This document shows positions 1 through 64,000 of a stretch of DNA of 64,000 nucleotides, in pieces (position 1 is the stretch's first letter; each line of letters opens with the position of its first letter). The stretch is from Candolleomyces eurysporus (lineage: Eukaryota > Basidiomycota > Agaricomycetes > Agaricales > Psathyrellaceae). The translations under genes were made by a program, and so were the position numbers. The DNA lies in the NCBI GenBank assembly GCA_027579435.1, contig JANBPK010000771.1:1-64000 (forward strand), in the 5' to 3' direction. The notes below the pieces were generated by a model that was not told where the DNA came from, searched no databases, and worked only from the letters and a program-made list of their open reading frames with translations.

Positions 1-2138
1 AAAAAAAGTCNAAATCCCTAATTGCTTTTAGCTTGCTAGATGGTGTAAGTCCCATTATTAGACAGCAATGTCGGTCTTGAGCCAGTAATGCACATACCTT
101 GATGCATTATTTGGTTAGGATATGTGTCTTTAAACTCCCCCATATAGCTATAGGCAGCAGGACGTCAGAGAGGCCCTTACATGTCGGATCCATGCCATCA
201 GCCAAGAAATACAGCTTGCCAGTCGAGCTAGTAAACCGTTTCTGGGCGGCCCTTGGCCGGGGGGTCCAGCAGTCCCATAAGTTGGATCAATACCCTGAAG
301 AAGAAATAGATGGGAAGGATCGTAGCCTGCAAAGAGAGAAAAGTCAGCTGCTAAACAAGGCTTAATTCAACGAATGATACCTACACAACGGTGTAATTTG
401 CATGTTGGTGGCGTTCATCGGTGGAAAAATTGCCCAATATGAATCACACAACGCCTCGCAGCTCGGAGTTGNAAAAAGCTTTGAAGNAAAAAGATCAACT
501 TGATCGTTCACTGGCCAGGCATCTGAGGTGAAAGATTCAAAAACCTACATGCTGGCAAAGAATTATGCCGCCGTTTGAGGTGGGGGGGTCGGTGTGGGGG
601 AGCTAAATTTGAAACTCCTTGCTGGACTATGTCGACAAAGAAGGCGGGATGTGCAAGGAAGGCAGAGTTAGCATGGCTGTGACCTGACACTAGGTCATTT
701 ACCGAGGACGTTGGTGCACTGGATGAGGATGGCTGTGGGGGGAGATCCCGATTCAAGAGTACTGCCAATGCGGAGGTGTTTGTCCGGCCAGGCATTGCGA
801 GGAATGGGTTTTGTGCTAACGGATGTCATAGTGTGACCAAGACAGTATAGCGTGAACCGTCTGAAGACTCACGGGTACCAGAAATTGACGGGTCAGGAGA
901 GACGACTCGTCGATGTTCAGTTAGATGGGAATTATATGCTCGGGTGGAATTATTGTTGTTCGAGTTTGCATGCGTCGTATGCGTTTGATTCAGCGAGTCG
1001 CGATAGTTACTGTGATAGTGAATGCTCATGTCGTAGTAGATGACATGGGAGGAGGGTGATCCACTTTCCAGAGATGGCAGAGGCTCAGACATGCCCGCAG
1101 GTGAACGGGCTCTCAAGGGAGATAGGCCTTCGAGGGAGATACGCAGACACAAGATTGGGCTCCGACCTGGTGTTGACTCGGACCCGTAGGGTTATTGCTG
1201 GTGGGGGACGGCGAACTTGTACTCCTATCGATATATATATTTATATGCCGGATTTCAATATATCCAGATGGCTACATCGATTTGACCGATACGAGGCAAG
1301 AATGGCTGTCGTACGTCGTGATCGAGCGTTCCCCGAAATCTCTGGACTCGGAGTGGCGCGGAGTAGACCCACCCTTTCCCCGCACCGGCCAAGCGCCGGG
1401 TGCTTCATTTTTGGTCAAAAAACAAGGGGAAAACACGGATGGTATCATGTAATGTGATATGTGAAGAGCACACGCTAACAGTTGCGAATCTGCCTCGGCG
1501 CGGCAGGCGCTTCAGGACCAATTACGATTCTCGTCTTTGATTCAGTCCTTTTGCCGACTTCCGCTCGACCGCTGAAGCGGAAGCCCTGCTTGTGGACCCC
1601 TCCTGCTGATTCAAACCCTTGCGCTCTCAGACGCACCGCGAGATCTCGAGTCCATTTGGTGGTGTACCAGGCCGTGTGTATTTAAATACTGGTGCCTGTT
1701 CACTGGGATTCGTGTCGATTGATTGCTTTGGGGGACAATAAAGGTTGTCGCCTGGGAGTGTAGAAAACTGCCGGTGGCGTTTACTAAAGGATATCTGTAC
1801 TATTACACGTACACGTGTATGAGCATGATACGCTTAATCGAAAGATTCTTGCCAATTGGAACTATCAGAATAAACGACTCGGGCGCCATGAGCGTACCCT
1901 GTGTGCCCAATTCAATCGAATTGCTCCGGCTTCTGCCTATCACACCAGGTCAGTAACTTCATCGATGGCAGTTCATTTTTCCGGACAGAGTCAATACGTA
2001 CAATACCTGATTAATGGTATGGGAAGCTCCACACCACTCAAAGTGAGTCACAGATGATGGAATCGTGTTTGGCCAATATTAGTCCTATCTTTGGACCGCA
2101 GAAGATCGAGTAGGCCACTCAAGCCGTCATCGTTCTGT
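1..2138. other. Gene-poor stretch left of the tandem duplication
   Basis: I see no protein family, RNA gene or spliced frame with conserved motifs here. All open frames are under about 135 codons and lack a supporting exon structure. A short TA-dinucleotide run lies near 1231-1245. The 'n' bases near 11, 472 and 487 touch A runs. Confidence 0.5.
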
Positions 2139-2499
2139 AAGAGAAGGGCAAGTTCTGATGATATGGGCCAAGGTGCTGCATCATGTCCCCCCGAAACTTA
2201 CCCGATAATGAGTATATATGAGAACTGTTTCGATTTGACTAACATCTCCTCTAGCCTTTTACTTAGATACCATCCCTCGATTTATTAGCGAGGTGTGTAC
2301 ATGGGTGTGTGTGTGTGAGGTGGAAGCGCGCCCCTGAACATGCCCTGGAGACGTCCTTAAAATGCGCATGCTAGCCGAGGTGGTAGATCTTTCTGCGTCT
2401 TGGGTTCGCGAGTTTTGTGAGATTTTGAAGTTCAGTTTGCGACGTACAGGTATGTAGTCTAATTAGAGTGCATTCCAAAGTTGACGAATCCAAGAAGCA

Positions 2500-3165
2500 A
2501 GAAGATTGACCACCTTGATGATTCCAAAGGCTGCTGTGCGCCTATGTGGACTGTCTCCGAAGCAAGTTCAAGGATGCATCCTCCTCCGTCGCTGCCGAAT
2601 CGAGGGATGGGATCTAAGCAAAGGACCAGATGATAGCTTCTTGAGTCCGGCGCTCACGGCCCTTGGCTTGGCGCTTCCGGATCCGTTTAGAACAGGTTGA
2701 GCATATGACCTGCGTGATAGGCTCGCATCGATTCGTGTTATCGCCTAGTTGTACAATGATTTAGAAGTAAACAAGACAATATACAGCAGAAACGACAGTC
2801 AAGGGCACCAAACAATAAGTAACTAAGACTAGATGGCCTCGCGGCCATCAATCTCCCACAACTCGAGTACACTGACATACACCACGGCGAACCCCCGACG
2901 AAACCATCAATCCCATCTAGTTCACAAGTCACAATGGGACTGACCATGGAACCGCAATGGATCGTGTGGCTACATGACAGACTCCATTGGCACTGGAAGT
3001 CAGCATCAAAGGGATGGATGGATCAGTCACAATGAATAGACTCCCCTTGATGCAGTGGAACTGACTGGAACCTGGCCCCTCCGATTTTGAGTCAAATGTC
3101 ATCGCTAATTCCATTGAGCTTCCATATAGAGCTCCATGGCACAGGGTCCATTCAATTTAAGCACA
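2500..3165. other. Unit 1-specific insertion in the tandem duplication
   Basis: Sequence present in unit 1 but missing at the equivalent point of unit 2 (around 6497), where homology resumes with 'ggttccttcc' in both copies (3190 and 6510). No coding frame is recognisable. The right part repeats CCATT words and has two nearby copies of 'gagcacagg'-like sequence at about 3160-3180. It could be a small mobile element or DNA lost from unit 2. I could not identify convincing terminal repeats. Confidence 0.5.
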
Positions 3166-3911
3166 GGTTCGAGCACAGGTCTATTGCTGGTTCCTTCCTG
3201 ACTGGAAGTTGGGTGGAATAGCTCTATGACTGCATTACCGATGCGTCGGAATCCACAAGGTCAGTACGTGGTCTTTTTCACATTAATCCCAGCGTCGCAA
3301 TCGCCGGGCATTCCCGAGTCAAAGCGCCTGAACAAAACCTGGATAGTTTGACTTATCACGGATCTAACGCAGTATGGCTAAACAATCTTGCTCACCTGTC
3401 CCTCGTTTTCGATGATGGAGTTTCCTCTTGCCTCGCGATTTAGTTGGTGTCTAAACAAGCTGGCCATTGTGGGGGACCCGGCGATGGCAGGCAAAGGACA
3501 TTTTTTAAATCGGAGAGAAATTTGAAAGTTTTGTCCTTCGTATCCCTCACATATTCTCGATATCCAGTGAATTTCGNTTTTTATATGTTTGCCCTGCTCT
3601 CTTGAGCCGTTTCAATTGCTGGTCAGGTAGCCACCAACAAGTAGCCCAGGGTGCGGGTACGAGCGCACCGATTCAGGGTGAGCCAACTCGGCCTTCGAAC
3701 AACCGATACAGCATCACAAGGAACGCCTCGCTCCGCTTCAGCACCCCTTCAGACCCAGTAGAGCGATCTCAGCTCATTCATTATCAGTCAAACTTGACCG
3801 GGGAAACTCGGAGGCTCAGCTAGCTCGAATGACAATTCGAATGTAGGGTGACTGACGTCTCGACAAAAACAGACGACGTTTCATGTTACCAAAATCGTGA
3901 CTACAAAGAAT

Positions 3912-5234
3912 TTACGTTTCCTGAGGACGAACGATGAGTTTTGTTCCTGAGACCTTGCCCTCCTCCATCCGCTTCAATCCTTCGACGATAGCATTCAACC
4001 CATTTGGGAGCACCTCCACACGGTTCGGCTGAAAGGGCGTGTTTGATGCGTCAGCCAGGTTCGAAAGCAAGGCAGTTCAAAGATGTTAAATGCCCTTTAT
4101 GGCGTACCTTAATGTCACCGCTGTCTAACAGCCCGGTCGCATGAGGCCACAACGCTTCAATCGACTTCACGTTGAATGGAAGGTTCTTCCCCGCAATGAC
4201 CTGGGCTACGGCCTTGCCCTCCGTCGCCGCCTTTTCAGCGATTGAAGCCTGCGGTCGAAGTGTAACGACCAGCTGGCCTCCCGGGCTGAGGAGATCGAAC
4301 CCGGTTGTTTGGGTCTCTTCAGCGGAAATGGCGTCGTACACGATCTTGATTGGCTGCTCGGATCCGGTGAGAGATTTGACGGTCTCTCGAGTGAGAGGAG
4401 TGAATCTATCCAAGACGTGTGTCGCTCCGAGAGATTTGAGGAACTGCTCGTGTGCGAGGGAGGAAGTCGCGATAATAGGATTGAAGCCTGACAGCTTGGC
4501 AAGTTGAATCGCTGCGAAGTTTGGGTGGTTAAGCGCCTTAATAAAGGAGGGATTCAATGGCGATGATCATGATGCTCACCGAATTGTCCGACGGAACTGG
4601 ATCCACCGATGATCGCAATGGGCGTATCCGCATACTTGCCCCTGGCGCCGGGGTTCACAGGAGCGTCGAAGCCTGCACCGTGAGGGCTGGCGTTGTAGAG
4701 TCCAACATAAGCGGAGGTCAGGGCGAGCGGGATCGAAGCAGCTTCGTCGTACGAAATCCCTGACGGGATCTAAGGTTTTCCATTTAGAATCCGCGATGGG
4801 GAGGGTAAATATACGGTCGACGTTACCTTCGCTAGAGTCTGAATTTCCGCAATAGCGTATTGCTGAAAGCCATTATGACGGTTCGCGCCATAAATGCCCT
4901 GGAACAATCTACATCATCGTTCGAACATCCTCGTCAGTCAATAAATACGCTATGTATCGGCGACGACTCACACTCTATCACCTATCGCAAACTGCGTAAC
5001 GCCTTCACCTAGTTCGACGACCTCCCCGGCGATATCTGTGCCCAGCACAGCGGGGTAGTCTTTCAGGAAAGCAGGGTTCTTCTGGATCTTCCAGTCAACT
5101 GGATTCAAGGCGGCTGAATGAATTTTGACCAAGACTTCGTCTTTCCCTGGCTTGTAAATCTCGGTAGTGGTCAACTCGAATTGATCGAATTGTTTGGGGA
5201 GGACAAGAGCTTTCTGAGTACGGGTGCTAGCCAT
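3912..5234 (-). CDS. MDR-family (GroES-like) NAD(P)H-dependent oxidoreductase, copy 1
   Basis: This is a medium-chain dehydrogenase/reductase of the enoyl-reductase-like type, 351 aa after splicing. Exons on the minus strand are 5234-4972, 4908-4827, 4769-4580, 4511-4108 and 4028-3912, and all phases close. The N-terminal GroES-like half carries AALNPVDWK, LGTDIAGEVVELG and GDRV. The Rossmann half carries the nucleotide-binding signature IIGGSSSVGQFAIQLAK, which spans intron 3. No structural zinc Cys cluster is visible, so a quinone- or enoyl-reductase-like enzyme is more likely than a classical zinc alcohol dehydrogenase. Substrate cannot be told from sequence. A longer unspliced frame around 4510-4557 is intronic. 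An intact diverged paralogue follows in the next repeat unit. Confidence 0.88.
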
Positions 5235-6138
5235 GATTCAGGTAGATAAAGGTGTAGCCTTAGACCCGGAGTACGAGTCGCCAACCTCCAGGCTAATTAT
5301 ACCTTTGAAGGATGGCGGGAAAGCTCGGTTGGATTACTCTCCCAGGGAGTGACCCACCGAATATCGGATGTCCCTGTAAGGTATACTGAACCTGCCAGAA
5401 CGCGAAACGGCTGTTTGGATATCACCGTTGGGACGCAACAGTACTCGATATGAGAGATCCAACAGCAGCAGAAGTTGATAAACCGACTTCGCAATCAGGT
5501 TCTTTGATATAACGATATGCGAACGCTAGACCTTTTGTTGTGAGATGCCTTGATATTCCCTCGACAAGCATCTAAAGCTGGTAGTACGGTTCCAATGGTG
5601 TCAGAGGCTCCACTGCACATTCGCAGGGATCTTTGCGACTGTATTTTCGGACGTCTACAGTATTGCCAGACTGCTTAGGCCAGCCCAAAGTCTACGCCAG
5701 GACTTCGCCAATGAGTGTGTTCAATGTTATCCCACGCAAGGCAAGACTATATTGAGACCATCCTACTCGTTGTCACCCTAGCTTGTGATCCTCACCGATG
5801 CCGGAATGTNGGGGGGTGGAAGGTGGAAGAACAAGGTGGTCGGTTGCAATATGTCGGAAAAAGACTGAGCTATCCATTTTGTCGTCATGGCCGTGTGTCA
5901 ACCTAGTTCAAGGCCAAACAGGGGTTGTTGTCGGGGCATAACAATTCCTTGTCCAAGCTCAGATATAAGAACAGCAAAGCCCAGGAATTTCGCCAAAAGA
6001 TCGACCGTTGTCGAAGCCCCGAGAGTCAATACGGGGTGAGAGAGTCTGCTTTGACCAAGCCACGAGGGAGCACAGTGGCTGTGCAATCAGGATGCGGTGC
6101 ACGTGCGCATGCTCTGACCCAGCCTAGTCTGATTTTGG

Positions 6139-9100
6139 AAGAAAAGGGCAGGTGCTGATGATATGGGTGAAAGTACTGCACCGTAGTTCACGTGAAGCTG
6201 GCCCGATAAATCGTTTTGTATGAAATCTGTTCAAGTATGAACATCATCTCTTGGGTATCCCATTGTGAGCGTGACTTTTTGCTTAGATCTCACCCCTCGA
6301 TTTGGCAGCGACGGGGTGGGCCCCGCCCCTGGATTTGCCCTGGGGACATTCTAGAAACACACATGCCAGCCAAGGTGGTGAATCTTCTTGCGTCTTGGTT
6401 TCGCCAATTTTGTGAGATTTCGAAGTTCAGTTTGCGACATGCAGCTATGTAAGTGAATTTGAGTACATTCCATAGTTGACGAGCCAAAGAGGCAAACACT
6501 GGTCCATTGTCGGTTCCTTCCCAATGGAAGATGGGTGGAGTAACTCCATGGCCGAATTGCCGCTATGTCAGAATCCATAAGGCCGGTACGTAGTGGCTTT
6601 TACTCGATTTTTACATGGATTCCAGCGTCGCCCTCGCCGGAGCATTCCCGAATCTAAGCGCCTGAGCAAAACCCTAAATAGCTGATTTATCACGAGTCTA
6701 ACGCTGTATGGCTAACGAATCTCGCTCACCCGTCCCTCTTTGGTGTAAGATGATGCTCACCCTTACCTCGCGGTTTATTCGGCGGCAGGACAAGCTGGCC
6801 ATCGTGGGGGACCCGGCGATGGCAGAGGCGATGGACATTTCCTACCTCGAAAAGAAATTTGAAAGGTATATCACTCACTCTTACATTATTGGAATCCAGT
6901 AAATTCGTTTGTGTTCATCTGCCTGCTCTCTTGAACCTCTTCAATTATTCGTGAAGTGGCTACCGATGAACGGCTCAGGGTGCGAGCGCGAGCGCGCTGA
7001 TTCAGGCTGATCAAGTTAACTCGGCCTTTGAGCTGAGATCGCTCTACTAGGTTTGAAGGGCTGCCGAAGCGGAGTGAGGCGTTTCTTGTGGCGCTGTATC
7101 GATCGTTGATTCATTGTCATTAGCTAGCTCAAATGGCAACTCGAATGTGGGGTGACTGACGTCCCATGGACGAAACAAGACGACGCTTCATGTTACCAAA
7201 AGTGTAACTACGGAGGGTTTACGTTTCCTGAGGACGAACAATAAGTTTCGTTCCTGAGACCTTATCCTCCTCCATCCGCTTCAATCCTTCAATGATAGCG
7301 TTCAACCCATTAGGGAGCACCTCTACACGGTTCGGCTAAAAAAGCGCGGCCGATACGTCAGCCATGTTCGAGGCCGTTCAAAAAATTTTGAATGTCCTTT
7401 ATGACGCACCTTGATGTCACCACTCTCTAACAAACTGGTCGCATGAGGCCAAAATTCTTCAATCAGCTTCACGTTGAAAGGAAGATTCTTCGCTGCAATG
7501 GCCCAAGACACGACCTTGCCCTCCGTCGCCGCTTTTTCAGCGATGGAAGCCTGCGCTGGAAGCACAACGACCAGCTGGCCTCCAGGGCTGAGGAGATCGA
7601 AACTGGCTGTTTGAGTCTCTTCAGTGGAAATGGCGTCGTACACGACCTTGAGAGGTTTCTCAGAGCCGATGAGAGCTTGGATGGTGTCTCGAGTGAGAGG
7701 ACTGAAGCGATCCAAGACGTGAGTCGCTCCGAGAGATTTGAGGAACTGCTCGTGTGTGAGAGAGGAAGTCGTGATGATCGGGTTGAAGCCTGACAGCTTG
7801 GCGAGTTGGATCGCTGCAAAGGTCGGGTGGTTAAGCGCCTTGATAAATGAGGGATTCAATCGCGACTATACTCACTGAATTGTCCGACGGAACTGGACCC
7901 ACCGATGATGACGATGGGGGTATCCACATACTTTCCCCTGGCGCCGGGGTTTACAGGAGTGTCGAAGCCTGCACCGTGAGGATTAGTGTTGTAGAGTCCA
8001 ACATAAGCGGTGGTCAGGGCGAGCGGGATTGAAGCAGCTTCGTCGTACGAGAGACCTGGCGGAATCTAGGATTCGTATTTTGTTACATTTCATGAATTTA
8101 AGCGCAAATATAAGATAGACTTTACCTTCGCCACAGTCTGAACTCCCGCAATAGCGTATTGCTGAAAGCCGTTATGACGGTTGGCGCCATAGATGCCCTC
8201 GAACAACCTACAATCATTGTTCGAACGTCCCCGTCAATCAACGGCTCCACCATATATCAGCGGCGACTCACACTCGATCACCTATCGCAAACTGCGTAAC
8301 GCCTTCACCCAGTTCCACGACCTCCCCGGCGATATCTGTGCCCAGTAGAATGGGGTATTCTTTCAGGAAAGAAGGGTCCTTCTGGATCTTCCAGTCGGCT
8401 GGATTCAAGGCGGCTGAACGAATTTTGACCAAGACTTCGTCATTGCCTGGCTTGTAAATCTCGGTAGTGATCAACTCGAGCTGATCAAATTGTTTGGGGA
8501 AGACGAGAGCTTTCTGAGTAGACATGATCCAGGTGAATAGAGGTGTAGCCTGAGGTTTGGAGTACGAGTCGCCAACCTCCCAGCTATTTTATATCTTTGA
8601 AGTATAGCGGGAAAGCTCAGCTAGATTACAGGAGTGACCCTTCCTTCGGATATCGGATGTCCATCTAAGGTAAGTATACTACATCCGCCAGAATGCGATG
8701 CGGCTCTTCGGATAACCTCCTTGGGACGTGGCAGTACTTGATGAGAGGCAAGGAGCTCCAAAAACAGAATTTGAGGAACTGATTTCGATCATTGGCAGGT
8801 TCATTTCGGATTCACGGTATGCGAAGCGCTGGACTTGTTGTTGTGAGATGCCCCTTGACAAGCATCTAAAGCGGGTAGTGCGGTTGCAATGGTGTCAGAG
8901 GCTCCACTGCACATGCAGAAGGAGCCTTGCGCCTTTCCTTTTCAGAGCTCCCAAAGTATTGCCAGAGTGCTTAGGCCGGTCCAAAGGCGCCAGGATAAGT
9001 GCATTTGATGTTATCGGAAAGATGTTGTGAGCTGTGCGTCGACCTTGCTCAAGGCCAAACAAAGGTTGCTGTCAAGGCACAACGGTTCATTGTCCAAGTT

Positions 9101-9225
9101 TAGGTATAAGAGCAGCAAAGGCCAGGAGTTTCAGTCAAAGCCCCGAGGAGAGGTGGAACCTTGCTTTGAGCCTGGTGGCTGTGCAATCGGGACGCGGTGC
9201 ACGTGCTCTGACACAGAGCCTGACC
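6139..9225. repeat. Tandem duplication, unit 2 (about 3.1 kb)
   Basis: This is the second copy of the unit starting at 2139, in direct orientation and immediately adjacent. It contains the second MDR gene. It lacks the 2500-3165 segment of unit 1, and a piece of about 75 bp downstream of the MDR gene (about 7029-7106) is inverted relative to unit 1. The right end lies just upstream of the coiled-coil gene that starts at 9388, so the duplicated DNA may reach into that gene's promoter. Confidence 0.85.
7219..8525 (-). CDS. MDR-family (GroES-like) NAD(P)H-dependent oxidoreductase, copy 2
   Basis: Paralogue of the gene at 3912-5234 with the same five-exon structure: exon 1 is 8525-8272, exon 2 is 8207-8126, and the last exon ends at 7219. 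It gives about 348 aa. The GroES-like motif AALNPADWK, LGTDIAGEVVELG and GDRV are kept, as is the nucleotide-binding GGSSSVGQF followed by TIQLAK across intron 3. No stop or frameshift was seen in the spliced frame, so both copies look functional. Amino-acid changes cluster in the C-terminal half (for example ITTSS versus IATSS). This fits divergence after duplication, perhaps in substrate or regulation. Confidence 0.86.
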
Positions 9226-9387
9226 GCGTGGCGGCTTGTCGCGTGCGCATTGTCCTGGAATCCAAACACGTCACAACAACCACCTCGAACCAAACTCTGG
9301 CATTGTGCCAACTCTGCAGATTTATACATTGTGGCAGCTCATGCGCTAGCTTCTCCCCTCACACTACCACCTATACCACCCCAAAAA

Positions 9388-12300
9388 ATGGCAAGTTGCT
9401 CCAGCCTTTCCAGCATGTCGCCAGGTCTAACGTACAACCTCCAGGACAAGCCCTACGGACGAAATCGACAGTCAATCGCAGACATTGAAGAAAGTCTATA
9501 CAGCATCTTCGACAGCCACCCCAAATCACACCCAAACCCAGATGGAGAGCCAGTAATACCAGCAGACGCCCTCGTCGACGTGCTCAAGTCTTTTTCCAAT
9601 GCTTTTAATGGCGTACCATTGCTCTCGGATGAAGAACAGTCAATGCTCGAAGAGCTGCTACGAAACAACACCGGCCTCGAAGTCAGCCCAGGAATTCTCC
9701 TCCAATTCATCGCGCAGAAAACCGCAGCGTCCCCAAGCCCCCCTGACAGCCCAGGAACCGATGGCATGCAACTCCCAGATCGAGGCCGCTCCGACGATCG
9801 AGACATGGACCATCGCCGGTCACCTAGCACTGATTCCAACAACGCGTACAGCAGGCCACCGTCAAGAGGGCCACCGCAGACACCAGGTTCTGGCAAATCC
9901 CCATTCGACGCAGAGAGAAGACAGCGGTCTACGCCTCTTACAGCCGCTGGCCCACCCTCGAGCTGGTCCAAGCGCCCCACCCCCGCGCGCCGAAGGAAGA
10001 GCGACGCAGGCAGTCGGAGCGATTCAGAGGTAGGCAATTCATTTCTCACGTGTCCTGAGCTTGTTGTCTCATGTATTCTACAGTATGGTCCATCCTCGTT
10101 CAATCGCAGTACCAGTGGACGCGGACGGCTCTCCAACCCAACATCACCCGCCATGTCGTCCTTTGAACTCAGTGGTTCCTTCTCCCCCGTATCCTCTCCC
10201 CCTCCCAGTACTGGTCGTTACTCTCGCCCTCCATCTCGCCAGAACAGCTTTGGTGCCATGCATCTAGACGACTTGGGCTATATCTCCCCAGACGACAACA
10301 CTATGACCGTCCACAATAAGCGACATAGCTTAGGGTCTAGTGGGGGCTTCAACACCGTCCCCTTGCCCCGGGACCCCAACGACTCCGATGAAGAGGAAGA
10401 CGTGCTTGGCTTGGTCACTGGCAGACACACTCGCGAGTCGGATGCTTCCATGGACGACTTTGCACGCTTGGAGGCCTTGCAGAGACAGAACGAGGAGCTT
10501 CACAAAAAGCGAGTGGAATACGAGGAGATTCTGAACAAGAAGATTGCGGAACACGAACACGACTATGCTGAACTGGAAGGCGTGTTAGACCAGATGAAAG
10601 TAGAGTTGAGCGCGACCAAGCGCGAGGAGAAGGAACTTCGAGCGAAGGAGGTGCGTTCTCATATTCATTGTTTATTTTTATTGGATTTTGACACGGTGTA
10701 CAGCGACAAAATACGCAACTAATAGTCGGTCTGGAGCAAGAGATCCTCAAACTGACCAATTCTCTCTCCCAATCACGGAGCACTTATAACAGTCTCCAGA
10801 AGCAGTATCAAGAGCAATGCGGTACGCACAGGATTCCCTTAGGCCTCCGATCGTTCCTCATTTTATTTTCTAGCCTACTCGGAGAAATTCCGCCACGACC
10901 TCCTAGACAAAGAAGACAGAGTGCGGAGCCTTGAAGAAAGCTATCAAGCCTCTGAGGAAGAGCGAGACAAGCTTGAGAAGGAACGCCAGACGTATGAAGA
11001 GCGTATCGCACACCTCGAGCACGAGCTGAACATCGCAGCGACCACGTTCGCGGCTCTCGACGAGCAGAAACAAGAGAACTTGCTGCTCAAGGAGACCATC
11101 GATCGCATGCGATATGACATCGACGAGATGCGCAACAGCGCTAACAACAACGCTGTTGGAAGTGGTCAATCTAGCGCTGCCAATAGCATCAGCAAGTCTC
11201 TCGGAGTCGAACTTGCTGGCAAGATGAAGTGGGACGAGGACGAGGAAGACGTCGATGCTGAGACTAGCAACGAGTCTATTCTGCTTGAGTCGGAAGAAGA
11301 GACGGAAGGCGAAGAGGAGGATGTTATTCAGACTATCATCACCCGCAAGAAAAGGGTAAGTTTCGTTTCTGTTGCTCAATCCAGATTTCTCACCCCCTTG
11401 TCAACAACAGAAAGTCGCAAGTCGCGCTGCCATCGAAGCAGTCCAACAACGCGTCTTTGAAGAAGTCAAGGACTACTCGGACACCGGTACCCAGTACGAT
11501 CCGACGTACTTTGCTGTCTCCAGGTCCTCGCAGACAGAGGAACTTCCGAAGATCCTCACGGCCTCGCACAGTATTCAGACCGAGCCAGAACCCGTACCTG
11601 AAGTCCGGGAGCCTCCCCCAAAGGCGATGGCTGAGATGGAAATCCAGACAGAAGTTGTTGAGGAGGAACCATCTCGCTCACCTTCCCCGCAACAAATGGA
11701 GAGCCTCGCGTCCTCATCGTCCACTGTCGTCCCCGCCACCCCCAAGGCCTTCCCGCGGAACCTCGACGACATCGATCCTACGACTCTCCCGCTTGACCAA
11801 CCACCTGCGTACAGCCCACACGATCATGACTGGAACACCGTAGCGGGTGTGTTGAAGAAGTGGCACGCGGGTGTGAAGATGCCCGTCGAGGGTGTTGCGG
11901 GTGGGATTAGCGAGGAGACTGCGGAGGAGTGGAAGGCCCTCAAGGAAGAGTTGGGTGTGGGTTGTGTCGTTATCGATAAGCTCGTCGAGGCGTCGGAGAA
12001 GACCCCCCAGTCGCGGAAAGGCAAGGCCAGCGCCTCGTCCGCGTCCCCCAACACTGGTGCACCTGGGTCCAAGCGGAACAGGTTCTACAATATCTACAAC
12101 ACCTATGTGTATGGGGATAAGAATAGCACCTCGGTGCTGGGGAGCGTTGTGGGACAGGCGATGATGGTGGTTGGAGCATCTGCGCTTGTGATGTTGGCCA
12201 TTGGGCCTTATGTTGCGCCGCCCCACTATAGCATCCCTGGTGGGGTGACCTATTATGATAGGGCAGCGTGGAGCAGCTTTAACGGGTTGCAGGCTGCTGG

Positions 12301-12397
12301 AGAGGGGTTCTCGACGGATGGGACTGCGGCTGTTTGGGACTTTTTGGGAAGAGTTGGGGGTGGGGCGGCGAGGATGGCTAGGGGGTGGCCGACTTGA
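9388..12397 (+). CDS. Tail-anchored coiled-coil protein with EF-hand-like N-terminus
   Basis: Unnamed 931-aa protein. Exons are 9388-10029, 10084-10650, 10704-10821, 10874-11355 and 11411-12397. The start is the first ATG after a 'tttatac' box near 9320; the open frame upstream of it lies in duplicated non-coding DNA. Residues about 20-110 (SIADIEESLYSIFD, then a helical stretch) resemble a calcium-binding-fold pair, but I see no canonical EF-hand loop. A Ser/Pro/Arg-rich low-complexity region follows to about 370, then long coiled coil (ARLEALQRQNEELHKKR onward) to about 600, acidic patches and repeated QTE motifs. Near the C-terminus is one hydrophobic segment (AMMVVGASALVMLAIGPYV, about 853-871) and a 60-residue tail ending GWPT. 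The layout suits an organelle or nuclear-envelope tether. That role is inference. Confidence 0.85.
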
Positions 12398-14315
12398 GAG
12401 ATGAGATGAGAGAGATGCTTTCATTCTTTCATTCAACGATTCTCTTTGAGAGTGGCGACTACCGGAGTATTAAGCAATTTTCGTTGTTTTGCTCCCCGGA
12501 GATATCCGAGTGCCACCTCTTGCTTTCTCCCTCCCTCCCTTGCTTCTCCTGGGGGTTATACCCTCCATACCCGCTGCTTTCTCCTCAAGGAGATTGCCTA
12601 TCTTGATCATCCTCTTACTCCCGTCGTTATCATCCATCCCCTCATGCTACGCACATTATGACAACTTTCATTTTATCGAGTATTTTCTTTCTTTCGCTTT
12701 CCTACTTATTATGATTCATACCCCATGCTTCTTTATGCAAAATGTTTTGATTCCCTTTCCTCTCTTTTTCTTTCTAGGCCTAATATGCTTACCTTCCATT
12801 CTTTCACATTTCTTTCTTCCTTAAGCCGCTGCAAACGCGACGCTATCGACGGACAGACAGAGAGACATTCCCCACCTACGGCACGGACATTCGCATTCGG
12901 ATTCATCATTCATTGATTCATTCATTTACTTCGCGCCGCATTTCCTTCTTGTGATCTCATCTGTCTCGTCTCGTCCCCTCAAGACCCCGACACGCAAACG
13001 AACGACGCATCATACGAATGAAGACAACGCCCCACAAGCGGGGTACACGGATGCGCGATACGACGCGATACAACGCAAGCCGGATCGTCGGTCTTGGTGT
13101 CTTAGGACGCTGTACCCGACTCCGCGCACATCGACATCGACACCGCAAGACATCGTCAAGACTACAACACAACGCACCATCACCTCTCCTCTCATCGACA
13201 TAATCACTATTTATTACATTTTTATTCCGACAGCGCGCATTCATCCCCATGTGCTTGCCTAGCTGTCAATCCGCGGTCATTCCCTGCACATACAGACCGC
13301 GGATCCTACCGAAGGACATTCATCCAATTCATACCTAACTTATCCCCCGTAATATTTGGTTAATCGCGATTAATCAGTGTATTGTGTTGTAAAGCTAGCT
13401 CTATACCATCATGTGTACTCCTCTTTCACTCTCTCTTTTTTCTCGGTTTCTTTTTTGACATGTGTACGATGCCGACTCGAATGCAAATATTTCTTTTTGA
13501 ACTCATAGTAGCGGCTCGTGTTCGTGATCCATGATGGTGCCTACGGTTGCTCTTGCCTTCATCTCGCTCGAGCTCAGTACTGGTTGGAGGTAGCCGGGAG
13601 GGATTTGAGATCTAGGTACGTTTTCGCGTTAGTCCATACCTCTTGAGTACCTGGCAACAACGAACCCTTAAAAAGGGATAGTCGCTGTGCGGGTCTCCTC
13701 TTCGGAAGCTCGATGGTGGTGTGTATACAGCTCTGTCAATCCCGGGTCCTCGTCTGAGCTACCTGGTTAAGGTCAAGCAAGACTGCCAGACAAGATTAAG
13801 GTTTGGAATCCATTCAGGTAAATTTTACCAAGTCACCCTTCCTTTCATTGAGCCGATTTTCCTCACTCAGCTCGTCAATCTTCCCTACCCACGACTGTGA
13901 GAAGTGGCAGCTTGAGGGAGAGGACTGTTTAGCACACTTTTGCCTGGCCAATACCGACGCGCTAGGGGCTGGGGCTAAGTCCATCACTCCGATCTCCGGC
14001 GGCCGCATGATGAAGGATCGTCCTTATATGTGTGGCGGCGAATAAACTGATCACCGAGCTAATATTTGCTCATTTTCGTCGACGATTGCAAGGCATTGCA
14101 CACCCCCTTCAGCTGCAGGATCGTAAAGGATCACTCTCGGAGGAACCGGGAAGCCCTCTTGGCGGTCTCATGCAAAATATAAATAAGTTGGCTTGGACAG
14201 AAGTCGCACCATCGCCATCGGAGGTCAAGGCCGACAGAATTTGCCGAGTGTAACAGCATTGAGTCACATTCTGCAAGGCTTGCTTCCCGACCCTCTTGTC
14301 AAGTCAACAAAGAAA
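12398..14315. other. Intergenic, pyrimidine-rich 3' flank, no gene seen
   Basis: The first several hundred bases after the stop at 12397 are CT-rich, with T-rich runs near 12700-12830, probably the 3' UTR and terminator region of the coiled-coil gene. 'cattcattgattcattcattt' type short repeats occur near 12900. I see no conserved protein or RNA gene. The last part (from about 14030) is the probable promoter of the aminotransferase gene, which begins at 14316. Confidence 0.5.
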
Positions 14316-17300
14316 ATGGCCCAACAGGTACGATCCCCAATGATCTCGCGAATGTATTGACTGACGATCTCGCATAGAGCACCGTGGTCCCCAACGCCGA
14401 AGCGCAGAAGGTTCTGTCAAAACCGTGGTTCTCTAACAGTTATCCCCTCTAATGCGCCGGAACCCCAAAAGTCCGTAGAATCTCTACCAGAGTCTTACTA
14501 CACCCAGTTCCTTTCGGCACTCGCCCTCAGGCGCAAGCCAAGCCCCAGTGGGTCTGCTTCTTCCTGCGAGGAGTGGCTTGATGGTGCTGATATAACGATT
14601 CCCTGATCTCACCCTTGCGCAGTTCGAGGTTTATTTCCGTTGGAGAAAACACCAGGATTGATTTCGCTGTTAGCGGGGAAACCTAATGCAGCAACGTTTC
14701 CCTTCGAATCTATTACATTCAAAGCTCGCTCGCCAACAAACCCTGATGAAGAACTCAATCTTACAGTCGCCGACGACCAGCTGAAACAAGGGTTGCAATA
14801 TTCCGACACGGCTGGTATCAAACCCTTGCTGGATTGGCTGTTCGGATTGCAGGAACACTTTCATGGTCGGAAACGGGGTGAGGCGTGGAGGATATCTGTG
14901 GGTTCGGGCTCCCAAGATCTGATCTACAAGGTGAGTCCGAAACTGGTGTTATGTTGCGGTTAAGCACTGCTATTCCAACAAACGTTCACACCCATTCATT
15001 TAGGTAAAATCTTGTCAACTCGGGGCTGAAAAAAATGATTCATTCTAAATTTTCAAGGCCGTGAAAGCTCTTGTGAACCCCGGAGACCCTGTCCTGGTGG
15101 AATCGCCTGTTTACGCGTGGGTGTCGACGATTGGATACCTGACGTTGACGCTCCATCTAACTCAATCAACGTAGGGGTGTTATTCCAATGTTCGAGAATC
15201 TCGATTGCGAACAGATTGGTACGTGATTCTTTGCCATACTAGGTGTTTATCGTACCACTTAAACATATCTACCCGCTTCAAAGAGGTCGCGACCGATTCA
15301 CAGGGAATTTCTTCGAGTTCTCTTCGCTCCATCCTTGAGAACTGGACCCCGGGGAAACCAAAGCCGAAGGTGCTGTATACGGTGCCAGTACGTATTCGAT
15401 TTAGCGTTTTACAGTCCATCTCGCAAATCTCTGAGCTGTTTTTGACTGCAATGACTTACGATACCTTATCCTAGTATGGCTGCAATCCCACAGGTATGAC
15501 GGCTACCCTGGAACGCCGGAAGGAGGTATTGCAGTTAGCTAAGGAGCATGATTTCCTAATCCTCGAAGGTGAGTGGTTCTCGTCCCTCAAAGGCCCTTCT
15601 TTCGTCTTCTATCTATCTTTCGACAAATCCACTCCTGGGAGTATATCATCATGGCATGAATCGGGGTCCAAAGGAAGAATCATCATGTCATTCATGAACA
15701 TACAGACCCAGCGAATGAATGAAAAGACTCGAAATGAAGTATGATTCCGTCATGTCTTCTGATCGAGGTTATCATCGTCATCACACTTCCCTTACTTGCC
15801 CTATACAAACTCACACCCACTCTCCCTCCCATTGCTTCTTCCCTTCCCGCGAATACTGCCGCTTTCTTGGACCCAACCCTTATTCTTCTCCTGGGACTGG
15901 ACCCTGGCTTGACTACTCCTGACTGACTAACTGGTTGGCTGACTCCGACCACCGACCCCCCTTCCCCCTTTTGGCAGATGATCCCTACTACTATCTCTAT
16001 TATGGCAAAGAACCGCGGTACCCCTCTTATTTTGCGCTGGAGCGTACAGAGCTTCCACAGGTTGGAAGGGTTCTTCGATTCGACAGCTTCTCGAAGATCC
16101 TGTCTGCTGGGATGAGGATAGGGTTCGCCTCTGGGCCCGAACCGCTTCTCAAGGCTATCGATATGGATGTAAGTTTGATTTTTACTCTTTTTTCTATACT
16201 TCGTACTGGGAGAACTGCGCGATGGCGTTGCTGCATACGTCATACAGGCGTCGGCGGCGTTGGTGGCCTAGTACGGGGCCTCTCCTTTGCACCCTGTGAT
16301 AATGCCCGCAAGCAAGGTTTTTGAGGGCACCGTGGACACCCACCTATTTGAGGGTGACATTGGCGTATCCCCTCTGGTGCAGTTGTTCACAGGTACTCGC
16401 TGTCAGCGCCATACGCGCACCACAGTCAAACTGTCGTCGGCCTTTTGTTTCTTTGCCGAAGAGGGAGCAAAGCGGGTCCGTCGGTGGTGCACCCTCTTTG
16501 CTGGCTACTCTTGATCGCGCTTTTTCTCTCCGTTTATTTCTCTTGGATACTGTGCGTGCGGGGTTTTCTGATCACGACTGACAAATCGCTTCTCCCATCT
16601 CTCTTCCCGCTCCCCCTTTTTTGCGTCCAGACCGCTACCTCGAATTTACAATCCTCATCTCTAACTCAAGCGATTGCAACAACTTTGCTGAACGCTTGGG
16701 GGTACGATGGGTTCGCCGCACATACAGAGCGTGTAGCGGAATTTTATCGAGAGAAGAGGGACATTTTCGAGAATGCGATGAAGAAGCATTTGAAGGGTCT
16801 TGCGGAGTGGGTTACCCCCGAAGCGGGGATGTTCTTCTGGTGAGTACATACTACTAAGCGGATTTTCGATTTTTCCCTTTGTCTCCTCCGATGTCGTCCG
16901 GAGTCGTCGTTCGCCATTTTTTTCCCTTTATTCTGGGATTTGGGTCGGNTTTTTTTTTTCTACCGAGCCCATGGTTATGGATAGATGGATGGTCACATCG
17001 ACCCATCAACGCGTTCGAGATTTTTATTTCTCCCTTTTTCTTTTACATTTCTGTTTGAAGAAACAGGGTACGACGACAGGCGGGAGGATGGGAGGAGATG
17101 GGGTGGTCATCGGGCGTCGGGGGACTCGCTCGCGGCTGGCCCAGACCGCCGTCCGCGTCTGAGCAAAGCCACCGATCCCTATTCACCCCACTGATTGTCT
17201 GTCTGTTCGTAACTCTTCGTATNGTTTTCTCCCACTATTAGACTTCCTTCAGTTCGTTGTCTTTTCGCGACTTCGATATTTCCGTCATCTTTTTCGTAAC

Positions 17301-17889
17301 TTAACTCCTTTTTTTCTTTTTTGGTTCCGTGATTTTGTTTCAGTCGGTCCCCTTCTGAGTGCCCTTTTGCACATGCCCCGGCGCTTCTTGGGGGGGTTTC
17401 CATTCAAGTGATGATGTCAGTATGTATGGATGTGCGGTATAGCGCCCGGGGGTCATGATTGTGTTCGGCCTTTGCGTTCTACTGTTCCAAGGGATCTTCC
17501 GATTCGTCCTTTCCTTCTAATTTTAATGTACCCTACTTTTTTCGTGCATCACTCTATTCACCCACCCGTTCCCGACCCGCTGACGACTTACTTTGGTGTC
17601 TTTCGTCCGTCCGTCGTCTGTGCGCCGCAGGTTCAAACTAGTCCTTTCCGACAAAGACGCTCTGTCCTCCTCCACGGATGAAGGCGACTCGAAAGCGATC
17701 ATTGAGAATAGAGCTTTCAATCGGGGTGTCTTGGCTCTCCCCGGTACAGCATTCTTGCCTAATGGGAGGAAGACAGCGTATGTCAGGGCTGCGTTTAGCT
17801 TAACGCCTGAGGAGGACGTGGATATTGCTCTTGGGAGGCTGAGGGAGGCGATCTTGGATGCCAAGGAGGAGTCGAAGAAGGGAAATTGA
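14316..17889 (+). CDS. Class I PLP aminotransferase, Aro8 / 2-aminoadipate type
   Basis: This transaminase resembles fungal Aro8 and kynurenine/alpha-aminoadipate aminotransferase, which act in aromatic amino-acid and lysine metabolism. Spliced length is 469 aa over 11 exons: 14316-14327, 14378-14438, 14479-14547, 14623-14930, 15058-15116, 15175-15218, 15284-15387, 15475-15568, 15978-16168, 16631-16839 and 17631-17889. Family signatures include RRKPSPIRGLFPLE, SLLAGKPNAATFPF, SPVYAGVIPMF, YGCNPTG and the PLP lysine in FDSFSKILSAGMRIG (about K290), with the substrate-arm region PGTAFLPNGRKTAYVRAAFS near the end. Several donors are GTGGGT. Introns 8, 9 and 10 are 409, 462 and 791 nt, far longer than others in the window. 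The 40-nt second intron and the N-terminus are the least certain parts. Confidence 0.9.
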
Positions 17890-20463
17890 ATAACTTGGAA
17901 AGCAGAAAGCAAGAGGGGTCCAATGCTCAGACATGTATTACAATAAAGACTGCTGGGGACAGGGTTCATGTTGAAGAACAATGGTGCGGTACCGATTCGA
18001 TGGAATGAATGGCAGCTTGGACGGGTGCGAGCACGAAGTTAGGGTTTAATACGTGCGGATGTGTATGAATTAAAAATATGCAGATGGGATACGTACATCA
18101 TGCCTTACAGATATGAACTGCTGCAATTTATGGATGATGTGTTATACCGTGAACAGTAACTGCCTACCCTACCTCATCCACCGCTCGCTTTTAAGTTCCC
18201 ATTTCGAGCTCTTTACGAGTGTGGCCTTTTGACAGATGAGATGAATGTTAATCGTAATCGTAATCTCATACTGCTGGGATATTCAGAATCTCCATTATGA
18301 AATCAACCAAGGCTAAGTACTTACTTACCCCGTTCTCACTTGAAACAGGATGTTGGTGATTGAAGCTTGAAGCAACCTTAGTTATGAATAGAGTATTATT
18401 TCATATGTCGGCGGTGCCGCTCGTGAGATCCATGCCCAACTCGAGAGACCGTATCGGAGGAAGGTATTAAATTCCAGCATGGTGATATGGACTCATTTGC
18501 GTGGGGTTGGGGACAGTAAATGAACGGCGTTACATACGGCTAAAATCGAAGGGGGATGGATGCAGATGGAAGGATGGATGTACTTATGTACAGAGCCAAT
18601 GACCGACCGTCTGGACAATAGCGGTACACGGGTGATGGGGGTACCGCCAATCTTTAATATCTTCCCATACGAAGCCCTTGTCGTGTGTTGTGCACGCATC
18701 GCCAAACGTAGTAAGTACGTACAAGCGACTACATACCCGCGCCCTCGTTTTTTTTGAAACAGGGTGCACACGACAGACACACCGGCGGCGGCAGGTCTAT
18801 ACATATATGGCTTTAAATTGTGTACATACAAACAAACCCAGTCGGGCGACATGTGCTATTGCCGTGGTCGTCCGGATACGCGAAGTGTCTGTCAGTGTAT
18901 ATACATATGAAATGGCTTATCTCTGTCTGTGTATATGAAATGACCTACCGACTTCAGGCGATTACGCCGAGTCCCGACTCGGATGCCGGACGATTAAGGA
19001 AGGCGTCTCCCGACGCCTGGGTTGTCGGGATCGAAAAGGCTCTCGCCACAGCACGCGACCGACACTAGTTTGTTAACCGAGGCACGTTTCTGGCTTTGAA
19101 ATCGAGGGTGTCCAGTTGGTTATTTATCAATTGGCTTATCGGTTGACGGATGACCGGCGGTAGGACATTTAATGTTGTTGACTCGGAGTTTTCAAGCGAG
19201 GCGAGGGAATACCGTGACCCGTGGTTTGTGGTCCCTCACCGAAAAATGAGTAAGTTCTGCACCTGACCGCAAGCCTGGGCCGTGAGCTTAGTGGACTCGA
19301 AAACAGGAGCACGCACGGCGGGGATCGTGACCTTGTATGCATCTGACCTGCCTTAGTAGTACTCTTACGAACAGCGAGTTAGCGCCGGGCGGCGGAGAGC
19401 CCCACCTCTCCGTAGCTAGCTTGGGAGCAATAGGCTTGGCTCCAGATGGGATCTCCGATCTATATGACGATGTAGATGAATTCGTTCATTCATTCATTTA
19501 TATTACATTGTCGGTGGCACAACTTGATGCCGTCGAATGAACCGGACTTGTAGGGAATAGATGAACTCGGGGGAGAATTTTAGATTCAGCGTTGGTGGTT
19601 TGATTTGACTGTATTTCTGCGATACGTGTACGAGGCGAGGGACGTATTGGCCGGATTTTTGGAGTTTGCAGAGGGGTCTGCGGATGAAAGGCTGATCGCA
19701 CGTGAAATTCTGAGCCTCGCCGATATCGGCGTAAGGCGTAAGCAACGACGTAGACTGCGAGTGACCTCGTACGATCTTACTCAGCCGTTAGTAGGCGGAA
19801 GCGGCGTCTGCAACGACGGTTGGCCAGAACGTCCATCGTCGCTGCCATATAAACCCAACGCAGGTGGGTATTCCAGCCAGAAAGTTACCTGACCGTCACA
19901 NTTTTTTCGAACACGCACACTCGCATTTAATCTACGTGAGTGAATTCAGTGGAATGACTGACATAGTGACATGACGGGCATACTCGCCGGGGATGCAGAC
20001 ATTCAGCCCAACCAATCAATATGGTTTTCGAAATCACTTCAGCCCCCGTTGATTCTTGTCGGACTGTGCAGTGTGCGGAGTGTGGGAAGACGACGTGGAC
20101 GGTGCGTAATGTTCTGGAGGATCTGCCTCAAAGAACCGTCTAGATCCCCCTGCTGATGATGGATGCATCTAGGGATGCGGCAGGCACGTTGAGACGGTAT
20201 GTAGCCAGCCCCTTATTTCATTTACGTACTCTGAGTGGTGGTGCAGGCGATGAAGGACGTGAAGGAGGACGAGAGGTGCCTGTGCAAAGAGGAACGCAGC
20301 GAGGAGGAGACCAAGTAGAGAGCGGTCGGTGGCTTTCAGGGGCAATAGCAGTAGCAGAGATTTGTCTAGATTGGGCAGGGAATAGAATNAAAAGAAAATG
20401 TGGAGATAGAAGATNGGGGGTGGCCGGGGTCCCCGATATGCTTCCTGATTCGGCAGGCGCTCC
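17890..20463. other. Intergenic region of about 2.6 kb without a supported gene
   Basis: No frame here shows a recognisable family or an intron pattern. Frames at 18493-18852 (minus) and 19605-19892 (plus) look like chance openings. A telobox-like 'ttagggttt' lies near 18038. Three 'n' bases (19901, 20390, 20415) touch T, A or G runs. Unrecognised 5' exons of the downstream kinase could lie in the last 400 bases. Confidence 0.45.
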
Positions 20464-23400
20464 ATGATGCTCAAAAGTGGGCCTTGCATCGGTGCGCAGA
20501 TTCCATTTCCCTGCTCGACCTGCTCTACCCCTTCTTCATGCGACCTCGCTAATGGCCNTCCAGCGGAGCCTCAGGCTCCTCCAGCATCCCCCAGAGCCCC
20601 AGGCGCCCTCTTCGACCCCGTCGATGTCACCGTCACCAACAAGCTGACGGCCCGCTACCTAAATGACGGCGAGGCCCGCACCAAGCCCATGCTCAACAAC
20701 TACATTCGCCATGCCCGCATAGGAGGAGGCCAGCATGGCGAGGTCTATCTGTGCTTTAGAATCGACTCGAGGCTGCCGACGGACGACCCGCGGCGGTTGA
20801 TGCCAGCGGTGCGTCCATTCCGTTCAATTATTGCCTCTGGTCTCGGTATTCAGCGGGAGGGTGCGTGCCATAGGCGATGAAGTCCGTCAGACGAAACAAC
20901 CCCAAGGAAGAACGCCTCGGAAAGCTTCGACCCCCCAACGCAAAACTCCCCACGAATCGCGATCCCAACTCCCTCCCCCTGGCCGCCAAAGTCAGCGCAA
21001 CCGAGCAGAAAATCCGCAAGGAAATCGCAATCATGAAGAAGCTTCGGCATCCCCATGTCGTGCGTCTCTACGAGGTCATCGACGACCAGCTGCAAAGCAA
21101 GATCTACATGAGTGAGTGGCAGGGCGTTGCAGCGTTTTCGAATGCGACTCTTCACGTCTCGTCTCAACATCGAGCTGACCTTCGCTTCACAGTCATGGAA
21201 TACCTGGGAGGGGGTGAAGTGAAATGGCGGAACGATCACAGCGAACCGGTGCTCAGCGTTGCCCAGACGCGACGAATCATTAGAGATGCAGTTTTGGGCC
21301 TGGAATACCGTAAGTCCGTTCAATCGCTCTTTCGGGAACATTCACAGAACTCTGTTGCAGTGCACTATCAAGGAATCATCCATCGGGACATAAAGCCCGC
21401 GAATTTATTATGGACAGAAGATCGCAGTCAGGTCAAGATTGGCGATTTTGGCGTGTCCCACTTCTCGTACGCACAGCGACTGGCCGCTGCCGGAAAAGCT
21501 GCGGAAAAGGAGCATCCAGAAGCCTTCCTTATGGATGATTCTGACCTCTCAAAGAGGGCTGGTACCCCCTCGTTCCTTGCACCAGAAGTCGTCTGGGAGT
21601 ATTCCTCCTCTTCCCCCTTCACATCCCAAACAGAGTTAGCCTCACCCCGAAGCACCGGCACCCTACACAGTCTTACTTCACCTCGACCGCCAGTCACCAA
21701 GTCCATCGACATCTGGGCCCTTGGTGTCACATTGTACTGCCTCCTATTTGGCAAGGTCCCCTTCACACCCTTTTCCGACCATGGTGGTGAATTTGAATTG
21801 TATCGAGTCATCTGCAATTCGGATTGGACTGTTGCACCTACGATGGGCGCTGATGAAGTGCCTACAGGAGGCCGACATCCCACTTCATCAGGTCCAGGAG
21901 CCGCCGTCATCCTTCTCCTCGATCGTTTTCTCCAAAAGGACGTCCAGAACCGTATTACGCTCAATGAAGTCAAGGTTCGTGCTCCTCTAACACCACCCCC
22001 TCTTGTGCGTTCATGAACATTATGAATGCTGATACTTCTAGCTTTCGCTTGGTGATGATTCACAGGCTAACCCGTGGATATTGCAAGATCTGCCTGACCC
22101 TGAACGATGGATCCACACCACCTCTGCCGTCTCCAAGATTCAGATCACGCCCGGTGAAGCTTCCGATGCGATGTCGAGTGTACGGTTCAGGTGGAACTGG
22201 GGTGCTCGCGTTACGCGGAGGCTTTCCAACTTCTTCTCGAGGCCACGAGGTTCTGCTGCTGGCGGTTCGTCGCGCGGCCCAACGACCTTATCTCAGATAG
22301 GCGAAGGATCATCTTCGTCTAGGAGAAGCAATGGCGTACGCTCTGACCCCCACGGATCGTCTAGCGGCGAGACAAACTCACGGGCCACGGCGTCTTCTAT
22401 GACTTCTCCATCCCGCGTACGGCCTCGGGTGCAGACGAATGCTGTTTATCATGTCGCGTCCAGTCCTGGTCTGTTCCCAGCGCGGCCGTCTGAGAAGAAG
22501 GACAAAGGGAAGAAGAAAGAAGATTCATCGGGTCGAGGGTCTCACCATCATCAGCACTCTAGCCATGGAGGCTCTTCGCATGATGTGCCGATTAAGAAAC
22601 GCCAGGGCTCTGAGCAGACGGATCCTAGTGCGACTACCCCTTCGACGACGTCCTCGAGTCCGATGGTTCTAAGCCAACTGAAGAGCTGGTTCCCGATATT
22701 CAACAACCGGTCATCTGAGCGCGCGAACCAGCAGGCTTTGGACCACAATCGAAACAACAAACCCACCGCTGCTGGACAGCAACAACAACAACCATCACAA
22801 CAGCAACGCTCCGGTACAGCGTCCAACGCCAACCGAATATCTTCCATTCGTGGCGAACCTGGGACTCGACGAAGCGAAGAAGCGCTACGGTACTACAGGT
22901 CCGGACAGCACAGCCAGAGCAACGACGGTATGCTCACGGCTGCACGGAGAGCGTCGAGTTGGGGACAGGGTGACGAGCCGATGGAGTTTGCGGAGGTGAT
23001 GAGCATTACGTCGATGGACTTGCAGTTGAACGACAACGACTATTTGTTTGGGGTTGGGGGCATAGAGCCTAGGTCGTATAGACCGAGACCTAGGGATCCG
23101 CCGCCGGAGTCCCCCGAAGACGAAGACGATCGTGACTCTTCGCCTATTTGTTCACCGACGAGTTCGTCGTCGTTTAATCCGTCGTCGCCTCGAGAGGGGG
23201 AGGCTGGGCCGTCAAACTATGCGGAGATCGTGGCGCAGGCGCAGGGGGATGATGGGACGTATGTGTTCGACGGGTCGAGCAGTAGTATTGTCAGCGGGTA
23301 TGGGAATGGCGGGGAGTCAAAGTGGGTCAACACCCTCAGTGACGATGACAGTGACGATGACGAGTTCTACGACGGAGAAGACGATCCGGATTTCGATGAA

Positions 23401-23511
23401 CTGCATCATAGGCCTCGGGGTGATACGGATAGTTTTGATGAGGGAGTCACGTTCTCGCCGAGGAGGAGGCCGTTTGACGACGAGGATGAGTTCTCGAGTA
23501 CGCCACAGTAA
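20464..23511 (+). CDS. CaMKK-like serine/threonine protein kinase (Ssp1/Sak1-type)
   Basis: Upstream kinase of the CaMKK group, which in fungi phosphorylates AMPK/Snf1-type kinases. Exons are 20464-20808, 20874-21111, 21193-21309, 21361-21974 and 22066-23511, giving about 919 aa. The N-terminus is uncertain because an 'n' at 20558 interrupts it and further 5' exons are possible. Kinase landmarks are the glycine loop IGGGQHGEVYL, the lysine in AAMKSVRR, the group-typical Arg/Pro-rich insert after it, HRDIKPANLLW (about 241-251), IGDFGVSHF, GTPSFLAPEVVW and DIWALGVTLYCLLFGKVPF. The 480-residue C-terminal tail is Ser-, Gln- and acid-rich with no second domain seen. Two in-frame acceptors (22042 and 22066) could give forms differing by eight residues after LNEVK. 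Confidence 0.9.
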
Positions 23512-25992
23512 AGGAGGGAGGTTTCTTTCTTTTTCGAGGTCTAGATTTCGCCTTGACATATTCTCTCCATCGTCTCCTTCGCCACTGTCCACCGCCACCT
23601 GACCGTACCTTTCTTGCCTTGCATTGTATGTATACCGGAGCACTGCTCTACGCATCCATGGACTACTTCTCTTCTTCATCGTGTTCTTTGTATTCTATAC
23701 ACAGCACTACATACCACCTATCCATCGTCACCATGATTCCATGACTTCACGCATGTTTTTCATTCCGACCTGAACGAACTCCCCTCTCCATCATCCTTTT
23801 ACCCATCGATGCCGCATCGACTCCATGCATTCATTCGATCAGTTCGCCCATGCCTGTCCTTCTATGAGCGCAACTAATATTCTTCATTCGGCCGCCACAT
23901 AATTATTCCACATTTGTTATTACGAACTAGACTCAACACATCCCCAACTCATTCGCCACCTTTATACCTCCCCTTACACTTGCATTTATCATTCATCTCC
24001 GTGCATCATGCCTTCTTCGTCCTACTCAATAGACTGGATTGATCGGCCGCCGACTAGAGAAAGCTATATAGATGGATTATCTTGACTTGTCCAACAGCAT
24101 ATGATCGTTGAGTGAGCTTCTTGCCTCTGGGTTCCCTGGCCCGAGAATCTGGATGGAGAAGGTTACCAGAGGCCACCACGTGCGGTTGCCAATGGGGGGA
24201 TATGCCCTAGGAGGAAGTGATCCGCATTTCGCGTAATTTGCGGCGCGTCGCGTNCCCCCCCCCACCCCATTTTTCCTTCCACGAAACACGGACACCCTCT
24301 GGTGCGTGGTCGATGTGACGAGGATCGTGGTTGCTATGGAGAATTGGGGTTCTGAGGGTCGTTCTATGCCTAAATTCACGGGCCAGGTGTGTTGATGCCC
24401 CGCTCGATTGCAGTTATGTGCAGCTCTGAGATGGAGCTGGGAAGGGGGCACGATCCATGTGGTTCGCGGTTGAAGAACCCACGTTCAGGATATATAAGTG
24501 TGTCAATAGACCATGAGAATTTTCTACGTCCCGCTGCTAGTGGGAGGGTATTCAATTCGAAAACTACTTGAATACAGTACACACTCCACCTACTGCCCCG
24601 TCTTCGGACGTAACGGAGTTATTCGATCACACTCATCATCATCGCGAGTCGCGTCGGCGGCCGCCGGGGGAGATAGGGGTGATGGGCTTGATTCAAGGAT
24701 AGTCTTGAATATAAAGTCCCCTGCCATACTAATTTCTACGGGACAAACAGTGGGTGACATCTGAATGAAAGAAAGGAGTTGGAAAAAATTGATTGGGTTC
24801 CAGAACTTTAACCTTGTCTGACAGACCCACTTGATTTTGCCCGAACGAAAGCAGGTAGCTCAGATAGTGACTCGGTGGAGCTGTACACACCCCATCACTG
24901 GGCTTCAGAGGGGTATCTCTTCAGCGCCCCATTGCTTTAAATTNCCCCCCTTTGGGTATGTGGTGTTTGCCAAGTATTGGTTAGACGCGGGATGGACCCT
25001 GGCGACTTAATAGAGCTTGACCCATTTTCTAGAGACCGACTGTGAATGTGATTTCTATGTTGTACACGTTGTAAGTTGGCTGTCGTCTCTGACAGCGGTG
25101 GTTTCACCGAGACCTATTGAGTTACCGTCGCGATTCTACGAATAAGTAAATCCCCGACGGAATCTCACATATCAAGAACGGTCTCAATTGTGCCCACGGT
25201 TGAACTGAATGGAACTTCACTAACAAATCATGGTCTTATGGAATTCCTTCAATGTTCGAGGACGTAATATGTCGAGAAGGGTGTGTATACTGCAACGTTG
25301 ACAGCTATGCTGCATGCTTGACGGCTCGGAGTCAAACAAAACGGGAGTCATCTATAGAATTGAATGGGGTTCGATGTTGCTTGGTGCTCCATACAGAAAT
25401 ATAACCTCATGAATAGAGGGCCTTTTCCTTTTACTGGAAATCAATAATCTGATAAAGAGGCACGAGCGCTGATGGGCTTTCCTTTGGCGGACTAACCTCT
25501 GGGTTGGGATGAGAGCCGTTGACTTCGGTGGGACCCCAGTCTCCCTGGAGCGATACGGTGTACCTTTACCCCTAATAGCACCAAAGCCTATCTCGAGATG
25601 ATGTACCCATCCCCCTACGTAGATTGAGAGCCTTTCCTGACCAAGGTAATAACAAGTTCTCATCTGGCGCCTGCGGCCCTGGACCAAGCGCCCGGTAGGT
25701 TGCCGGCCCGCAAAGATTACGTGATCCCCCAACCCAAGTTGAGTTTCAGTGCACCCTGCATCGTTGACCGTCTTGCCCTTCATGCTTGTTCTGCGTGCTG
25801 TGTTCCCTCGTCATCGGCGCTGCTTGTACCATATCACAAGTCCGGCCAAAATCGTGCTGGAGAATCCGATCTCGTCCTTGAACACCTGAACGGCCTACCG
25901 TCGGCGGACCGCAGTCACACGACATGGAGCAGCATGGAACCTGAACATCGCAGAAGCCTCGATTACGAGCGCACATCTTTCCTTCTGCCACC
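23512..25992. other. Intergenic region of about 2.5 kb, no gene seen
   Basis: CT-rich 3' flank of the kinase up to about 24000, then sequence without family signals. A minus-strand frame at 25352-25783 has ordinary composition but no recognisable motif and no partner exon. The 'n' at 24254 and 24944 abut C runs. The final 200 bases are the presumed promoter of the galactokinase gene. Confidence 0.45.
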
Positions 25993-28562
25993 ATGATCGC
26001 ACACCAGGATATCCCCGTGTACACGAATTTGAACGATGTTTTCGGAAGTCTTGGGGCCTCGTTGCAGAATGTTGAACGATGGAATGGGCTGGCCGAAGAA
26101 TTCGAGCGACGATATGGCAGGAAACCGAAATACATCGCCCGGGCGCCTGGCCGGGTAAAGTCAGTCCGTTCTATTCATTCCCTATGTGCTCCTCTAATTC
26201 ATATCTCTAGCTTGATAGGTGACCGTTCATCTCCTGCTAGGTCAATCTGCCTGTTGATGACAGGTTTCTGCCGTTTCTAGGCGAGCACATCGATTACGCC
26301 CTATTCGGCGTCCTTCCCGCTGCAGTCGAGCCAGACATTCTGATCGCCTGCGGGCCCAGCTCACCTCCATTGAGTGTAGGCACAGACCCGCACCCGCCAC
26401 AGGCTCCAGGTACCGTAGTTGCCGACAATCTCCATCAGAAATACTCTCGACAGGTGTTCACGCCCAACACTACGTCCACTACGATTCGATCATCCAAGGC
26501 GGCCACGTCGACGGCCGCCGACGAGGATGCCCATGCAGAGGAATGGAACCTGGATATCAACACAAAGGAGCTTCGATGGGAAAGCTATGTCAAGGCTGGA
26601 TACTATGTTGAGTATTTCTGTCTTCCAGTTATCGCCCTTAAAGCCGAGTGCCTGAGACTTATACATGGTTCCGCTGCTGCGGTTTCGACATCTAGGGCGT
26701 GCTTGAACACTACTTCTCATCCACTGTATCGGGTTCACCTAATCCAGCGAAACCTGTTCCTGTCGAACTTTTGGTGACAGGTTCTGTACCGGCAGGTTCG
26801 GGGCTATCGTCTAGTGCGGCGATGGTGGTAGCCAGTACCCTGGCATTCCTAGCTGTTAATGGAAAGGTAAGCAAATATGTGGTGCATCATACTAGCTGTA
26901 GAGGGGATAGCTTTTTCTTTTCGAAAGGTGTAGAACAGAACTGTAACTGACTGTTTGTCGTCCCCATCTGGCAGCTCAACGATAAACTCGGCGATTCGTT
27001 TGCAAACCTTAATAGTTTAACGAAGGGCCAGCTTGTGGAGATGGCTATGGAGAACGAAAAACGTGTTGGTCAGTGTGTTTCTCGTGCTTGAAGCGATGTC
27101 AATAATGAGTCTGACACGCGGGTTGCTGGTGTAAATGATATAGGTGTCAACAGCGGCGGGTAGGCATCACGGTACTACCCTGAGCGAACCGTCGTTTGAC
27201 TGGAGTCATCCCCTTATCTCTTGCTTATAGAATGGACCAAGCAGCCTCCGTCATGTCAGACCCTGCATCGGCGCTCTACATATCCTTTTACCCAGAACTC
27301 CAGGCTTCTCCCGTTCCCATCCCTCCTCGTGTTGTCTTTGTCTGCGCCAACTCTCTCGTCGTCTCCGACAAGGCCGTAACGGCTAAACGCTGTTACAATC
27401 TTCGTGTCGTGGAAACCCTTGCCGCTGCACGTATCTTGGCCCGTTCTCTAGGTGTGGATGTCGGCGATAAGGAACGCGTTACGCTACGACAAGTCGTAGG
27501 CAGGTATTACGGAGAAGTTGAATCATCTGGGAAGACCTTGGATGCCGAGCGGCTTGCTGAAGCCTTGAGGGAAGTTTTACCGAAGCTGGGTATATTGAAA
27601 CCTGGTGCTCATAAGGACGATGCCGACAATGCCACCAGAGTTCGATCTGGAGTTACGTTGCAAGAGATGATCGAAATGTCAGGGCTTGACCCTGAAGTTT
27701 TCCATGAAGTCTATCTCTCTTGGATCGAGGGTGAGTCCTGTTTTTATGCCTCTAGAAATTATCCCTCACATTAATATGGAAATCCGCCTCTTTCTGGCTC
27801 TCTGTCGCCCATCCTCCCTTTGCTTTGCTTCGTCCCAGTTGAAGCCGACTTCTTCGAGATACACAACCGCGCCAAGCACGTCTTGTCGGAAGCCCTGCGG
27901 GTTCTAGAGTTTCGTCAAATATGCCTGGATGCGGCAGCAGAGGGTACAGCAGCTTCATCTCCAAATGTTAATAACGTTGGTTATCAGGAGAAGCTTGGGA
28001 AGTTAATGGACGAATCACAAGAGAGTTGTGCCAAGTTGTTTGATTGCTCGTGCCTCGAGCTCGATCAGTTGACAAGGCTTGCTCGAACCGCCGGTGCTTT
28101 CGGGAGTCGGCTGACAGGTAAACTCGACCCCTTCTTGCTGCCATCGCCATCCTATCTCCGTTTTTCGAGGTGCAAAACTGATTCGTTCTTTCCTTTGTCC
28201 TGTAGGTGCCGGATGGGGAGGGTGTACGGTCTCGCTTGTGGCTGAAGACCAGGTCGATGGCTTTATTCGTAAGATCAAGGAAGAATATCCGCCGTATAAG
28301 GGTCTAAATGAGGCCGCACTGAACGAAGCTATCTTTGCAACGAGGCCTGGGAGGGGGGCTTGCGGTGAGTGTTCTGATCTGGTCCTCGCATTCACATTCA
28401 CTGGTGGTGGTGATAACGAAATGAATGGACGAGCGAACGAATTGAATCGAAACGACGTCTTGAAACATTCTTGGTTCATTCTTGGCCCCTTTCTCCCCCT
28501 CTGGGTGGCATGGTTCTATTACTGACCTTCTCTTCGCCTCCCTCACAGTTCTCAAGCTTTGA
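25993..28562 (+). CDS. GAL1: Galactokinase
   Basis: GHMP-family kinase that phosphorylates galactose to galactose-1-phosphate in the cytosolic Leloir pathway. Spliced length is 577 aa from ten exons: 25993-26159, 26211-26218, 26281-26606, 26696-26866, 26975-27068, 27144-27159, 27231-27730, 27839-28117, 28206-28364 and 28549-28562. Total coding length is a multiple of three. Signatures are the galactokinase box RAPGRVNLIGEHIDY, GSVPAGSGLSSSAAMV, the substrate motif VGVNSGGMDQAASVM and the C-terminal GSRLTGAGWGGCTVSLV. The galactokinase box is split by two introns around an 8-nt exon, and the third motif is split around a 16-nt exon; the last coding exon is 14 nt. No GAL7 or GAL10 gene lies beside it. 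Confidence 0.95.
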
Positions 28563-30850
28563 ATACGATGCGGTCATTCGGCTAATGGATGTTTGGAATG
28601 AAGGACAGCTTGTGTCTATTTATTTGGTGTGCCGTCCCCATGGGTTTGGGTCGTTCTTTCTTCTTTTTCTATAAGGGACGAACAAGCGAGTAACGGGCGC
28701 TTGATTGATTAGACTGACATCCCGAGTCGGTATGTCGCAAGCAAAGATAAGAAACCGCGTATCCTACGAAATGAAATGCGAAGAGTAAAGAATCATTATT
28801 TTATTTTTGTCGTGTTGGAGTACGATGTACGGAGAAAACGAGGGGAAGTTGGGTGCAGCGTGGTGTGAAAGAGTCTTCCGCGAACCTTCCATCAGATTCG
28901 TCTTAGAGGAGACTCGGAAGTAGATCATGAGCTTGGACCTTTGAGGAGTGGCTGAAAAGGGAACGAACTAAAAGGAAGCAGTTGCAGCTGTATAATGGCC
29001 GCCATATGTGCGCGTTAGGTTACTGGTAAGAACGCCGACCCCAAGACTCTGGAACCTCAACGAGGGAGCCAGACCAGATATTAGGGTAGCTGTGCTTGTC
29101 CTTGTTGCCCGAGACTCGGGCCAGGCAGAGCAAGGCCATCGTCAGCTGGAACTCGTCGGAAGCAGCTTGACCGCGAGCGACGGAGTAGTTCAGTAAGTTT
29201 ACATACAATAGAACGGTTGGAAAGAGTAGGTACGTGCGGCGAAGGCACTCTTCGCCACCGCTAAAGCTGACCGCGGCAAGTCGCGGTGAAGGTGGCGTGA
29301 TGCTGCTTCCTTTATCTTATCCCAAGTACGTGTAAGGGTCCTTCTCGTGTCTGATGCGACGCTTTTGGGGTATATGTTTTCTGTCATGCTGTTTTAGTTT
29401 TGATCAGGGTGATTGGGGGCTGAAGGAAGCAGGGTGGAAAAAGGCAGGCGTTCTGACTGCAGGCATAAGCCATAGCTGAGAACGGGTGTGGATGAGGTAT
29501 GTAAACCCTGTCAAGACACGCCCTTCCTTGATTCCTCAGCCACCTGAATGGTTGGATGTCGGTGGTTCGGTCATTTCAGTTCCAATCTAGTCCAATTCTG
29601 TTCTATGTGATATGTGCCAGAGTAACTCTGAATCAGTCATTTCAGGGACCGTTGCCCAGGAGTTAGGCCCCAGTTGTCGCAATCCTCTCACAGCTCAGTA
29701 ATAGGCTGTTTGCTGTGCGCGAGCCTTCGGAGAAATTAACCGATATTAGAACTGTATACGACTTCCACTTGCTGGGAGATTGCTGCCTGAGGGAGATTAG
29801 CGAGGGGAGCTTACCATGTGGCGAGACTAGACTCAACGCTTCGCGGTGCAAGCTGGACTTTGGGTCTACGCGTGGCGGTCGGTGAAGAGACAGTCCTGAG
29901 TCTAAAAAGTGACATTGGAAGAGAAGCTTTGAGCTTGTGGCCGATTATCGCAACTTCTGGACTAATGAGGCACATATGTCAAATGTCGTTCTTGTACGAG
30001 AACGGTGTATGATAGATGTGCTTTTGATGGATCCGCCTGCCTGCAGGCGCTATATCACAGCAGTTCTTAGTATTCACAGTTCTTGTCCTAGGACAGATGG
30101 ATGACGATGACGTGCTGTAGTGTTTCCTATCAGCTCAATTGGCGTGAAGAGTTGAGAGTGAACGACGGGGTCAATTAGATAGGAAAAAAAGAGTAAGCAA
30201 TCCAGACGAAGACGCGACCAGTTCTGACAGCTGAAGACCTTGATAAACAAGAATAGGTCGCAAGTTGAGCGTGATTTGTGCACCCCAGACAGACTCTATC
30301 TCCGAGGAAATTGGAAAATATGGACGATTTATCGGAGTAATTCGCAATACTAGAACCAAGTCAACGGGTGTTGGGATGTCGATATATCACATCGTATCAC
30401 GGCCAAGTGCGGAGGGTAACAGAGGGTCGGGTATTTCCNTTTTTTTCTTCTTTTTCTTCATATTTGCTTTAAACTTCTCAACGTTCATGGCCAAGAAACC
30501 ATGAGAAAATCCAGGACTACACCCCGTGTGTCGGGGAGATGGCAACGATAGACTCCGCACCCGAGTTTCAAGTGACTTGGTTCGAGATGGGGGCCTCCAA
30601 ATGAATTTCGAAGGGCAGGCCGCAGGTTTCAAGGATTTTCCAAACAGTTGTAAAGGCTCAGTCGGGACTACCAGCCGTAGTGTAGGTCGAAGAGAAAGTC
30701 CGGGACCGAGTGCAGGAAGCCCTCGGCAACAATCTATGCCGCTGATGGCATCAAGAACTGTACAGTCTCACTTCGGCAAAAGCCTAATTCCGTTCTCAGT
30801 GTAATCGGATTGTGCGACGCGAAAACCCTACGACCTCAAGACCGTCCCCA
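28563..30850. other. Intergenic region of about 2.3 kb, no confident gene
   Basis: Two short minus-strand frames (29199-29387 and 29020-29208) could be exons of a small unknown protein, but I found neither a clear splice junction nor a family motif. The rest holds nothing I recognise. An 'n' at 30439 touches a T run. The right end is the ribosomal-protein promoter. Confidence 0.4.
30822..30830 (+). promoter_or_regulatory. Telobox / HomolE-like element upstream of RPL4
   Basis: The word AAAACCCTA lies 20 bp upstream of the RPL4 start codon. ACCCTA-type boxes are known promoter elements of ribosomal-protein genes in several fungi. The match is short, so a chance occurrence is possible. Confidence 0.4.
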
Positions 30851-32234
<1,384 letters not shown>

Positions 32235-32619
32235 ATACTCTTTCACAAAAGCTTCCCGCCCACCCGAGATTTTAATCATGCCCCATGTTTTATGTGTACG
32301 CTATGGCAATCAGAATGCAATGTACATGTTGACGTTTTGGGTGTGATTCCAGAAAGTAGCTCGAGGCAAAGCGGTATGAAACGCACCGACCCCGCCACCT
32401 TCGCCGACCCTTTCTTTGTCGAAGATCTAATCGCGGTCCGCAATGCTCACCACGTTGGGGCAACGTTTCGCTCTAGTACTTGAATACGGCCGAAATGCCC
32501 ATCGATTTTCTTCTCAACTTCTTTCCATCTGCTGGCTCAGTATCTCGTGCGTTGTCCTGGACATCCATCCCCCTTGCCCTCTTGCTGATGTTAGATTTAC
32601 AGGATTTGTTTGTGGGACC
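32235..32619. other. Spacer between RPL4 and the tetraspan gene
   Basis: Holds the RPL4 3' flank and the presumed promoter of the next plus-strand gene. A hydrophobic frame starting near 32480 runs through the end of this spacer, but it is in a different phase from the downstream membrane-protein exons and has no matching splice donor that I can support. Confidence 0.4.
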
Positions 32620-34058
32620 ATGGCTCCCAGCATTTCTAACCTCGTCCTCAGGGCGGACGTGCGATTCCCAAGCGATTTGCTCCATCCTAGCAAGGATTAC
32701 CTGACTACGACGATTACCAGTTTGACGGCATGCATAACACTTATGCTATCGCTGTCGTATCTCGTTGGGCTTTCTTGGGTTCTCAAGTACGCCCAGGCTC
32801 ATCCCAAACCGTTAAACAAAGGTTCTGGTGTGCATCTTCAGAAGTATGCTCCTCGTACGTACTCCGTTTTTCCTTTTGTCTTTTCGTTTGTCGGATCTTG
32901 GTCGGCTCACTGGGACGTATTCATTTGCTGCAGTTGTCTACGTGTTTCTCGTGTTGGCGAGCCTCTGTGAGGTTCGTTGTCTTGGTGTGTGGCAGAGGCG
33001 TTGTTCCAGTGGCTCATGTACGTGCGCATGCTACTAGGTCGCTATAGGGAGCTGGTTACTCCTCCAGTATCGATTTCATCATAACTATCCGAACGTTGCT
33101 ACTCGGACGGCTATTTCTCTTTTACTGTGAGCACGTCTCCACTCGCACGCGCTTGACAATCTAATAATCTCTTTCTCATACGACTCTAGATCAACAGCTT
33201 GCTGGACAGCGATCACAGCTGCAGGCTACAGCGTCCTTTTCATTCACCCTATATGGTCTAAACACCCCATGTCGTCTGTTGGATCTCAGAGCCTTTGGAT
33301 CATCATAACTTGGCTGTTATGGATTATCGGTGCTGGGGTCTTGAACGGTGCGGTGCCCGGTGCGCTGTTGAAGAATGCGTGTGGGGATGTGGTGTATTGC
33401 GGGCAGATACGGGCATTTTTCGGTGAGTTTTTTATGTCATTTTGGCGTTGCGCGGTGTGGTGTTTGAGATCAGGGCGTGGTCCAGAGTTGAGGGCGATTA
33501 GTGCGTGTGGATTGTTCTCCTCGCTTATCCGAGTCGGGTTGATGCTAGCTGCGTGGCTGCGGGGAGCTAGATTTCCGTTATCGAGTGCGTTAAGCGGCGA
33601 AGTTGCTCACAAGACCTTTCCTTACCCATCCTTGAACCGCGGATTCATTTTTCACTGAATGCCCTTCTTCCACTTCTGGGAATCTCGTGCGCTCTGTGGT
33701 CTCAACCATTCACCATTATCACTTCATGGAAAAACGCATTTGCCGCCGCCGTCAACCATCTAATTTTACCGGGCCATGTGTTCAGGCATCGCTGTCGTCC
33801 AAAGGTGAGTATCGTCCTACTCGCAATCTCCACGCCCCATTCCGTATCCACCTCATGCCTTCCTCGACGTTCGTTGACTCACGCTTGCTCACGTTGATTC
33901 ACCTCACCTTCACCCACACCGTTTTTGACAGTCTGACATTGACGGCCGGGATGGCGACCATAATGTGGTTGGCGTGGCAGTCCGCGCGCGAGGCGTACGC
34001 CGTCAATTCTCGCCCATTTTCTGTGTTGACGAGGGCGTCGCACATGTTCACATCCTGA
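32620..34058 (+). CDS. Tetraspan (MARVEL-like) membrane protein, unknown function
   Basis: Uncharacterised integral membrane protein of 246 aa with four to six hydrophobic segments. Exons are 32620-32854, 32934-32971, 33038-33126, 33190-33422, 33786-33804 and 33932-34058; phases close exactly. Hydrophobic stretches include TACITLMLSLSYLVGLSW, LVYVFLVLASLCEVAIGSW, WIIITWLLWIIGAGVLNG and the final SLTLTAGMATIMWLAW. The loop with KNACGDVVYCGQIRA just before the last membrane segment holds two cysteines, a pattern common in basidiomycete MARVEL-like proteins. Exon 5 is only 19 nt and is preceded by a 363-nt intron. The start at 32620 is the first ATG in the open frame and is not certain. Confidence 0.75.
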
Positions 34059-34316
34059 TTTGTACTCATTATATGCCTTGTTCATCCAACGTGGAAACTT
34101 CATATGGACAATATGCTCGATTTGTTGATTCTCCTAGTAGTACATGTGTGTTGATAATATTAATATTATACGGTCTCCGTGTGGTCCTGGTTGTAAAGGA
34201 TCCAATGAACCAAAAGAATGGAATGCGATGAAAGTGCAAAAGATCGATAAATATTAAAGCGGAATTTAGGCTTCGAAAGGAATGCTCAAAGATTCATAGA
34301 AAGGGCGTCAGACTTA

Positions 34317-36216
34317 TCATGGCTCATCGTACATGACGAGGAACGAAGGCCTGATGGAATCGTTGTTGTAAACCACGAGTTCGTCATAGTTGAGGCTACC
34401 ACCTTTCTCGGCGAGGACCTTCGAAACGCGTTAGATGTCGATCATCGATTATCGAGGGAGACGGAGGGGAAGACCTACGGAGTCGTAACCGGCTGGAGCA
34501 GCCGTAAGAGTTGTGTTGTCCTGGAGCATCTTGCACCCCTTCCCGACCACGACCTTGTTCAATAGGATAGCCTTGAGGTTGGACTTGCAGTCATTGTGTG
34601 AATAGTCGTTCGATCTAAATGAAGGGACCGTAAGTAAATTGGGCCCCAAAGGCAAAAGTCACGAGGGCAGTTAGCTCACTTGGAGGAAGTCGAGGACGTG
34701 TAAATGCCTTTGCCGAATCTAAAACCAAATTAGAAAGAATAAACCATCCGTCAGAAAGGATGTCAAGCATGAAATGAAAACGCTTTGTGACTTACCGCCC
34801 CCATCCCGTCTTCTTACCCCATAGAGTGATATCGAACGAGTTCCGGATGATAGAGCACAATGAACATGAGCTATGAGAGCAGAACTGCGTTTGCCCCTTG
34901 TCACCGAGGTTGCATACTCTCCGAGTTCCGTGCCACCTTCGGTTCTCGTTCCCGGCTGACCGTCCTTGCGCGACAAACTGTCCCTTAGCCTCGACCGCGG
35001 CCCTGTTATCGCGATTCATTAGTACCCAGCTTCGTGTAGAACAGCGATAAAACTTACTTGTACGCTTCGTAGTTGGCTAGCTTTCCAGGAGGCATCATTA
35101 TCTTGTAGATCCTGCGGACCGCAGGACACGTGGAACCATGTCTCCAGGAGGCTTTGAATTGGTCGGCCACTAGGTAACCATTTTCGGTCCGAAACGATCA
35201 GTATAATCGCTTAGATGAAGCAAAGGGGGAAACACGAGATTGAAGCAGAATGTTACTTACCACTCTTGAACGTAGAATGTCCTAAGGGAACTTCGAGAAT
35301 CGTAGGACCCTTCTGTTCCGCGTCATCGACACATGTCTGAGAGCAGAAATGCGAGTTGGCCATCTTCGGTGCCTGGAGGCACATGAGGCAAAGGTTCTCT
35401 GCCAATCTGAGGTTTGAGACAAAGAGAGGGAATTCATCGATTGAAGGCTACGCAGGAAATGAATCAAANGGGGGACATACGTCTTGTGTGCGATCGAGCA
35501 ATAATCACTCGAATGGTGCGGCGGGTTGGTACATCCCGGAGCCCCACAGGCTTCAAAGGAACTAATCAGCACAAAAGAAAAAAAACGAGGAAAAAACGAC
35601 CCACTTTGGCCACTGGTCGTCGAGGAGGTGGTTTGCTTCCTTTGAGGTTTGGCGTTCTGCGCACAGGCCTTGCTACAATAGTCGTGTGTGCGGGTCCCGT
35701 CATTGTACTTCGGTCGGTTGTGGCAGAACTAGGCCCATACACAGTCACTCATAAGATCGTTTGGGGAGGATTTCTACGAAAGAACTTACGGTGCAGTTGT
35801 TACTGTTCGTGTTACCAGAGCCTGTCTTGACACTGGAATTCTTGCTCGCACAAGTCTTGCCGCAGTATTGATGCGTCTTGGTTCCGTCTGTATACCTCGG
35901 CTTTACGTGACATTGCTAACGACAACGACCAGTCAGAACATGCGCATCTACAGCAAGGGACACTCACAATGCACATCGAAGAAGAGGTCGAACTCGATCC
36001 AGTCGAGGTTGGATTATTTGTACCCGGATTCTGAGCGGCATATGAACTGGCAGAAGAGGTCCCCGTAGAGCTGCTGCTCTGTGGCGCAGGAGGCGCGACA
36101 CTCGGTGGCGGGGCAGGAGCGGGAGCCGCCTGAGCCTTCTGCAGCCCACTTGCGACACTACTAAGGAACGAGAGCGCCGTCAAGGCGGTTGGAATATGTG
36201 AAGCCATGGACGACAT
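34317..36216 (-). CDS. Cys-module / PARP-type ADP-ribosyltransferase protein A
   Basis: Predicted 441-aa protein from ten exons: 36216-35968, 35915-35790, 35728-35601, 35561-35481, 35406-35261, 35169-35058, 35002-34796, 34718-34680, 34614-34479 and 34418-34317. After a Ser/Pro/Ala-rich N-terminus come four cysteine modules (C82/C85/C101/C105, C124/C127/C143/C147, C173-H193, C201/C204/C216/C220). A PARP-type catalytic domain follows from about 244: VADQFKASWRH, then WHGT (H305), GKGIY (Y356) and NYDELVVY (E421), so the H-Y-E triad is complete. Between H and Y lies a cysteine cluster (CNLG, FCSHSSCSLC) unlike metazoan PARPs. Activity is expected but target is unknown. An 'n' at 35470 lies in an intron. 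It is divergently paired with the gene at 36635. Confidence 0.85.
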
Positions 36217-36634
36217 GACTGTGTTTGCGTAACGTCAGTCGCGTCTCAAGATAGAACTAGAAGAAGATAGTGAGTGAGTGAGATGGATCGCAGATCCAGC
36301 TGTTCGAGGGGAGTTGGAGAAGATCAACAAAATACGGAGGGTGTCACAGGCGGGCTGGTTTTAAACCAAAACAGCAAGCATGCCACTCACATGGATAGGA
36401 TAAAACAGCTAGCACGCGTGCAGGTAAAACCTCTTTCGGAGGCAGTGCCGCGACCATTCTTTTGAAACGAGGCGGGGGCGTGTTGTCCGCGAGGTCATCA
36501 TCACCCCCGTTTCCTAGATCGCAAAATCAGTCCCAAATATCAGGTGAAAGAGTGAATGGATAGACATACGTTGATCATTATAACTTCCTCTTGCATCGTC
36601 CCGTCACCATCACCGTCCATCCAGGCTGTCCAGC
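36217..36634. promoter_or_regulatory. Shared head-to-head promoter of ART genes A and B
   Basis: The 418 bp separate the divergent start codons at 36216 (minus) and 36635 (plus). Both genes belong to the same family, so the region probably drives them together. I see no TATA box that is convincing on either side. Position and orientation are observed; co-regulation is inference. Confidence 0.45.
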
Positions 36635-37943
36635 ATGCCCTCCCTAGTCAAGAACGTTGTGAACTGGAGTCACAATTTCCGCTCTCAAGTCCCTTCTCCT
36701 CCGCAAGTTGACCTCTGCGAAGTGAGTGTGGCATGCATGCTCTGTGACTCGCTCGGCTAATTAGGAAAATATTTCATTAATTCTCTCCACCAACCTGCCT
36801 ACTCCTCAATGAAGATATGCGGGAAGAAACCCAAATTCGTCGACAACGGGTTTAAACATCCTTATTGCAGCAGGAGCTGCGCAAGGAGCGTTCCAGGGGG
36901 CGGAACGAACCCGACCGCCTGTGCTCTTCGTGGTTGTCGCGCTACCGGAAAACCTGCTTTCGCAAACTTTTGCTCCGATGCGCATGCAAGGTTCGTTTGT
37001 GGTCGATGTCTTGGTTCGCTTTGCTGATATGATGTTTTCCATATGTCGCGTTTGATTTCAGAGAAGGCGTGAAACAAGGCAGAGTTGATGGATGCGAGCA
37101 CTGTAAAGTGCAGCCAAGGAGCATGGGGAGTTTGTGCATCCCGTGCGATAGGGCTTCAAGAGGTGGGCCGCGGTTGAGGGAGCTTCATCCTGATGGTGCT
37201 ACGTTCAAGGCTCGTAAGTTCATTGATCCCATCTACGAGGGGTGTTCCTTGTGTGCTCACCGCTTTGCCCCTAGTGCGAGCGCAGTTCCTGAGCGAGTGG
37301 GAGCCGTCAAAGCAGACACCGTCGTTCGAGAAGGTATATGAGGTCTTGTTGCCACAAGATACGCGAGCTCGTCACGAACAATTCCGGTGAGTGATAATGG
37401 CGGGAGATGTCGGGTCGAGGTTTCCTGATGACTTCGCGAATAGTGCTAGAAACCCGGCCTTTCAAGAGATCCGAAGTTTCCACAGCTCGCAATGCATCTG
37501 CGACCTAGGCGTCAAGGAACCGACGCTGTGCAACTTCAAGTCTTGCGGAATCTGCTCAATCATCAAGTCCAGCTTCAAATCGTTCGCCTTTGGGGTTCCT
37601 TCAAATCAGGGAAGGTAAGTCCTTCACCCAACCCGATAGTCTACGAGGAGGCGTAAGTTAAAGATGACGGTGATTAGATTCGGAGATGGGATATACTCGT
37701 ACCGCAACCCCAGGCTGGCCGATCGGTTTGCGACCTCTTGCACGTCTTCTCCCTATCGCGTGATGATCGCCGGCGACGTCTGTGTTGAGCCAGAGCAATG
37801 TGATGAAAATCAGGTGAGCTGGACGTCAGATGGAGGGTTTCAGGCTGTCATCTGACCTCCCAAAGACAGGTGATGAAGAGTCGTTGTTCGCACAAAGTGC
37901 AGAAGCAATCATACCAGTGTATGTTATCATGTATGCGAAGTAG
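36635..37943 (+). CDS. Cys-module / PARP-type ADP-ribosyltransferase protein B (diverged)
   Basis: Paralogue of A, 303 aa. Exons are 36635-36721, 36815-36990, 37062-37213, 37275-37386, 37444-37614, 37678-37813 and 37866-37943. Three cysteine modules precede the catalytic region: C28/C31/C47/C51, C65/C70/C82/H86 and C99/C102/C113/C116. The ART part starts near LRAQFLSEW. The triad positions are H189 in FHSS, Y239 in GDGIY and E283 in GDEESLF. The normally fixed HG[TS] has become HSS, and the domain is shortened between Y and E. The inserted cluster (CDLG, LCNFKSCGIC) is kept. It may have weak, altered or no transferase activity. The last acceptor at 37865 was chosen because it restores the family C-terminus. 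Confidence 0.8.
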
Positions 37944-38024
37944 AACGGGGAAGATTATTGAAGGGTCATTTGAATTATGGAATGAAATAATAATTAATAA
38001 ATTATGCATATTGAACACACTAAA

Positions 38025-39058
38025 TTAGCTTGCAAGCGGTGTCTTAAATAGTGTCGTGATAACGCTCTTGATGATCTTGGCGTTCGTTAAGGGAGGTGGA
38101 TCGCCATAGACAACCACATAAGCAGGGCGAATTGCATCGTTGTCGTAGACAACTGTTTCCTCGTAGTTGAGGTCGATACCAGGCTCCCCAATAACCTAGA
38201 GTCGCTGGGCGTTCAGTTCCAGCACACCTAAACAACGCTAGATTACTCACCGAATGATGGCCGCAGGGAGGCTCGGTGAGACTAGTAGCATTCTTCTTGC
38301 GTCGATGAGCCTTGCCAACGATAACTCGACTTACGAGGATAACGCGAAGATTGGAGGCGTTGTCGGGATTAGCAGTGTAGTCATCAGCCTCTACAGGAAA
38401 AAGGGTCAGCTGTGGCGCGACTAGAAGGGTAAGTGGCACGAACTGGAGGAGCATGCTGTCGTATAAATGCCAGTGCCGAACCTAAAGCACAATTAGTGGT
38501 ATTCGAGCGAAGCAAACGAATCCTCTAACCGTTTGAACCTGTGCTTGGTGCCACATTTCTTGATATCGAAGGAATTGCGAATTACGCTGCATAGATTACA
38601 TTGTGGCAAATGGCAGAGCCGGGTGCTGCGGCTGTCCTCTCCCAGAAGGCAGCATCGGGTAGTTCCATGGAACAGGAGCTGTTCGTTGGAAGGATTGTCG
38701 GCTTTCTCTGCCAGGCGTAGTGCAGCAGCAACTCGTGTTCTAACCAAGGTGAGATAGCTGCCTAGTCAAGTCAGAGCTGAGGACTCACCGATACCGGTGA
38801 AAAGGTTTGAGTACGTTATCAGAGAGGGCTATTCGAAACACCCCGTAGATACGTGGACGTTTCTTCTTGGGATGCTTCCAGCCTTTCCGAAAGCTCTTTT
38901 CCACTGCAAAAGTGCTTAGCGTCAGATACGGTTACAGGTCCAGAGCTCTCACCTTCTATGTACTTCGAATTTGATTTCTGAAGTGGAACCAATCTGTTGG
39001 AGATTCCGCAGCCCTTGTTCTGAGGGTGGTCGAAACTGAACTCGTCGAGCGCTGTCAT
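38025..39058 (-). CDS. PARP-type ADP-ribosyltransferase protein C (no N-terminal Cys modules)
   Basis: Third paralogue, 265 aa. Exons are 39058-38953, 38903-38789, 38757-38530, 38481-38444, 38390-38251 and 38195-38025. It starts in the linker that precedes the catalytic domain in A (RLVPL then IEGVEKSFRKGWKHP), so the N-terminal modules are absent or lie in unrecognised upstream exons. The triad is complete: H104 in FHGT, Y156 in GTGIY and E222 in NYEETVVY. The inserted cluster (CCLLG, LCHLPQCNLC) is present. Intron positions match A, including the phase-2 intron just before FG-x-GIY. It is convergent with B, 81 bp away, and divergent from the NADAR gene. A start 30 nt upstream is also open. 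Confidence 0.82.
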
Positions 39059-39843
39059 CGTGTACTGTGATATTACACGATGCCCCACCAGTTACAAGCA
39101 TCTTATACGCCGCCCCTGGTCAGCATTGTCTTGTCTTCGCTGATAATGAAGCATGGTCCGGCAGCGTTTCAGCACCACGAGGCGTTGTCAGTCAGCGGTT
39201 GGCAGCCATTATGAACAGCTTCTAGGGTCTTGTTGTCAATAATGAGTCTTCATGACCTCTTCGTAGACCAAAGAGTGTGATTCTGGCATTTACAGGGTGC
39301 ACAAAGGACATGGTCGCAAAGACCAGCACATCGATGCGCAGTCAAGAGGGCTGGAACTGCGAGCTGAGCTGGAGAGAGCTGGGCGAGACGCGTTGTTTGC
39401 CGGAAGGCTGTGGTACAAACAATGATCGCAAGCCAGTTGCCAACCGGTTCAGCTTTCTTATGACTTGACCTCATCCTCGCGGTTGCCTCGTGGCCTTTCA
39501 AGCATTCTGGGGCGGCAAAACGCGACAGAAAAGGCTTCAGCTCATTGGCAGCTTAGGAGCACCCGATCCAAACCAACCCAGGGAGGCTATGGACATTGAG
39601 TTGTGTCATGTTGGCTTCATCATTATCGATCCGAATGGCGGACTCACATTGAGGCCCAGGTGAGGAGGAACAGCCCTGGGGTGAGGCCAGTATTCTCCAC
39701 TTACAGGCTCCGGTGGCCTCTTAGGAGCTACAAAGCAACTATAACACGGCGTGCTCACTCCACGAACATCACTCATTACCTTCATCCTGCGTCGCCTCAC
39801 CCTGTTGGTCTATCTTATTTTGACTCTCTTCGTCAACCATCAT
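39059..39843. promoter_or_regulatory. Head-to-head promoter region of ART gene C and the NADAR gene
   Basis: The 785 bp between divergent starts at 39058 (minus) and 39844 (plus). On the minus strand it contains short Cys-rich frames (CYSCFVAPKRPPEP near 39710-39760, and LCDHVLCAPCKC near 39290-39330) that look like worn copies of the Cys modules of this family. I could not join them by splicing to gene C. It may therefore be both a bidirectional promoter and the remains of lost 5' exons. Confidence 0.4.
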
Positions 39844-40919
39844 ATGTCTGCCAATCGCAAGAGAATCACCATCATCACTTCACCGTCTAGCTCCACGAAA
39901 TCCCTGCCGGCATTTCCTGGGAGTTCACCGACCACTGGAAAACCCGTTCAATATCGAATCGAGGAGCGGAAACGGACCGTCTATGTGACCTCGGACGTCG
40001 CACCCTCGGAGTGGGATCAGGAGAGCCTGGACACCATCCTCACTTTGGCCGATAGTGACGAAAGTGAGCATAACGAAGCGAACGGCGAAGAACCCATTCG
40101 TCGAACCAGGTCCCTGGTGGAGACTCAGATAATAATCACAGAGGATAATTCATTCAATAACCCTGTCTACGACGCTCGGGAGATGATGACGCCGCGACTC
40201 ACTCCTAACCGTCTTCGACGGCCTGGTAATAAGAGTCCACCACTTCAGGCGACGCGTAGTGTGGGCACTCTCCCCGACTCTCCACGTCGGAGTCCGTTAC
40301 AGCCGAGGCGGAAGATACTCTTCTACGACAAAAACGATCCTTATTATGGCTTCACAAACTTCTCGGCCCACCCTGTTATCTACCGGGGGAAGAGATATCC
40401 TACCAGCGAACACTTGTTCCAGTCGTTCAAGGTAAGTTGATTCAACTGCAATTCCTTCTCATTCTGACGCCGTACATCCAGTTCCACGATCACCGTCCAA
40501 ATCTCGCGGAGCACATTCGGACATGTTCCGAGCGACCAAGCGTAGCCTTTTCAGAAGCTAGACGGTTCCAACCCGAGGTTCGCCCTGACTGGATGCAAGT
40601 CAATATCCCAATGGTATGGCGAATGATCCTTCTCCCGCTATGATGCTCAATCTTTACCTGCAGATGGAGGAAGCCCTGTGGCACAAATTCACTCAACACG
40701 CTGACCTCCAAGCGGAACTGCTAGGTACAGGTGATGCAGAACTCATCGAGGCAAGTTCGACGATTTATCTACGTATTGAATGCAATCTAACCTTCGCCGA
40801 ACGCTTCACAGGATTCGGATAAAGATGCGTTCTGGGGCGTTGGGGCAGATCGACGGGGACGAAACGAACTCGGCAAAGCACTCGAGAGACTGAGGGCGAA
40901 ACTCCGAGATCACCAGTAG
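39844..40919 (+). CDS. NADAR-domain protein (YbiA/DUF1768-like)
   Basis: Predicted 304-aa protein from four exons: 39844-40431, 40482-40613, 40664-40750 and 40812-40919. The first 155 residues are Ser/Thr/Arg-rich and probably disordered. The NADAR domain fills the rest: FYDKNDPYYGFTNFSAHPV, YPTSEHLFQSFKF with the conserved glutamate (about E189), RPDWMQVNIPMMEEALWHKF, LLGTGDAELIEDS, FWGVGADRRGRNELGKAL. NADAR proteins act on ADP-ribose derivatives and some are reported to remove ADP-ribose from guanine bases; whether this one does is inference. Its place among three ART genes supports such a link. Intron 3 has a GC donor (40751) instead of GT; splicing there restores the conserved domain exactly. 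Confidence 0.9.
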
Positions 40920-41312
40920 ATTATCGCCATCGATGGGCCGGAAACCTCTTGCCAGTGTGCCGTCTTTCGCGTGCATTGGCCTCGTTCCCTTCAAACCAAC
41001 CGCTTCTGATTATGCATTGCTGAAACGCGTTGTTTTCTGTAACATACATATAATCATTCCTGGCAGAGTGCGTACAACACGTGTTTGCTATCTCCCTTTG
41101 ATCTATCTATGTTTTATGATGATGCTTGTCTCTATGTGGCAGTTCTCTCTTTGTTTTCGATTTGACCTCGAGGACGACGCGCGATGTTTGTGTCGAAGCG
41201 CAGTATTAAAGGCGCCTGGCTTATGAAGGGAGGTCTGCATCAATAGCACCCCTTCAACTACCTCACTCCTCCTTTGTTGTGTATCGCTAACCGACCCCGA
41301 CTCTAATCCACG
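40920..41312. other. Spacer between NADAR gene and Cys-module gene E
   Basis: 3' flank of the NADAR gene and promoter of the next plus-strand gene. A 'tattaaa' box at about 41203 sits some 110 bp upstream of the start codon at 41313. Nothing else is recognised. Confidence 0.4.
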
Positions 41313-42687
41313 ATGGCGGCTCGCAATCCCATTCAACCTCAAGCCGTTCAGGCTAACCCGCTCTGCGATGTATGTCTTCCGTCATCTGATATCAACGCCG
41401 TCTGACATTCGCCGCTAGTATTGCCACTTGAAGCCCAAGTTCGCTGGCCACGCGTTTTGTTCTAAGACTTGTGGTGCTCAAGCCGCGACATTATGCAACG
41501 TAAGCACTGCTCGTCCATCTCTAGCCTATCTATATTGGCTGACTGACTGTCTGACTCGTTGGCATAATCAATCAACGTCGTCGATCCTTCGCCGTACCTC
41601 CGTGATCGACGCCGATTTCTCTACCCCTTTACGACGGCGGACGCGATACGCTAATAGTACTGCCACAAGAAACCAAAGTTCCAAAACTTTGAGTACTGCG
41701 GGAAGAATTGTGCAAGTTTGGCTAACCCTGGCGGTGTGCCAAAGCCCGCTGCTGGACCTGCCGCCCGCGGCGCGGGTGGTGCTGCTCCGAAGCCCAGGGG
41801 CGCTCCGGGCGCTCAGCAGCCTCTCGGCTCCGGCCCACTCGACCCACTTTCGATCGCCAGTACGTGTTATCTATCCCGCATCGTCGCGTACTTCCGACTG
41901 TGGGCGACTAATCTCCTTTGGGTGTTTGCAGAGATCGTCGTGCAGAACATGCCTCAAGTCCAGGCGCTGCTCAACGGCACGGGCATACCTGCCAATCCTG
42001 CTGGCAACTCTCAGGGTGGTGGCGCCTACGGCGCTCAGGTCCAACCACAGCAGCAACCACAGCAGCCATTGAACAACCCGTTCTTGAACCAGGCTGCAGC
42101 TGCCATGTCCAATGGTAGTAGTAGTTTACCCGCTCCTCCGAACTATTCGAGTGGCGTTAATGGTTATGGCGCGGCGTATAGCGGTGGCGGGGTACAGCAA
42201 CAGCAATACCAACAGCAGCAGTACCCCCAGTACGGCCAGCAACAACAGCAGCAGTACAGTGCCGAAGATCTTGAATGCCTTATCCCTGGCTGCGGGAAGC
42301 CTGTCCACGTTGACTCGAAAGGCATGAAGACGAGCGATTACTGTTCGCAGAGGCATCGGGAGTGAGTCATATCATCCCTTCCTTTCAGATTATGACCGAG
42401 ATATGCTGACGACGGTTCGTGATGTCTTTAGGGAAGCCGTCTCGTCTGGACTCGTTCAAGGTTGTATTATGTGCCTGACGAAACCTCAAAGTCATACGGA
42501 CTATTTCTGTTCGAGAGCGTGCAGGGAGGAGAGTTTGAGTAAGCAGCAGGAGCTGTATGCTAATGCGCCGGCAGGGGCGACGACTTATGGTGTGCAACCG
42601 AGTAGTAACGTTAACAATGCCCAGTATGGTGTGGGTACCGGTGACGATGAGGACGATGAGGATGCATTGGGTCTCTCTCAGAACTAA
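41313..42687 (+). CDS. Stand-alone Cys-module protein E with Gln-rich linker
   Basis: Predicted 341-aa protein without a catalytic domain. Exons are 41313-41369, 41419-41499, 41658-41859, 41932-42361 and 42432-42687. It carries four modules of the type found in ART proteins A and B: C18/C21/C33/C37, C45/C48/C60/C64, and near the C-terminus a C-x4-C version (CLIPGC, DYCSQRH) and CIMCLTKPQ with YFCSRAC. Introns 1 and 2 fall in phase 0 between the two residues of each C-x-x-C knuckle, as in A and B. The middle is Gly/Ala- then Gln/Tyr-rich (prion-like), and the tail is acidic. I infer an adaptor or partner of the ARTs through shared modules. Zinc binding is likely from the Cys pattern but unproven. 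Confidence 0.85.
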
Positions 42688-43296
42688 TTCATGGCGGCAT
42701 ATCTATCAATCGGGTTGGGGCAGTAATTTATTATCTGGATATGAATGTTGAATTGTAATAATAAATCGATTGTCGACTGTACACTGGGACGGGAATTAAC
42801 CGTGTCTACAATTTTAATGTGGCAGATGGGGATAAATCGATGGTGCTTCTTGAGCATAATTAGTTTTTCAGAGGTATCAAGAACATGTGTCCAGAGCTAG
42901 AGAGTAAGCCTCAAGGCATGGCTTTCGCCTCGATTGCAGCTTAACGCTTGTAGTTTAGATCCGTGATGGCACGGAGGCGACAAGCCAGCTTGACGCCCAC
43001 CTCCGAGTCATCAAAGGTTTGAGTGGAATAGGTGATCGATGGTAGTAAAGAACGGATGTCAAAAGGAGCGAGGCGGCGATATGGGGACAATTTGGGAGGG
43101 GAACGAGAGCCCAGTACAGTGGAAATGACAGTGATAAGTGGGCAAAGGGTTGTGATATGAACAGGAAAAGCATATAAGAGAGCGGCGTGATAGGAATGTG
43201 ATTTTGGAGGAGAAAGGAAGGGGTAATCGTAACATCATAAGATGAAGAAAGCACTGTGGTAAGGGAAGTCATTACGGTCCGAATAGCGGATCCATC
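42688..43296. other. Convergent spacer with a possible extra 3' exon of the zinc-finger gene
   Basis: 3' flanks of two convergent genes. On the minus strand near 43013-42949 the frame EVGVKLACRLRAITDLNYKR ends in a stop and reads like a protein C-terminus. The zinc-finger gene has a good donor (gtaaga) overlapping its stop at 43297-43299, so a longer isoform is possible, but the acceptor would be weak. Confidence 0.35.
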
Positions 43297-44359
43297 TTAC
43301 TCATGACTCTGAAGAACGTTCCTGCAGCACGGCATCAAGACCAGGTCCGAAAGCATGAGGGAAAGCGATTTCCGACCTTTCAGCGGACTGGCCGAACCGG
43401 AGGAAGGGAGTGAATGCAAGCGGCTCCGTCGTTGGCAGACATGCTCTTGTTGATTTTCCATAAGTTCATTGCACCGAGGGCAGATGTCAAGGCTGCGACG
43501 CAAGCTCAAGGTTAGAAAACGGAAATCTCGAGGGAAAAAAATAGTCATTTACCTGGGGCCGAGGTTGTGAATATGGAGGTGGCGCATCAGTGCTTCAAAG
43601 TTTCGAAGAACGTCATGGCAGCCATCTCTGCCGCAACGAATGTTATCGCTCATGCCAACACCTTGGGCTTCTATATAACCCCAAGCTTCGCTCATCTAGA
43701 AAGCGAAAGCAGGTCAGATGGGGTGGTGCGAGTCATATGAGGCGACTTACTGTGGCAAGCAAGGCGTCATGACGAGACTGGCGACAATCTGGCCCAAGAT
43801 CAGCGTTGCATACAACGGGACTCTTATACTCAGTCGCATGGAGCTGAGGATTGTATTCGTTGACGGTCGCCCTTTTGGGTTGCGAAGATGGCTCGGTGGA
43901 AGATGAAGACACGGACGAAGACAGAACGATTTCAAGAGGCAACCCAGCGCGGTATCGGGACGCTAGCTCCTGGGCGGGAGTACTGGTCATAGTCGAGTAA
44001 GCACTAATAGATGAGCGCCGCCTAGAATTTTCTGGCGGTGCAGGAGCACTGAACTCCCAGGTGCTGCCGAGGCTGGCGCTTCCTGTCTCTTCATCGCTAT
44101 CAGCAGCAGAACGTTCTGTCGGTGCAGGAGAACTGGGCCCCGCGGTGCCACCAAGGTTGCTCTCTGCATCTTCATCGCTATCGGCAACAGAAATTTTCTC
44201 TCCAGTTAGCTGTTCCATGTCGAGTATGAGTGACGCGCAGTTCCTTCCGTGCCGCTTGGGGTTGTCTCGCATGCGACCTCCATCCAGATCATCAAGGCTG
44301 TCGTGAATCGTCTCTTCAGAAATAGCATGCCAATCAAAAGGATGGTCCGACGTAGACAT
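43297..44359 (-). CDS. C2H2-type zinc-finger protein, unknown role
   Basis: Predicted 315-aa protein from exons 44359-43751, 43695-43553 and 43492-43297. The N-terminal two thirds are acidic and Ser-rich and contain an imperfect tandem repeat of about 27 residues (two copies of ADSDE followed later by a Pro-Ala-Pro motif, near residues 58-112). One clear zinc finger spans IRCGRDGCHDVL to MRHLHIH (C-x4-C-x12-H-x3-H). A second Cys-rich stretch, CPRCNELMENQQEHVC, follows. These features fit a nuclear DNA- or RNA-binding protein. No full homologue is recognised. The 3' end is uncertain because a splice donor overlaps the stop codon. Confidence 0.7.
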
Positions 44360-44898
44360 TAGAGTGAATTAGAGTAAAACCGAGTCGACGAAAGCAGAGA
44401 AGAGAGACAAAGAGAGAGGGTAAAACCTGTTGCCAGAGCAGGGATGCAGAATTCCTGCCAGGTCCGTCCTCTTTATATATATACATGAAGTCGCATGTGG
44501 CATTGATGTTGCTAGAAGAATGGACAGACGAGGGTACCATTGTGAAAAGAAGAACATCATTGTGGCGACAATCCACACCCATTGGTCGCGAGCTCAATCT
44601 TTCACTAGGCTTGGTCCCTCAGGCTGCGAACAATGGCAGAAGCACGGTACCGAGTCCGGAAGGTGAATGTAGCCAGCCAGAGATGCCATCGTGCATTTAA
44701 AGGTGTTGTTCGCAATCATACAGTCAAGGAGGCGTGATGGTCGTGGTTCCATTCTGGTCCCTTGGCTTTGACCTTCATTCCGCATCAACACACGGTCACA
44801 TGACATGACTTAATTCGATGGCGGTCGATGAGAGCTGGGCTGGGCCGGAACGAGCCTGCTTTCTTCAGCTCTTCCTCCCATCGTCATCGTCACCCGCC
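44360..44898. other. Divergent spacer, zinc-finger gene and COQ4
   Basis: Promoter space between divergent starts at 44359 (minus) and 44899 (plus). A 'tttatatatatac' run at 44470-44483 could act as a TATA element for the minus-strand gene, about 115 bp upstream of its start codon. An upstream ATG at 44818 is in frame with COQ4 and would add 27 residues. Confidence 0.4.
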
Positions 44899-45870
44899 AT
44901 GTCGCATCGAGCGGTACAGAACATTGCAAGATTGGCACTGAAGGCCTCTATCAGAGTGCAGATACGCAAGCCAAGTCTTGCTGTTACCCTGGTTTCTCAG
45001 CAATCCCGGTTTACGAGCTCGAAACCGAACTATGAGGGGCATATCCCGCTGAATCGGTTCGAAACCGCTCTCTTGACCCTTGGTTCCGCTTTTGTTGCCC
45101 TCACGAACCCAAGGAGAGGAGGTGAGTGCTCTATATACACATACAAGCATAAATTGATCATTCTTTGGTAGATATGGTTGCTGCGCTAGGGGAAACCACC
45201 GCAGGTCCGACCGTATCGTGGCTGCGAGACCGAATGCTGGCCAGTGCCGAAGGTCGCAAAATTCTGAAAGATAGGCCTAGGGTGAATTCTACAACCGTAG
45301 ATATGGATGCACTAGCTCGACTCCCTGATGGTAGCCTTGGAAAGGCATACGTTACCTGGTTGGAACGCTGCGGAGTGACTCCTGACACACGAGAACCTGT
45401 AAGTGTGTCGTAAAGCTCTTTTTTTTGTCCAATTCTTTCATCTTACCTTGCTGGTATAGGTACATTATATCGAAGACCCAGAGCTTGCATATGTCATGCA
45501 GCGCTATCGGGAGTGCCACGATTTCTACCACTGCATTTGCAACTTACCCGTGAACGTCGAGTCTGAACTCGCGGTTAAGTACTTCGAGTTCGCAAACCTC
45601 GGTCTGCCGATGACCGGTCTGGCGGCTCTCTTCGGGCCTCTGCGCCTGACACCCCAGAAACGTGCTCGTCTGTTTTCGGAATACGTCCCTTGGGCACTCA
45701 AATGCGGTGGGACTGCCCGCAGCCTCATCACAGTATATTGGGAGGAACGATGGGAACAAAATGTAGACGACATCAAGAAGGAGCTTGGTCTTTGGGACCC
45801 TCCTGAAGCGCGATGGAGTAAACCATTATCGGAGGCAAAACAAGCCGCGGAAAAGAAGGCACAAAAGTAG
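44899..45870 (+). CDS. COQ4: Ubiquinone biosynthesis protein Coq4, mitochondrial
   Basis: Organises the coenzyme Q biosynthetic complex on the matrix face of the inner mitochondrial membrane. It is 286 aa from exons 44899-45121, 45172-45398 and 45460-45870. The first 40 residues are basic and hydroxylated without acid (mitochondrial targeting). Family landmarks are GHIPLNRFETALLTLGSAF, LPDGSLGKAYVTWLE and the metal-binding motif H-D-x2-H-x11-E at H170, D171, H174 and E186. WALKCGGTARSLITVYWEE near the end is also typical. The start at 44899 gives the best targeting peptide. An in-frame ATG lies at 44818. Confidence 0.95.
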
Positions 45871-47639
45871 AGGGCGCAGGTTTAACGTAAGTTTAGGGAT
45901 TCTGGAACTAAGTTATGCCTATAAGACTTCTACTCAATATTTATTTCTTTCTTTTAGCGGTTATTTCATCCCCAACTTAGAAGGTTCAAATGTCCCTTAC
46001 TTGAGCTCTGACTCCGTGATTTGAAAGACCCAATCCAGACCACGGATCTTGATGCGTCCGCTCCAGACAAGTGCTTCTCGAATGGTCTGGTCTGCCAGTT
46101 CCCCATCGCCTTCGAGAAAGGCATTTGAAGCGCGATGTACAGACGTACTTATTCATAATTATACGAGGCCTGTCATACCTCAATGATCGACTGCCGTTGC
46201 CCCAAATTACGCGACGGCATGGACATGCCCAAATGCGCTGGCACCGTTCACGATTTATATCGGTGCAGGCCTGAGGCAGCAGAACCGATGACGGGGCTTA
46301 TAAACATGTAATTCAAACCGCGGGATCTGTCCCTGGCTATGATCCGGACCCAAGAGGTATCATTCCCCGATGTCGCCAGCGTGTCGCTAACGCTTTTTAA
46401 GGTTTAAGCGATCTGGTCCTAGTCGGCAGCCCCTGGCCAGTCTCACCCCGTTTTTCAGAGCTGTCAGCTGCTGTAATCAATTAATCAGTGGTGGAGGGTT
46501 TGACAACTGTTCGCCCGCGAATCGCGCAGGGTTCGAGGTACGTGCCAGTGGCCAAGCATCATATGCCTATATCACAGAGTAGTGTGAACAGCTGTGGACT
46601 GCGCTGTTAAAGAGAGAAGTGGCGCCGAGTTGTTGCGCAGTATTGCCAATTTCCGAACGAGCTTAGTCGTCGTTCATGAACGGTGAGCCTCGGGTCCGTT
46701 TATCCCATGAAGAGCCAAACGCACACCATCTAACTTACGATTTAGGATACTTGTCCTGCTGGAAATACGCACTGCACTGCAGTTTCGCTTTCAGAGATCA
46801 ATCGTCAGCGTGTTGTTGACCATGGGGGATATTTAGAACGAAGACATGTGTTCGAGCACTGCCTACTCTTGGGACCCTTCAAATGTCCGCTTACCCTTCG
46901 AGCTACTCCTGGACGCCGCCTCTCTCGCTCGTGTCGTAAATTCGCCAGAGCAAGCCATTTGCTTTGGCTTACGGCGCTTGTCCAGGTGGCATAGATCTTC
47001 TCACTCCGATTTTCGCTTCCAATTTCGACCCCCAAAAGTATTTAAATCCGTAGGATAGATCCACCAATACCAGCCCATGCCGCCCCCATGGTAACCGCAA
47101 GCGCTTCTAGCCATCTCTCAAATGGGTATAAAATTGAATTATTTGGTCTGAGGTGCTCAGGGATGTGGGAGGCCGACGCCACGTTTCCCCCCGATGCACG
47201 ATCTAGTTGAACACGAGGCATACCAACTTTTTTGCTTGGATCAAAATGAACACAATTTGGATAAAGCGTCTGATCGTGGAGGGTCGTGCAATCCCTGCGA
47301 GGCAAGTCTGTCAATACGGCATTTCTGTCCTTTACCCATCGAGTTCAATGCCTCAACACTAATTAGATGCTATGCTTTCTCACCGTCAATCGCCTCAAGG
47401 CGAACTAAGATGTGTCACATTTGACGGGGACATGGCGGTTCCAGTCAATGAGCCTTCCGAAAGTCAAGGCGCTGCAACGTCATTTGTAACGCGATCAAAA
47501 AACAAATCTCTCCGCTGCCCTGCAAACTATAATTTCCCAATCACCTTTTCCGTGCCTGATCTCATACTTAAGCTGGACTCACTTGACCATGCTGGCATAC
47601 CCCCCCCCGTCTCTACCCCCGCACCCCATCCCTACTGTC
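45871..47639. other. Intergenic region of about 1.8 kb, no gene supported
   Basis: Several short frames exist (for example near 46846-47058 plus and 46805-47035 minus), but none shows a family motif or a consistent splice pattern. The final 200 bases before 47640 are C-rich and probably the promoter of the next gene. Confidence 0.4.
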
Positions 47640-48307
47640 ATGAACGCCTATTCCACCCTACCCCCCTGCCTCGATGACACCAGTTCTTTAGACCGTGCCC
47701 CCTCCAAAGTGAATCCGCCACATGTACGTTGTCAAAACCCTTTCCTCGATGACCGTCTAACACACTTCGCTACCAGAATCAGTCGAACCTCATTCAGCAC
47801 TCCCGAAAGCGGTTCCTTCAAACATACTCTTCAGCGTTCATCGAGTCGGCTTTGGCACCTGCCAAATATGCGCTCTTCCAACTTCTGGGAGCCGCCCTCC
47901 TTCAAATATTCCACTGTCCGGGTTCACCTTCGTACGCGATTTCTGCAAAAATAGGGGCCTTCGGGGGAATCGTCGTCACCATCTTCTACCTCATGCTTGT
48001 GTTGACCGGGAACACGGTTCACTGTGCCACTCGGGCACAGAACGAGGAGGATGTCAATGACTTGCGGCACCCAGGTCAATCCGTAATGATGCTGGTCCAT
48101 GAGATGCTTTACAGCACGCTCGCTTCGATAATCGGGTGCATGGGTTACACCATGACTGGACCCCTTCCCGTCAGCCTTCCTATCCACGCGTTCTCGGGCT
48201 GCGTGGGTCCAGCCGTCTTCCTCTCCTCACTCTTCGTGATCGTCGGAACAGTTTGGTGCATTGTAAAAGCCCAGAAGAAGTTGTTGGACTGGTACGCGGG
48301 GTATTAA
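47640..48307 (+). CDS. Small multi-pass membrane protein, unknown function
   Basis: Predicted 204 aa from two exons, 47640-47723 and 47777-48307, phase 0. The first 45 residues are polar. Three hydrophobic segments follow: around YALFQLLGAALLQIF to GGIVVTIFYLMLVLTG, HEMLYSTLASIIGCMGY to PLPVSLPIHAF, and GPAVFLSSLFVIVGTVWCIV, ending with KKLLDWYAGY. I do not recognise the family. The intron was placed because the upstream exon and the membrane exon join in frame with consensus splice sites. The ATG at 47640 is the first in the open frame, but an upstream extension is possible. Confidence 0.6.
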
Positions 48308-49438
48308 AGCCATGGAGGCTTTAATCTATTCTTACGGTTCTTATAATACCTTTCGTTCGTTTTAATCTGCATTCATCTTCTATCCTCCCTTCGTCGTCCT
48401 TACCATACGTTGACTCTTTTACACTGTTGCTATTGATTGTTTGCTCTTGTCCTACTTAGATGTTGTTGTCCTTGTCTGTATAGTTTTACTGTTTTCTTGC
48501 CCTCTGTTATCCTGCGCTCCGATGTGCTTAACTCACTTGTATCTTCAAAATAATTCCATTAGACGAACAATGCACCCTCATTTACTTATGTTCATCACAG
48601 GTTAATGACGTTAGCATACTACCGTAGAGATAGAAATCCCAACTAGTATATCCTGAACTTATACACGCTTATTGCGCCATAATTTTGCTCTTCAGAGCTC
48701 GACAAAATGAAGNCCCCCCCATTTGACCAACCTTCAAAACGATATCTCCAAGAGCCGGCCGTCGTTATCGCCACACCATGTTGGTCCGGACTTTTCAATT
48801 TCCAATTCTCTTCACACAACAGCCATCGTCCCAGGGTATGGGTCATGCGGCCAGCGTGTATGGAGCAATGCAAGGTCAAGAAGATCAAGGATGAATGACC
48901 AGGGAAACTTCATCGCATACTCAACTTTATGTAATGCAGGGGTTTCCTTGAGTTAGGTTTCGAGCAAACTGGCTACGACTCTCGACGCGAATGGAACACA
49001 ACCAAGGACCCACAACGCTTAGGGTCTTCTTTGGAATTTCCAGAAGCGTTCTTCAGAAGGCAGGTGTCAAATTCGTGGAAGACACGGATGGTATAGGAAG
49101 GTTGCCAAAGACGCAAATCGCCTGGCATCGGCAGTTCTATATTGGTGCCTGACGCAATCGCAACGTACATCATGAATTAAAGCGAATTCTACAATCCCAA
49201 GAAGAACCCTTGCAGCGCCGAGTCGAACTTACATTTGATCTTTCTCGGAAATCGACTATTGATACACATGGGATTCTTCGACGGATTCTTCGACACACTG
49301 GGTAACTATTTAGAATGAAAGGAGGATCCAAAACACACGATGGTCACGGTCACGCATTGTACTGGATGGCGATTCCGCGCCTGGTACAAGGCGGAAATTT
49401 ACACCTCCCGACATTGATCACCACTATATGGGTCTAAG
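48308..49438. other. Intergenic region of about 1.1 kb, no gene seen
   Basis: T-rich 3' flank of the membrane-protein gene to about 48550, then sequence without motifs. The 'n' at 48713 abuts a C run. Confidence 0.45.
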
Positions 49439-50073
49439 CTACACAACGCCCTCAAGACCCCATGGAACGTCAAGACAGCCATCTGCTGTTGGTGGTGTAC
49501 TCGGGACTCCTCGGAATGTACAGGTTTCATCCCCTGAAATGACAAGTCGTCAGACATTGCACGTAAAGCAAACAAAAAAATACAAAATGTAAACAATATT
49601 GGAATACCTGGTGCCATAATGTGTCGAGGTTCCATTTTGCTGCATGGCATCTCTCCGTCCCCGTCGTCTACTCCTGATTCTTGGTTTGATAATATTGATT
49701 GAAGAGCAGATATCAAAGTTTGAATTGAGGTTTCATCGAAGATGTAATCATTGACAGGGTCGCTAATCGGGGAGGTAAGCTCTGTTGCGTCGCCGCTGGT
49801 CTGGGTCTGCGTGACGGTTCCCTCAGAGTCGGATAGCTCTGGACCTTCGTCGTAGAGCTCATAAATAGCCATATCTTCATCTTCACTGAGATTATCCGGA
49901 AGATCAGTGCACTCAATTTACAAAATATCATGATATCAAGATTCTTACCAAGACTTTTCTGAGCCGCCAGTGGTATTCTCGGTTGTGTTGTAAGAGTAAA
50001 AGAACTCATCAATAAGATCGTAGTCGAGTTCCTCCCCATTAGATGTATCAGCTATGCCTATGGTCGGCCCCAT
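49439..50073 (-). CDS. Small acidic protein, unknown
   Basis: Predicted 165 aa from exons 50073-49949, 49885-49608 and 49533-49439; phases close. The N-terminal half is very acidic (EELDYDLIDEFF, ELYDEGPELSDSEG), with a short amphipathic segment TSIQTLISALQSILS in the middle and a polar C-terminus ending WGLEGVV. No family is recognised. Composition resembles a transcriptional activation region, but that is a guess. Support is the consistent three-exon structure with good GT-AG signals. Confidence 0.5.
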
Positions 50074-51162
50074 CAGGAGGAAGGTCGTGAACAGCGATGG
50101 GTGGAGTGAAAGTTGAGCGCAGATAGTCAGTGTGGCACATCTTGGTTAAGAGTGGGGATCGATGATCGCCATGAATATTGGTAGCCACCTATTACCAGGT
50201 TCATTCCGGAGCCAGCCCTTCATTCAAGCTCTGAAGAGGGACGGGAAGGGGATATTTTCGGTGATAACACTCAGATGGAGCTCAGAGAAGCCATAGCTCG
50301 AGCAAAAATTCCCATGACGGCATCCGTGGACAGGGCATTCAATAGAATCGGGGGTGCGTCGAGCGGTCTGTACACTAACTGTTTGGGGAATTCATTCTTG
50401 AGTAACAATTAAGAAATTTGAAAAGGACCGTTCGTTGGGGAAAAGGATAGAATTGGCACCCTGGATCTCATATCTCATCAGAGAATGTCTGCGTTCAGTG
50501 GGCTTGTCAGGCAGTAATAGCATCACGACGGTGTTTTCGAACCGTGTCTTGACAGAAAGTATACCAAGTCATTGGGTCAGGAAGGACGCGAGACAGAAGG
50601 TTGGTCGCAAAGCCATATCACAATGGAACTCCTATCCCGATGACGTCACGCGTCGCCAACGGGCTTGTACAACCGTCTTGCAGACGGGGAACAACCAAGA
50701 ACCAATGCTGCGAGGAAAGCGGCTTCGGAGGTGCAGCAGATTCTGGGAAAGAGGCACTGACCGCCAGCGAAACAAGAATTGATGTGCCACACTGTCCAAT
50801 CCATGTGTCAATCTAATCCTGGAGCGGCATTAACGCTTGTCAGGATAAAATCACGGAAAAATTATTGGAGCGCTCACCTCGCATTCATTGAAGGGCTGAA
50901 TGAGAACCAGAGAGCTGGTGCTGGCGGAGCCGCCTACGGTACCGTTCAGAGTGGCGACTGCAAGCCACCCTTCACCTGGCAAGAGCGTCGGATGAGGATC
51001 CCAGGCAGAAGGTTGCCACATACCCAGCCTAAATGACAACTCACACTCTCGGCAAGAACTCTAGGGCATTTCTGGAGAGTAGATTGCCTACACATCCGTA
51101 TATAAGAAGGGGACAAGGAGGGGACTGATACTTCGTTCAAAGCGACGTGGAGCTCCTCCCAA
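50074..51162. other. Intergenic region of about 1.1 kb; TATA element near the right end
   Basis: No gene supported. A clear 'tatataag' box lies at about 51098-51105, some 60 bp upstream of the ATG at 51163, in the right place to drive that gene. Confidence 0.5.
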
Positions 51163-51599
51163 ATGGACGCCCACGCCCCAAAAACACTGGCCTCCCTCAG
51201 TCAATGGTCCATCCAACGCATTGGGTCCATCTTCGAGGCTCCTTCTGACGACGATTCTCTCAAAGCCATCGAGGCCACATTTGCTCCAGACGTGAAGGCA
51301 ACGATGAACGGGACCAAGATCACGCTGGAGCATATAAAAGACCAGGTGTTGAATTTGCGAAGGCCATCCAAGAGAGGCCTGAAGGTGACATGGAGAAGTT
51401 TGGTGGAGGTTCCAAGCGATCCGTCCAACCGAGAGGTGAGGCGGGAAGTTTTATTATCGCGTCACTAAACGACGGGCTTCATAGGGCTGGGTTNGGGGGT
51501 TCCTACGTCATCGAGGGCGTAACTAAGCCCTCGCCAGAGTATCCACATGGTGTGGAATTCGTGAGGAGCAAGGTCGTAACGGTAAAGTGGGAGGTTTAA
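51163..51599 (+). CDS. Small NTF2/SnoaL-like protein (tentative)
   Basis: Exon 1 begins MDAHAPKTLASLSQWSIQRI and runs to a donor near 51436 (GTGAGG). A second exon from about 51484 reads GSYVIEGVTKPSPEYP to VVTVKWEV and the stop at 51597-51599. An unresolved base at 51493 prevents an exact junction. Helix-rich start, a charged middle with FAPDVKATMNGTKIT, and short strands ending VVTVKWEV suggest the cone-like NTF2/SnoaL fold often found in small fungal proteins, about 125 aa. Catalytic function is unknown. A TATA box about 60 bp upstream supports the start. Confidence 0.55.
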
Positions 51600-51866
51600 A
51601 TTTACAGTTGCACTCCCATCTGACGGCGAGAAAATAGGATATCGTCGGGAGACAACAGTTGCGAGGAGGATAGCAGAAGGATTGTTGGTATTACATTCGT
51701 CGCTAAGGATGTGGAAGCCAACAAACATCCTAGGGCAGCACTATAGCGTGCAATTGGAAAGCTAATCAATGGGGATGGCCATGCACGCCATATGGGCACT
51801 GTCTGGACTCTGTAAGCACTTACAAATGTAGCTCACGTTGACGAAACCTTACCGTATGTAGTCGCC
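51600..51866. other. Convergent spacer before PGS1
   Basis: Short region between the stop at 51599 (plus strand) and the PGS1 stop at 51867 (minus strand). Nothing recognised. Confidence 0.4.
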
Positions 51867-53673
51867 TCAAAGCATCCCCTTGAGAAGCCACACGATCATC
51901 TTCGTCGTACTCCTAACCTTCCTCTCCCACCCCTGCCAATCAACTGTATTCTCCCGTATCCTCGCTACTTCCTGAGCAAGTGCTATCCGTAGTTCCGAAA
52001 TAGATGAGGTTGAGCTTTCAGGCTCATCTTTCCCGGGCTCAGTGGGAAAAACCATCAAGAACGAAAGCTCCGTGTCTAGATGAGCCGACCGCGCGTTCAG
52101 GTTGGTGGACCCAAACAGCGTCAGAATAGGCGCGGATGTAGAATCCGGTGATAACCAGATGCCTATATGTGTGTCAGGAAGAATGTCACGAAAAGGCGGA
52201 AGATGAACTGACCCTTGGCATGGTACGTCCACCCGGGTTTCGACCATTCACTCAGTAGAACACCCTGTCCACCGAGCACGGAACTCGAGTCCTTCCTCCA
52301 CAGCCTTCCAGCACGCTTGACCGCATTGGTGAACCGCTGCTCGTATAGTGTATACCCTTCAGGGATACGTCCAGACAAACCGGACGAACCATAGAACCCA
52401 TTAGCCTGAGGACTCGCAGCAACGATCCGACAGTCAAGGTTAGGTGAAGATAGGATCATGTCTTGATATGGCTTATACAAGCTGAAATACCCGCTTGTCA
52501 GGTCCAGAAGGGGTCGAGAGTGGGCGGATGATGATGACGAATGAATGTGGTGGAAAAGTTGCTTGAAGGTTTCCTCTTCTTCGCGTATACCGAACTGTCC
52601 TCCCTGTATGAGTGGGAAAAGGAGAACTTCGTCCTTTGAACATTCAGTTGCGGTGGGCTGTACGCGTGATGACTGGAATTTTGAGAGCGCGTTTTGGACG
52701 GCAGGCTGAATAGCATGGGGATGAAGCTCGGAGCTTTGCCATGACAGAAAGTAGCCATCCTTTGTATAGCTATGGGTCTTCGCCGAGGCGCCATTTGGTG
52801 AAGGTAGCAGGCGGAACGTGAAGGGAGAAACGGTTTGGAGAAAGTCGAAGCAGTATTGGGCAAGGGTCGGTGTGTTTTTGAAATGTAGATATCTGTCTTG
52901 ACGGTCCGTGAAATACGACTTGTTGAGGTTCGCACTATAAACATCATTAACAAGAGTTCCCTGAGGCGTAATATTTTTCTTACCCGCTAATCATGACCTC
53001 ATCATCGACACCATACACTTTGGCGTGCCAGGTTCCCCAACCCTCGTTAAACCGAGGAGGGACAATTTTCGCCATGGCGCCCCTCAGGTGAGGGCTTCTG
53101 AACAGAGACACACGAACGCGCTCCGGATATTGCTGCAGAAGGGGTAGTAGGATCTTGGCTGTGGATGTGGGACCAGGTCGTGTCGAGCGATTCAAATCCA
53201 AATGCAAATGTATTTGCAGGTTTGGACTTCTGCGAAGAGCGTTTTCGAATGCAGACATCTAAAAATCATCATTCAGAGCTCTGCTGGAGAAGTGAAAAAA
53301 GCGGAAGCCAATCGCCGTACCAAACGCGTCTCTTTTGCGCCAATGTACAGCGACGAAATAAATATTCGTTCTTCTGCACGAGTTATCATGTCCTGGCCAG
53401 CAATTCAGCTCATAAGCATAAAAGGCTAGCAGAGCTCGTAGCTTCACTCACTATTAAAGTATCCAAAAATTCCGTGGGCTGGTGAAGAATCCTAACACGA
53501 TTCGGTGCAACGCGAAATGCTGGTCGTGTTTCCGCCAGTTTTCCAGTGAAATCCCGAATTAACGGGTGGGTGCGATGGCTGGTTGCTATTCCCCTACATA
53601 TTTGAACAGCATAGCTGTATCTCAGGGTCTTGGAGATGCATTGGTGGACGTTGGCGACAGCACGCCGGTGCAT
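51867..53673 (-). CDS. PGS1: Phosphatidylglycerophosphate synthase Pgs1 (PLD family), mitochondrial
   Basis: Catalyses CDP-diacylglycerol plus glycerol-3-phosphate to phosphatidylglycerophosphate, the first committed step of cardiolipin synthesis in mitochondria. It is 528 aa from exons 53673-53452, 53392-53321, 53258-52984, 52934-52213 and 52162-51867. The N-terminus is Arg-rich and fits mitochondrial import. RIFISSLYIGAKET and HLHLDLNRSTRP match the family. Two phospholipase D-type HxK motifs are present, WHAKVYGVDDEVMISGANL (H176, K178) and YHAKGIWLS followed by FGSTNLNARS (H428, K430). The end, LAQEVARIRENTVDWQGWE, is typical. Exon 3 begins with an internal ATG, but the upstream exons are clearly part of the protein. 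Confidence 0.93.
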
Positions 53674-54099
53674 CGTCCAGGTGGGCGTTAGACTTCGAGG
53701 TTGGTAGGAACGGAGCGGGCGGCAACCGTACATCCGCTGTTTGTTTGGCGACCAACTTGCGGTCCGAAACCGCCCCGTCTCCGAGAGACTCGGAATGTGC
53801 CTTCGGTTGTTCTGGAGGGTATGAATTAGATTCGATGCAAAAAGGATTATGTTCCTACATGAAAAGGACGTATAGCATGAAGCATTACATGACACTCGAA
53901 GGTACTATGATACAAATTGAAGTGAAGACAATGGCAAAATCCATGAATGCGAAATGCTAGAGGAAAAGCTTCCAACGCATGAGCCTGAATGTCCCAAATA
54001 TAAAAGAATAACACTATGCATAATAGCAAGAGGAGTATATCACCAGCACCAGAGAAAAGAACCTCATACTGCCTGATCCCTGAAGGTTAAAAGGTTATC
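53674..54099. other. Spacer between PGS1 and the DUF2415 gene
   Basis: The PGS1 promoter and the 3' flank of the next minus-strand gene. Upstream in-frame codons of PGS1 exist, but no better start was seen. No other feature is recognised. Confidence 0.4.
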
Positions 54100-56080
54100 C
54101 TAGACGAGTCCCCACTCAACCACTCCCCGCGTCGTTCCAACGTACAAAAACATCCCCGTCGGATCTGAGCACACGCCAGCTATATCTAGCCCATGAGAGA
54201 TATGATATGCGTCAACATCATCGTCCTCGTCGTTCTCGTGCATCCGGTAGTCCAATTGCGCAGTCCCCGCTGGGAAGCCATAACCATCCGATATCAGATA
54301 TTGTGGATTGCTATGGGAGTAGACCGGTTCCGGATGCAATAAGCGTTTGAAGCTGCCGATACGAGTGGAGAAGGTACTGGTTCTTCTTCTGCTGCCTCTG
54401 GTTCGACCTGAAAGTCTCAGTGACGAAGAACCCGCATCATTGGATGGCGAGCCGTCGACATCCATCATCTCGTCACCGCCATCTTCGCTTGCAGACTCTT
54501 CCGAGAACCCGTGGATGATGTCCTCAAGGGCAAGGGGCTGCAACCCGTTCTCTTCATCCTCGAGTTGAGCCCATTCCCATCCTAGTTGCTTCCCGGTACC
54601 GAGCGTGTGCGCGGGACCCGCAGAGAACGCACTTGCCGGAAGCCCCAGCTGGATATACGAGAGCGGGGAATTGAGAGACTCGGAGTCTGGGTCTGTTGGG
54701 TACATTGGCGGTGTGGGCGGTTGTGGGTCAGCCATCCTCGTCGGAATCCGAACAATATCTTCGTCTTCGAACGTCCTCGCATTCATAATGTGCATCAAGT
54801 TAGTATGCTAAAACGGTGGTGGTTAATACGTCGGTGTGCTCAGAGAAGAAACCCAGACGGACGAACCTCTGTGAATACCAGGCATTCCTTCCCATCCGGC
54901 CGGTTCCCGCCCACAAACTTGACGTTCCGTACGCTCCACGCTGGAGCTCGCGAGTTGAACCAGTCTGAGGGGTCCCAAGAAATAAAGCCGCTCGCAGCAC
55001 CCAGGCCGCCTACACCCATACCGCGCATCTTATCCACCTGCCAAACCTTCATCGGCTGCGAAACCTTGCGGATGTCCCAGACCGCCACAACACCTTCTTG
55101 CGAGCCTACGGCAAAATGCATGGAGTCGGAGGAGAATGCTGTTGCGAACGAGGCAGTAAATGTCGAGGGGCGGACAGTGGGGTAGTGTGGCGGTGTGTTG
55201 GTCGGTAATGGAATGCTTAGGGTGGCCATGGGGTAGAAGGATAGTTGGGAGGATCCGCTGATACTGTGGAGGTACATGTTCGGACTATCGCCAACACTGA
55301 GGAGCAAACGTCCAGACGGTGATATCGATGCTATTGTAATATAGAGGTTAATGAAGCGGACGAAGAGCAATATCTAGAACGCACCATAATTGACGCAGTT
55401 ATCGAGAGCCAAAGCGCCGACACATTCCAACATCTGCCCGTCATCGTCCTCATCTTCGTCTTCATCGCCGTTCGATGCATCTCCGCGACCGTGAGTTCGC
55501 ACAGCGCAGTCGTACATCCGGAATGTATAGTCGTTGTTCGTCACCCCAACCCGTGGCTCCACACCGCTTCCATGATTCTTCGTCAACAGCACACTGTTGT
55601 TTAGGGTTCCGCGCAATTTCGTGTCCTTCTGCCATAATGCGCCCCTAGACTTGCCCTTGTGGTATGAGAGATGGAGGTCGGCATTCCACGACCCGCCGGC
55701 TGCATAGAGGGTGTCCTCGTCGTTCGGTCCCAGCGCGAGAGCAGTAAGTGACGATGGTGTAAATGAGAGCTCGGCGACGATTCGCATCGGCTTTAAAGAC
55801 CATTCATTCGTCATTAGTCTACGCCACACTGCTGATCACGAAGGGACGACTCACTGCGCCAGGCGCCAGAAGATTCTGCTCTACGATATCACTGTCCCTG
55901 AGGAACGATATAACGCCCCGCTCATGAGGGCATACTACCAAGTCTCGCAATTGCCTGAATAACGATTAGCTTTGTTGGCTCTTCCCGCCTGCAAAGTGTG
56001 GTCACTCACGGATGGTCAATGTTTAGTTGCCCCTGCCCAATCGCTGTCGGCTTCGGCGTCAAGTGCCTCGACCGCTGCAT
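54100..56080 (-). CDS. WD-like protein with DUF2415 domain
   Basis: Predicted 582-aa protein from exons 56080-56010, 55954-55855, 55790-55385, 55330-54867 and 54807-54100. The N-terminus has NIDHPQLRDLVVCPHERG. Degenerate beta-propeller-like repeats follow (LTALALGPNDEDTLYAAGG, SISPSGRLLLSVGDSPNMY, FSSDSMHFAVGSQEGVVAVWD). The DUF2415 signature is AWSVRNVKFVGG to ECLVFTEHTN and HIMNARTFEDEDIV. The C-terminal part holds an acidic, Ser-rich stretch and a last blade ending YVGTTRGVVEWGLV. Function of the family is poorly known. The intron before HTNLMHIMNAR was set at 54866-54808, because the apparent HTD in the intron is a near-copy that leads to a stop. Confidence 0.85.
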
Positions 56081-57125
56081 CGCTGAAGTCAAAGGGTTTG
56101 ACGCTGCCATTTCGATAACGCTTTCCGCTCCTGTACGACTCCAATCGACTGGACGACTCCGAAGGCGCTGTTGTGGGGACTTCCTAGTAAACTTGCCAGA
56201 GAAGCTGCTGGATCCTGCTGAAAGTTGCGAGGGTGATTAATCAAGTTGGAAAGCTTGGAGGAAGATTGGCTTTTAAGGCTGTGGGCTGCGGTGTAAATGG
56301 ATGGAGTCTGGGAATTCCGGGTTCCTGCCCAGGGGCGCTGGCGTCGGTAGTGGTTGGCAAGCTGTGAGCACAGCACGCACGCGATAGCCGCAAGGTGTGG
56401 CGTAGTGGTAGTGGTCTATCCGTTCCGTTTCTAGTGGCTACCAGACTTGAACCTTGGCTTGTTCTGAAGACTCTTGTTGTCGTCGGTCACGGTGATCCTG
56501 GGCCAGACCCAATAATGTTGCCAAGTTGATTGAGATCTGGGCAGTATGGGCGCACCGGCTAGATATCGTTCTAATCGGTCAAGACAAACAAAGATTTGAG
56601 AGGGTCACGAGCGTGGCGAATCCTTGCCAGCAGGTAGGACGATGACCGTCGTATGTAAACATCGAGCGCGACGATTCCGGCATGCCGAATCGGAGGAGCG
56701 ACCAGCACTGGGCAGTGCAATAGAAACGCACGTCATTCTCACGCTCCAAAACATAACAGGACAGATTGGTTCTTGAAGGCAAATAATATACCTATGTATA
56801 TACAGGATCTTAGGAAAAGAAATGGGTGATGTACATAGTACAACAAGCATCAGACAGCAATAAAATTGTAAATAGAAACGAGCATCGACACTAACACTGC
56901 TGGGATCCAACTTTTCTGCGGTCTGCAAGATGCGTGCAAAACGGATCCAAGAAATCTTAAGTTCTGAAAAACCTCTTGCAATGCGCAAAAGACAATTATT
57001 TGCGTATTGCCGCCCGCAAAACGCCAGATTCCGCGTATTGCAGGCTGCAAAAGACATATAATCACATTTTGCATCATATTTTGGCCCAATGCAGGATAGT
57101 ATCAAAATTTTCTAATCAAAGGATG
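56081..57125. other. Intergenic / repeat-like DNA, no gene
   Basis: Promoter of the DUF2415 gene, then A/T-rich sequence with repeated 'gcaaaa' words between 56900 and 57080 (for example 'tgcgcaaaag', 'cccgcaaaacg', 'ggctgcaaaag'). A segment at 56387-56455 has a tRNA-like A-box but does not fold as a tRNA. Confidence 0.4.
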
Positions 57126-57192
57126 TGTTATGAAATAACCCCAGTAGTATCNTTTTTTTTCTCTTAGTAACACTAGGACTGCGAACGATGAC

Positions 57193-57224
57193 CGCAGTTA
57201 GGTACTTTGTAATACCTAACTGCG
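57193..57224. repeat. Perfect 12-bp inverted repeat with 8-nt loop
   Basis: CGCAGTTAGGTA, loop ctttgtaa, then TACCTAACTGCG. Arms are fully complementary. It would form a strong hairpin in RNA and may belong to the LTR-like segment. Confidence 0.8.
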
Positions 57225-57351
57225 TACTTAGTAACTTACGACTACGGATTGACTACGGACTATGGACTATTACTTAGCAGGACTGCGTAATTACCAATGA
57301 ATGCCTCAGCACGGACTGCGGCACAGTAGCATGTACAGTATATAGGCAGCA

Positions 57352-57378
57352 CAAGCTGAGCGGTAACTCCTCAGCTTG
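57352..57378. repeat. Perfect 9-bp inverted repeat with 9-nt loop
   Basis: CAAGCTGAG, nine-base loop, CTCAGCTTG. It lies just downstream of the TATA-like box of the LTR-like segment, where an R-region hairpin would be expected. Confidence 0.75.
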
Positions 57379-57452
57379 TTCTCAAGAATCTACTCTCTTG
57401 TCTACTCGTATAAACCTCCTCCACTATTTGGCGCTAGTCCTTTCTCTAGTGC

Positions 57453-57908
57453 ATGACTCTCGCCATCTACACCAAGACCGAAATCGACTCAACCTATCTT
57501 ATCACCTACGTTCGACTTTATTTCGTTCTCAACAAAGACACCCGGATTCGTCTTGGATCCTTCATAGTACGTAATATTGTCGGCGACGTTATTAACGCTA
57601 CACAGGCAGCTATCCAACGTCCTGCAAGTACTCCGGAGTTGGCAGCAGCGCTTGCTCTCCTCGATCAGAAGTACGCGGACCGATCCCCAGAACTCCTCCA
57701 ACAACTTTGGACTCTCGCCACCACCGAGGATCCACCTCCCCTCGTCCGTTCCGTTAATTCGAGTGTTGCTCACTTGCCTCACGATCAAGCCCCTGTTGGT
57801 TTTCAACCTGCAAAGCGCCAACGAGCATCCTCCGATCCGGACTTCCCCAAACAACCCCGCGTTGGCGATATCGACCCCGACGAACCCCCTAGCCCTCCAG
57901 CCGAGTGA
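57453..57908 (+). CDS. Gag-like or unknown frame after the LTR-like segment
   Basis: Uninterrupted frame of 151 codons starting 28 bp after the LTR-like segment. The protein has a helical first half (TYLITYVRLYFVLNK, LAAALALLDQKYADRSPELLQQLW) and a Pro-rich, basic-then-acidic second half (KRQRASSDPDF to DPDEPPSPPAE). Position fits a gag start, but I recognise no capsid or zinc-knuckle motif and no pol sequence follows. It may be a remnant or unrelated. Confidence 0.35.
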   Translation: MTLAIYTKTEIDSTYLITYVRLYFVLNKDTRIRLGSFIVRNIVGDVINATQAAIQRPASTPELAAALALLDQKYADRSPELLQQLWTLATTEDPPPLVRSVNSSVAHLPHDQAPVGFQPAKRQRASSDPDFPKQPRVGDIDPDEPPSPPAE

Positions 57909-58225
57909 AGGGAGACTCACCCCTTTTATCTTTAGGGAGAATAACTCTGACCCCGCCAACGTATCATTCCGCTTTTGGCACCTCTGCTACCACCCCTTCG
58001 ACGAGCCTCCCCTTATCCATTGGATCGTAATCATTGCCACCCGGCCCGTTCTCCGTACTCCGAATCCTTCCTTGTTCGCCTTGGGGCAACTCCGACTCCA
58101 GTGCTGCCCCGATTTGAGCAAGCCCATAACAGGATGCGTTTTGCAATGATTTTGCCGAACGCAGAACGGTTGGATCCCAGAGGGTAAACAACCTCTTCAT
58201 CAAGACAGCATCTTTTTTATGCGGT

Positions 58226-59864
58226 CACTATGCGCCCTGCGTCGGGTTAAAGCAACCCGCGCGACGGATTCAACCCATTTGGCGGCTCACTGCTGGTGAA
58301 TCTAAAAATAGATGGCGGGTTATCTGTCGGGTTGAATCTTCCTGTTGCGAGACAGGGTTTTTTTGTATTGGGAAATGGGTTATTGGACTGACAGGGAATT
58401 TTGCCTGGAACAACGGGTGAATGATTGTGCCTCCAATATAGCCACCAATGTGTCCCAAGCTTACAGCAACAATCTACCTTTGAAATACACTATTCTTCAC
58501 GAGCATGACGCTGCAGCATAGCCGGAACTTGGCAAGCAATTTTGGCGGGTGATATATATTGGCCAAATAGTGAGCACAAATAAACTGCCAGAACCTGGCG
58601 AGCAATCGTCAACCACAACTTTATCCTTCCTCTTACCATATACCAATCTTCATCAATCATCTTTTATCCAATGTGTCACAAACCGCCTTTATTACCAACA
58701 TCCCAAACGCTCAGAACCTGCCACAACCACCACCAAATCGTCTAGTCCTCGCTAAGCCCGCTGGGTTACTGCTGCAGGTCACTACCCAGACGGTGGCGGA
58801 CACACTTGCTGGGAGACACCACAGAGTAAGGGAAAATGCAGAGCGCATACTTCTGCCAAGAGCAGCGATGCCAAAGCAGGTAAGTAGTTGAGCCCAGGTG
58901 CTTCTGTCTGAACTTGACACACCATAGCCGCAGATTCAGCCGCTGGGAGAAAGCCTGCTCTGGCTCTGAGCAAGGCAATGCCCGCTGTTAGCGAGAGGGT
59001 GCCTACTGCAAGATATTGCTTTGGTACCTGAGACTGGAAAGACAGGTCAAGCACATCCTTCCTCATGGCTTCTATAATAGCTCAATCATCCAGCCTACCC
59101 GTAGACTCCCTCATTGACCACCACCGACTCTTTCAACCTCATTCACCCGTCATCCATTATCTTTGCCCTCATGACACTGCTTTACTAATTCTGTTTAGTT
59201 TCAAGACGGTACCCCAGCAAGATAATAACCTTCTACTCTCTCCCCGTAGACCTCCGTTCCAACTACCGCCCACTATTTTGACCTCATTCACCCACACATC
59301 TGTTATTTTTCCCTCTTGCAACACCTATTTCCTTTAGCCTCAAGACAATACCTCAACGTGACACCGGTCTTCTATCCCCTCCTTTCAAACAGACTACCTA
59401 TTGATATGATTATATCACATAGTATTCAATAATTTATTGCTTGTACAAGATGGCTCAATTCTACCGTAAATCAATTGAATTTCACTCGTAGTGCAGATTG
59501 ATTCCACCTGTACACGGGCTAAATTCACCCGTCAGCCAGTTGCTTTTGAAGTCCTACTCGCCCCTCTACTGGAATCATAAACCTGTAAATTGAGATAAAT
59601 GTGCCCGAATCACAGGTTAAACTCACCCGTATTTACTTGTAAATTTAACCCACAAGACAAGGTAAAACAACCCGCCAGGTGACCCGGCCTTGACAGATTG
59701 TTTGTAACAAAAATTGGGGGAAAGTCTCTTGGCATTCACCCGCCACAGATAACCCAACTGCACCCAGTCAGATGGGTTACCAGTCCCAGTCAGCCAAGGT
59801 TTGGTGAACCAGCTGGGCGGGTGAGTGCATCGGGTTAAAACAACCCAACGTGGGGCGCCTAGTG
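58226..59864. mobile_element. Non-autonomous DNA transposon with CACTA-type terminal inverted repeats (1.64 kb)
   Basis: The left end starts CACTATGCGCCC (58226) and the right end reads ggcgcctagtg (ends 59864). The two ends are inverted copies matching at 19 of 23 positions. Subterminal DNA on both sides is packed with the words gggtt and acccg (58241-58345 and 59640-59850), as in CACTA and hAT elements where transposase binds subterminal repeats. No transposase frame lies inside, so it is non-autonomous. No clear target-site duplication was found (flanks 'ggt' and 'agt'). Confidence 0.6.
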
Positions 59865-60545
59865 AGTAGCCTTCATTAGGATGTCAATTCCATCAGGGAC
59901 AGAATCAGCTCTCCATGAAATAGTCTTCTCCAACTTGATGTCCAACTAATGAATCATAGAGGCCGTGACAGCGGACATAGGGGACAACTGCAACTGCACC
60001 CCATGAGTTCGATGAGACTGCATCAAACAAAGATTGCAAACCGGCATGCAGACGACTCAAGTCAAATGCCCTAGAATAGAGCAAGTAGAGAGATGATTTA
60101 GGGTTGCACAGGGGACTCATAACTTATACATAGCATTGCGCTTTCCAAGTTCATCAGAACCTAAATTTTACTTTTGGTTGCTGAGGGTATTTAAGAGGGT
60201 CCAAAAATGCCAAGACCAGGTCGCTCCTTGTAACCAGGCCACATCTCTCCCATCAGTCATAACCCTTGAAGTTGGCTGTGCTGCAATGCCCACTACTTGG
60301 AATCGGAAGGTTGTTCAACTATATAATGAAATATCAGAAAACATGATTACCACATCTACTATGAATCCACAGATGTTAGAAAGTAAGGAGAGAAAAACAT
60401 CAATCACTTGTATCATTGTACACCATGAATCAAATGTCTTTGTCTTTCATGTCCCCCTCTTGTCTAGCCATTTGCTTCAGCAAAACATCTCCACTCTGCA
60501 CCTGTGGAACAGCAGCCAACTCTTTCTTTGCTACATAGTTTGTGA
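59865..60545. other. Segment between two transposons, no gene recognised
   Basis: A 163-codon plus-strand frame (60136-60627) overlaps this area and runs into the hAT-like MITE. It has no recognisable motif and is probably chance or a remnant. Confidence 0.35.
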
Positions 60546-60868
60546 TGTAGTACTAGTGTTCACCACGGGTAAGGCTTACCTGCCGGATAAACAGGTACAA
60601 TTAGGGGCAAGTATGGGTACAAATTGATATAGCCCTACCCGCGAGCTTCAAAACGAGCCTTTATACGGCTCAAATGGTCAAGAAATGACAGATATGGGTG
60701 ATTTAAATAAATTGCTCATATCTTGCCCAATTCTAACCCATTTGGGCTGTTTTTGGGCTCGTTTTGAGCGAATTACTTGCAGGTAGGCAGGTAGGATACA
60801 CAGCAGGTACAGTTACAGGTTGGCCTGAAGTTACCTGCCAGTAACCCGTGTTGATCACTATGTAGTAT
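60546..60868. mobile_element. hAT-like MITE with 8-bp target-site duplication
   Basis: The element body is 60554-60860 (307 bp). Left terminus TAGTGTTCACCACGGGT and right terminus acccgtgttgatcacta are inverted repeats of each other. Flanks are TGTAGTAC on the left (60546-60553) and TGTAGTAT on the right (60861-60868), 7 of 8 identical. TAGTG-type ends with an 8-bp duplication are hallmarks of the hAT superfamily. The inside has no coding frame and holds repeated aggta/acct words and the inverted words 'aaaacgagcc' (60640) and 'ggctcgttttg' (60757). Confidence 0.75.
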
Positions 60869-63150
60869 GCCACTCTTAAAGTAAGGGGTAAAGTAGCATG
60901 TTGAACAACATCAAANGGGGGGAGTTGTTTGGGCTGGTCACATTGAGGGTGGCAGGGTTAGCATCAGAGAATGTGTTGGTCCTATGATCGTTATTCCGCT
61001 GGAAAAGGTGGCGACAAGAACGGGCCAGCATTTATTATTTTGGGAATATGTGTAATTTCTAGGTCAATGTATAGACAGGTTATGGCAACAGGTAGAAAGG
61101 ATACATTGATGTTTATTTGCACATAGAGGTAGATGTGGATGCTGAAAATGTGGGAATGAGTTACTAGGTAAAGTAGAAAATGCTGATTAAGCACAAGGAG
61201 GGGGGGGGTACTAAAGACCTGCTACTAAAGTAGCAGGCATTTTGCAGCTCTGCCTGTTTTCCATCCGCCATTTCAATGTGTTCATCCTACTCCGCCATCA
61301 TATTTGGTGTCGCGCGGTGCTGTCACTTTCTATCTCACCAGCAACACAATGCCTTTTGCAAATGTCCATCCCGACTTGCTTCCTTTTGTTGGCAATCCAT
61401 CTGATTCTGTGCTGTCTGCCCACTTTGGGCTAACCTTCCTGTTTCTTCATCCTCTTCCATCAGACATTTATCAAGTACATCTCAGTTGTCCTTTTCTCCC
61501 ATTCAGTGCTTTTTGTCCCTACAATCTCCCATCCTCCTTGTGTGGCCATCCCTTCTGATTCTGTGCCACCCATTCACTCTGGGCTGAGATGTGGTCTGCT
61601 GGGGGCAGGACGCAGCACGGTGAGCATCTGATGCTAAAACGCTGGTGCTGCCAAAGCCTGCAAAATGCCATGGCTCCTGCTGTGTGAAGCATCAGCTGCT
61701 CCCCACAGGTCTTTTTCACATGCTCCCACATGCCTTTAAGCAAGAAAAAGTTGAAAAGCCAGGAGCTGAAAAGCTGACTCCATTTTTGGCAAAAAAAGCT
61801 CAGCCAAATTTGGCAGGAGAATGGACCAAAAAAGTGCAAAAGTTGCAGAAAGAGCAAAAGCTTTTTGTTGGTTTGCTGATGAAATGGCTGCTATGCACCT
61901 TCCCATGTGATAATCCTTAAACTCCAAAAATTCACAGAAATACCAAAATATATTTGAAATATATTTGAGGAGAAGCTCAGCCACTGTACTTAGGCAAGTT
62001 CTACATCCCTAAATCCAGTTTATGGAATCTCTGGTTAATTGAAAGCTACTTATACTACCTTCATAGCCTGCTCTGAGTACCAATGCATACCTACCTTGCT
62101 AGTTCATGACCAAGGTTGAAAAATCAGACAGGCCAAGTGCAGTTTCATTGGCACAACAGTGTCAATGCCATTGTATTTGGAGTACCTTGAAGCTACACAC
62201 TATGAAACCAATTTCCAGGTTCTTGACCTGGTCTGCTCTGGACATACCCGTCCCAGACCTGATCGCGACGGAGAATTGGAAAATGGCTAATTTGTCAGCC
62301 TGGCTGCGTCCAGGGAAACTGACCAGGGATTCTGCGGGCAGGTTTTTTCTCTGGGATCAATCCTGGAGAAGCTCTGGGAATCCCGATATTTTTATCTGTC
62401 ATATTGTTCACCATTAGAAATAAGTGTACATCCATTATTAATGTATAGTATGACATTCTCTAAGTTATTCCATGCCCTCTTCTTCAGAAAAGTCATACGT
62501 GTGAGTTCCCCACTGCGATCAAAAATGGCCCACTGTCTGTCAGCGGTTGGGCTGTCAACCACCAGCCCATATGTAGCGGCGTTCCCTGGCTTTCCTCTCT
62601 TCCCCTTTGCTTTCACTGTCATCCACAACGCTTCACCGTCACTCCCTCCTTCCTCTGTTAATGTGCACTATCCCGCCAGACATTGACAATAATTCCTTCC
62701 ACCTGCCGTTCCAAGTTGATGCGTTTTTGAGGACCAACAAAGTGTGGGAGCAGCGCTCGGCGGTTCAATTTGGGAGACGGAAGGGCTCTGAATTAATGGA
62801 GTTGGGGCTTACCTTGGGATGGCGGTGTTGGCAATGGTGGTTGGTGGTTGGCGGTGTCCGATATTCAGTCCCCCATTGACTTCCTTTCCAGGTGAGAATC
62901 ATCATATTTTGGGACGCAATCTCTATCCCCTTTGACGTGACCACTACTCACTTTTGATTGACAGGAAATCGAGGGTCTTGAAGATGGTATCCCCCCTCCC
63001 ACCTCATAGCGTGTCAAGCAGAAGGTCAGGAAGCCTCTGAGTTGATGACGCACGGCTACCCCCACCCTTTTTCGTAAGGATTCTATACTTTCTTTCCAGT
63101 TTTATATTTCTACATAAACTACCCTATATACCTTCCACAAAGTATTGTAC
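60869..63150. other. Repeat-rich AT-leaning DNA, no gene
   Basis: No supported gene. It contains a perfect 9-bp inverted repeat (CCTGCTACT, aa, AGTAGCAGG) at 61218-61237. A 45-bp imperfect direct repeat 'tctgattctgtg' to 'gggct' occurs at about 61393 and 61541. Many agct and aaaagc words lie at 61630-61880. A CCTGG/CCAGG-rich stretch lies at 62190-62380 that resembles the repeat at 63160-63560. The 'n' at 60916 touches a G run. Confidence 0.4.
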
Positions 63151-63159
63151 TCTCCCTGT

Positions 63160-63570
63160 ATATGACACCTGGAATGAATACCAGACACTTATTGGCTTAT
63201 AGCAATATTTTTACTGGGTTTACCAGGTGTATGAACCTGGAAATGCATTGGGAATTCCAGGTAAAAATCACTGGTAACTCTGGAAATACGACCTGGAAAG
63301 GCACAGGCAAAATTCTATGGGATTTCCATCGAAAATCCAGGGAAAAAACTGTCCAGGGTTTTGGAAAATTTGACTGAGATTACCCCAAGATTTTCCCTGT
63401 CAGGGCATCCCTGGACACTCCAGGACCAGTCATGGTCTTTCCAGGAAATAACTGTGGGATAGTCAGAGCATTACCCTGGAAAGACCAGGTCTGTCTGCCA
63501 GGGAAAAAACCTGGCTTGGAAGTTCATAGTGACAGTGATAGCCAATGATAGAGGGCCACCATTCTATCCT
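63160..63570. repeat. CCWGG-dense dispersed repeat
   Basis: About fifteen CCTGG or CCAGG words occur in roughly 410 bp, often as cctggaaa or ccagggaaaa on either strand. A related but sparser stretch occurs at 62190-62380. This looks like subterminal motif clustering of a DNA transposon or a MITE family. I could not define its ends. Confidence 0.5.
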
Positions 63571-63859
63571 GGGGCTTAAGAGTACAAGGAGGACGAAGAG
63601 CTTCTCGAGTCATATTGTTGAAGTATTGGATGGATGTCCAATGTTGCACCTCAGCAAGATATACCATTCAGACATAGACATTTATTAGAGCTTAAATCAA
63701 AAAACCCATGCAATTTGGGTGAAGAACAGTTGAGATATTATTGAAAGCACTTGTCACACCCTAAATTGCTGGTTTGATTGTTACATACAAAGGTTCCATT
63801 CTCTGAAATTTTCTCTGTTTTCATGCCTGATGGAATGGGAGTGACTGGACCCACAGTTC

Positions 63860-64000
63860 ATAAAGAAGAAGCATGGTGGAGGAAAAGTAACAGTGTGGGG
63901 GATGATCACAGCTAGGGAACCTCAATGCCTCTCTCTATTGTCATCAATTGCAGGATGATTCCTTGGGAACATTTCATGACCTTGGCCTTGACCCACAAGA
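63860..64000 (+). pseudogene. Decayed Tc1/mariner-type transposase fragment, runs off window
   Basis: In one frame 63863 onward reads KKHGGGKVTVWGMIT, matching the catalytic-core HGGG-x-x-x-VWG motif of Tc1/mariner DDE transposases. After a frameshift and loss of about ten residues, the next frame reads GNLNASLYCHQLQDD followed by LGTFHDLGLDPQ, also typical of the family. The upstream part (from about 63600) has no continuous frame. The copy is therefore broken, and its right end lies beyond the window. Confidence 0.6.

Follow-up and report, generated by a model that had tools for sequence, protein, structure and literature searches.

Five neighbouring genes of Candolleomyces eurysporus combine putative PARP-type ADP-ribosyltransferases (ARTs) with a NADAR-domain protein and a non-catalytic cysteine-rich protein. 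Do they form one ADP-ribosylation unit, or are they neighbours by inheritance only? The role of NADAR proteins across eukaryotes is stated to remain unclear (PMC11125620; this and the other papers cited are represented by the accessible parts of their text), and a conserved block in which a eukaryotic NADAR stands beside PARP-type writers offers candidate partners for it.

Gene models and layout

According to the rebuilt gene models, positions 34317..42687 of the window (the whole stretch of 64,000 nucleotides that was analysed) hold five spliced genes in the order A(-), B(+), C(-), NADAR(+), E(+):

34317-36216, minus strand: gene A, 10 exons, 436 aa (exons 35968-36216, 35790-35915, 35605-35728, 35481-35550, 35261-35406, 35058-35169, 34796-35002, 34680-34718, 34479-34614, 34317-34418)
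36217..36634: A-B interval, 418 bp, between divergent starts
36635-37943, plus strand: gene B, 7 exons, 298 aa, last intron ambiguous
38025-39058, minus strand: gene C, 6 exons, 259 aa
39059..39843: C-NADAR interval, 785 bp, between divergent (head-to-head) starts
39844-40919, plus strand: NADAR gene, 4 exons, 304 aa
41313-42687, plus strand: gene E, 5 exons, 341 aa

Introns are GT-AG throughout the rebuilt models, with the third NADAR intron (GC-AG) as the sole exception, and a single undetermined base (N) at window position 35470 lies inside an intron of gene A. The best public match of the A model is a 434-aa protein of C. aberdarensis (97% identity over 99% of the A length), and the E model reaches 96% to a public protein of 341 aa. 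The NADAR model shows 78% over 99% of its length, and C aligns at 62-65%, across about 240 aa, with the opening stretch of two public gene models. The models of A, C, NADAR, and E are thus borne out by public proteins aligning along them, while B stands without such a check; models and alignments together confirm five genes at the place where the original prediction had put them. Both the A-B and the C-NADAR interval are possible shared promoters, as the layout suggests. The open frames for ribosomal protein L4 (window 31273-31869) and a protein kinase (20874-22013) upstream of the block are ordinary neighbours.

Catalytic domains

PARP is the only Pfam family above the cut-off both for A (3.9e-15, 56.3 bits vs the curated cut-off of 26.7) and for C (6e-14, 52.5 bits vs 26.7). 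A consists of four N-terminal cysteine modules followed by a PARP-type ART domain, with the triad H300/Y351/E416, nearly invariant in an alignment of 114 relatives, and a Cys4 cluster (C306, C317, C322, and C325) that sits inside the ART domain. C carries the triad H98/Y150/E216 and keeps the in-domain cysteine cluster, with the N-terminal modules absent. Both triads had been recognized in the original prediction, whose numbering runs 5 residues too high for A (H305/Y356/E421) and 6 too high for C (H104/Y156/E222) relative to the rebuilt models.

As for the fold, failure to model as a PARP had been named as an outcome that would speak against the prediction. The ART domain of A, the one protein modelled among A, B, and C, does model as a PARP fold, and structure comparison of this model returns PARPs such as PARP15 and tankyrase, both of which are protein modifiers. 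By profile, PARP3, PARP4, and tankyrase come nearest to the catalytic part of A among 42 solved sequences; these 42 do not include PARP16 or other Clade 6 chains, an absence that excludes nothing. Judged by sequence and model, A is a PARP-type ADP-ribosyltransferase with an H-Y-E triad, as is C by its sequence, and transfer activity is predicted for both.

B combines three cysteine modules like those of A (read by eye) with a diverged ART-like domain. It keeps H189 (in FHSS) and Y239 as earlier numbered; HGT is changed to HSS, and in alignments that allow for two ways of splicing the last intron the stretch leading to the catalytic glutamate is mostly missing, leaving the predicted E283 unsupported. 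No Pfam match of B, including PARP, exceeds the cut-off. In a BLAST search against 353 fetched proteins, B shows 27-32% identity to relatives of A (best E 2e-29), and no close orthologue is found among them. B as a third active ART was rejected, and this diverged ART relative is probably inactive, because the HGT turn and a recognizable catalytic-glutamate strand are absent from the alignment. Thus, of the three H-Y-E transferases originally proposed, A and C are intact. In Pfam, with matches admitted up to E 1, neither A nor B nor C shows a WGR, a PARP regulatory, or a UBCc domain; a search of the genome for the PARP regulatory domain gave no match anywhere, with the controls also silent, and is hence uninformative.

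Shared cysteine arrays

E contains four cysteine modules in the same order as the N-terminus of A, split by a low-complexity linker. Its invariant cysteines in 37 sequences are 18/21/33/37, 45/48/60/64, 229/234/251 (with His255), and 268/271/283/287, and in the family alignment the Cys or His positions of the N-terminal modules of A are at least 90% conserved. By sequence comparison, E is the four-module array of A without the enzyme, because hhalign joins both over the whole array in the same order (probability 99.8, E 1.4e-30). Cysteine modules common to A, B, and E, as originally noted, are therefore found again, between A and E by hhalign and in B by eye.

No Pfam family exceeds the cut-off for E or the arrays. 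Sub-cut-off matches are limited to zf-FCS in 2 of 10 homologues scanned (best 0.0064) and zf-HIT in B (0.88); naming the modules after Pfam was dropped, since all matches lie below the cut-off, and they are left unnamed here. The pattern of cysteines, that of zinc knuckles, suggests that the modules bind zinc. An alignment that pooled the homologues of NADAR with those of E mixed unrelated parts and was set aside before folding.

The NADAR protein

The NADAR-domain gene expected within the block is borne out by a Pfam match of 2.2e-37 (residues 159-301) and by the catalytic residues E189, K196, and E269, all present when placed by eye with the alignment and published text. The last-strand residue is a YbiA-type Glu, not a BC4488-type Asp, and a structure model of the homologue P0121 confirms the NADAR fold. 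According to NCBI models, the protein passes the riboflavin-intermediate N-glycosidase family TIGR02464 (105.1 bits vs a cut-off of 73.7) and falls far below the cut-off of the NADAR anti-phage protein model (68.2 of 240 bits). By sequence, it is a member of the YbiA family with intact catalytic residues, for which guanine-ADP-ribose hydrolysis and action on riboflavin intermediates are candidate activities. Residues about 1-110 (window 39844-40173) form a conserved region outside the YbiA core, with strands and a helix predicted at moderate confidence; Foldseek and VIA give no convincing fold match for this region, a negative that does not argue for a novel fold.

Published activities point in more than one direction. 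The NADARs assayed in PMC11125620, PMC11543638, and PMC11833690 release ADP-ribose from guanine bases of DNA or RNA, and YbiA-like NADARs are grouped with flavin-biosynthetic NADARs of plants and fungi (PMC11543638). E. coli YbiA did not protect cells against DarT1 or YarT (accessible text of PMC11125620), so that guanine activity of a NADAR in vitro names no partner. Human PARP10 modifies the uracil base, and the E. coli C7 NADAR does not remove this adduct (PMC13036486, in the part available). A DUF1768 gene is one of two at the T-DNA insertion of a Zymoseptoria mutant (PMC5568738). Of the 30 long open frames in the window, 20 were scanned with Pfam, and no riboflavin enzyme is among their matches.

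One alternative is that A and C modify proteins, and that NADAR acts on a soluble ADP-ribose derivative of the same pathway and not on the product of the writer. It would suit the fold match of A to PARP15 and tankyrase, the solved sequences nearest by profile, and the argument that NADARs act on soluble derivatives in phages (PMC9503650). However, riboflavin intermediates aside, the NADAR activities reported in the accessible literature are on guanine adducts, and macrodomain matches found elsewhere in the genome are candidates for acting on protein adducts. We consider this alternative unlikely.

Linkage across Agaricomycetes

Homologues of A and NADAR share a contig in 45 of the 51 species present in both lists (best 120 of 281 A matches and best 120 of 664 NADAR matches, so that absence from these lists means little). 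The corresponding values are 50 of 53 species for A and E (A from the best 120 of 281 matches) and 42 of 55 for NADAR and E (NADAR from the best 120 of 664), and all three lie on one contig in at least 30 species. As a proxy, equal-sized contigs within one species were counted as shared. The linkage table holds 102 of 120 rows for A, 86 of 120 for NADAR, and 87 of 113 for E, and omits rows without a named species or contig size as well as the fused P0278. Random placement would yield about 9 of 51 species for A and NADAR, assuming eight NADAR genes in 50 Mb (both figures being assumptions). The original prediction had proposed a survey of related genomes and regarded chance-level co-location as fatal; the co-location found is well above random placement, and background conservation of gene order could explain part or all of it.

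The 6 species with no shared A-NADAR contig are Agaricus bisporus, Coprinopsis cinerea, Ephemerocybe angulata, Mycena capillaripes, M. epipterygia, and M. polygramma. Rows for the first 3 seemingly come from different strains or assemblies, and in the 3 Mycena species the NADAR listed covers about half of the query and is perhaps a paralogue. A shared contig is missing in 3 species for A and E, and in 13 for NADAR and E.

On the smallest linked contig (15.9 kb, Leucocoprinus) the locus tags of A and NADAR follow directly on each other, and a 21.7 kb contig of Amanita polypyramis carries A, NADAR, and E. Beyond Agaricales, A is linked to NADAR in Jaapia (Jaapiales) and Rickenella (Hymenochaetales), to both NADAR and E in Somion (Polyporales), and to E in Piloderma (Atheliales) and Phellopilus (Hymenochaetales). 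Spacing by locus tag ranges from adjacent to about 20 genes, e.g., NADAR 007271, E 007275, and A 007291 in P. cyanescens, or A 006596, E 006599, and NADAR 006614 in A. inopinata. Two gene models, from Gymnopilus dilepis and Psilocybe cyanescens, join a homologue of C to A, and NADAR is fused to E in one model of Agrocybe chaxingu; these fusions may be annotation mergers, and either way the genes lie side by side. In the gene models P0024 and P0094 of Thelephora terrestris, two A-type ART units stand in tandem, through a genuine fusion or through the merging of tandem copies.

With linkage compared against random placement, conservation of gene order is a serious rival, and the main one. Under this explanation, slow change of local gene order in Agaricomycetes keeps the genes together; NADAR would be a metabolic N-glycosidase for riboflavin intermediates or an enzyme for general repair of guanine-ADP-ribose, and A, C, and E would act on proteins, independently of it. 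The match to TIGR02464, the grouping of YbiA-like NADARs with fungal flavin-biosynthetic ones (PMC11543638, available text), the ordinary neighbours such as L4 and the kinase, and the variable spacing of A, NADAR, and E all agree with it, as does the failure of exon-wise searches to find a second ART-NADAR pairing in the genome. In contrast, A stays linked to NADAR or E while spacing changes, both in four orders other than Agaricales and on contigs as small as 15.9 kb, every part belongs to the ADP-ribose field, E repeats the array of A module for module, and the window frames scanned contain no riboflavin enzyme. Inheritance alone is plausible, if on balance doubtful.

Other copies in the genome

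In exon-wise searches, from which weak copies may escape, the further contigs carrying A-like ART matches (C258, C670, C876, C987, C1042, C226, and C43) are all without a NADAR match, and the further NADAR contigs (C503, C983, C999, and C753) are without an ART match. Since the other ART and NADAR matches sit on separate contigs, the pairing is one inherited locus; the data speak for a single old locus that was retained, and not for an ART-NADAR pair assembled repeatedly. The NADAR-like domains L071, L072, and L073 (contigs C983 and C999) have lost at least one of the three catalytic residues, as judged by eye.

Arrays of A-like genes lie on C258, C876, C987, and C1042 (loci L065-L069 and L074) and on C670, and the stretches read retain cysteine modules and the HGT/Cys core. 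A segment common to C258 and C670 lies at constant offset, so that these contigs may represent two haplotypes or a duplication. Such a growing-family pattern would suit a conflict system in which ARTs of the A family act as toxic effectors, against viruses or in self/non-self recognition, while the linked NADAR confers immunity, for which YarT-YbiA offers a precedent (PMC11125620). The anti-phage model match of NADAR points the same way, far below its cut-off as it is. Yet the sequence of A itself is strongly conserved, the array contigs show no NADAR match, and PADLOC is negative for homologues of A, E, and the C-A fusion, with one weak match for a NADAR homologue. A conflict system of this kind is quite improbable; by sequence, the strong conservation of A speaks for a steady cell function, and the A-like arrays leave some room for a conflict role.

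Proposed mechanism

The reading that we tentatively prefer, at somewhat less than even confidence, is that of an ancient Agaricomycete ADP-ribosylation locus, i.e., a chromosomal writer-eraser-adaptor unit in which the writer is checked by a neighbouring eraser. A and C would transfer ADP-ribose from NAD to a target that NADAR can clean, with A steered to this target by its own cysteine array, and NADAR would remove the product. E would bind the partner of A via the same array, acting as a scaffold or recruiter or as a competitor, and B would be a decayed or regulatory ART copy. The most likely target would be a base, guanine, in DNA or RNA; this is a guess by analogy, made because the NADARs tested cleave ADP-ribose from guanine, and the resistance of the PARP10-uracil adduct to the C7 NADAR means that it needs a writer of different preference. 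The logic would resemble that of bacterial DarT-NADAR and YarT-YbiA. As regards the writer-eraser-adaptor block originally proposed, its co-conserved PARP-type writers, NADAR, and stand-alone cysteine protein stand, and B as an intact third ART does not.

If so, the block may represent a system for reversible marking or for defence that is not yet described, and the question is testable in the laboratory mushroom Coprinopsis cinerea (tags CC1G_11638, 11641, and 11642).

Comparison with known systems

No description of the block was found in the literature searched on NADARs, fungal PARPs, DUF1768, and C. cinerea genes, which lies mostly outside subscription journals. The closest layout is that of YarT-YbiA of myxobacteria (PMC11125620, accessible text), in which an H-Y-[E/D/Q] ART gene stands beside a YbiA-family NADAR; likewise, C with its H-Y-E triad and NADAR lie head to head. 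The likeness is one of layout, whereas the present genes are eukaryotic and spliced, their writers are of PARP type (PF00644), one of them with cysteine modules, and a stand-alone cysteine-module protein is added. DarT1-NADAR (DarTG1, PMC11543638, as far as available) also links an ART writer to a NADAR eraser. A and C, however, match PARP and not DarT in Pfam, and the YbiA Glu replaces the BC4488-type Asp.

Among fungal PARPs, a 2010 survey assigns only Clades 1 and 6 to fungi (PMC2964712, accessible part), both sharing the PARP catalytic domain with A and C (PMC2964712, PMC4245714). Unlike Clade 1, A and C have no WGR or PARP regulatory domain, yet the catalytic part of A matches PARP3 among solved structures; unlike Clade 6, they have no UBCc domain. 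The four cysteine modules of A and the Cys4 insert inside its ART domain set it apart from both. PARP6/8 relatives of Clade 6 have a cysteine-rich stretch, CX2CX9-19CX4C, before the PARP domain (PMC4245714, in the text available), loosely like the modules of A, which by eye read CX2C..CX3C and are not identical; in view of this stretch, A and C may be distantly tied to Clade 6. The block thus points to fungal PARPs that carry neither set of accessory domains. With the YbiA riboflavin-intermediate N-glycosidase, NADAR shares the fold, the catalytic residues, and a TIGR02464 score above the cut-off, and differs in the extra conserved N-terminal region, the linkage to ARTs, and the lack of a riboflavin enzyme among the window frames scanned.

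ART-NADAR pairs are known in bacteria; new here are the PARP-type writers (two intact triads), the separate cysteine array, and the wide spread in Agaricomycetes. A somewhat unlikely reading takes the locus as the counterpart of these bacterial pairs; as far as the literature searched shows, it would then be the first eukaryotic genetic PARP-NADAR pairing.
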